IMG/VR virus record: IMGVR_UViG_3300034374_005174
Coordinates: 1-32,845 of that record
Reading direction: 5' to 3' (one strand)
Source: a virus
Length of the DNA: 32,845 bases
Numbering within the stretch: position 1 is the stretch's first letter; every line of letters starts with the position of its first letter. The position numbers and the translations under genes were made by a program. The notes beneath the pieces were generated by a model, which was not told the origin of the DNA, made no database searches, and saw nothing but the letters and a program-made list of their open reading frames with translations. This document shows, one piece after another, positions 1 to 32,845 of the stretch.

Positions 1-73
1 TTGGTGGTACGTTTTTGTCACGTCTCCACTCTTGATGTTTTTCTAATATATCAATAACTCTTTCTAATTTCAT
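1..73 (-). CDS. Small phage hypothetical protein, partial (C-terminus outside window)
   Basis: Reading leftward from an ATG at 73, an open frame runs to the window edge and begins MKLERVIDILEKHQEWRR. Phage proteins that start with a 'LE.VI..LE.H..WRR' pattern are common and usually under 100 aa. I know this pattern only as a conserved phage protein with no defined role. The start follows an A/T-rich stretch without a Shine-Dalgarno site. It is the last minus-strand gene in view. Confidence 0.6.
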   Translation of the reverse strand, partial: MKLERVIDILEKHQEWRRDKNVPP

Positions 74-92
74 TTTAATTATTTTAATTTAC

Positions 93-116
93 AAACCCCT
101 CGATTTCGATGGGTTT
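93..116 (-). other. Hairpin between two minus-strand genes
   Basis: AAACCC at 93-98 pairs with GGGTTT at 111-116, and the loop contains a further short TCGA pairing. It lies between the stop of the gene at 139-459 and the start of the gene at 73. No U-run follows on the minus strand, so it may be an RNA processing or stability hairpin rather than an intrinsic terminator. Confidence 0.4.
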
Positions 117-138
117 AAAACCTTGGATTAATAAATAG

Positions 139-459
139 TTATACACCATTTGTAATAACATAATCTTGTAAATAACGCAATTCTGTTTCCTGTTCATTTG
201 TAACATACGCCTGAAAAAATCTGCCATTGTCAGTTATTGCCAACATAATTCTATCTGTATGCACTTCGTGTTCTTTAGCAATTTGCTGATAAAAACGGTG
301 CATAACATCGGCTATATTTAATTTTATATTAAATTCGTTAACCAACATTTCTCCCTGTTCCCAACGGTGTCTATCAAACCATCTTGGTTTCTCTGCTACT
401 ATATTGTTTTGTTCATCAACAATACAGTCTTTAAATTCGTTTAAACTTACTTTTTCCAT
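139..459 (-). CDS. Hypothetical phage protein (106 aa)
   Basis: I do not recognise this 106-residue protein. It has charged N-terminal residues including a PRWFDRHRW stretch, a middle predicted to be helical, and a C-terminus that looks like two strands and a helix. No signal peptide or membrane segment is visible. The ATG at 459 follows an A/T-rich leader. It lies in a run of small minus-strand genes and has a 41-nt gap to the gene upstream. Confidence 0.65.
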   Translation of the reverse strand: MEKVSLNEFKDCIVDEQNNIVAEKPRWFDRHRWEQGEMLVNEFNIKLNIADVMHRFYQQIAKEHEVHTDRIMLAITDNGRFFQAYVTNEQETELRYLQDYVITNGV

Positions 460-499
460 ATTATATAATTTAATAAAAAACTAAACTTAGCTTCTTCCG

Positions 500-820
500 T
501 TATACCACATTTATCCAATCGTCAGCATCTTCCATTAACTCAATCTGTCCGTTTCCTTGTTCTATTATTTTATTTAAAACACCTAACCCGTAAGATGTCG
601 CTGTTCCATATCCTTTTTTGTGACACTTATAGCAACTTCCACTAAATCCAATAAAATAATAAAAGTTTTCGTCTTGTTCTACTTTACTAATTCCAGAATT
701 TAATCTACATCTGTCACCATATAAATAACCACCAGCCCAAGTTGCAAAAACTTTATAGTAATTATTTGGTAGTTTTAATATTACCCATTTTTCGGGTGTT
801 TCGCTTATATTTCTTTCCAT
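500..820 (-). CDS. Conserved small phage protein (106 aa)
   Basis: Soluble 106-aa protein with an aromatic core (YKVFATWAGGYLYGD, then LNSGI and a C-x-x-C at SCYKCHKK). I recall the pattern W-x-G-G-Y-L followed by LNSGI from small Bacteroidota-phage proteins of unknown function, but cannot name a family. The lone CxxC could bind metal only if paired with another molecule. It starts 4 nt after the stop of the gene at 825-1238, consistent with one transcript. Confidence 0.65.
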   Translation of the reverse strand: MERNISETPEKWVILKLPNNYYKVFATWAGGYLYGDRCRLNSGISKVEQDENFYYFIGFSGSCYKCHKKGYGTATSYGLGVLNKIIEQGNGQIELMEDADDWINVV

Positions 821-824
821 AATT

Positions 825-1238
825 TTACTTTAAAATCCTATCATAAGCATCATAACTATACTCATACCTCTTTCCATTCTTTGTACCACTCACTATAATG
901 TTAAGCGGATACTCCTTCTTGCATTCTTCTATCCTATCTTTACCTTTAGTATTATAGTAATAGTACAACCAAGCCTGCCAATAATAGTTACATTCAATAG
1001 GTGCAAAGATTAAAGCAATCTGCCACTTATAAAATACAAATGACCATACAGGATTCCACTCAAACCTATAGTCAGTATCTGACCATTTAGTCTTATAACC
1101 TAAGCCTACAAAGTCAAACCCTACTTTTTTACGAGAATAAAAGTAAGGTACTCCAATAGTCATCCTACCTATATATAGTTTAGGTAGGAATGGCTTAAAT
1201 GGACTGTTATAGACTTTTAGAAAAGTAAATTTATTCAT
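825..1238 (-). CDS. Conserved aromatic-rich phage protein (137 aa)
   Basis: The frame extends upstream to a TTG at 1298, but that extension lies inside the structured element at 1256-1380, so I choose the ATG at 1238 (MNKFTFLKV). The 137-aa protein is rich in Tyr, Trp and Phe, with segments YIGRMTIGVPYFYSRK, GLGYKTKW and a hydrophobic patch around WSFVFYKWQIALIF. The general pattern 'GVPYFYPRK...LGWKTKW...' is familiar from unannotated phage proteins. Its 5' leader is the 125-nt structured element, which may control it. Confidence 0.65.
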   Translation of the reverse strand: MNKFTFLKVYNSPFKPFLPKLYIGRMTIGVPYFYSRKKVGFDFVGLGYKTKWSDTDYRFEWNPVWSFVFYKWQIALIFAPIECNYYWQAWLYYYYNTKGKDRIEECKKEYPLNIIVSGTKNGKRYEYSYDAYDRILK

Positions 1239-1255
1239 ATTGTAGTGTTTAAAAA

Positions 1256-1380
1256 ACAAGGGGGCTTTGGGTGTTTCAGGGTTTCTGGTTAGGTGCAATG
1301 AGTAACGTTCACTTACTATAACCGGTTTTTCAGTGATTAATACACTCTACTTCCTAACTACAGCGTACTCACCCCCTTGT
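1256..1380 (-). ncRNA. Structured RNA candidate bounded by a 9-bp inverted repeat
   Basis: ACAAGGGGG at 1256-1264 is perfectly complementary to CCCCCTTGT at 1372-1380. On the minus strand the right arm is followed by six U residues (plus-strand A run 1250-1255). Between the arms, minus-strand RNA can form GTTAGG/CCTAAC (long range), AGTG-loop-CACT and AGTAA-loop-TTACT, the two hairpins having 7-nt loops. An alternative TGAGTA/TACTCA pairing would form a pseudoknot or a switch. The element lies between the stop of 1389-1652 and the ATG at 1238. It fits no tRNA: the loops lack canonical T-loop and U33 positions. Confidence 0.45.
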
Positions 1381-1388
1381 TGTATCAT

Positions 1389-1652
1389 TTAATCTTCATA
1401 ATCTGGTTCATAACCATCTAATAAATCTACTAGTTGGTCATCAAATGCTTCGTCTATCATTTGTTCTGTTATCCAACTTGGTATTTTATCTTGGTTATAA
1501 ATTCTAGTTATTTCAGCAGTTTCTTCTGGAGGATAACCGGGGTCGCCATTTCTTGTATAATAACAACCTGGGTCATAATGATAGTCAAAATCAATTTCTA
1601 CTTCAAACTCTTCCTCTGTTTCTTCGTTGTAAAAATATAATGTACCTGTCAT
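1389..1652 (-). CDS. Acidic small phage protein (87 aa)
   Basis: Strongly acidic 87-aa protein. The N-terminus is Glu-rich (EETEEEFEVEIDFD), the centre is Gly/Pro/Tyr-rich (DPGCYYTRNGDPGYPPE) and the C-terminus is helical and acidic. I recall 'GDPGYPPE' from small conserved phage proteins without function. The high negative charge could suit a DNA-mimic or inhibitor role, but that is speculation. Its start overlaps the stop of the next gene by 4 nt (ATGA). Confidence 0.65.
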   Translation of the reverse strand: MTGTLYFYNEETEEEFEVEIDFDYHYDPGCYYTRNGDPGYPPEETAEITRIYNQDKIPSWITEQMIDEAFDDQLVDLLDGYEPDYED

Positions 1653-1912
1653 AACTTGTTTAATTTAGCAATTGGAAAACCTTTTACAATTTTGTTTGTT
1701 TCTCTAACAATATCATGTTCAAGTAGCCATTCATACATACCTTCATTTTCACTATAATCTTTTACAGCTACTTCATCTGTATCTAATTCACCTATAAAAC
1801 TAGTAGCTACTGCTACAGGTGTGTGGTCAAACTTATCTACAAGTAGTATAGCTTTACCACCATTTTGATAGTTTTGTACTGTAACTTCTACTTCAAATCC
1901 TTTATAGTTCAT
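1649..1912 (-). CDS. DUF4313-like protein (87 aa)
   Basis: The order Y-x-G-x-E-V-x-V, then N-G-G-K-A-I-L-L-V-D, then P-V-A-V-A-T and V-A-V-K-D-Y-S-E-N-E-G-M matches what I remember of the DUF4313 family. That family is found in phages, plasmids and ICE-like elements and its function is unknown. The whole protein is about one such domain long. Start and stop overlap both neighbours by 4 nt, so it is translationally coupled within the small-gene run. Confidence 0.6.
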   Translation of the reverse strand: MNYKGFEVEVTVQNYQNGGKAILLVDKFDHTPVAVATSFIGELDTDEVAVKDYSENEGMYEWLLEHDIVRETNKIVKGFPIAKLNKL

Positions 1913-2160
1913 GTTATATCTTTTATTAATTTAACTTCGTGTGGTTGGTATTCTTCATCATTAAACTGTGATTCACATATCTTTGATGGTATATACTCAC
2001 ATTCATCAAATATCTTCTTTATAGTTAGGTTACACTTACCTGTTTTTTGTATTTCTATAGCAACTGCATTACCAAAGTTAACAAAAAAGTCTTTGTCATC
2101 ATCAAAGTACCACCTTATAAAACTACTTTCTGTTACTCTATTCAAATATTTAGTTCTCAT
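1909..2160 (-). CDS. Hypothetical protein (83 aa)
   Basis: Unrecognised 83-residue soluble protein with a mix of aromatic and acidic residues and two cysteines (C43, C62 region). No motif is visible. Both ends overlap neighbouring genes by 4 nt, which supports it being a real gene. Confidence 0.6.
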   Translation of the reverse strand: MRTKYLNRVTESSFIRWYFDDDKDFFVNFGNAVAIEIQKTGKCNLTIKKIFDECEYIPSKICESQFNDEEYQPHEVKLIKDIT

Positions 2161-2393
2161 AATAAACTTTTAATGTGATTATCACCATACATAGGCAAAA
2201 ACTTGCTTGTGTCTTTTGTATATAGACCGTTCTTATCATAGTATAACTCTCGTATCTTAATTATAACGTGGTCTGCATCATACAAAATATCCCCACCAAA
2301 CTTTGTTTTTAGTGCTAGTGCAACATAATAACAGTTTGGCAGGGATGGCATAGTGCGTATATAATTAACTATGTCAGACGGTCTATCTTTCAA
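2157..2393 (-). CDS. Small phage protein with conserved Cys and His (78 aa)
   Basis: The pattern N-C-Y-Y-V-A-L-A-L-K, then F-G-G-D-I-L-Y, then A-D-H-V-I-I-K-I and Y-Y-D-K-N-G recalls small phage proteins with a Cys in one helix and a His in a following strand, as in a minimal papain/transglutaminase-like fold. Catalysis is not shown, and the protein is short for an enzyme. It overlaps the gene at 2383-3066 by 11 nt. Confidence 0.55.
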   Translation of the reverse strand: MKDRPSDIVNYIRTMPSLPNCYYVALALKTKFGGDILYDADHVIIKIRELYYDKNGLYTKDTSKFLPMYGDNHIKSLL

Positions 2394-3066
2394 GGTCGTA
2401 AGTAGTTATCTCACCATTTAAGTACTGAGTAATCAATTCTGCTGATTGGTCAATCTTACGCTTACACTCTTTAATAGTTAGTTGCCAAGTGTTTGTGTAT
2501 TTCTCAATCAGCCTTTCTTTAGCAAGTTGCTTAAGTTCTTTAATTGGTCTTAACTCATCACCCCATCTGCAAATAAGGTATTGGTTAGCTTCACTTGTTG
2601 TAAAGTGCAACCTATGACCTTGCTGTTCTACCCAATCTTTAGCATCTTGGTCTGACTTAAATATATAATCAGTACCTAAACTACTGTTAGAACCTTCTGG
2701 GTAATAGTAAGCCTTGTAATTAGTAATAGAACCTACTGCTAACGGGTCTGGTGACTTGTCATCATACCATATATGTATCTTATCAAAGTAATTTTCTTGC
2801 ACAGCAAACTTAATTGCCTTGATAGCATCAAAAGGTATTGGTGTTTTGTTATAGCTTCTAAGTTCTAACTGCGCAGGACACAGAGTACTAAAGATGTTCT
2901 TAATGTTATTGTTTAGTAAAGGAAATGGTACTGGACTTTTACTATTCTTTAGAAAGTTAGTTTGGTTACTCAAACCTAACTCATTCATCATTTCCAACCA
3001 TTCCTGTTTGTTATCAATGTCAAATATAACATTGTCAAACTCTACGTTATAATAGTTCTCAATCAT
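2383..3066 (-). CDS. Hypothetical phage protein (227 aa)
   Basis: Unrecognised soluble protein of 227 aa. The N-terminal half is mixed with several Asn-rich loops. The middle has an alpha/beta look (KIHIWYDDKSPDPLAVGSI) and the C-terminal third is predicted to be helical and charged (LKQLAKERLIEKYTNTWQL...). The ATG at 3066 overlaps the stop of the HTH-like gene at 3059-3454 by 8 nt, so the two are probably co-translated. Confidence 0.65.
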   Translation of the reverse strand: MIENYYNVEFDNVIFDIDNKQEWLEMMNELGLSNQTNFLKNSKSPVPFPLLNNNIKNIFSTLCPAQLELRSYNKTPIPFDAIKAIKFAVQENYFDKIHIWYDDKSPDPLAVGSITNYKAYYYPEGSNSSLGTDYIFKSDQDAKDWVEQQGHRLHFTTSEANQYLICRWGDELRPIKELKQLAKERLIEKYTNTWQLTIKECKRKIDQSAELITQYLNGEITTYDLER

Positions 3067-3454
3067 TGTAAGCGGATTTTAAATAATTAATTTGTGTATC
3101 AATCATGTGGTCTTTACTGTCTGAACATAAAGTTTCTTCTATTTTATATTCAGAGTAACTAGCTAGTTCTACTGCTTTATTTCTTAAGTATACAATGTGG
3201 TCTTCTTTACTACTATCTATCTCTTTGACATATAAATATACAGAACCTATAGATAAATTCAAAAACCTAGCTACATCAACTTGCGGTAAAGTCAAATATC
3301 TATAAAATAAATAAGTGGTTAGTTTACTTACTAACCTTTTCTTACTACCCATGGTCTTAAATCTATATCCTGTCATACTTGTATAAGCTGTAATGATGTC
3401 ATACAACTCATCTCTATAGTATTCTTCTAATGCCTTAGCAATCCTGTTTGTCAT
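3059..3454 (-). CDS. Helix-turn-helix DNA-binding protein, DnaA-C-terminal-like (131 aa)
   Basis: Around residues 37-80 the sequence runs SKKRLVSKLTTYLFYRYLTL, PQVDVARFLN, LSIGSVYLYVKEID. This has the spacing of the DnaA C-terminal domain / Trp-repressor-like HTH ('R..lv..R.ia.yl.r..t...ig...gr..stV.....'), without the DHST box of host DnaA. It probably binds DNA, as a regulator or at an origin. The gene start at 3454 lies only 36 bp from the divergent plus-strand gene at 3491, so this protein could control that promoter. A similar HTH protein is at 18371-18676. Confidence 0.5.
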   Translation of the reverse strand: MTNRIAKALEEYYRDELYDIITAYTSMTGYRFKTMGSKKRLVSKLTTYLFYRYLTLPQVDVARFLNLSIGSVYLYVKEIDSSKEDHIVYLRNKAVELASYSEYKIEETLCSDSKDHMIDTQINYLKSAYND

Positions 3455-3490
3455 AGATTTTTATTATCTTTAATGTTTAAATAGTCTATC

Positions 3491-3952
3491 ATGGTTAAAA
3501 AGGTTGAACAGTTTACCAAAACTTTAATTCTATTCTTATCAGCTATTACTCCTGCGTTTTTAGTACTTTGTATTATAACCATAGGTATATTTAATGGCTA
3601 TTTAGAAACTGTACATTACACTAAAGTAATAGGTAGTTTATCGTGGATTCCTGGTACTATGTTTGCAGGACTACGATTTGCATCTGGACTTGGTGGTGTA
3701 AAGATGTTTATGGCAGCAGATAGAGTTAGAGGTGGATTCTTTGTACTAATCAGTATACTACTAACTGTATGGGTATCTACACACGCTAAACAAATGGCAT
3801 CATCTATCGCACTAACAGAACTGCAATACAATAATGCCTTATGGTTTGTAAGGACATCACTGTGGACAGGACTGTTAGGCGAATTAATGATGGCTGCCTA
3901 CATGACAGCAAAGAAGAAGCGCAGGGTTAGAAGTAAGTCGATTGGCAAATAA
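3491..3952 (+). CDS. Multi-span membrane protein on the opposite strand (holin candidate)
   Basis: A 153-aa protein with about four hydrophobic segments, at roughly residues 11-35, 45-66, 80-98 and 117-138. The N-terminus is short and basic and the tail very basic (KKKRRVRSKSIGK). It is the only plus-strand gene within 19 kb of minus-strand genes. Without it the minus strand would have an otherwise unexplained 470-nt gap. Its 3' end overlaps the convergent gene at 3927-4211 by 26 nt. Because the plus strand carries the late genes, and holins are small multi-span proteins with charged tails, a holin is a reasonable guess. A transporter-like or superinfection-exclusion protein is equally possible. 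Confidence 0.7.
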   Translation: MVKKVEQFTKTLILFLSAITPAFLVLCIITIGIFNGYLETVHYTKVIGSLSWIPGTMFAGLRFASGLGGVKMFMAADRVRGGFFVLISILLTVWVSTHAKQMASSIALTELQYNNALWFVRTSLWTGLLGELMMAAYMTAKKKRRVRSKSIGK

Positions 3953-4211
3953 TAGTAATCAACTCTATCTTCTCATAGATGTATATATCACCATCTTGCT
4001 TAAACACGATATACTTATTTGGGTGTTTCCAATCTAAGTATGTAGCAATTATAACATAGTCATCATCAAGTTCATCTATTATCGTATAGCCATTTAAACC
4101 ATGTCTATAGTCATCGCTATTAGGGTAGATACTATGTTTAAACTTGCGTAACTGCCAGTCGCTGATATTAAATGTATCAACAAACTCTTTAACGTTCGAT
4201 ACTACTTTCAT
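3927..4211 (-). CDS. Hypothetical protein (94 aa)
   Basis: The frame extends to a GTG at 4253, but MKVVSNVKEF from the ATG at 4211 is the more natural start. It begins with a short helix and a W-x-x-R-K-F-K-H segment, followed by a beta-rich acidic half (DELDDDYVIIATYLDW...YIVFKQDGDIYIYE). I do not recognise it. The 5' end overlaps the upstream gene by 23 nt. The 3' end overlaps the plus-strand membrane gene, a convergent arrangement that could allow antisense interference. Confidence 0.55.
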   Translation of the reverse strand: MKVVSNVKEFVDTFNISDWQLRKFKHSIYPNSDDYRHGLNGYTIIDELDDDYVIIATYLDWKHPNKYIVFKQDGDIYIYEKIELITIICQSTYF

Positions 4212-4368
4212 TACACAGTATTTGATATAAATGTTTAGGTACAAAATAAGCACTACTGCCTACTTTATCTAGCATTGCTTCGTCATTTATTAATACACAC
4301 TCATCAAACCATTCTTGCTCCATTAACTCTTGACTTTCTGGCCATTCTACTATAATATACTCATCCAT
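4189..4368 (-). CDS. Small acidic hypothetical protein (59 aa)
   Basis: ATG at 4368 (MDEYIIVEWPESQELM) is preferred over the in-frame TTG at 4377. The 'VEWPESQ.LMEQEWF.EC.LI' pattern is one I recall from small crAss-type and other Bacteroidota-phage proteins of unknown role. It overlaps the stop of the upstream gene by 8 nt. Confidence 0.55.
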   Translation of the reverse strand: MDEYIIVEWPESQELMEQEWFDECVLINDEAMLDKVGSSAYFVPKHLYQILCNESSIER

Positions 4369-4555
4369 TGTTAACAATATTATCAGCCATTAAATCTTTA
4401 ATATCTGTGTATGCAAGTTCAAACTCATGCCATTGGCTTTGTCCACTTTCTATCTCATCGTATGCTAATTGTACAAATCCTTCTATCTCTTCTTTTAAGT
4501 CTGGTCTATCAGCTATACACTGCTTTACAAACTCATTAAAATATTCTTCGTTCAT
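4361..4555 (-). CDS. Small acidic hypothetical protein (64 aa)
   Basis: Helical, acidic 64-residue protein (MNEEYFNEFVKQ...EEIEGFVQLAYDEIESGQSQWHEFELAYTDIKDL). It has no recognisable domain. It overlaps both neighbours by a few bases and sits in the tightly coupled cluster at 4.2-7.5 kb. Confidence 0.55.
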   Translation of the reverse strand: MNEEYFNEFVKQCIADRPDLKEEIEGFVQLAYDEIESGQSQWHEFELAYTDIKDLMADNIVNNG

Positions 4556-5199
4556 AATAAGTGTTTTTTGTGGTAATCTAATATTTCGTCTTCTAACTTT
4601 ACAGGTAAATCAAGTTCTCTATCATCATCTATAACTACACTTGTGTTAAAGTATGAATTTAAAGCATCTTGAAATGTACTTCTATAGTCTGGATGCCTAG
4701 TTAATACACCATATACATGACCAATCTTACCTTGTTCATCTTTAGTCTTAATCATCAGCCTTTCAATCATACTTTCATTGTACATCTGACTAAACTGACT
4801 TTTTAAGAACATATCTATAGATGACTCAAACTCATTAGGCAACCTAATTATTACACAATGATACTCTCCTATCTTATGTACATAATCATCTACATAATAA
4901 TCTTGGCTTCTAAGATATTTAAGATAGTTAGCTAAGTTTTGTCTAGACTTATGAGCATCAACATACTTACCATCTTTACTATTATACATACCATTTAGGT
5001 CATAGACCATAAACAAACAGTTCTTGAATTGAGAACCTTTTGCATAATCATAAGACGTATCACCAATAGCAACACCTACTAAAGAAGTTCTAACCTTTTT
5101 ATACGATAACTTAAATGTGTTTGTAAAACTATTAAGTATTGGTATAAGGTATTTAGAAGTCTTATTCTGGTAAAACTCACCTAACTTAAAATCTATCAT
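4552..5199 (-). CDS. Hypothetical phage protein (215 aa)
   Basis: Soluble alpha/beta protein of 215 aa, not recognised. It has a hydrophobic strand pattern around KNCLFMVYDLNG and a YHCVIIRLP segment. A later 'FLKSQFSQMYNESMIERL' stretch resembles a helix found in other unannotated Bacteroidota-phage proteins. The start overlaps the stop of 5196-6014 by 4 nt (ATGA), which suggests a functional pair with that gene. Confidence 0.65.
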   Translation of the reverse strand: MIDFKLGEFYQNKTSKYLIPILNSFTNTFKLSYKKVRTSLVGVAIGDTSYDYAKGSQFKNCLFMVYDLNGMYNSKDGKYVDAHKSRQNLANYLKYLRSQDYYVDDYVHKIGEYHCVIIRLPNEFESSIDMFLKSQFSQMYNESMIERLMIKTKDEQGKIGHVYGVLTRHPDYRSTFQDALNSYFNTSVVIDDDRELDLPVKLEDEILDYHKKHLL

Positions 5200-6014
5200 G
5201 CAGCTTCAAACAGTTTATGGGATTTAAGAATCATTTCTGGCGCACTAAACATATCAGTCTTTCTTGTTACAGATGCAGTTAATGCTTGATAAATATCATA
5301 CTTTGTATAACGCTTTGCTTGGTTATAGTAGATATTCTCAATGTTCTTAACATCATCTGGTCTTTGTATCAATCGTAACATATTTACAAAGTTATTTACA
5401 AGACCTGCATTATCTTTAGATACAATTCTTCTACTTAACACACCTAATAACCTATTAAGTTCTTCATTTTCATAAGTAACTTCTGTCATTTCTCTTAACG
5501 CAGTTGTATAAAAGTCACGCTCTTGTACAATAGTATCAAGGTAAGTAGGTAGTACGTCATAAATATGTGTAAAATCAGCATCATTAAATGCACGTTTAGT
5601 AATACTTCCATTACCAAATATACACATATTTAGACATGCACTACGCTTATACCCTGTATAAACTTTAGCAATAGGTGTTTGTAAGTCTAAAGCATAAATC
5701 ATACCTATAACCTTCTGGTATCTATCATTACCATTTAAGTCAAACTGATAGTCTGGCTTTAGTACAGCTTCAATATTAATACGCTCATAACTGTCATACT
5801 GCTGCTGTACATTCTCAATACCATACTCATCTACTGACACATCAATAGCTTGACTGTTAGGTGCTTTAGCTTTAATAATGTAGTCATCTGTATGCGGTGC
5901 TAGAATATCAATAAAAGGTTTTACAATTTCCTTTGCAGGTTGAAATACAGCTTGACCACGCTTTAAACTGTGACTATTCTGCAATTGGTCCATGGTTATT
6001 TCTAAATACTCCAT
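5196..6014 (-). CDS. Conserved phage protein, possibly DUF932/DUF3871-type (272 aa)
   Basis: A 272-aa soluble protein. The middle (SACLNMCIFGNGSITKRAFNDADF) recalls the 'N.C..SNG....' core of DUF932/DUF3871-type proteins found in phages and mobile elements, and the C-terminal half is helical. I hold this link weakly, because the other family landmarks are not evident. Its position next to the PD-(D/E)XK nuclease and in the recombination/replication region suggests a DNA-related role, for example as a single-strand annealing partner. No catalytic motif is visible. Confidence 0.35.
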   Translation of the reverse strand: MEYLEITMDQLQNSHSLKRGQAVFQPAKEIVKPFIDILAPHTDDYIIKAKAPNSQAIDVSVDEYGIENVQQQYDSYERINIEAVLKPDYQFDLNGNDRYQKVIGMIYALDLQTPIAKVYTGYKRSACLNMCIFGNGSITKRAFNDADFTHIYDVLPTYLDTIVQERDFYTTALREMTEVTYENEELNRLLGVLSRRIVSKDNAGLVNNFVNMLRLIQRPDDVKNIENIYYNQAKRYTKYDIYQALTASVTRKTDMFSAPEMILKSHKLFEAA

Positions 6015-6253
6015 TAGTTTAATATTTGATTAATTAATTCAATGTTATTCCAATACTCTTGTGTAATGGTTTTAGCATCATTAGGTTCATATACAACAGG
6101 TATCTTTACCTTATTAAGTAATTCAGAATTACCGTTCTTGTTTTCTAACCTTAATGCGTCTGCTAGTTTACACAATACATCATATACACTTTGATTGTCT
6201 TTTGATACATCAATAGCAATCATAAGTTTGTGCATTTGTCTATCTATGTCCAT
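6014..6253 (-). CDS. Small hypothetical protein (79 aa)
   Basis: Helical 79-aa protein without recognised motifs (MDIDRQMHKLMIAIDVS...). It sits between the 272-aa protein (1-nt overlap) and the exonuclease-like gene (10-nt overlap), so it is co-transcribed and perhaps accessory to one of them. Confidence 0.55.
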   Translation of the reverse strand: MDIDRQMHKLMIAIDVSKDNQSVYDVLCKLADALRLENKNGNSELLNKVKIPVVYEPNDAKTITQEYWNNIELINQILN

Positions 6254-7167
6254 AACTTTAGCGGTTTAATACTAAATTCTTCTTCTTGTTTATCAATTAA
6301 TGCAAAAGCATCTGTAAAACCATATACATCATACTCGTTCTTATGTTCAGCATGTGGTGTATAAGTAGTAGAATAAATTACTTTAGCACCTGCTTTACCT
6401 ACATACAAGTCATCTTCACTCATACTGTATACTTCTACAGGCTTAGTTGCTTCATCATGTACTACTACAAATAGAAAAGGGTTAATGACTTTATCTGGAT
6501 ATTCTAACTTAAGCAACTCTGTATAAAACGCTGCTTGTATGTCATACCTAAACTTCTTTGCAGCATACTCAAAGTTCATACTTGTATACTTTACATCAAT
6601 AGGTGTAATTCTATCATCTATACTTACAAAGTCTAATAAACCTTTACACTTGTAGTCTATATCTAAATGTTGTATAGTTTGATAAACAGGAAACTGTGCT
6701 TGTAGATTAGGTAAGTTTAAGTCACTTAGTTGCTGAGTAACCTTAAGTGCTAGTAAGTTAGCTTTAGTGTAATCTTCGTGATTAACTATCCGCTTACCTT
6801 TACTTAGTATCTTTTGGTTAATGTATGCAATACTATCTGCTGTAACCTTTTCTACTTTCTTCTCCATACCCCAACTCCTATTACCTACATACTCTAACTG
6901 CTCAATTGCTCTAGCATATTCATCGTATTTAGGGTTAGGACTAAATGTAAACGCTAAGTCTACAATCTCCTGCATTTTAGCACTTGGCATTTCATCGTTA
7001 CTTAGTACATAGTATTCATCAAAAAAGTCATCACCAGATACAATAGTATCTATCATACTACCCATACTAATACCAGCACCTGCTTCTTTCTTACCAAATA
7101 ACAACTCTTTTAAATACGATTGGCTTATTGCTTCGTATTCAAAATAATCTTTAACTCGTTGTAACAT
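6244..7167 (-). CDS. PD-(D/E)XK nuclease, RecB/Cas4-type exonuclease (307 aa)
   Basis: Residues 14-48 (ISQSYLKELLFG..., then a G-x-x-M-D/I-D turn) match the 'S.S.L......G...H' opening of RecB/Cas4-like nucleases. The active-site set is visible: D179 in CKGLLDFV, D191-V-K193 as the D/ExK pair in PIDVKY, and Q211-x-x-x-Y215 in YDIQAAFYTELL, the QhxxY motif of this superfamily. It probably resects DNA ends for recombination or replication, working with the Sak4-like ATPase, SSB and resolvase-like gene elsewhere in the operon. At 307 aa it is a normal single-domain phage exonuclease, with no helicase part and no clear Fe-S cysteine cluster. Confidence 0.7.
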   Translation of the reverse strand: MLQRVKDYFEYEAISQSYLKELLFGKKEAGAGISMGSMIDTIVSGDDFFDEYYVLSNDEMPSAKMQEIVDLAFTFSPNPKYDEYARAIEQLEYVGNRSWGMEKKVEKVTADSIAYINQKILSKGKRIVNHEDYTKANLLALKVTQQLSDLNLPNLQAQFPVYQTIQHLDIDYKCKGLLDFVSIDDRITPIDVKYTSMNFEYAAKKFRYDIQAAFYTELLKLEYPDKVINPFLFVVVHDEATKPVEVYSMSEDDLYVGKAGAKVIYSTTYTPHAEHKNEYDVYGFTDAFALIDKQEEEFSIKPLKLWT

Positions 7168-7538
7168 TTTACATTGTTGTTGATTAAAAATTCTAATCCA
7201 TCTTTACTCTTATAGTAGTGTTTAAATACTACTGTAGTTATACCAGACTGAACTATACATGCTGCACAATGCAAACAACAACTGTGTGTACAATATAGTG
7301 TACAGCCAACCAAGTCTTGTTTAGCAAATAGTATAGCATTTAATTCAGCGTGTAAAACATAAGGATAGGTACTGCTATCTTCACAGTCGTTAGTAGTACC
7401 AATGGGCGTACCATTATAGCCTGTACTAACTATTCTGTTTTGGGGGTTTACGATAACAGCACCTACCTTAAGTCGATTGCATTTACTGCCTAATGAAACA
7501 GCATCTGCAATATTAAGGAAGTAGTTTGCTTTCTTCAT
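7125..7538 (-). CDS. Deoxycytidylate (dCMP) deaminase-like protein (137 aa)
   Basis: Zinc-dependent cytidine/deoxycytidylate deaminase fold. H63-A-E65 supplies one zinc ligand and the proton-shuttle Glu, and C88-L-H-C91 the other two ligands. It is followed by A-x-I-V-Q-S-G-I, typical of dCMP deaminases. The N-terminal 'A..S.CNRLKVGAVIV..NRIVSTGYNGTP' is also classic. The usual Pro before the first zinc Cys is Cys here. It should convert dCMP to dUMP for dTTP synthesis in the host cytoplasm. It overlaps the exonuclease gene by 43 nt, and the UDG-like and MazG-like genes are nearby, giving a small nucleotide-quality cluster. Confidence 0.85.
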   Translation of the reverse strand: MKKANYFLNIADAVSLGSKCNRLKVGAVIVNPQNRIVSTGYNGTPIGTTNDCEDSSTYPYVLHAELNAILFAKQDLVGCTLYCTHSCCLHCAACIVQSGITTVVFKHYYKSKDGLEFLINNNVKCYNELKIILNTKQ

Positions 7539-7944
7539 CTCTTATATACGCATCCATTAACTCATCAAATACTTCTAATGTCATAGTAACATAAGTATCT
7601 ATTGGCTTCTCAATCCTTGTTACCTTTTTGGTAACTTTAGTAAACAAGAAATTAAAGCCGGGGGGCATTTCTGTTAATGGTAATATGTTTATACTTAATG
7701 ATGATTTAGCTCTACTTACCATTTTTTTACACTGTACCTGTATCTGTCTAATATATACAGGTAGTGTCGGCTTAAACCAAATATCAATCTTAAGTGCATC
7801 TAAAGCAGTACTAAACTGTCTAGATGTACCTATTTCTGCAACCTTAAAGTTTTTATTGGTAGCAGGTATAAGATTAAACTTATCTGCAAACCACTTTACT
7901 GTCCACCTTTCAAATGAATGTCCTTGCCTTCTTTGATTAGCCAT
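7513..7944 (-). CDS. Holliday-junction-resolvase-like nuclease (143 aa)
   Basis: The order RRQGHSFERWTVKWFADKF, then SRQFSTALDALKIDIWF, then YIRQIQVQCKKM resembles archaeal-type (Hjc/VRR-like) resolvases: a Glu in the first helix (E12), Asp before a strand (D54), then the E-x-K strand. Here that strand reads Q71-C-K73, so the usual Glu of E-x-K is Gln. Either activity is reduced or another residue substitutes. Expected role: resolving branched DNA before packaging. Length suits a single-domain resolvase. Confidence 0.5.
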   Translation of the reverse strand: MANQRRQGHSFERWTVKWFADKFNLIPATNKNFKVAEIGTSRQFSTALDALKIDIWFKPTLPVYIRQIQVQCKKMVSRAKSSLSINILPLTEMPPGFNFLFTKVTKKVTRIEKPIDTYVTMTLEVFDELMDAYIRDEESKLLP

Positions 7945-8120
7945 TGTAATTTTTCTATGTATTGTGCAGCATCAAGTAATTCTTCTTGCAAATGATTTAA
8001 CCAATACAATACATCACCATTATTATCTGCTAATGTAGTACCATATTCTTCAAATCCTGCATTACTTCGCTTTACAATTTTGTTAATAATGCTATTCGTT
8101 ACTTTGTCCTTGGTAATCAT
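7896..8120 (-). CDS. MazG-like nucleotide pyrophosphohydrolase (74 aa)
   Basis: Short all-alpha protein. R-x-x-A-G-F-E-E-Y-G-T-T-L is followed by W-L-N-H-L-Q-E46-E47-L-L-D50-A-A-Q-Y, the E-E-x-x-D metal-binding pattern seen in compact phage MazG-type proteins. These hydrolyse (d)NTPs, or in some views ppGpp, to monophosphates. At 74 aa it is a minimal one-domain form. It overlaps the resolvase-like gene by 49 nt and the MPNWC gene by 29 nt. Assignment is from motif and spacing only. Confidence 0.5.
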   Translation of the reverse strand: MITKDKVTNSIINKIVKRSNAGFEEYGTTLADNNGDVLYWLNHLQEELLDAAQYIEKLQWLIKEGKDIHLKGGQ

Positions 8121-8685
8121 AATATTGTTTTAGTATCTTTTCTGCATCTTCTTTATCAAACCCATATCTAGTTATAGCTTCAATCTTATCTTCTTCTACT
8201 TCAAAATCGTTATCAAGTTCTAAATATAACTCTTCTGGTCTATTCTCCAAAACATATTCCCAATAACTATAACTTTCTTCTTTTACTATCTCACCATTTT
8301 CAAAGTAAATAATACCTGCAACACCCCAACCTGGCTCACCATACTCTAACCTACAGTTGATTTGGTACTGCTCACTTAACTTCTGTACAAATTCTGTTGG
8401 TGGTGACCATGCTGTATCAAATGTAAATATACCATCATTATAATGAAACTCATGTACATCCCACTTTGTTCCGTATTCGTTACAGTTATGGTTATACCAA
8501 TCAAAGTATTTATCGTCTTCAATTACATCCATAAGGTGCTGTATCTTATCATCTTTATAATAAGCAGCCCTATTTGTAGTTACTAAGGTTTCAAATAACC
8601 CTTTATCACCCATTTTATCTATTTTCTGTTCAATAGCATCACAGGTATCTTCTATTTCTAATATGTTACTGCACCAGTTCGGCAT
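8092..8685 (-). CDS. MPNWC-type ferredoxin-fold-like phage/plasmid protein (197 aa)
   Basis: The in-frame ATG at 8751 is rejected because the family signature MPNWCSNILEI starts at the ATG at 8685, with a 28-nt A/T-rich gap to the gene upstream. Proteins starting MPNWC.N.L.I (often called YubB or DUF1281-like) occur in plasmids and phages. They have a central W-S-P-P-T-E-F and a G-E-P-G-W-G-x-A motif, both visible here (TAWSPPTEFVQKLS and EYGEPGWGVAGI). Their function is unknown. The C-terminus is acidic and helical. Confidence 0.75.
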   Translation of the reverse strand: MPNWCSNILEIEDTCDAIEQKIDKMGDKGLFETLVTTNRAAYYKDDKIQHLMDVIEDDKYFDWYNHNCNEYGTKWDVHEFHYNDGIFTFDTAWSPPTEFVQKLSEQYQINCRLEYGEPGWGVAGIIYFENGEIVKEESYSYWEYVLENRPEELYLELDNDFEVEEDKIEAITRYGFDKEDAEKILKQYYDYQGQSNE

Positions 8686-8713
8686 TTTATTTATTTTATA
8701 ATGTTTACAAAAT

Positions 8714-8995
8714 TTACCATGACGCTTGATATTCGTAATAAACATCAGCATCTTGCAAATTTAACGGTATAGGCGAACAATCATCTTTACCATTATTAAA
8801 TTGTTCTACTATAAAACCATGTAGTGCATTAAACTTACGCCAATACGCTATTTCTTTAACAATGTAAGTAGGATTGTCCCACTGTGTTAATACTTTACCC
8901 TTATGTTCTACAGTAACAGTATGTCTATCTTCTTCTGGTGTAAATTCCCAGTTTTTTACATACTTACGCTTATACAGATACATATCTAGTCCCAT
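8714..8995 (-). CDS. MGLDMYL-type phage protein (93 aa)
   Basis: Starts MGLDMYLYK and contains E-I-A-Y-W-R-K-F-N-A-L-H-G-F, the two hallmarks of a widespread small phage/prophage protein of unknown function that I recall as 'MGLDMYL...YWRK.N.IH.W'. Length is normal for the type. It frequently travels with MPNWC-type genes, as here. The start overlaps the UDG-like gene by 26 nt. Confidence 0.7.
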   Translation of the reverse strand: MGLDMYLYKRKYVKNWEFTPEEDRHTVTVEHKGKVLTQWDNPTYIVKEIAYWRKFNALHGFIVEQFNNGKDDCSPIPLNLQDADVYYEYQASW

Positions 8996-9620
8996 AACTA
9001 AAGTTTTTAATGTCTGTTTGTAATAGCCAATCTAATGGCATGTCATAACGCTGTTTGTACAGTTCAGCAATCTGTTTAAAATACGGTGTAAATTTTATAT
9101 TCTTATTATAAGCTAGTGCAGCAGGGTGTACAGAATGAAAGTCGCCTGTAATAGTTTCTGCTGCATGCTTACCTAATGTCCATATAATAGGGTTGTGAGT
9201 ATACTTTAGATTAGTTAATAGAGTTTTGCTAAACTTCTTCCATCGTTGTACATGTGCAGTTGGATTAGAAGGTAAACAGGTGAGTGCTGTATTATATAAC
9301 AACACCCCCTGCCTTACCCAACCAATGAGTGTACTATCCAAGTTACCTTCATATCTATCAATGCCATACTCTTTGTATAACTGCCAAGCCATAACCTTAA
9401 GACTAAATGGTAAATCATCATAACGTCTTGGTGTAGGCGTAGCAAAAGCTATACCACTACAATCTGTGATGTTAGGGTAAGGACTTAAACCTACAATAAC
9501 AACTTTTACATTGTGTGGGTCTAACATTTCTAAACATCTGTAAACTTGGTCTGGATGTGGATTGCCCTCTAACTCTATATCTTCATGTAATGTATACTCT
9601 AACCATTGGTTAGGTATCAT
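8970..9620 (-). CDS. Family-1 uracil-DNA-glycosylase-like protein with altered active site (216 aa)
   Basis: The family-1 UDG framework is clear: V-V-I-V-G-L-S46-P-Y-P-N at residues 41-50, then G-I-A-F-A, then W-V-R-Q-G-V-L-L-Y-N110-T-A-L-T, then I-I-W-T-L-G-K-H-A, then H165-P-A-A-L. In active enzymes the first motif is GQDPYH, with the catalytic Asp attacking through water. Here that Asp is Ser (codon AGT). The rest of the motif (G-x-x-P-Y-P, HPAA) looks more like poxvirus D4 than bacterial Ung. D4 doubles as a polymerase processivity factor. With the primase directly upstream in the operon (4-nt overlap), a structural role at the replication fork is plausible. The alternative is a glycosylase with changed mechanism or substrate. 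Confidence 0.75.
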   Translation of the reverse strand: MIPNQWLEYTLHEDIELEGNPHPDQVYRCLEMLDPHNVKVVIVGLSPYPNITDCSGIAFATPTPRRYDDLPFSLKVMAWQLYKEYGIDRYEGNLDSTLIGWVRQGVLLYNTALTCLPSNPTAHVQRWKKFSKTLLTNLKYTHNPIIWTLGKHAAETITGDFHSVHPAALAYNKNIKFTPYFKQIAELYKQRYDMPLDWLLQTDIKNFSYGTRYVSV

Positions 9621-10705
9621 GTTAATATATGTTTAAATAAAGGATTGACTTTAAGAAACTTAGATAGTTCTATAGCCTCCATACTTCGTAGGCTTATGTT
9701 TATTCTATCTTGTACAGTATTCTTAAATTTACTTACTAGATGCGGTTGTTTAACTACGATGTCATCAACATCTTTACAGTCTGGAAACTCATTATCATCT
9801 ATAAACATAGTTTCTGCATTAACACCTTTACTGTTTAGTATCTCTGACATTTTATTAGCACCTTCAATACCTGGTGCATCATTGTCATACAATACATAAA
9901 CTATAGAATGTTTAAGCAAGAATGTTAAATCATCTGGTATCATACTTTCTGATTCTACACTATATATGTTTAGAGCAGGAAACAAGTTTTCTAATACCAT
10001 TAAGTCTTTCAAAGACTTGGTTAGTATTGCAGCAGAACTCTTAATATGTTCATTACCGTAATTAATGTGGTTCTTATCCATTGTACTAAATGGAAACCTT
10101 TTCTTATCAAAAGGTTGGTATAGTTTAGTTTGTCCTGTCTTAGGTTCGTAATAAGCATAACATATAGATTTAGGTTGTATTACATAGTTATTATAATACC
10201 AATTATACACACTATATACATTGTGCTTTCTTAACTGTTTACTGTTTATACCTCTTTTAGACCAATACTCCGCATCTGCTTTTCTGTATGCAGGTTTCTT
10301 ATCTGCTGTTACATACGGATTAAAGTGAAATGACTGTGTCTTACCAATTACTTTCTTATTACGTTTACTGTCTTGCTTAACTACTTTGCCTACTAGTTTA
10401 ATATTGTTATTGAATATAAACTTATTGACTATCATAGTTGTAGCAGCAGTCTTAGTAATGTTGTTTATCTTGGCTACAGCGTGTATGCAGTTATAACTGT
10501 TGTACTCTGGATATGCAAAGTCTGTAAATAATAATACACCTTTGTACTCTCTAATATAACAGTCGGGTTTTCTATCTGCACGCATCGGGTTTCTAATCAT
10601 TTCATTTACCTGTAACGTTGGACAATTAAGTATATCTCGCCATACTTCAAGTTGGTCTACATACTTAAATACGTCTTTTGGCTTAAATACTCTTGCAAAG
10701 TTCAT
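9617..10705 (-). CDS. DnaG-type primase with TOPRIM domain (362 aa)
   Basis: N-terminal residues 35-80 (NPMRADRKPDCYI...GVLLFTDF...NCIHAVAKI) match the 'P.R.E..PS......Y.DF......' region of CHC2-type primases, with a reduced set of cysteines (C28, C49, C73). The TOPRIM domain follows: A-A-I-L-T-K230-S-L-K-D234-L-M-V-L, and V-L-Y-D274-N-D276-A-P-G-I-E-G-A. The DxD is intact, but the usual catalytic Glu of the first TOPRIM motif is Lys. The protein should make RNA primers at the fork for the DnaB-like helicase encoded downstream of SSB. It is short (362 aa), with no helicase-interaction domain that I can identify. Confidence 0.75.
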   Translation of the reverse strand: MNFARVFKPKDVFKYVDQLEVWRDILNCPTLQVNEMIRNPMRADRKPDCYIREYKGVLLFTDFAYPEYNSYNCIHAVAKINNITKTAATTMIVNKFIFNNNIKLVGKVVKQDSKRNKKVIGKTQSFHFNPYVTADKKPAYRKADAEYWSKRGINSKQLRKHNVYSVYNWYYNNYVIQPKSICYAYYEPKTGQTKLYQPFDKKRFPFSTMDKNHINYGNEHIKSSAAILTKSLKDLMVLENLFPALNIYSVESESMIPDDLTFLLKHSIVYVLYDNDAPGIEGANKMSEILNSKGVNAETMFIDDNEFPDCKDVDDIVVKQPHLVSKFKNTVQDRINISLRSMEAIELSKFLKVNPLFKHILT

Positions 10706-10716
10706 AGGTATAAATT

Positions 10717-10746
10717 AAGGGTGTAGGCTATTACACCCACACCCTT
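10717..10746 (-). terminator. Hairpin between SSB and primase genes
   Basis: AAGGGTGT at 10717-10724 is perfectly complementary to ACACCCTT at 10739-10746, giving an 8-bp stem with a 14-nt loop just downstream of the SSB stop. On the minus strand only an AAUUUAU tract follows, so termination is probably partial. It could trim or stabilise the SSB mRNA, allowing more SSB than primase. Confidence 0.6.
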
Positions 10747-10751
10747 TGTAA

Positions 10752-11417
10752 TTAGAAATCAGAATAATCGTCACTTGTAGTTACAGTTGCCTTTTCTTCT
10801 TCTCTTACTGTCTTCTTCTGCAACTTATCGCTAATAGTTAAGTCATTCTTAATACTAAACAACGGATTACCACCATTTAGGTATGGGTTGTTAGGTACTT
10901 CTAAATACTTACCCTTGTATGTACAAATCAACTGACCTGGTACATTACTAAAGTTAGGATTAAGTGCCTTTAGCAAGTTGCTATAAAAGTCAACCATCTG
11001 CTTAAAGTTAATATTGCCTTGGTTCTGTTGTACATAAGCAACAAACTTAGACCTTACATCTTCTGATGCAGCATTAAAGTCAGCAGGGTGAAATGCAGAA
11101 ACAAACTGGTTCAAGTACAAGTTTACCTTTCTGGCTGTTCTTGCAAATGCTTCTTCTTGTGTTTCTGGTCTTTCTTGTCCATTAACCTTAATACTATCGT
11201 ATGGATATACATTACGTTCTGTAGGCTCAAATATCCTTGCCCTCAATGTACTACCATCTTTCTCAAAGTTAATGTCAACTGCTTGACCTGTAAAGTTTGG
11301 TGTATCAATGTTTACATGCGCTAAGCTAACTAGCTTTACATTGTCATTAATACCTGCATTAAATGCTGTTCCACCGCTGTTTTCTGTAGAGTAATCTACG
11401 CCAAAATTTAGACTCAT
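10752..11417 (-). CDS. ssb: Single-stranded DNA-binding protein (221 aa)
   Basis: A 221-aa protein ending in DDYSDF. An acidic tip with a terminal Phe is the partner-binding tail typical of SSBs. The N-terminal part is beta-rich (VKLVSLAHVNIDTPNFTGQAVDINFEKDGSTLRARIF), as expected for an OB fold of crAss-like phage SSBs, and a helical insert follows. It should coat single-stranded DNA and recruit replication and recombination proteins. It lies between the primase and the ATPase genes, with an 8-bp hairpin after its stop. The assignment rests on tail, fold pattern and context rather than on a catalytic motif. Confidence 0.6.
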   Translation of the reverse strand: MSLNFGVDYSTENSGGTAFNAGINDNVKLVSLAHVNIDTPNFTGQAVDINFEKDGSTLRARIFEPTERNVYPYDSIKVNGQERPETQEEAFARTARKVNLYLNQFVSAFHPADFNAASEDVRSKFVAYVQQNQGNINFKQMVDFYSNLLKALNPNFSNVPGQLICTYKGKYLEVPNNPYLNGGNPLFSIKNDLTISDKLQKKTVREEEKATVTTSDDYSDF

Positions 11418-11433
11418 TTTAATAATTTAATAG

Positions 11434-11625
11434 TTAATCAATTAATTCGTACTTAGGCTTTAACTTCTTAGTTTTAGGGTTTAGACCCATAGAATGAAGT
11501 ATGCTACTAATCTGTGTAACAGGTATTCTTACACCGTAAACATCATAGATATGCTTGTTCATCTCTTGTAGTGTTAACCTTTGGTCATACATTTTTCTAA
11601 ATGCGTCTTTTGTAATCTGTGTCAT
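11434..11625 (-). CDS. Small helix-turn-helix-like protein (63 aa)
   Basis: A basic 63-aa protein in which residues 17-50 (LTLQEMNKHIYDVYGVRIPVTQISSILHSMGLNPK) have the look of a winged-helix/HTH unit. Its start shares one base with the stop of the ATPase gene (TAATG), so the two are coupled. It could help load a replication protein or act as a small regulator; no family is recognised. Confidence 0.55.
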   Translation of the reverse strand: MTQITKDAFRKMYDQRLTLQEMNKHIYDVYGVRIPVTQISSILHSMGLNPKTKKLKPKYELID

Positions 11626-12284
11626 TAGTTGTAATATTTATGGATTTTATCTAATACAATTTGTAGGTCATTGTCCATCTCTGGTTCTAAACAACCCATT
11701 GGTGATTTAGCAGTAGCATAACCATCATTTTGTGTAATGAACTTATACTCTACTTTATTGGTAGATATGTTAAAGTCAGCTTTAGAAACTAACAAAAAAG
11801 TAAACAAGCCATCTAAATAAATAGCATTGTCAAGTAACTTACCTGCTGTCTTAATCTTCATTAAACCATCATCACCTTTTTCTGTATGAAAAGTAAATAC
11901 AATATTTACATCCTTACATTTCTTAGCTCTATCAACTAAATGAAACATATCTGATGCAAGTTCTGTCCACTTTTCATAGCCTTTGTCTTTTGCTCTACGC
12001 ATAACATCAAAACCCATTAAGTAACCTGCATCATCGATTACAATAGTTTTAAGGTCTTGTCTGTTAGTACAGATATAATCAATAACTGCACCAATAGTCT
12101 TAAAATCATCTGCATATACTAAATTACCACCTTCTTTAATACCTTCTTGGTAGTCTTTAGCATTACGAAACGGTAATGATTTATTACTTACATTAATAAT
12201 GCAAGTTTCTTTAGGGTTTAAGTTTCGTAGACTGGTACTCTTACCTGTACCGCTACTGCCCATTACTGCGATTAAATTCGCCAT
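11625..12284 (-). CDS. RecA-like P-loop ATPase, Sak4/AAA_24-type (219 aa)
   Basis: Walker A is G9-S-S-G-T-G-K-S16 and Walker B is I-V-I-D-D-A at residues 81-86. They are followed by a conserved F-T-F-H-T-E strand and a later K-S-P-M-G-C-L-E-P. This is the layout of phage AAA_24 / Sak4 single-domain ATPases, which anneal or pair single strands with help from SSB. The ATG at 12284 (MANLIAVMG) is chosen over the in-frame TTG at 12293. It overlaps the upstream small gene by 32 nt. With SSB, the exonuclease and the resolvase-like protein it forms a plausible recombination set. Confidence 0.75.
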   Translation of the reverse strand: MANLIAVMGSSGTGKSTSLRNLNPKETCIINVSNKSLPFRNAKDYQEGIKEGGNLVYADDFKTIGAVIDYICTNRQDLKTIVIDDAGYLMGFDVMRRAKDKGYEKWTELASDMFHLVDRAKKCKDVNIVFTFHTEKGDDGLMKIKTAGKLLDNAIYLDGLFTFLLVSKADFNISTNKVEYKFITQNDGYATAKSPMGCLEPEMDNDLQIVLDKIHKYYN

Positions 12285-12444
12285 AAGTGTCAATAAATTT
12301 AAGGTTATCTAATAATTGTTCTTTGGCTTCTTCTTCATCCATACCTTTCTTACAGTCTTCTATAAACCAAGCATAGTAATTAAGTATAGTTCTTCTATGC
12401 TCTGGGTACTTATCTAAATACTCTTTAAGTGTATCTACTAACAT
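12253..12444 (-). CDS. Small helical protein between helicase and ATPase (63 aa)
   Basis: Acidic, all-helical 63-residue protein (MLVDTLKEYLDKYPEHRRTILNYYAWFIEDCKKG...). It overlaps the helicase gene by 7 nt and the ATPase gene by 32 nt. No domain is recognised. Its position suggests a helicase or ATPase accessory factor, but nothing in the sequence proves this. Confidence 0.55.
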   Translation of the reverse strand: MLVDTLKEYLDKYPEHRRTILNYYAWFIEDCKKGMDEEEAKEQLLDNLKFIDTYGEFNRSNGQ

Positions 12445-13511
12445 AGATTATTAATTTTCTTATACACCTTATCAAGATTAGCAGCATCATTAGCAGGTGG
12501 TAGTATTCTTATATCACTTACCTTACCATCGAAGTAAAGTGGTACTTTCTCTCCTACACTACCATAACGCTGTTTAATGATATTCATCACTCTAAAATAC
12601 TTATCTAGTTTATTTGTGTTGTAACCTTCATAGGTATTTACACCATACCTAATTGGGTTATATAGACCAAACACATTCATATACGCTCTACCAGTAGTCT
12701 TACTGTCACCTAAACCTTGCAGCTTTGGTTCCATATAATTCTCCTTCTTATTGTCAACTGATTCTTGACTACTGTCTTGCTGTTGTATACAAAGGGCATT
12801 AAAGTTAAACATTTTAGTAACATAAAGTCGCATATATCTAACTAAATTATCTATAGCTGCTTTAAGATTAGTTTCACCTTTCTGCGGTATTAACTCACTA
12901 ACGTGGTCTATAATAACACTTGTAAACTGATTAGGGTTATTAGGTTTAAAGTGAGTATATGGTGGATTAGTATCTATAAAATCTGTAGCAGTTAGTTCTA
13001 CATCATTATTATAGAATGTACCTATACTTCTTGCATAATCTCTGATAGTTTTGTATATACCATAACTGTTGTATATATAGTCATAAAACGTAATGTAACT
13101 TTTATATTGCATAAACAACTGCTGAACATTAGACTTTTCTATAGTATCTAAATGTTCTTGTGGGTATGGTTCTACAAAACTTTGAAAGTCATTAATATTA
13201 CTTCTAATATTTAATGTCTTGTGTACCAGATAACTAAATAAGCCAAAGTCAAACTCTTCTTCTGATTCTTCTAAACCAAAATAAATTAGTCTGTAGTCTA
13301 GGTTATGTTTAATAGCAAAGTCTATTGCATCATACACATACAGCTTCTTAGCTAGTGTAGTCTTACCTACACTTGAATTAGCTGTTATGCAATCTAGACT
13401 ACCTTTAACAATACCAGGTACAATAGAACCAAGTCTAGGTAGGTTAAATGGTATACAATTAAGCTTACCTTCTAACTTATCTTGCCTTGCTTTTTTAATC
13501 TTATCTATCAT
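12438..13511 (-). CDS. DnaB-like replicative helicase (SF4, 357 aa)
   Basis: RecA-fold motor of the DnaB/gp4 superfamily. Walker A is A44-N-S-S-V-G-K50-T-T. A glutamate follows in I-Y-F-G-L-E-E-S (motif H1a). Walker B is S-V-I-I-D-H-V-S, then a Q-Q-Q-D-S-S motif H3-like segment and a G-D-S-K-T-T-G-R-A stretch that fits the DNA-binding loop/arginine-finger region. It lacks the DnaB N-terminal helical domain, being only 357 aa, which is common in phage forms. It should form a hexamer unwinding DNA ahead of PolA. Its start overlaps the stop of 13508-14050 by 4 nt. Confidence 0.8.
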   Translation of the reverse strand: MIDKIKKARQDKLEGKLNCIPFNLPRLGSIVPGIVKGSLDCITANSSVGKTTLAKKLYVYDAIDFAIKHNLDYRLIYFGLEESEEEFDFGLFSYLVHKTLNIRSNINDFQSFVEPYPQEHLDTIEKSNVQQLFMQYKSYITFYDYIYNSYGIYKTIRDYARSIGTFYNNDVELTATDFIDTNPPYTHFKPNNPNQFTSVIIDHVSELIPQKGETNLKAAIDNLVRYMRLYVTKMFNFNALCIQQQDSSQESVDNKKENYMEPKLQGLGDSKTTGRAYMNVFGLYNPIRYGVNTYEGYNTNKLDKYFRVMNIIKQRYGSVGEKVPLYFDGKVSDIRILPPANDAANLDKVYKKINNLC

Positions 13512-14050
13512 ATCATTCTACTTTTTCTTTCGTCATCTTCTGTGGTATATGCAATATATGCATACGTTGATAGAAACTTATCTAACTTAACAGGCATCTG
13601 TACATTTGAATAGTAATCAATAGTTTTATCTACTAATCTTTGTAAATCAAATGTACCTGTATGCTCACTAATACTTTTAGTAAGTTTGTAAAAGTTAGAT
13701 TGAGTAGTCATGTCATTAGTCAACACAGCATACTGCACTTCATTATTAGTATGACCTCTAGTTTTCATACCATTCTTACCAAGTAGCGATAAATACTCTA
13801 GAAACTGAATGTCGTTGTTACTATTAACAAATAGAGGGTATTTTAACTTTAACCTGCCGTTCTCTATGTCATGTGTACACAAATTAATTCTGTACAATGG
13901 CTCATTCATTGGTGTTATTATCTGACTGTTTATGATAGTATCAAGTAAACCATAGTCTTGAAACTCTACCGCATACGCAAATAATAATGATTCAGCAACA
14001 TCTAAGTTGTTTATCTTAATCTCCTCTATTAGTTGTTTGTTAAAATACAT
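13508..14050 (-). CDS. Hypothetical protein in replication operon (180 aa)
   Basis: Unrecognised 180-aa, mainly helical, soluble protein (MYFNKQLIEEIKINNLDVAESLLFAYAVEF...). It lies exactly between the SF2 helicase and the DnaB-like helicase, overlapping them by 11 and 4 nt. The N-terminal 'E..I...L..ALL.AY....Y' pattern is helical and could resemble a DnaB N-terminal-type or helicase-loader domain. This is an inference from position and helix content only. Confidence 0.6.
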   Translation of the reverse strand: MYFNKQLIEEIKINNLDVAESLLFAYAVEFQDYGLLDTIINSQIITPMNEPLYRINLCTHDIENGRLKLKYPLFVNSNNDIQFLEYLSLLGKNGMKTRGHTNNEVQYAVLTNDMTTQSNFYKLTKSISEHTGTFDLQRLVDKTIDYYSNVQMPVKLDKFLSTYAYIAYTTEDDERKSRMI

Positions 14051-15215
14051 AGGTAACTTTTTTATACTGTTCTAATATCTTGTCAACATTCTCACCATCT
14101 TTAGTACCTACTGCTTTTATTATGTGTATTTCTGGTTCTTGACTACGCATAGACCTACCTATACGTTGTACTGTACTTAACTCTTTACCATCAATACCTG
14201 TAATAAGACAAGCATCTAACTGTTTAAGGTTCATACCTTCATTAAGTATGCTACAGTTATATAACCTGTCTATGTAACCATTATTAAAAGCATCTACTAC
14301 TGATTGGTTGTCCTTCATTTTACTGTGGACTCGTGGATAATCTTTCTTATAATCTTCTGCTAACAAGTTACACTGTTCTATTGTACTACTAAAAACTATT
14401 ACACGGTTATTAAAAGTGTTAAGGATTTGTATAGCCTTATTAGTCTTAAGGTTATTAGTCCATTGCTTACGCTGTGACGCTTTGTTTAACCATAAGTTTC
14501 TTGCTACACCACCAAACTTATAATCATTCTGTGCTTTTAGTTGAAAGTATTTCTGTTTCCAAAAGTCAATATCATTACATAGCAGTTCATAATATTGCTT
14601 TTCTGTACATTGTATTCTTAAGCCTACACCTTTACGACTTAAGTAGTTAAAGCGTTCTGCATAGTTAATAGTTAACACTTGCTTATCTGCTTTTCTTACT
14701 CTTTCATAAAGTTGTGTTACATTCTTATCATCTAGGTGATATTCATGTATAAATATTTTAGGCTCTGGCAACATCTCACTATCAATAGCATCTTGTAAAC
14801 TAAACTTTATTAGTTTGTATTTACCTAACTGTGATAGTAAGAGTTTCTTTTCATAGGGTACTGTTGCTGACAGATAAATACCTATATCGTAGTCTATTTG
14901 CTTTAGCACCTGTAGTCTTTTGTCTGTAATTGCATGCGCCTCATCTAGTATAACTACGTCAAACTTAGTATCAGTATGTTTGTGTAACGAGTTGTATGTA
15001 GTAAAATAAAACTTACTACTGTCAATGTTCCACTTATTAATTTCGTCTAACCAGTTCTTTAGATGCGGTGTCTGTTTGTATACAAGCAAAGTTATCTTAC
15101 CACTACTTGCATCAAGTGCTATTTTAGACTTACCTAACCCTGTACCAAATTCAATTAGTACTCTGTTATTGTCATTAATAGCCTTTACAGCGTCTAATTG
15201 TAATTCATCTCTCAT
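14040..15215 (-). CDS. SF2 DNA/RNA helicase (391 aa)
   Basis: All main SF2 motifs are present: motif I E-F-G-T-G-L-G-K-S-K, motif Ia region T-T-Y-N-S-L, motif II V-V-I-L-D-E-A-H, motif III L-S-A-T, a C-terminal R-V-I-V-F-S-S-T, and motif VI Q-R-I-G-R-S-M-R. The DEAH box and short size fit phage UvsW/DEAD-type helicases that remodel branched DNA. I start it at the ATG at 15215 (MRDELQLDAVKAI), which aligns with the usual Q-motif start and has an A/T-rich leader. An ATG at 15284 would add 23 residues. Confidence 0.85.
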   Translation of the reverse strand: MRDELQLDAVKAINDNNRVLIEFGTGLGKSKIALDASSGKITLLVYKQTPHLKNWLDEINKWNIDSSKFYFTTYNSLHKHTDTKFDVVILDEAHAITDKRLQVLKQIDYDIGIYLSATVPYEKKLLLSQLGKYKLIKFSLQDAIDSEMLPEPKIFIHEYHLDDKNVTQLYERVRKADKQVLTINYAERFNYLSRKGVGLRIQCTEKQYYELLCNDIDFWKQKYFQLKAQNDYKFGGVARNLWLNKASQRKQWTNNLKTNKAIQILNTFNNRVIVFSSTIEQCNLLAEDYKKDYPRVHSKMKDNQSVVDAFNNGYIDRLYNCSILNEGMNLKQLDACLITGIDGKELSTVQRIGRSMRSQEPEIHIIKAVGTKDGENVDKILEQYKKVTYVF

Positions 15216-15310
15216 AATAATAAAATATGTGCGCACTACTTTCGCACAATTTAAATAGCTAATAAACGAGTTATTAAATGCCATACCAGTAGTGTAAGGA
15301 TGTATGTACC

Positions 15311-17131
15311 CTATTTAGACCAATAGTCATTTACCGCACAGTCAACAACCATTGGTACATTCTTTAGAATAACAGCAGCAGCTTCATTCATTAATTCACT
15401 CATCTTTACTGCCCATTCTGCTGCATATTCTTCAGTTACTTCTGTCTGTATTTCGTCATGTACAGTATGTATTAGACGTACAGGTAAGTCGTGCCTACGA
15501 ATATAGTCATAAATGTAGATTAGTGCAAGTTTAGTCATATCAGCATTACCACCTTGTATAGGATGATTCTTAGATGCACGTTCTATTGCACCTTTTCTAG
15601 CATTATCTGCTGTTTGATAATCACTAAAATATCTTATCCTACCATAAGGCGGTGGTGATTTGATTTTACCTGTGTTCTTACCTTTATTACCTAATGCAGT
15701 TAGAAACTTCTCTACTCTTGGTACACTTCTAAAAAACTTATCAATAATATCTTTAGCTTCATCTTCACTTATCTCAATAGTATTGGCAAGTTTAATATGT
15801 GACATACCATAAGCAAGACCAAAGTTTAAAGTCTTCTGCACATCTCTATATTTAATATCTGGCTTAAATGGTGTTGGTGTTTTAACATCATTAATGTCAA
15901 TGTTAAATGTCATAGCGCATAGTTCACTGTGTAAGTCTTTACCTTCTTTAAAAGCATTAACCCATACAGGGTCTTTACTAAACTCTGCTATAATACGCAA
16001 CTCACAGCCACTATAATCACCACCAACAATCTTATACCCTTGTTCTGGTACAAAGCACTCACGCATCTTACCACCTAACTCTGTTCTTGCAGGTATTTGT
16101 TGTAAGTTAGGATTCTTACAACTAACTCTACCTGTATCTAATATCTGCCAAAAGTCTGTGTGTATTCTACCAGTCTCGTTATTAATGTAACTAAACATAT
16201 TCTCACCAAAACTTGTCTTAAGTTTGTTGAGTTTGTTGTAGTCTAATAACTTATTAACAATAGGTATATGTTTATAGCCAGATAGTGTTTGTGCTGAAGT
16301 ATTTTCTATACTTTTATCTGCTAACCTAAGTAACTCTAACTTTTGTATAGGACTTGACCAATTAACTGCACTACGTTTATGTGCTGCTGTAAATAAGTCT
16401 TGGTAAGTTTCACAATGTGCAACAAAGTCAGGCTCACTACATACAATAGTATCTAACTCATATAAAGTTTTATTTAGTTTGTCATTAATCTCATCAATAA
16501 CTAACTGATATTTGTCTTTATCTAGTTTTATACCGTTGTATTCCATAGCAGCAAATGCAAATACTGCTCTATTCTCTAACCCTAACACGGTATATATGTC
16601 TTGACAGTCACCATTACTCATACCTTCTTTAACTAAACGTCTTATCTGTGCTTCTCTAATATCTTCTAAGTGCATTACATCTTCAGCAGCATAGTTAATT
16701 ACTTGGTCGTTAATTCTATTTCTGTTTATTGTTGCTCTTACACTTTTATCTAAGTTTGCACCACAGTATGTTTTGGCTAACCTGTCAAGACCATAGAAAC
16801 CTTTAAATGTTTCATTACCTGCATTAAGTAATCTTTCTGCAAGTAATGTATCATATACATAATCTAACTGCACACCATGTAACCATAGAAACTTAATGTC
16901 AAACTTTGCATTGTGTAGTATGCAAACTTTGTTTTTAAAGACAGGGTTTAACTCTGCCAGATTAACTTGACGAGCATCTACAACAAACTGGTTCTCTCTG
17001 TCACCTAGTTGTAGCAAGATAATCTTATTGGCAAAGTTAAATTCCCCGTCAGTTTCTGTGTCTAATTGTATGTACTTATGATTCTTAAAGTAATCAATTA
17101 TTGTATGCGTATCTGTTGTGAAATGTATCAT
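15311..17131 (-). CDS. polA: Family A DNA polymerase with 3'-5' exonuclease (606 aa)
   Basis: The N-terminal proofreading domain shows D24-x-E26 (Exo I), a HNAKFD motif ending in D78 (Exo II) and Y-A-A-E-D-V-x-H-L (Exo III). The polymerase domain has motif A G-D-Y-S-G-C-E-L-R-I near residue 371 and motif B R-D-V-Q-K-T-L-N-F-G-L-A-Y-G at about 426-439. Motif C is H-x-V-H-D-E near 555. There is no 5'-3' exonuclease domain, as expected for phage replicative PolA. The motif B Phe (NFGLAYG) is present. Many crAss-like phages carry PolA and others PolB, so this places the phage in a PolA group. The 5' end overlaps the glucosaminidase gene by 38 nt. Confidence 0.95.
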   Translation of the reverse strand: MIHFTTDTHTIIDYFKNHKYIQLDTETDGEFNFANKIILLQLGDRENQFVVDARQVNLAELNPVFKNKVCILHNAKFDIKFLWLHGVQLDYVYDTLLAERLLNAGNETFKGFYGLDRLAKTYCGANLDKSVRATINRNRINDQVINYAAEDVMHLEDIREAQIRRLVKEGMSNGDCQDIYTVLGLENRAVFAFAAMEYNGIKLDKDKYQLVIDEINDKLNKTLYELDTIVCSEPDFVAHCETYQDLFTAAHKRSAVNWSSPIQKLELLRLADKSIENTSAQTLSGYKHIPIVNKLLDYNKLNKLKTSFGENMFSYINNETGRIHTDFWQILDTGRVSCKNPNLQQIPARTELGGKMRECFVPEQGYKIVGGDYSGCELRIIAEFSKDPVWVNAFKEGKDLHSELCAMTFNIDINDVKTPTPFKPDIKYRDVQKTLNFGLAYGMSHIKLANTIEISEDEAKDIIDKFFRSVPRVEKFLTALGNKGKNTGKIKSPPPYGRIRYFSDYQTADNARKGAIERASKNHPIQGGNADMTKLALIYIYDYIRRHDLPVRLIHTVHDEIQTEVTEEYAAEWAVKMSELMNEAAAVILKNVPMVVDCAVNDYWSK

Positions 17132-17693
17132 ATAAACCCATTAAGTATGCTCGTTGTCTCCATGTATTAGATGTGTGATAACCTGCTTTTTGCATACAGT
17201 ATGTAGGCTTATCTGCTCTTTTACATCCTGCATATCTTGGTTTGTTTAATACTTCTATCCACGCATCAACACCTTCTTCTAATGTATTAAATTTAGCAAA
17301 CCTGCATGGTTTAGAACCACAGTCATCATACGCTAAATAGTAATCACCTTCACTCCACTTTATAGCACCTACATTATTAGCTTCTGCCATTAATGTAGAT
17401 GGTTGTCCATCTTTCATACTTTCAAATACTAAATAGCTAAATACAAAGTTAGCACTAAAATCTGTTTTATTACTAACATACTGAATCATATCATAGTATT
17501 TGTTAAATACGTCATAATGATTTTGGTATTTAAAGTCTGGATAATCAGCTACTAAATCTGTATTAGCAATGAAGAACTTAAATGTGTCCACATATTCTAT
17601 TTCTGTATTGTATGTAGGCTGTTCATCATATCTTGGCTGTAATACTAAACCTGCAATAATAACTACTGCTAATACTAACAAATAATCTTTCAT
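17094..17693 (-). CDS. Membrane-anchored glucosaminidase, endolysin candidate (199 aa)
   Basis: Residues 4-19 are a hydrophobic segment after a short charged N-terminus, and no clear signal-peptidase site follows, so a signal anchor is likely. Residues 80-165 fit the glucosaminidase (FlgJ/LytG-type) fold: F-S-Y-L-V-F-E91-S carries the catalytic Glu, followed by E-A-N-N-V-G-A-I-K, then F-x-T-L-E-E-G-V-D-A-W and Y-A-G-C / Y-H-T-S-N-T-W. It should cleave the glycan backbone of peptidoglycan. Four cysteines (two near CGSKPC, two later) could form disulfides in the periplasm. An anchored (SAR-type) endolysin, expressed with replication genes but held inactive until lysis, is a plausible model. Confidence 0.75.
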   Translation of the reverse strand: MKDYLLVLAVVIIAGLVLQPRYDEQPTYNTEIEYVDTFKFFIANTDLVADYPDFKYQNHYDVFNKYYDMIQYVSNKTDFSANFVFSYLVFESMKDGQPSTLMAEANNVGAIKWSEGDYYLAYDDCGSKPCRFAKFNTLEEGVDAWIEVLNKPRYAGCKRADKPTYCMQKAGYHTSNTWRQRAYLMGLYDTFHNRYAYNN

Positions 17694-18016
17694 AATCTAT
17701 TTATTTTTTCTGTGATTAAATAAGGTAATTTTATGTTTTGTTGTATTACTCTATCTAATATCTTAGATAAGGTAATCATCATCAAATCTTCACGCATTTT
17801 AGCAGGGTCATCACCTTGTCTTGTAAATGCTTGTACAAATGATAGATAAACAGGATTTATCTTTTCATCAATTAATAGTCCTTTGTCTGTCAATGCTTGT
17901 ATACTAGGTTTAAATATGTCAAGTTTAAGCATACCTTTTATGATGTGCTTATACTCTACACTTTCTGCATAGTATATACATAGCAATACAAACTTCTGTT
18001 CGTGTGTTAGTTTCAT
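17690..18016 (-). CDS. Hypothetical winged-helix-like protein (108 aa)
   Basis: Residues 1-50 (LTHEQKFVLLCIYYAESVEYKHII...IQALTDKGLLIDEK) follow the pattern of a winged-helix domain in which the last strand pair is 'L..KGLL..'. The rest is helical. No family is recognised. It overlaps the RadC-like and glucosaminidase genes by 4 nt each. Confidence 0.55.
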   Translation of the reverse strand: MKLTHEQKFVLLCIYYAESVEYKHIIKGMLKLDIFKPSIQALTDKGLLIDEKINPVYLSFVQAFTRQGDDPAKMREDLMMITLSKILDRVIQQNIKLPYLITEKINRL

Positions 18017-18435
18017 AATTTGCCTTCATCTCTTAAACTATAATAATCATTCTTACCTACAATAATACTGTCAAGTAATTCTATATCAAACAACATTAAT
18101 GCCTTAGATAGTTTAGTAGTTATGGTTAAATCAGCCTGGCTTGGTCTTAAATTACCTGATGGGTGATTGTGTATCATAATTACCCCTTTACAATAAGTAT
18201 CTAATGCAGTCTTACAAATACGTTTAACGTCAATTATACTGCCTGTATCTGACCCGATTGTATGTGGGTCTTCTATATACAACGGTATGTTGGCATTGTT
18301 TAGATAAATAACAATTACCTTTTCGTAAGGTAAATTATCATACAAATGCGCCACCATATCATACACGCCTTTACTTGTCGTTATCTGGCTGTATTCTATT
18401 GTTTCTTCCTGTACTATTAGTCCTACTCTTTTCAT
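18013..18435 (-). CDS. RadC/JAB-domain (MPN+) protein (140 aa)
   Basis: Single MPN/JAB domain with the RadC signature H89-N-H91-P-S-G-N-L-R-P-S-Q-A-D102, the JAMM zinc motif (HxH then Asp after ten residues). A preceding beta-strand region is V-I-V-I-Y-L-N-N and the 'D.K.I.K.A' helix region follows. The N-terminal helix-hairpin-helix of full RadC is missing, so it is the short, plasmid/phage form. The biochemical role of RadC-type proteins is unsettled; a metalloprotease or DNA-related function has been proposed. Its 5' end overlaps the HTH gene at 18371-18676 by 65 nt, unusually long. Confidence 0.85.
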   Translation of the reverse strand: MKRVGLIVQEETIEYSQITTSKGVYDMVAHLYDNLPYEKVIVIYLNNANIPLYIEDPHTIGSDTGSIIDVKRICKTALDTYCKGVIMIHNHPSGNLRPSQADLTITTKLSKALMLFDIELLDSIIVGKNDYYSLRDEGKL

Positions 18436-18676
18436 ATTCTTTTATTATGTTATTTAAATGGTGATTAGAAACTTGTTTATAAGTAGTAGCATAAGAACAG
18501 TTAAGCTGCTTTGCTATGTACTTATAGTCTTTGCCTTCGTATCTTAACATTGCTATATACAAACGTTTAGCTAATATAGCCTGTCTATCGCATCTTTTAC
18601 CCATAATGGCAGTATATGTGCTATATGGTGAGATACCAAGATAGTCTGCTATTAATACAACTATGTCATCTTTCAT
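18371..18676 (-). CDS. DnaA-C-terminal-like HTH protein (101 aa)
   Basis: Residues 24-75 run MGKRCDRQAILAKRLYIAML, RYEGKDYKYIAKQLN, CSYATTYKQVSNHHL. This matches the DnaA domain IV-type helix-turn-helix scaffold ('R....v.aR.i...l......s...ia...gr...tv......'). It is near the promoter end of the long replication operon, so it may bind the origin or regulate that promoter. It resembles the protein at 3059-3454 in layout. Confidence 0.55.
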   Translation of the reverse strand: MKDDIVVLIADYLGISPYSTYTAIMGKRCDRQAILAKRLYIAMLRYEGKDYKYIAKQLNCSYATTYKQVSNHHLNNIIKEYEKSRTNSTGRNNRIQPDNDK

Positions 18677-18882
18677 TTTATTTTTGTTTTAGAAACGTAG
18701 AGTGAAGGAGATTGTCCAATAATTTTATATATAGCACGAGCATCTGGATATTTTTTTATCCAATCTTCATTTTTAAACCAAGATTGATTTGCAGGGATTT
18801 CAAACCCCATATTACATTCTGGGTATTCTACATATAAAATTTCTTTTAGTTCAAAACGTAAATCATTGTATTTTCCTTTCAT
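18673..18882 (-). CDS. Small hypothetical protein, first gene of replication operon (69 aa)
   Basis: Unrecognised 69-aa basic protein (MKGKYNDLRFELKEILYVEYPECN...). The 'NQSWFKNEDWIKKYPDARAIY' segment suggests a short helical unit. Being the most upstream gene of the long minus-strand operon, it follows the probable operon promoter at about 18890-18960. Confidence 0.55.
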   Translation of the reverse strand: MKGKYNDLRFELKEILYVEYPECNMGFEIPANQSWFKNEDWIKKYPDARAIYKIIGQSPSLYVSKTKIK

Positions 18883-18997
18883 TTTAAGTTTATTTATAGA
18901 TATATATAATGTGGTTGTTTTTGTGTGTTGAGTGAAATGGTGTTAAAATGGGTTAGGGGTTCTAATAACCAACTGCACATACACAAGCACCAAATAT

Positions 18998-19051
18998 AAA
19001 AAAACTACCGTGTCTCATCTTATTGTTAAAAAAACAACCATGTCCTATCTT
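18998..19051. repeat. Tandem pair of 24-nt imperfect repeats, 30-bp period
   Basis: The copies at 18998-19021 and 19028-19051 share A7, C-W-A-C-C-R, TGTC and ATCTT, differing at four positions. A 30-bp period is about three helical turns, so a protein bound to both copies would face the same side. They lie about 120-170 nt upstream of the first gene of the replication operon, which suggests an operator or activator site. Confidence 0.6.
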
Positions 19052-19066
19052 CATTTAATAAAAAAA

Positions 19067-19099
19067 TATACTACAACACTATTACAGCATTGTAGCATA
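19067..19099 (-). terminator. Intrinsic terminator (possibly bidirectional)
   Basis: A 10-bp stem pairs TATACTACAA at 19067-19076 with TTGTAGCATA at 19090-19099 (one wobble or mismatch, 13-nt loop). On the minus strand a run of T residues follows (plus-strand A run 19060-19066). On the plus strand TATTTTTAA follows, so it could stop transcription both ways. It closes the unit 19780-19116. Confidence 0.7.
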
Positions 19100-19115
19100 T
19101 TTTTAAATGTGTGTG

Positions 19116-19268
19116 TTATAGATTTATAACACGTTTGTCTTCTATACCATCTATGCACCAGACTTTTACTACTCGGTTATTTTCGATAGTGTAGTAGGTG
19201 TAAGACCGTCTTTGGACAAACTTGAACCTTTTGTTTAGGTCTGCAACTAATTGCTTTAAGTCTTTCAT
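19116..19268 (-). CDS. Small basic hypothetical protein (50 aa)
   Basis: A short frame from ATG at 19268 to TAA at 19116 encodes 50 residues, starting MKDLKQLVADLNKRFKFV and containing a beta-like stretch RRSYTYYTIENNRVVKVWCID. It is 17 nt downstream of the paralogue gene at 19286-19780 and is followed by a terminator, so it forms a two-gene unit. The sequence looks coherent (amphipathic helix plus hairpin), but no family is recognised. Confidence 0.55.
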   Translation of the reverse strand: MKDLKQLVADLNKRFKFVQRRSYTYYTIENNRVVKVWCIDGIEDKRVINL

Positions 19269-19285
19269 AATCTACAGTTTAATGG

Positions 19286-19780
19286 TTATACAGATGCGGT
19301 AATGTCAACTTTAGGCATTAAGTATTCAGGTACTCTATGTCCATAAAATTTAGCACAATTATCACCACCAAGTTTAACTTCGGCATACTGGTATAGGTCT
19401 AACCCTTCGTACTGCATAATTTCACCAGTTTTAGGGTTAGCAACAGGGCTATTCTTCCATGGTGTTTTGTGTGTAGTACGATAGACAGTAGCACTTAGTT
19501 CAGCATCACCAAACAATGCTTCGTAAGTTATAAACTTACCTTTGCTTGTTTGTGTGTCAAACTTAGTTTTGTCATACGGTAGTATTGCTGTGAAGTTAAA
19601 TTCTGTACTACCACCTTGCGTTATGCTTAGTAGTGGGTTACTACTGTTGGCATAGCCTTGTGGTAATTCAGACCTTGGTATGCTACCTTTCAACACAATA
19701 ATCATCTGACTTGTGTTGTTTTCTGATTGCCATACCATAGGTGTTCCATCTTCGTTGTAGTACAAGCTTAATTTGCTCAT
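19286..19780 (-). CDS. Phage protein of a two-member paralogous family, copy A (164 aa)
   Basis: A beta-rich soluble protein of 164 aa. It shares a pattern with the protein at 22775-23293: K-G-[ST]-I-x-R-[ST]-E-L-P near the N-terminus, later V-Y-x(0,1)-R-T-T, then G-[EK/R]-I, and [LP]-L-Y-Q-Y. Function is unknown. Both copies are lead genes of short units bounded by long noncoding spacers, an arrangement suited to strong, independent expression. An abundant DNA-binding or anti-host protein is possible, but nothing in the sequence decides it. Confidence 0.7.
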   Translation of the reverse strand: MSKLSLYYNEDGTPMVWQSENNTSQMIIVLKGSIPRSELPQGYANSSNPLLSITQGGSTEFNFTAILPYDKTKFDTQTSKGKFITYEALFGDAELSATVYRTTHKTPWKNSPVANPKTGEIMQYEGLDLYQYAEVKLGGDNCAKFYGHRVPEYLMPKVDITASV

Positions 19781-20040
19781 AGTTTAAGTGTATTTAATTA
19801 ATTAACAATGACCTTTTAACACATAGGAATTTCTCACTATGTAACTTGTAACATACTAAACCGTATTCTACCGATAAAGAATCACTATTACAAGAGGTTT
19901 CAACTTTTATTTAGACACGTTTAAGTCACTACTAACTAATATAATGTGTCTTAATTTACCAGCAGTTGACTGGCGGTAATTAAATTATATACTTAAATTA
20001 ATAGTCATCATCAGATTGTTTTCGTGTTTTTTACAGTTGG
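19781..20040 (-). promoter_or_regulatory. Structured noncoding spacer (260 nt)
   Basis: No gene is seen here. It contains two pairing elements. AGACAC at 19913-19918 pairs with GTGTCT at 19946-19951. Next to it is a hairpin at 19953-19981, where AATT-T-ACC pairs with GGTAATT and an inner CAG pairs with CTG. Neither is followed by a clear U-run on the minus strand, so they may be leader structures of the gene at 19286-19780 or RNA-processing sites. Confidence 0.45.
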
Positions 20041-20259
20041 TTATGTGTTTAGATATATAATTCCATACTGTAAGCGAAGCCAAGCTATTATATCTTTATC
20101 AGATACATAGTAAGCTTCTATATCAGTTATATCTTGTTTTAGTATATAGAACATACTTTGTAAGAAACCTAATTGGCTAACTAATTCACTAATATATTCT
20201 AAATCTTTAGTTAGCAGATTTCTGTTTTGTAACTCAACTATTAATTCTAGTTCTTGCAA
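20041..20259 (-). CDS. Small hypothetical protein with probable TTG start (72 aa)
   Basis: The frame starts with TTG at 20259 (encoding MQELELIVELQNRNLL). The TTG is directly preceded by AAAAACTACAAAAA, the same leader that precedes the ATG starts at 20609 and 21835, which strongly supports this non-ATG start. The protein is helical, hydrophobic-rich but without a membrane span, and unrecognised. It lies 20 nt downstream of 20280-20609 in one unit. Confidence 0.6.
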   Translation of the reverse strand: MQELELIVELQNRNLLTKDLEYISELVSQLGFLQSMFYILKQDITDIEAYYVSDKDIIAWLRLQYGIIYLNT

Positions 20260-20279
20260 TTTTTGTAGTTTTTAATACA

Positions 20280-20609
20280 TTAGCATGATACCCAACTATG
20301 GCAGACATATTTTGACTGTAAGAAATCAATGATTTTTTCAATAGTTGGTAATTCTTCTTGCCACATATCAGATTGTTGGTAATAATTTCTTACAGAATTA
20401 TCACCGTCTTCTAATACTCTACCACTTGCAAGTTGAAAACCTATACTATCAAACCAGTTAAATGTGTTGTCTGACTTAGTACAGTCACCTCCATAATATT
20501 TAGGGTGTACTTCAACATTTAACAGTTCTTTGCAAATAATTTCATCTACATTACTAAGTGATACAGGTTTACTTGTAACCTTGTCAATTAACAGAAAATT
20601 TATTGCCAT
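20280..20609 (-). CDS. Hypothetical protein (109 aa)
   Basis: Soluble 109-aa protein with no recognised domain (MAINFLLIDKVTSKPVSLSNVDEIICKEL...). It has four cysteines, with two at the extreme C-terminus (VCHSWVSC). The ATG is preceded by the shared leader AAAAACTACAAAAATG. Further upstream is the 72-nt stem-loop at 20638-20709, so its mRNA leader would be highly structured. Confidence 0.65.
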   Translation of the reverse strand: MAINFLLIDKVTSKPVSLSNVDEIICKELLNVEVHPKYYGGDCTKSDNTFNWFDSIGFQLASGRVLEDGDNSVRNYYQQSDMWQEELPTIEKIIDFLQSKYVCHSWVSC

Positions 20610-20637
20610 TTTTGTAGTTTTTAAAGTTATAAAAATC

Positions 20638-20709
20638 GTATTATTAGTATAAGTTTACGAATGCCACGCAATTTTATAAGGACTGTAATTCCTTTTATAC
20701 CAATAATAC
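20638..20709 (-). other. Long stem-loop in the leader of 20280-20609
   Basis: The arms GTATTATT-A-GTATAA at 20638-20652 and TTATAC-C-AATAATAC at 20695-20709 pair over 14 of 15 positions. An inner hairpin, AAGGA/TCCTT at 20678-20682 and 20690-20694 with a 7-nt loop, touches the right arm. An alternative local pairing of TATAAGGA with TCCTT-TATA would compete with the outer stem, so the RNA could switch between two forms. Confidence 0.55.
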
Positions 20710-20858
20710 TAGCTTTAAAAATCACCCATAAGTTTGATGGACTTATGTCAATTTTAGTTAGTAGAAAAATGACCTACAAAGACTAAGCTCAGCCTTGGCA
20801 TACCTGACTAAAGTATGACTATTAGGGCTCATAGTATAGTCAATACTACTATAAGGCA
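20710..20858 (-). promoter_or_regulatory. Structured noncoding spacer with two more hairpins
   Basis: CATAAGT at 20727-20733 pairs perfectly with ACTTATG at 20741-20747 (7-nt loop). TAGTAT at 20832-20837 pairs with ATACTA at 20843-20848 (5-nt loop), just beyond the stop of 20859-21083. No gene is seen between. The latter may act at the 3' end of the upstream unit; the former falls in the leader of 20280-20609. Confidence 0.45.
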
Positions 20859-21083
20859 TCACCCTTTACGCCCACATTTAATCTTACCTATGACTTTCAT
20901 ACCTGCTCGTACATAACCACGGTGTGAGTGCGTGTAACGTTGTAAGACTTTATTATCTTCTACAAATACTTGTAATGATGCCCAACAACATCCGCAGCCT
21001 TCTTGCCAATAATATGTTTTTTGCCTTTTTGCATAGTTTTTGGCTTGTGATACGGTATTAAATACTATAAATTTGTCTTCCAT
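20859..21083 (-). CDS. Small Cys-rich basic protein (74 aa)
   Basis: A 74-aa protein with T-Y-Y-W-Q-E-G-C-G-C-C-W in the middle and a basic C-terminus ending KIKCGRKG. The C-G-C-C cluster plus a later Cys and two His (THSH) could bind metal, but no known zinc-finger spacing is evident. It starts 2 nt after the stop of 21086-21835, so the two are co-translated. Confidence 0.6.
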   Translation of the reverse strand: MEDKFIVFNTVSQAKNYAKRQKTYYWQEGCGCCWASLQVFVEDNKVLQRYTHSHRGYVRAGMKVIGKIKCGRKG

Positions 21084-21085
21084 CT

Positions 21086-21835
21086 TTACTTGTATTTGTT
21101 ATGTGGTATATTATCCCACTGTTTACCTGCAAAAGACAATATTTCTTTACCTGGAAATATTTTTTCTGCACATTGTGTAGCAATACGGTCATCATATACA
21201 CCATAATCACCAGATTGTGCGTATAAAATAACTTTATTGTCAAAGGTTCTTAGCCATCCTCCGTTTATGGTAGACCAGTTGTCTAACATAAATATGCCAC
21301 TTATGGCACTATGGCCGTTAGATACAAACCCATAAGGGTCGAATCTAAACCTGTATTCGTTTTCATCTAACCTGCTTTGTTGGATAATAAACTTTTTACC
21401 TACGGTGTTTTCATAGGTACTGTAGTTTAAGTGATTAGAATATACTTGATAGGCAATATCTTGCAATTTCCTATTTAGCGTATAGACTTCATCACTTGCA
21501 TTTTTCCAGTATTTTTCGTAGTCAGGTTCTTCATACTCTAACTCTAATTCATCTTCCTCTTTTTTCTTCTTTTCTTCAGCTTGTAAATAGTTAATTAACT
21601 TTAGAAGTTCTGCTTCTTTTTCAATCATAGCATTGTATCTTTCTGGTTGTACTACAGATAAAAATTTATCCATTTTTTCTACAGGTATATCCCAGTTCCA
21701 ATGTCCACCAGCAAATGCTTTAAAGTCATTAGCATCTACTGCTAGGTTATAACTTCTAGTAGCTAGATTGATGGTTTCAGAATCATAACTTAGGACTTTG
21801 TAAACACCTTTACGGCTGTGTAAGTGTATTCTCAT
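21086..21835 (-). CDS. Hypothetical phage protein with acidic central linker (249 aa)
   Basis: I choose the ATG at 21835 (MRIHLHSRKGVYKVL) over the in-frame TTG at 21874 because the shared leader AAAAACTACAAAAATG ends at this ATG. The N-terminal about 75 residues form one globular unit. Residues about 85-115 are a charged helix and linker (EEKKKKEEDELELEYEE), and the C-terminal half is a beta-rich domain with several Tyr/Trp/Gly turns. No catalytic motif is seen and no family is recognised. Confidence 0.65.
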   Translation of the reverse strand: MRIHLHSRKGVYKVLSYDSETINLATRSYNLAVDANDFKAFAGGHWNWDIPVEKMDKFLSVVQPERYNAMIEKEAELLKLINYLQAEEKKKKEEDELELEYEEPDYEKYWKNASDEVYTLNRKLQDIAYQVYSNHLNYSTYENTVGKKFIIQQSRLDENEYRFRFDPYGFVSNGHSAISGIFMLDNWSTINGGWLRTFDNKVILYAQSGDYGVYDDRIATQCAEKIFPGKEILSFAGKQWDNIPHNKYK

Positions 21836-21874
21836 TTTTGTAGTTTTTAAAGTTAAAGAAGTTCTGTACTGCAA

Positions 21875-21903
21875 CTGCGGCAGGTTTAATGTGGTAAACT
21901 ACC
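21875..21903 (-). repeat. 29-nt repeated hairpin element, copy 1
   Basis: 25 of 29 positions are identical to 22703-22731. The core can fold as GTTTA-loop-TAAAC with flanking GG/CC pairs. On the minus strand each copy follows a terminator, and this copy lies about 40 nt upstream of the ATG at 21835. Terminator then element then gene suggests a promoter or leader element that restarts transcription. Confidence 0.6.
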
Positions 21904-21931
21904 ACCATGTTACCTACCTTTGTATAAATAA

Positions 21932-21955
21932 AAGTAAGGCTGTTACACCTTACTT
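21932..21955 (-). terminator. Intrinsic terminator after 21963-22220
   Basis: AAGTAAGG at 21932-21939 pairs perfectly with CCTTACTT at 21948-21955 (8-nt loop). On the minus strand a T-rich tract (TTTTATTTAT) follows, and the hairpin begins just after the stop of the upstream gene. A strong intrinsic terminator. Confidence 0.75.
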
Positions 21956-21962
21956 ATAATCA

Positions 21963-22220
21963 TCAATCAATTCCAAATATATCCTCCTCGTATACATGTC
22001 TAATAGATTTGCTTTTTTCTTTGTTTATATAATCTATCAAACCTTGTGGGTAGTGCCAACTCCACCCTTCACCAGGTATTGTCTTGACATAGCCTTGAAT
22101 AACACCATTTTTGGCAAAGTAAATTATGTAATTGTTGCCAAGGTTAAAGTCTTTTTCGTGTAGTGCTACAGTTGTGTACCCAGCATTTTCTGCGTTGGCT
22201 AAAACAGTAGTTAAGTCCAT
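21963..22220 (-). CDS. Hypothetical protein, single-gene unit (85 aa)
   Basis: ATG at 22220 (MDLTTVLANAENAGYTTVALH) is preferred over the in-frame GTG at 22262, which falls in the repeat at 22247-22262. It is a small alpha/beta-looking protein with E-G-W-S-W-H-Y-P near residue 50; no family recognised. It stands alone between a 0.55-kb structured leader and its own terminator. Confidence 0.6.
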   Translation of the reverse strand: MDLTTVLANAENAGYTTVALHEKDFNLGNNYIIYFAKNGVIQGYVKTIPGEGWSWHYPQGLIDYINKEKSKSIRHVYEEDIFGID

Positions 22221-22246
22221 AATACATGTTTTTGAAGTTAAGAAAA

Positions 22247-22262
22247 TAAGCAGTTTATACAC
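22247..22262 (-). repeat. 16-nt direct repeat, copy 1
   Basis: TAAGCAGTTTATACAC here is repeated exactly at 22444-22459. This copy ends 27 nt upstream of the ATG at 22220 and continues into a short AAGCA/TGCTT hairpin. In AT-rich phage DNA two exact 16-mers 197 bp apart in a noncoding spacer suggest a shared protein- or RNA-binding site. Confidence 0.65.
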
Positions 22263-22443
22263 ATGCTTAGGTGTTAAGACCTTATAACTACCAATTATCT
22301 TCCTTTTGCAGTGGCTCAGAAAGGTTTAAAGTAACCTGTTAGCTATCACCGTCGAAGCGTCCTCGTTTTACGGGTTGTACTTCCCCAACTTCATGCACTT
22401 GCCAGTGCAACGATGTCAATTCATCCCAACGGCTTTCGGTCTT

Positions 22444-22459
22444 TAAGCAGTTTATACAC
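22444..22459 (-). repeat. 16-nt direct repeat, copy 2
   Basis: Exact second copy of TAAGCAGTTTATACAC, in the middle of the structured region. The bases after it form TACACT/AGTGTA. Similarity to copy 1 continues weakly for about 15 more bases, suggesting a partial duplication of a leader segment. Confidence 0.65.
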
Positions 22460-22702
22460 TTGCTACAGTGTAATAAGGTTTTCCACTAAGCTACCAACAT
22501 AGGAAAACCGAAGATACAGGCTACATATATAACATCTGCATATTATATACCGGTACGCCTTTTAGGTTTGTTTTTTCCATAATAAAGCCTAATGCGCAGA
22601 AACATTAGACAATTTAAGGGTTAAGAAATAAGATACCATAGTAACAGTTGTTTCAACATGTCAGGTCTAGCTTGTATGGCCTTGGTAACCATGCAAGCAA
22701 AT

Positions 22703-22731
22703 CTGCGGTAGGTTTAGTGTGGTAGACTGCC
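22703..22731 (-). repeat. 29-nt repeated hairpin element, copy 2
   Basis: Matches 21875-21903 at 25 of 29 positions, all four changes being transitions. On the minus strand it comes 9 nt after the terminator at 22741-22768 and opens the long structured region. The same terminator-then-element order as in copy 1 argues for a functional cassette. Confidence 0.6.
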
Positions 22732-22740
22732 GTATAAAAA

Positions 22741-22768
22741 AGGCAGAACGCTTTTACACGCTCTGCCT
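22741..22768 (-). terminator. Intrinsic terminator after the paralogue at 22775-23293
   Basis: AGGCAGA at 22741-22747 pairs with TCTGCCT at 22762-22768, with a further CG/CG pair inside. On the minus strand a run of six T (plus-strand A run 22736-22741) follows. It begins 6 nt after the stop codon of the gene, a textbook intrinsic terminator. Confidence 0.8.
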
Positions 22769-22774
22769 GTTGTT

Positions 22775-23293
22775 TTAAACACTAGCCTGTTCGGTAGTGT
22801 TTCCGTCATTAGATGGTCTTTCAGCCATCCAGAACGGCTTGTTTTCGTTAACCATAAATTGGTCAACGTCTTCAAGTTTAGTATTGATGGTTGAGTACTG
22901 ATACAACGGCTTACCGTTAAGGCTAAGTATCCTTCCATCTTTACCTGCTGTGACTGGCGCAGCGTATCCGTCATGCCATGTAGTACGATGTACATACACT
23001 TCGACAGGTCTGCCAACAAGCTTGTTAATGCTTGTTCTGGCTTTAATGCCAAAAGCCTTAACATTAGCCGTAAAGGCATTTAAGAATACATAGAAAGTGA
23101 ATGTATCACTTAGCTTAGTATCACCGTTAATGCCTTTTAACAACTCCAACTGCACATCGCTAATGGCAGATGTATCACCTGACCAATTGTCTGGTAACTC
23201 GGTACGGTTTATAGTACCTTTGCACCATACTGACTGAAGCTTTGGGTTGGAAGTGTTGGCTACTTTAGCCACAGCAATTTTTAAACTTTTCAT
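22775..23293 (-). CDS. Phage protein of a two-member paralogous family, copy B (172 aa)
   Basis: Shares K-G-T-I-N-R-T-E-L-P, V-Y-V-H-R-T-T, G-R-I and P-L-Y-Q-Y with the protein at 19286-19780, in the same order and at similar spacing. The remainder differs, so the duplication is old. The protein is beta-rich with a polar tail (RPSNDGNTTEQASV). It is the first minus-strand gene next to the divergent control region and is closed by its own strong terminator, so it is a stand-alone, probably highly and early expressed gene. Function unknown. Confidence 0.7.
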   Translation of the reverse strand: MKSLKIAVAKVANTSNPKLQSVWCKGTINRTELPDNWSGDTSAISDVQLELLKGINGDTKLSDTFTFYVFLNAFTANVKAFGIKARTSINKLVGRPVEVYVHRTTWHDGYAAPVTAGKDGRILSLNGKPLYQYSTINTKLEDVDQFMVNENKPFWMAERPSNDGNTTEQASV

Positions 23294-23380
23294 AATAAAT
23301 GAAATTTAAGAAGTTAATAAATAGAAATACAATCCTTCGGCAATATTAGTATGGTTGACTAAATTACTCTTGTGTAATTA

Positions 23381-23399
23381 ATAATATATGATATATTAT
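23381..23399. promoter_or_regulatory. Perfect 19-bp A/T palindrome
   Basis: ATAATATAT at 23381-23389 and ATATATTAT at 23391-23399 are exact reverse complements around one G. It lies 88-106 bp upstream of the minus-strand gene at 23293. It could be an operator for a dimeric repressor or a DNA-unwinding site; in pure A/T DNA some palindromes arise by chance. Confidence 0.45.
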
Positions 23400-23609
23400 A
23401 TGGGGGGTATCAGTCTGCATAAATTTACGGGGGGCTGTTTTATATGGTGCATCTACACACACAGTAAACTCTTATGTTGCAATAACACAGACGTATAAGA
23501 CAAGTAAACTTGACACAAACTTAATTTAGTCGATAAAAACAGTACGTTCGTCGAAAAAATAAAAAATAATTGTACAAAAATTTGCTTTTTTCATACTAAC
23601 CACCGTAAC

Positions 23610-23638
23610 TTTACTATACGAAGGATGAGTATAGTAAA
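23610..23638. promoter_or_regulatory. Perfect 10-bp inverted repeat with 9-nt loop
   Basis: TTTACTATAC at 23610-23619 is the exact reverse complement of GTATAGTAAA at 23629-23638. It lies 150-175 bp upstream of the first plus-strand gene. It has no flanking U-run, so it is more likely an operator or RNA-processing hairpin than a terminator. Confidence 0.55.
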
Positions 23639-23729
23639 TTAAAACAACTGAAGTAGGCTGATATTGGTACGGTTTGTCCATAGTCTATCAAGTAGATTCA
23701 TAATAAGTTGGTCATAGTTTAAGGGTTTT

Positions 23730-23757
23730 AAAGCTGTTCTGTAAAAAGGACAGCTTT
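23730..23757 (+). terminator. Plus-strand intrinsic terminator upstream of the late operon
   Basis: AAAGCTGT at 23730-23737 pairs perfectly with ACAGCTTT at 23750-23757 and a T7 run follows on the plus strand. It ends only 28 nt before the first late gene. It must stop, or attenuate, plus-strand transcripts that begin inside the control region. Confidence 0.7.
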
Positions 23758-23773
23758 TTTTGTTTTTTATTAC

Positions 23774-23781
23774 TATATTTG
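23774..23781 (+). promoter_or_regulatory. Possible promoter -7 box of Bacteroidota type
   Basis: TATATTTG matches the Bacteroidota -7 consensus TAnnTTTG. It is only 4 nt from the ATG at 23786, so a transcript from it would have almost no leader. No TTTG sits at the expected -33 spacing; a TTTG lies just 11 nt upstream. The same box type occurs at 31934-31941 before another late gene. Confidence 0.35.
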
Positions 23782-23785
23782 TTAT

Positions 23786-24148
23786 ATGGAAGTAAAATTT
23801 GTAAAGAAAGTTGGCGCAGAGAAAGATATGTGGAAGATGGTCATCAATGTTTTGCAGACTATGTTACCAGAATCTAAGCATTTAACAACGAAAGAGTTAG
23901 ATGTGTATGCGCATGTTTTATCTAAAGACTTAATCGACAAACAGTTTAGGCAACCGCAAAGAGATGTTAATGCTAAGGAGTTAGGATTAAACGAAACTGC
24001 TTTTGCTATGCACAGAAGTAGGATTGCAAAAAAAGGGTGGATAATTGATAAGAGGCCAGACAAGTATGTTTCTAAACTACACAAGGAGGTTAAGGCAGAT
24101 AGACCTAAAGAAGTAAATATTAATATTAAGTTATTGATAGATGATTGA
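23786..24148 (+). CDS. Helix-turn-helix protein, first late-operon gene (120 aa)
   Basis: Residues 33-85 (LTTKELDVYAHVLSKDLIDKQF..., VNAKELGLNETAFAMHRSRIAKKGWI) follow a winged-helix layout: helix, recognition helix after 'LGLNETAF', then a closing 'L.KKGWI' strand. Such proteins open late clusters in several Bacteroidota phages that I recall, without known function. A regulator of late transcription or a DNA-binding packaging factor fits. It overlaps the next gene by 8 nt. Confidence 0.6.
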   Translation: MEVKFVKKVGAEKDMWKMVINVLQTMLPESKHLTTKELDVYAHVLSKDLIDKQFRQPQRDVNAKELGLNETAFAMHRSRIAKKGWIIDKRPDKYVSKLHKEVKADRPKEVNINIKLLIDD

Positions 24149-24428
24149 TAAAGTTGCTAAGAAACACAACATACCTAAAGAACAGGTAGAAGTAATTGTT
24201 AGTGATTTGTTTAAGAGCGTAAGAGAACATTTTAAATCACCTATGACTGTTAAGCACGGTGTTTTTCTTAATGGCTTTGTAAAGTTTAAATTAAAATACT
24301 ATAAAATAAGAAGGTATGTAATTGATAGGATGAGTGGTAAGGCAAGTGAGGTACATCAACAAGCATCATTAGACTACTGGATAGAATTATTAAACCAATA
24401 CGATAAATATGGAAATCATCAAGGGTAA
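24141..24428 (+). CDS. HU/IHF-like DNA-binding protein, divergent (95 aa)
   Basis: The first 50 residues (VAKKHNIPKEQVEVIVSDLFKSVREHFKS, then VFLNGFVKFKLKYYKI) follow the HU/IHF helix-helix then strand pattern, including the counterpart of the 'GFGKF' turn (NGFVKF). The long DNA-bending arm of true HU is short or absent. IHF-like proteins are known from crAss-like phages. It could shape DNA during packaging. It overlaps the next gene by 20 nt. Confidence 0.45.
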   Translation: MIDKVAKKHNIPKEQVEVIVSDLFKSVREHFKSPMTVKHGVFLNGFVKFKLKYYKIRRYVIDRMSGKASEVHQQASLDYWIELLNQYDKYGNHQG

Positions 24429-25023
24429 ATCCCAACTAAAAAATACATCTGTAGAAGATGTAGCATTTAAAGACCGTAAGAAAAACAGTCATTATTACAA
24501 CACAAAACCAGAAGCTATGGAAAACGCAGCATTTAAGAAAGATGCAGAACTTGTAGACAAAGGACTTAAAAGAACAGTTACTGAATCACAAGAATATAAC
24601 GCTAACATTACTAAGATTGATGAAAGGTTTAAGACTCTTAAGCCACTTAACTCTTATATTATTAGACTTTGTGTTGCAGAGGACTTACAGTTAGAGAGTG
24701 GTATTATTTTACCTAGTATTATGACTACTCGTAAACAAACCAATAGTGGTATATTAGGTGATAAGATTAATGACCCTTTTAAGTTTACTTCTAAAGCTGT
24801 TATTGTTGCAACACCTACACATGAACAAGAATTAAAGCAAGGTATGATGGTACAGGTAGTTAGACCTAGACCTATTGTAGATGGAGATAGCATTATTGGG
24901 TATGAGAATGAATACATACACCCAGATAATCCTGCTACACAAGCACCTACAAATATTAAGAACCCTAACTTTGGTTATGCTATCATACCAAGGCAAATGA
25001 TAAAAGTAATTATTGATGAATAG
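24409..25023 (+). CDS. GroES-like co-chaperonin candidate (204 aa)
   Basis: From about residue 78 the sequence runs LKPLNSYIIRLCVAE..., ESGIILPS, NSGILGD, SKAVIVATPTHE and LKQGMMVQVVRP. This is the order of GroES ('pL.dRV.v.......GI.lP......G.VvavG......vk.Gd.V'), and phage-encoded co-chaperonins such as T4 gp31 are known to assist capsid folding. The N-terminal 75 residues are a charged extension. If right, it would help fold the major capsid protein with host GroEL. The mobile loop is not certain, so I hold this at moderate confidence. Confidence 0.45.
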   Translation: MEIIKGKSQLKNTSVEDVAFKDRKKNSHYYNTKPEAMENAAFKKDAELVDKGLKRTVTESQEYNANITKIDERFKTLKPLNSYIIRLCVAEDLQLESGIILPSIMTTRKQTNSGILGDKINDPFKFTSKAVIVATPTHEQELKQGMMVQVVRPRPIVDGDSIIGYENEYIHPDNPATQAPTNIKNPNFGYAIIPRQMIKVIIDE

Positions 25024-25102
25024 GACAATTAAATTCTTTATAGGTATAATTCTTTGCACTATAGGCTGGATGGTTGTTTTATTACTATTAGCAGGTTTAT
25101 GA
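25016..25102 (+). CDS. Tiny single-span membrane protein (28 aa)
   Basis: The frame from ATG at 25016 to TGA at 25102 encodes 28 residues: a short basic start MNRTIKF, then a continuous hydrophobic span ending LLLLAGL. Its ATG overlaps the stop of the GroES-like gene (ATGAATAG) and its TGA overlaps the ATG of the next gene (ATGA), so it is tightly coupled on both sides. Such tiny membrane proteins before a membrane-anchored stalk protein could be part of a lysis cassette; this is inference. Confidence 0.55.
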   Translation: MNRTIKFFIGIILCTIGWMVVLLLLAGL

Positions 25103-25602
25103 ACAAGTATGTAAACTACGGAATATTATCAGCAATCATTGCAGTACTACTTGTATTTGCATATAAGTATGTATCTAGACCAGTAATTGTAAATGAGATA
25201 ATACAAGATACAGTTAGAGATACTGTATATATACAATCACCGCCTAAAGTAATTACAAAGGTAATTGTACAAGACACTTTTTTAATTGATACTATTTATG
25301 CTACAGATACTGTTATTGTAATGGACACTTATAGAGATACCATTATATATAGAGTAGTTGATGTTAGGCCAACACTACAACCTATCATTAATACAACAGA
25401 ATATAAATTTAATGAAGGTATGCTAAAAGAATCATACAGTAGATTAAGAGTGTATGGGGGTGTGTTAATTGACAGTAGAGGATGGGGGTATACTTCACCA
25501 ACCATATACTTTAATACAGACAGAATTAATTTTGGATTTAGTAAAACAATAAACAACAATGAATTTAAAATCACAGCTGCTATACGTTTGGGCAAAAATT
25601 AA
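25099..25602 (+). CDS. Membrane-anchored stalk protein, spanin-like or DUF6808-like (167 aa)
   Basis: The ATG at 25099 is used instead of the in-frame TTG at 25054, which lies inside the tiny upstream gene. Residues 6-25 form a transmembrane anchor. Next comes a repetitive stalk with periodic D-T (QDTVRDTVYI, VQDTFLIDTIYATDTVIVMDTYRDTII), then a beta-rich C-terminus with R-V-Y-G-G-V. The D-T repeat stalk with an N-terminal anchor is typical of Bacteroidota-phage proteins that I recall under DUF6808 and resembles an inner-membrane spanin in architecture. The role (spanin or envelope protein) is unproven. Confidence 0.55.
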   Translation: MNKYVNYGILSAIIAVLLVFAYKYVSRPVIVNEIIQDTVRDTVYIQSPPKVITKVIVQDTFLIDTIYATDTVIVMDTYRDTIIYRVVDVRPTLQPIINTTEYKFNEGMLKESYSRLRVYGGVLIDSRGWGYTSPTIYFNTDRINFGFSKTINNNEFKITAAIRLGKN

Positions 25603-25804
25603 AGACAAAAGTGCATTTTATTACATAATTGGGCATATAAAGCACAAGATTTATGGTAAAGAAATATATAATGTATTAAAACGTGCAAAAGAATGCCCTA
25701 TTTGTTTTGAAAGATGTTACTGCATAGAATGTGGTTGTGAAACAATTCCTTTATTTTTATCTGGTAAAAAATGTAAAAAATGGAATGGCAAAACAAAGAA
25801 ATAG
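25559..25804 (+). CDS. Small Cys-rich basic protein, possible zinc-binding (81 aa)
   Basis: After a basic aromatic N-terminal half, it has C-P-I-C-F-E-R-C-Y-C-I-E-C-G-C followed by a basic tail ending in WNGKTKK: six cysteines within about 15 residues, enough for one or two zinc sites. The pattern resembles small phage proteins with clustered CxxC pairs. It overlaps the stalk gene by 44 nt and the next gene by 25 nt, so the frame is constrained and probably real. Confidence 0.6.
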   Translation: MNLKSQLLYVWAKIKDKSAFYYIIGHIKHKIYGKEIYNVLKRAKECPICFERCYCIECGCETIPLFLSGKKCKKWNGKTKK

Positions 25805-26076
25805 ACCTAGGTAATTTAGAACCTAATAAGGACTACGCATTTAACTTTTTGTATATGGGTGGTTCTAAGATTATGACTGTAAAACCTGCATGTGGTTGTA
25901 CAGCAGCTAAAGTAGAAGATAACATTGTTAGCGGTATTTACAAAAGTGGTGCATTTCCACAGTATGCTAAAAGTCAAGGCTTTGCAGATGTAAAAGTTGT
26001 AAAGACTATTGATGTAATTACTAAAGACGATAAGAAACACAAACTGACTATTAAAGGACACTTGTATGATATTTAA
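25780..26076 (+). CDS. DUF1573-like small phage protein (98 aa)
   Basis: The order T-V-K-P-A-C-G-C-T-A-A-K-V, then G-I-Y-K-S-G-A-F, then V-V-K-T-I-D-V-I-T-K-D-D and L-T-I-K-G-H-L recalls the DUF1573 pattern 'C.CT......G.I.v.f...G.....i.v.tn......L.i.G.v'. This is a beta-sandwich domain common in Bacteroidota. The phage copy is a single domain without signal peptide, perhaps a small virion or decoration protein. Confidence 0.6.
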   Translation: MEWQNKEIDLGNLEPNKDYAFNFLYMGGSKIMTVKPACGCTAAKVEDNIVSGIYKSGAFPQYAKSQGFADVKVVKTIDVITKDDKKHKLTIKGHLYDI

Positions 26077-26392
26077 AAAGTTTCCTGTAGTGTATTCATC
26101 ACAACAAGATGAGCATGGTAACTATATAGAGTTTAGAGAAAGTATGTCTGCAACATTTGACAAAGAACCTTATATAAACAAAGAAGTAGTCATACCTACT
26201 TATATTAATGTAGCTGATTTAATAGTAATTGTACTTAGACCTGTTTTAGCAGGTGATGGTACTGTTATTGAAACTCAAACATTATTAGAACACGGTGAGA
26301 ACTTTATGCGCACACATTGGATTATAGACTTACCTGTTGAAGAAACACTACGAATATTAAATACTAACGATGAAAACATACTAGATGTATAA
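26066..26392 (+). CDS. Hypothetical late protein (108 aa)
   Basis: Unrecognised soluble protein of 108 aa with several beta-strand-like stretches (VADLIVIVLRPVLAGDG...). It overlaps neighbours by 11 and 8 nt. Its position just before the packaging genes suggests a virion or packaging accessory role, without sequence support. Confidence 0.6.
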   Translation: MIFKKFPVVYSSQQDEHGNYIEFRESMSATFDKEPYINKEVVIPTYINVADLIVIVLRPVLAGDGTVIETQTLLEHGENFMRTHWIIDLPVEETLRILNTNDENILDV

Positions 26393-27014
26393 ATTTATTA
26401 ATTCTGCTAATGGCGACTATAAAATAAATTTTTGGGAGATTAATCCGCAGATTGCTATTATACACCCATTTAGGCAATTGTATGAAAGAGATACTACTAA
26501 AGATAAAAGTGTATCGTCTTTAGAAATGTGGTGCATATTTATGTATTGTGACCCTAGTTATGACAATAAGATATTTAGATTACCTGCTGATAAAAAGTTA
26601 GACGCAATAAAATATGTAAACCCAGACTTTGATAAGGAAGATGCAGATATTGCAAAGTGTATTTTAGAATATGATGTGCATTGTTTAACTAGTGCAGCAC
26701 GAGCATTTAAAGAAGAAGAACTATCATTATTAAAAAGGGCAGAGTTTATTAAAGATGCGCCATATACATTTGATGAAATAGCAACTAATAGAAGTGGAGA
26801 GTATATGTACACTAAACAAGGTAGCCCTATTGTAATTAAAGGTACTGCTAAAGACTTAGATGCGATGCGTAAGAATACACTAACTATTTACAAGCAGTAT
26901 GAAGAAGTAAAGAAAATGTTTGAAGAAGAACAAGGAGAATTAAGAGTACATGGTGGTAGAAGGGAAAGTATATTTGAGAAAGGTGAACTGATAGAAGTAG
27001 ATGATAAAGATTGA
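26385..27014 (+). CDS. Protein upstream of TerL; small-terminase candidate (209 aa)
   Basis: A 209-aa protein with aromatic N-terminal part (INFWEINPQIAIIHPFRQLYERD), a conserved-looking SLEMWCIFMYCDPSYDN segment and an acidic, helical C-terminus (QYEEVKKMFEEEQGEL). It directly precedes TerL and overlaps it by 14 nt, where small terminase subunits often lie. No HTH or TerS signature can be seen, so this is a positional guess. I recall similar proteins upstream of TerL in crAss-like phages without assigned function. Confidence 0.6.
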   Translation: MYKFINSANGDYKINFWEINPQIAIIHPFRQLYERDTTKDKSVSSLEMWCIFMYCDPSYDNKIFRLPADKKLDAIKYVNPDFDKEDADIAKCILEYDVHCLTSAARAFKEEELSLLKRAEFIKDAPYTFDEIATNRSGEYMYTKQGSPIVIKGTAKDLDAMRKNTLTIYKQYEEVKKMFEEEQGELRVHGGRRESIFEKGELIEVDDKD

Positions 27015-29352
27015 TGACAAACCTATTTACACAGATTACATAAAGCTAGAAAACCAAGACCAATTTTTAGTTAAAGTACCTTTATTGCATCCAGATGACC
27101 CAAGGTATGCAGTATTTTGGTCTAAACAATTTAAGAACTGTATTGAAGGTGTATGGGGAGAAATGTTTGGTGGTTACAGATATATGCCTGGTAAGTTATA
27201 CTTTTACAAGAACTACTTTTTAATTCAAGATACAGATGCTAACAAACAAACTAGGTATGTAAGACCTAGAACAGATGATATAGAATGGGAGTTAGCATAT
27301 ATGTCATTAGAAGCACACGGATTTAGTGGCTTTGTAAACTCAGAATACACAAGTTTAGAGATTGCTAAAGAAGGTAAGGTTACTGATTTAATCATGCAAC
27401 GTTACCCAGAAGCAATAATTGATGGTAAGTTTAAAGAATATATACCGCCTAGAGAAAATATGCGTATGATTCATGATAAGCCACAAGGTAGAGCATTAAT
27501 GCAAAACCCAACGTGGAATGAGTTTGTGTTAGGTACTAGAGGTGGTGGTAAGTCATTTAGCGCAGCAGCAGAAATAGAACACGGTATTGTATTTGATGGT
27601 ACTACTATTTATAATGAAGACTTTAGACGAGGTAAACTAACTAGTGAATACATTGTAGGTAGTGCAGATTCAGATAAATCATCAGAATTGTGTAGTAAGG
27701 TAAGGGCATCTATAGAAGCAAAAGCTAACCCTAACTTTAGAGAGTTATTTGGTATATGGGGTAATCCAGAAGATGATGACTTTACACCAAGTCCTTTGTT
27801 TAAGGATATGACAGGTAGTTTAGTAAGTCCTAATAAAAAGAACCCTTATAGACACGAATATAAAGTACAGCTAGGTGGTAGATGGGTAACTAAAGGTACA
27901 AACTCTAAATTATTTCATGTAAACTACTCACCTAAAAAAGGTGATGGCGCACAGGCAGGTGCAGGGGGTAGATATTTAAAGAGTGTTATAGAGGAAGTAG
28001 GGTTGTTAGAAAATGTTATTGATGTACATACGTCTAACGATTCAACAGTAGCAAGAGATGGTGTAAGATTTGGTGTAGAAAGATACCAAGGTACATCTGG
28101 TAACATTGAATACATACAGGCATCAAAGAAAATGTTTTTAAGTCCGCAAGACTACAGAATATTAGCTTATGATAACCACCATGGTAGAGAAGGTAGAGAT
28201 GGTAAGGTAGGTTTCTTCTTACCTTTTTATATGGTATTAAGACAATACAAAGATAAAAATGGTAACACAGACTATGAAGCAGCAGCAGAACATATAAATA
28301 AGATTAGGGCAGAAAAAGCTAAATCATCTAACCCAGATGTACTTAGAGAGGAAAAGATGAACAGGCCATGTTTTATAGAAGAAATGTGGGTAAACCCTAA
28401 AGGTTATTTACTGCCGTATGATGAAGCTGTAGTTAGAGAGCGTGAGTTAGTAGAATTTGATAAGTACAAACAAAAAGAAACACCTGTAAGATTAATATGG
28501 GATAGTAGTGTAGGAGAAGGTATATATAATGGTGTAAGAATACAGATTAATCATGATGTAGAACCTTACAGAGAATATCCGATAGACCCAAGTAAACGTA
28601 AGACACCTAATGGCACAGTAGTTATATACGAATTTCCACAACTTATTAATGGTGTTGTACCACCAGATATGTATAGGTTTGTAGGACATGACCCTTATGT
28701 AGAAGAAGATTTAGATAGGGGAGGTTCTGTAGGTAGTACCTATGTAATAATGAATCCTAAATATGCAGCACAAGGATATAATGGTAACACTATTGTAGCT
28801 AGTTATATAGATAAGCCTATCGGTGGTTTATCAGAGTATTACGAAAACCAAGAGAAGTTATTAGCTATGTATGGTAATCCACTACAAGGGCTATGTATAG
28901 AGAAAAACAGAGGGCAAGATTGTAGAGCGCATTATATAAAAAAGAACAAAGCTTACTTATTAATGCCATCACCAAACAGAGAACAAGGAACTAATATTTA
29001 CCAAAAGAGTGTTACGTCTTATGGATATAATGTCGGTAATAGAATTGTTAAGTTACAATTAGCTAAAATGATGGCTGATTGGTTGTTAGAAGAAACAGAA
29101 CTTAATGATGGTATTAAAAAGAATATAGAAAGAATACCATGTTTATATCTATTAAGGCAGATTATGAATTATGATTTAGATGGTAACTTTGATGCAGTAG
29201 ATGGATTTAGAGGATGTATTGTAGCATTAAGAGAATATGAAAACTTACAAATATCAGAAGCAACTATTAATAAAGACAGAAAACAAACTTTTAGTAGGCT
29301 ATTAAGCAATCCCAAAATATTTAGAAATGGCAAAGCAACGCAAAGGGTATGA
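27001..29352 (+). CDS. terL: Terminase large subunit (783 aa)
   Basis: The packaging motor of the head. The ATPase domain has Walker A G-T-R-G-G-G-K-S at about residues 178-186 and a Walker-B-like S-V-I-E-E-V-G with catalytic Glu near 330. The RNase H-fold nuclease domain shows G-H-D-P-Y-V (about 561), C-I-E-K-N-R-G-Q (about 631) and D-G-N-F-D-A-V-D-G-F-R-G (about 730), which supply the acidic metal ligands. At 783 aa it is long for a TerL, as in crAss-like phages, which typically carry an extended N-terminal part. Its 3' end overlaps the portal gene by 26 nt. The Walker A and nuclease Asp/Glu residues all appear intact. Confidence 0.93.
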   Translation: MIKIDDKPIYTDYIKLENQDQFLVKVPLLHPDDPRYAVFWSKQFKNCIEGVWGEMFGGYRYMPGKLYFYKNYFLIQDTDANKQTRYVRPRTDDIEWELAYMSLEAHGFSGFVNSEYTSLEIAKEGKVTDLIMQRYPEAIIDGKFKEYIPPRENMRMIHDKPQGRALMQNPTWNEFVLGTRGGGKSFSAAAEIEHGIVFDGTTIYNEDFRRGKLTSEYIVGSADSDKSSELCSKVRASIEAKANPNFRELFGIWGNPEDDDFTPSPLFKDMTGSLVSPNKKNPYRHEYKVQLGGRWVTKGTNSKLFHVNYSPKKGDGAQAGAGGRYLKSVIEEVGLLENVIDVHTSNDSTVARDGVRFGVERYQGTSGNIEYIQASKKMFLSPQDYRILAYDNHHGREGRDGKVGFFLPFYMVLRQYKDKNGNTDYEAAAEHINKIRAEKAKSSNPDVLREEKMNRPCFIEEMWVNPKGYLLPYDEAVVRERELVEFDKYKQKETPVRLIWDSSVGEGIYNGVRIQINHDVEPYREYPIDPSKRKTPNGTVVIYEFPQLINGVVPPDMYRFVGHDPYVEEDLDRGGSVGSTYVIMNPKYAAQGYNGNTIVASYIDKPIGGLSEYYENQEKLLAMYGNPLQGLCIEKNRGQDCRAHYIKKNKAYLLMPSPNREQGTNIYQKSVTSYGYNVGNRIVKLQLAKMMADWLLEETELNDGIKKNIERIPCLYLLRQIMNYDLDGNFDAVDGFRGCIVALREYENLQISEATINKDRKQTFSRLLSNPKIFRNGKATQRV

Positions 29353-31879
29353 ATTAAGTGACTTTTTAAAGTTACGAATACCAGAAAAACAAAAAAATAA
29401 AGATTGGTATAAGTTTCAAGCAGATAGAATTATTCCTGCACAGACTACAGCTATGGTAGAAGATTATGAAGAAATGAAGAAGCTGTATGAGTTTAAGAAT
29501 AACGACTTAACTAGATGGAAAGATGAAGTAGCATATTATTGTGGTAGTTTAGAAGAATATGGTGCAACAGAAGAAGAAATAGTACCATATAACCCTATAC
29601 CTAATAAGATTGAAGTACTAAAAGGTGATATGCTATCTAGAGGTAACAACTTTAAAGTTATCTTACTTACTGCAAAAGCAATTCAAACAAAAAACAAAGA
29701 CCTATACAATAAGATAGTTGAAAAGGTAAACACAGAGTTGCGGTTAGTTATTGAAGAACAAACTGCAAAGTTAGAAGGTATGGCTGAACAGGAAGTACAG
29801 CAGTACATACAGCAGTTAAGAGAAGAACTGTCACCAGAAGACATTAATATTAAAAACTACCAGTCAGAGAATGAAATATTAGCTAATAAGTTACTACAAT
29901 TTACTTTATTTGACCAAGAGGTAAACACTAAAAGATTAGAAACACTTGAAGATACTGTAGTAGCAGATAGGTTTTATTTGTATAATGGATGGAAACATGG
30001 TAAGCCTTATATTGAAGTGCTTAATCCATTAAATGTTGGCTTTCACAAAAACCCTAACAGTCCGTATATACAACATAGTGATTGGGTATGGCACAGAGAT
30101 GAAATTACAGTAGCTGATGCACTACAGATTTATGGTAATCAGTTAACTGATGATGAGTGTATGGAGATTATGCAGTATGGTCATACAGTTAATGCTATTG
30201 ATAAAAGACACATGACAGAACCTGTATTTGACCATACAAGATATTTGTCGTTGTTAGAAACTTTAGGCGAGCGTACACAAAAGGGTGTAGGTTTACATCA
30301 AGGTACGTCACTAACTAATATTAATTTTACATCTACTTTATGGCGTGTGCATTTAGAGTTTAAAGCATTTCAAGAAGTAGTGTTCTTAACTGTTACAGAC
30401 GAATACAATGAACCCATTACTATTACACTTGATAAAAAAGCTGATATTATTCCTAGTTATGCGGATAAGATTAAGTACACTAATAAGTGGTTTCAAGAAG
30501 ATGAAAAGTATATGTGGACAGATGAAATGGGTAACAGCTATGAAGCAGAAATACTTTGGATACCAAGACGATACGAAGTTACCAAACTAGGTAATGATAT
30601 TATTGTAGATGCTAGACTTGTACCTAACCAACCAGACTATGGTGAAGACCCGTGGTCAAGGTTTGAGTTAAGTTACAAAGGCGGTATATTAAATAGTAGA
30701 AACGCTAAGACTATTAGCATGATGCAAAGAGCATTACCATCTGCTTTTCAATATATGTCTGTAAAAAGAGTACAGGACAGAGAACTTGCTGCTTATGTAG
30801 GTATGGAAAGAGTAGTAGATGTTGACCAAGTGCCAGATGAATTAGCGTTAGATGCAGAAGGTAATCCACAACAAGGACAAGACAGACTACTAACAGCAGA
30901 TGTAATTGCTAGAAAAACTAAAACTAGATATTATAGCGGTAGTAGAACTGCAAATGGTATGCCATTACCATCTACTAGAGGTGCAGGTGTAAGTTACAAT
31001 ATGGTAGATACTTCGCCACAACTTATTAACTTACAGCAGTTGGCTAGTATGCTTAGTGCAGAGACAGGTATGATGATGGGAATACCACCACAAAGAGAAG
31101 CACAAGTAAGTCCAGGTACAAATGTTACAGATAACAGACAAGCATTAGTACAATCTACACTAGCTACACAAACACTATTTTATTTTATAGATAAGGTATG
31201 GTCTTATTGTTTAAACGAACACATGTTTAATCTTAAGACTTATATCAAGAATTTATTTCAGAATAATCCTACACTTAAACAACATCAGTTTATGTATATC
31301 TTACCAGATGGTACTAAAGAGTTGTTAGAAGTTACAGATAGGAATGTAGAAATGTTAGAAGATATTGGACTGTATTTGTTTGATAGTGGTAAAGACCAAA
31401 TATACTTCCAGATGATGTTACAGTCTATACACGCTATTGCACAAAATGCAGGTGAAGGCGTAGAATCATTATCTGCTGTACTTAAATCACTTACATCTGC
31501 TAATAGTGTAGAAGAAGCACACAAAATTATACAGGTAGAAGCAGAAAAGCAGCGTAAGATGAAGGAGAACATACAGAAACAGCAAGAACAGTTGCAACAA
31601 CAAATGAAGCAACAGCAGATGGAATTAGCCAAGTATCAAGCTGACCTAGAACTACAAGGTAAATTAGCACAAATTAAAGCACAAGGTGAAATGAACTTAC
31701 AAAGAAGTGAGATTGAAGTGCAGAAGTTTGCTATGCAACACGACATTAATAAAAACGAAGTTAATGATAGCATAGAAAAGGAAAAGATGAAGATTGAACA
31801 TGAAAAAGAGGAAAAGGCTAAAGATAGGCAGTTAGAAAGAGAAAAGCTAGAGAGTGAAAGAAGAAAAATTTTAGGTTAA
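29327..31879 (+). CDS. Portal protein (850 aa)
   Basis: Follows TerL directly, as portals do, and has the size and layout of crAss-like portals. An N-terminal region rich in charged helices is followed by the 'R.L.vEVLKGDMLSRG' type segment (IEVLKGDMLSRGNNFKV) and a central wing/stem region. A long C-terminal coiled coil is Gln/Glu/Lys-rich (about residues 735-848). It should form the dodecameric ring at the head vertex through which DNA passes. The A/T-rich ATG at 29327 gives MAKQRKGYELSDFLK. Confidence 0.85.
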   Translation: MAKQRKGYELSDFLKLRIPEKQKNKDWYKFQADRIIPAQTTAMVEDYEEMKKLYEFKNNDLTRWKDEVAYYCGSLEEYGATEEEIVPYNPIPNKIEVLKGDMLSRGNNFKVILLTAKAIQTKNKDLYNKIVEKVNTELRLVIEEQTAKLEGMAEQEVQQYIQQLREELSPEDINIKNYQSENEILANKLLQFTLFDQEVNTKRLETLEDTVVADRFYLYNGWKHGKPYIEVLNPLNVGFHKNPNSPYIQHSDWVWHRDEITVADALQIYGNQLTDDECMEIMQYGHTVNAIDKRHMTEPVFDHTRYLSLLETLGERTQKGVGLHQGTSLTNINFTSTLWRVHLEFKAFQEVVFLTVTDEYNEPITITLDKKADIIPSYADKIKYTNKWFQEDEKYMWTDEMGNSYEAEILWIPRRYEVTKLGNDIIVDARLVPNQPDYGEDPWSRFELSYKGGILNSRNAKTISMMQRALPSAFQYMSVKRVQDRELAAYVGMERVVDVDQVPDELALDAEGNPQQGQDRLLTADVIARKTKTRYYSGSRTANGMPLPSTRGAGVSYNMVDTSPQLINLQQLASMLSAETGMMMGIPPQREAQVSPGTNVTDNRQALVQSTLATQTLFYFIDKVWSYCLNEHMFNLKTYIKNLFQNNPTLKQHQFMYILPDGTKELLEVTDRNVEMLEDIGLYLFDSGKDQIYFQMMLQSIHAIAQNAGEGVESLSAVLKSLTSANSVEEAHKIIQVEAEKQRKMKENIQKQQEQLQQQMKQQQMELAKYQADLELQGKLAQIKAQGEMNLQRSEIEVQKFAMQHDINKNEVNDSIEKEKMKIEHEKEEKAKDRQLEREKLESERRKILG

Positions 31880-31933
31880 ATAGTAAATGTAATTATTGAT
31901 TATTAACCTTTTATATATTGAAATTATTATAAC

Positions 31934-31941
31934 TAAATTTG
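31934..31941 (+). promoter_or_regulatory. Possible promoter -7 box before the acidic late gene
   Basis: TAAATTTG fits the Bacteroidota -7 consensus TAnnTTTG and stands 7 nt before the ATG at 31949, in the only sizeable gap (69 nt) of the late operon. A TTG occurs 13 nt upstream, closer than the usual -33 spacing. Compare 23774-23781. Confidence 0.35.
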
Positions 31942-31948
31942 CGTTAAT

Positions 31949-32845
31949 ATGGAAAATGTACAAGAAAAGTCGTTATTCGATGATTTAGTTTCGGCAGATG
32001 AGCCAACACCAGTAATAGAACAAATTGAAAATGAAGCAATTGAAGAAATTGATGACGTTAGTGAAACTGACGCTGAAGTACAAGAACCTGATGTTGATGA
32101 TGTTGAAACTGAAGAACCTAGCAATGAAAATGCTGAAGAAGTAGACGATAGAGTAGAAGCACTCTATGAACTGTTACTTGAAAATCAGATTGTTGCAAAG
32201 AATGATGGCTTTAAACCTACCGTAGAAAATTTACAAGGGGTTATAGAAAGCTTACCAGAGCAATACTTTTTACAGGCTGCTGAATCTTTACATCCAGATG
32301 CTAGAGATATTGCTAAGTCACTATTTTATTTAGGCGAAAACGCTACTAAAGATGAAATAGTAAAACTACTTAGTGATACACCTACTACTAATATTGATGA
32401 TGAAGACAGTGCCTATACTTATTTAGAGAATAAGCTAAAAGGTACAGCAGGGTTTAAAGACGATTCTAGATTAGCTAAGTATTTGCAGACATTAAAAGAT
32501 GATGACTCTTTAGTTGATACAGCTAGAGAAATGTTTGAAGAAGATGTTAAAACAGCAGAAGAAACCAAACAACAACGTCTTGAACAGTTAAAGCAACAGA
32601 AAGTAGAAAGAGAACAACAAGTAAAACAGTTTTACAAGAACATTGATACTGAATTAAAAAACTTGCCTTGGCAACAAGATAAGAAACAACAGATTGTACA
32701 GCATTTACAGCCTGCAAAAGTAGAGGAAATAAATGCAATGATACAATCAAGTCCAATGGCAGTTATTCAGTTAGCAGACATATATAGCAGGTTTAACCCT
32801 GAAACAAAACAGTTTGATTTATCAGATTTAGAACTGAAACAAGAA
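31949..32845 (+). CDS. Acidic coiled-coil late protein, scaffold candidate (partial, at least 299 aa)
   Basis: An open frame from the ATG at 31949 (MENVQEKSLFDDLV) runs without a stop to the window end. The first 70 residues are extremely acidic (EAIEEIDDVSETDAEVQE...). A helical middle follows (VEALYELLLENQIVAKND...), then a Gln/Lys/Glu-rich coiled coil (about residues 200-235). Acidic, helical proteins directly after the portal commonly act as scaffolds, with the capsid gene next. No protease or capsid motif is seen in the visible part. It has its own candidate promoter box. Confidence 0.65.
   Translation, partial: MENVQEKSLFDDLVSADEPTPVIEQIENEAIEEIDDVSETDAEVQEPDVDDVETEEPSNENAEEVDDRVEALYELLLENQIVAKNDGFKPTVENLQGVIESLPEQYFLQAAESLHPDARDIAKSLFYLGENATKDEIVKLLSDTPTTNIDDEDSAYTYLENKLKGTAGFKDDSRLAKYLQTLKDDDSLVDTAREMFEEDVKTAEETKQQRLEQLKQQKVEREQQVKQFYKNIDTELKNLPWQQDKKQQIVQHLQPAKVEEINAMIQSSPMAVIQLADIYSRFNPETKQFDLSDLELKQE

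Follow-up and report, generated by a model that had tools for sequence, protein, structure and literature searches.

Few viruses of the human gut rival the crAss-like phages in abundance, and the RNA polymerase that these phages inject is unusual. Phage N4, with its virion RNA polymerase, also has early promoters that serve an injected enzyme, and the start-associated sequences of cluster K mycobacteriophages adjoin start codons as translation-related signals. In the crAss-like phage phi14:2, the injected virion RNA polymerase transcribes the early genes (PMC10136315, PMC7886860); no description of the DNA recognised by a crAss-like injected RNA polymerase was found in the literature searched. 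The order Crassvirales has an early module, best studied in Cellulophaga phage phi14:2 and Bacteroides phage crAss001, that lies between the replication and structural arms, diverges from the late arm, and consists of short genes with no assigned function in a spacer-rich arrangement (PMC10136315). Thermus phage P23-45 has repeated short motifs ahead of its early units, and its pre-early and early promoters are read by virion and non-virion RNA polymerases (PMC10770324). A short motif is also repeated ahead of several genes within one phage in cluster K mycobacteriophages (PMC3203893).

The stretch considered here, positions 18883-23785 of a 32.8 kb linear record (the whole of which is referred to as the window), resembles the module of phi14:2 and crAss001 in position, short function-unassigned genes, richness in spacers, and divergence from the late arm; the gene content, however, is not shared. 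Our main reading, with a probability of roughly 0.6, is that it serves a crAss-like phage as its early regulatory module, from which the early genes are controlled. As in P23-45, short motifs recur ahead of early units, and phage two-barrel RNA polymerases are proposed to read them. However, P23-45 belongs to another phage group and has other motifs, and its starts are mapped, whereas the window elements are known from sequence (PMC10770324).

Identity of the window and gene layout

According to TerL, the window is closest to Cellulophaga phage phi14:2 (33% identity, 92% of the query covered), followed by gut crAss-like phages. TerL and the portal are also matched by the TerL and portal profiles of PHROGs. 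As in Crassvirales, the replication and virion arms diverge, and PolA/PolB, DnaB, primase, and a Sak4-like protein are present. The record is probably a fragment, and the transcription block with the virion RNA polymerase genes would lie outside its 32.8 kb.

The original prediction placed five minus-strand units, separated by noncoding spacers, between the replication and virion blocks. This location is confirmed, and it is where Crassvirales genomes carry their early module (PMC10136315). The spacing is confirmed as well: according to the curated gene list, all six gaps of at least 100 nt in the window fall inside the stretch, namely 18883-19115 (233 nt), 19781-20040 (260 nt), 20610-20858 (249 nt), 21836-21962 (127 nt), 22221-22774 (554 nt), and 23294-23785 (492 nt). 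These gaps account for most of 1954 out of 2403 noncoding nucleotides, and the widest gap elsewhere in the window is 95 nt. Each of the five proposed unit starts (23293, 22220, 21835, 20609, and 19780) is the ATG of an ORF.

The first early gene (22775-23293; all genes given here are on the minus strand) encodes 172 aa with no assigned function and has a 164-aa paralogue at 19286-19780 (BLASTP E=3e-6), both with relatives in two related lineages, L003 and L009. Between them lie ORFs for proteins of 85 aa (21963-22220), for which no family was found, 249 aa (21086-21835), matched in L009 by a homologue at 6653-7375 (37% identical where aligned), and 74 aa (20859-21083), 109 aa (20280-20609), and 72 aa (20041-20259, TTG start), all three with no assigned function; a small gene of 50 aa follows at 19116-19268. 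Among viral contigs, scans with single sequences and with profiles reveal no close relatives of the early proteins past the three lineages, and scanning bacterial genomes for PolA gave a negative result. As for the paralogous protein, its predicted structure is poor (pLDDT 57) and fold searches gave no match, and a role in ssDNA binding is therefore only a guess.

The same layout is found in L003 and L009, and the gene content of the region varies among the three lineages. Such variation is what would be expected if the region were accessory and fast-evolving, with loose packing left behind as genes are lost and replaced, and were read through from one upstream promoter. This explanation is highly improbable, since terminators and sense-only repeated elements have the same arrangement in all three lineages and the head element described below is conserved across the order Crassvirales.

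A conserved element at the head of the early arm

The head element (23393-23465, minus strand), located by nhmmer and the register of its C-runs, points into the early genes. It has a GTGTGTG-like block at about 23462-23444, followed by CCCCC (C-run 23434-23429) and, 27 nt on, by a second C-run ATACCCCC (C-run 23407-23402). Across the genomes examined, the element measures about 75-90 bp. An nhmmer model trained on other families ranks the window element first, on the right strand, with E=0.0014. The element is present in 21/21 crAss-like genomes examined, always directed into the early genes, and in leave-one-group-out profile searches the true site came top, with the strand correct, in 18/18 cases. 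The sample does not contain Intestiviridae and Crevaviridae (p-crAssphage, NC_024711, was left out), and the cr273_1 stretch examined ends short of the early arm. Three genomes outside the model also carry the element. In cr53_1, outside the training set, the full model matches it at the predicted edge (E=6.7e-6); copies in cr124_1 and cr130_1 are displaced and sense-oriented within early-side spacers, and in Oafivirinae the element is shifted about 2-3 kb into an early-side spacer, again in sense. Among 15 Crassvirales not used for the definition, the last four of which were predicted before sequence retrieval, 12 have the C-run pair in sense and none in antisense, with 0.21 expected. L003 and L009 carry the pair in the same 27-nt register, and in the phi14:2 record the element is found at about 98010 on the plus strand. 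The element is nearer to the early start codon than to the late one in 17/18 genomes. No earlier description of it was found in the literature; the phi14:2 polymerase paper (Drobysheva 2021) lay outside the search.

A conserved RNA hairpin is rejected as the nature of the element, with RNAalifold reporting no shared pairs and no shared fold among 18 elements. A short G-C hairpin is possible in the elements of phi14:2, tikkala, and cr109_1, and in this they resemble N4 promoters; however, the sequence differs from that of N4 promoters, and no hairpin is conserved across the 18 elements.

The same features could also suggest a replication origin, in which two C-rich repeats, an A/T-rich stretch, and a variable hairpin would be bound by a phage initiator. 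Indeed, A/T-rich DNA lies upstream of the direct C-run repeats in most genomes, and within the divergent spacer the element lies near 23230, where the cumulative GC skew of the window reaches its minimum, although this minimum is not independent evidence of an origin because GC skew also follows gene strand. The element is, however, always directed into the early genes, and its Oafivirinae copy keeps the sense orientation despite its displacement, as would a site tied to a transcription unit, which makes an origin unlikely. We infer instead that early transcription uses the head element as its main promoter, or as the activator site of that promoter.

Terminators and promoter-like 24-mers

Three units had been predicted to close in intrinsic terminators, and hairpins with T-runs are indeed found directly 3' of stop codons at 22741, 21932, and 19063. 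On the minus strand, the first follows gene 22775-23293 (22734-22768, hairpin of -18.5 kcal/mol), the second gene 21963-22220 (21925-21955, -10.4 kcal/mol), and the third gene 19116-19268 (19056-19106, -19.5 kcal/mol, with a window z of -5.4). On the plus strand, a terminator-like hairpin with a T-run (23730-23764, -14.3 kcal/mol) lies just before the first late-arm gene (23786). Terminator-like sites number 7 versus 3.5 ± 2.0 in shuffles, an excess that is only mild; the case for terminators rests on stem energy and position.

The predicted repeated elements proved real and more specific than first described, comprising a 24-nt element in three copies and a recurring A/T-rich leader before ATG codons. 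The 24-bp repeat TYTACCACAYTAAACCTRCCGCAG occurs on the minus strand at 23358, 22726, and 21898, ahead of the genes starting at 23293, 22220, and 21835. Copy 1 (TCAACCATACTAATATTGCCGAAG, 23335-23358) lies 41 nt ahead of ATG 23293, copy 2 (TCTACCACACTAAACCTACCGCAG, 22703-22726) directly after a terminator, and copy 3 (TTTACCACATTAAACCTGCCGCAG, 21875-21898) 39 nt ahead of ATG 21835. With distances to the genes of 39-482 nt, and two copies directly after terminators, these repeats differ from the start-codon-adjacent sequences of cluster K phages. A model built from the other two copies only ranks copy 1 third in the whole window, both strands considered.

Similar elements occur on the sense strand in the corresponding spacers of L003 and L009. 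Models trained on each of these two lineages rank the spacer sites of the other at the top and miss the copies in the window, so the link across lineages is one of resemblance only. A pattern shared by the three lineages gives 10 sense and 0 antisense matches in spacers and 9 elsewhere in 138 kb, counts that are partly circular because the pattern was first spotted by eye. The 24-mer is not a canonical Bacteroidetes promoter (TTG, 17-23 nt, TAnnTTTG): no consistent pair is present, and only the L009 site at 7948 fits. Sigma-70-like promoter matches are at chance level (42 versus 44.8). The leader TTAACCnTTAAA was rejected as a promoter and is read as translation-start context, since it also precedes internal genes.

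In the window, L003, and L009, a 24-mer-like copy starts 49-68 nt after the second C-run of the head element. This spacing would suit a head element that a phage DNA-binding protein uses as operator or activator site, with the downstream 24-mer as the real core promoter; the two C-runs 27 nt apart resemble paired half-sites, and the late side of Crassvirales carries conserved regulators and HU-like genes. No regulator is linked to the head element, however, and the 24-mer was sought in three lineages only while the head element occurs in all, which leaves this arrangement conceivable but rather doubtful.

Spacer folding and noncoding RNAs

According to a sliding-window scan, the mean fold z is -1.04 for spacers versus -0.59 for the rest of the minus strand (p=0.06). 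The original description of the spacers as hairpin-rich thus holds in that strong hairpins are present, but as a class the spacers barely exceed the rest. The hairpins are mostly terminators, which also form the strongest local folds. Unit 22220 has a 482-nt leader or noncoding stretch (22221-22702, minus strand) with a fold z of -2.6 over 480 nt. It is locally G+C-rich (up to 47%) and contains a possible 19-codon ORF at 22521-22580 as well as a weak hairpin resembling a terminator at 22249-22271, immediately ahead of ATG 22220. As for the minus-strand spacers without a 24-mer, the one before unit 20609 (20610-20858) has a fold z of -2.9 and ends in the pre-ATG leader TTTTTATAACTTTAAAAACTACAAAA, and the other precedes unit 19780 (19781-20040). 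The spacers of the three lineages yield no alignment for covariation analysis, and two contigs of one lineage are 99.99% identical.

It had also been suggested that the spacers contain several noncoding RNAs. If these were structured ribozymes or regulatory RNAs, the apparent units would be a by-product. The G+C-rich 22221-22702 and its fold z are compatible with this, as are the spacers of L003 and L009, which reach z -3.6 and -4.0. In its favour, too, four gut Crassvirales have hatchet ribozymes and RAGATH-7 RNAs in the equivalent spacers on the early side. However, no Rfam covariance model reaches gathering in the window, L003, or L009, matches even at E<=10 remain at chance level, 22221-22702 is itself Rfam-negative, and spacer structure overall is not significantly above the rest. 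The suggestion is thus not borne out, and noncoding RNAs are an improbable explanation of the layout.

Proposed early transcription and its significance

As regards the early control region, independent initiation within the stretch appears well supported, because two kinds of promoter-like element were found together with terminators. Early-arm transcription would start within the divergent spacer, beside the head element (23393-23465, minus strand), stop at intrinsic terminators, and restart at the 24-bp promoter-like copies (23358, 22726, and 21898). Judging from these sequence signals, the first three units are probably short, separately initiated transcripts. The early genes had been predicted to be individually controlled; promoter-like elements and terminators favour this for the first three units, but units 20609 and 19780 have no recognisable 24-mer, which confines the case for independence to the first three. 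The head element and the 24-mers would act as promoters, presumably read by the virion RNA polymerase that enters the cell along with the phage DNA. More tentatively, and at somewhat less than even odds, the head element may be an order-wide early promoter or essential recognition site of the Crassvirales virion RNA polymerase, with the 24-mers as lineage-specific secondary promoters downstream.

If this is true, Crassvirales would, within the literature searched, have their first recognised promoter signal in the head element. Found in every genome examined and in a defined orientation, it offers a concrete sequence for polymerase and start-site tests, as well as a marker for locating the early arm in new crAss-like genomes. 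It is a strong lead to where crAss-like phages begin gene expression.

Genomic layout of the region

The window encodes a large terminase with 33% identity to its counterpart in Cellulophaga phage phi14:2 (Crassvirales, Steigviridae), followed by matches to gut crAss-like phages. It also encodes PolA, a DNA helicase, a DnaB-like protein, a Sak4-like protein, a primase, and a portal. Stretch 18883–23785 sits between the replication (minus-strand) and virion (plus-strand) arms, as originally predicted, and thus in the same place as the early regulatory module described between these arms in Crassvirales (PMC10136315). According to the curated gene list, all gaps of at least 100 nt in this linear IMG/VR record (n = 6, 127–554 nt) fall within the stretch, along with 1954 of the 2403 noncoding nt. 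The clustering of spacers claimed in the original prediction therefore holds, its five minus-strand unit starts (23293, 22220, 21835, 20609, and 19780) are ATG codons of ORFs, and its three terminators are recovered as T-run hairpins 3' of stop codons (22741, 21932, and 19063, with −18.5, −10.4, and −19.5 kcal/mol, respectively).

Two relatives span the stretch, L003 (contig 3300025671_000218) and L009 (3300007212_000121, 99.99% identical to L008), and in both the replication side is arranged likewise, with short units separated by long spacers. The replication arm of L009 is broken up by an opposite-strand 412-aa gene (792–2030), whose product looks like a DNA methyltransferase. In all three lineages T-run hairpins also occur ~26–38 nt ahead of start codons (window 23730–23764, plus, and 22249–22271, minus; L003 T-run 6625; L009 T-runs 7730, 6496, and 5640), possibly representing attenuators, RNA 3' ends, or mRNA 5' stabilisers. 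Unit 22220 has a 482-nt leader containing a 19-codon minus-strand ORF, MEKTNLKGVPVYNMQMLYM (22521–22580), which is preceded by the usual pre-ATG leader motif and is possibly a leader peptide.

A family of paralogous early proteins flanks the region on both sides (window 22775–23293 and 19286–19780; L003 4684–5202 and 7396–7866; L009 5911–6459). It has no relative in any database searched; its position beside replication genes suggests a possible DNA-binding role.

A conserved element at the head of the early arm

The divergent spacers of the window, L003, and L009 contain two same-sense C-runs with a spacing of exactly 27 nt, CCCCC...ATACCCCC (part of the head element, which spans 23393–23465 on the minus strand of the window). 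An IMG/VR pattern scan for this pair returned 13 stretches, 3 being these lineages; a crAss-like terminase is encoded by 2 of the other 10 (E = 3.6e-93 and 3.7e-28), each with the pair in a noncoding spacer that precedes small genes. Alignment reveals an additional GTGTGTG-like block 20–45 nt upstream of the C-runs. The three divergent spacers also have TATGGACAAACC in common, and a 35-nt stretch, GACGAACGTAC...TATCGAC, is 86% conserved between the window (23526–23560) and L003 (4362–4396) and was not found in L009.

Among divergent spacers of named Crassvirales, sense C-run pairs (24–30 nt) are present in 12 of 15 and antisense pairs in none, with 0.21 expected from shuffles; these genomes, which do not include Intestiviridae or Crevaviridae, played no role in defining the pattern, and for the last four the prediction preceded sequence retrieval. 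Leave-group-out profile searches place the true site at rank 1 on the right strand in 18/18 genomes, and a model built exclusively from other families detects the window site with E = 0.0014. In a few genomes the score by itself is weak (E = 5.2 for L009, 0.39 for L003, and 0.28 for phi14:2), so the case there is carried by rank, place, and strand. As for the full model, only true sites fall below E = 0.01 across 745 kb, and it matches the start of cr53_1, a genome outside the training set with its divergent spacer at the record end (E = 6.7e-6). No earlier report of the element was found in the open-access library searched.

The element is always directed into the early genes and is closer to them than to the late genes in 17/18 genomes. 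In two Oafivirinae without it in the divergent spacer, the full model detects sense copies of the same GTGTG and double C-run composition, located in early-side spacers at a distance of 2–3 kb (E = 0.001 and 0.038 for one locus). The window copy lies near the GC-skew minimum (23230); constant orientation and the early-side displacement in Oafivirinae are easier to reconcile with a promoter, or its activator site, than with an origin in a fixed place.

Promoter-like repeats

The two sites immediately 3' of terminators (22726 and 21898, minus strand) have TYTACCACAYTAAACCTRCCGCAG in common. A model of this 24-mer built on both recovers a third copy ahead of gene 23293 (position 23358), at rank 3 over the whole window and both strands (18.0 bits vs 13.6 for the best site ranked lower); units 20609 and 19780 lack the 24-mer. 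Four spacer sites of related form are present in L009 (CGTTTACAAC-N5-AACTTGGTAATCA) and four in L003 (YTACAAY-N5/6-ARCT). Models of either lineage find sites of the other at ranks 1 and 2 or 1, 2, and 4, and miss the window copies, so the link to the window 24-mer is one of resemblance. One degenerate pattern has 10 matches in sense spacers, 0 in antisense spacers, and 9 in the other 138 kb (both strands), counts that are partly circular because the pattern was shaped on the same sites; a cleaner test comes from the ranks across lineages. The 24-mers would act as promoters, restarting transcription past each terminator.

Structured RNA in spacers

Spacers exceed the remaining minus strand in structure only marginally (120-nt windows, mean z −1.04 vs −0.59, p = 0.06), with longer folds in some reaching z of −2.6 to −4.0. 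No Rfam family matches the spacers of the window, L003, or L009. Equivalent early-side long spacers of gut Crassvirales cr52_1, cr125_1, cr115_1, and cr60_1 contain hatchet ribozymes (L051:1483–1608, L053:9908–10033, L054:5124–5247, and L058:101–229, respectively), with RAGATH-7 RNAs in two of these genomes (L053:9639–9845 and L058:1703–1916), giving a precedent within the order for spacer RNA genes. In a distant crAss-like contig (G006, L049:16709–17295), there is an edge overlap between a tmRNA gene and a group I intron match.

Proposed transcription of the early arm

Early and replication genes of phi14:2 undergo rifampicin-resistant transcription by the virion polymerase (PMC10136315, PMC7886860), which is why virion RNA polymerase is proposed for the head element. 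Beyond the observed anatomy, repeats, orientation, and conservation, we infer both the polymerase and initiation at these elements: it would initiate the early arm at or beside the head element, the first units would be stopped by intrinsic terminators, and the 24-mers would then restart transcription.
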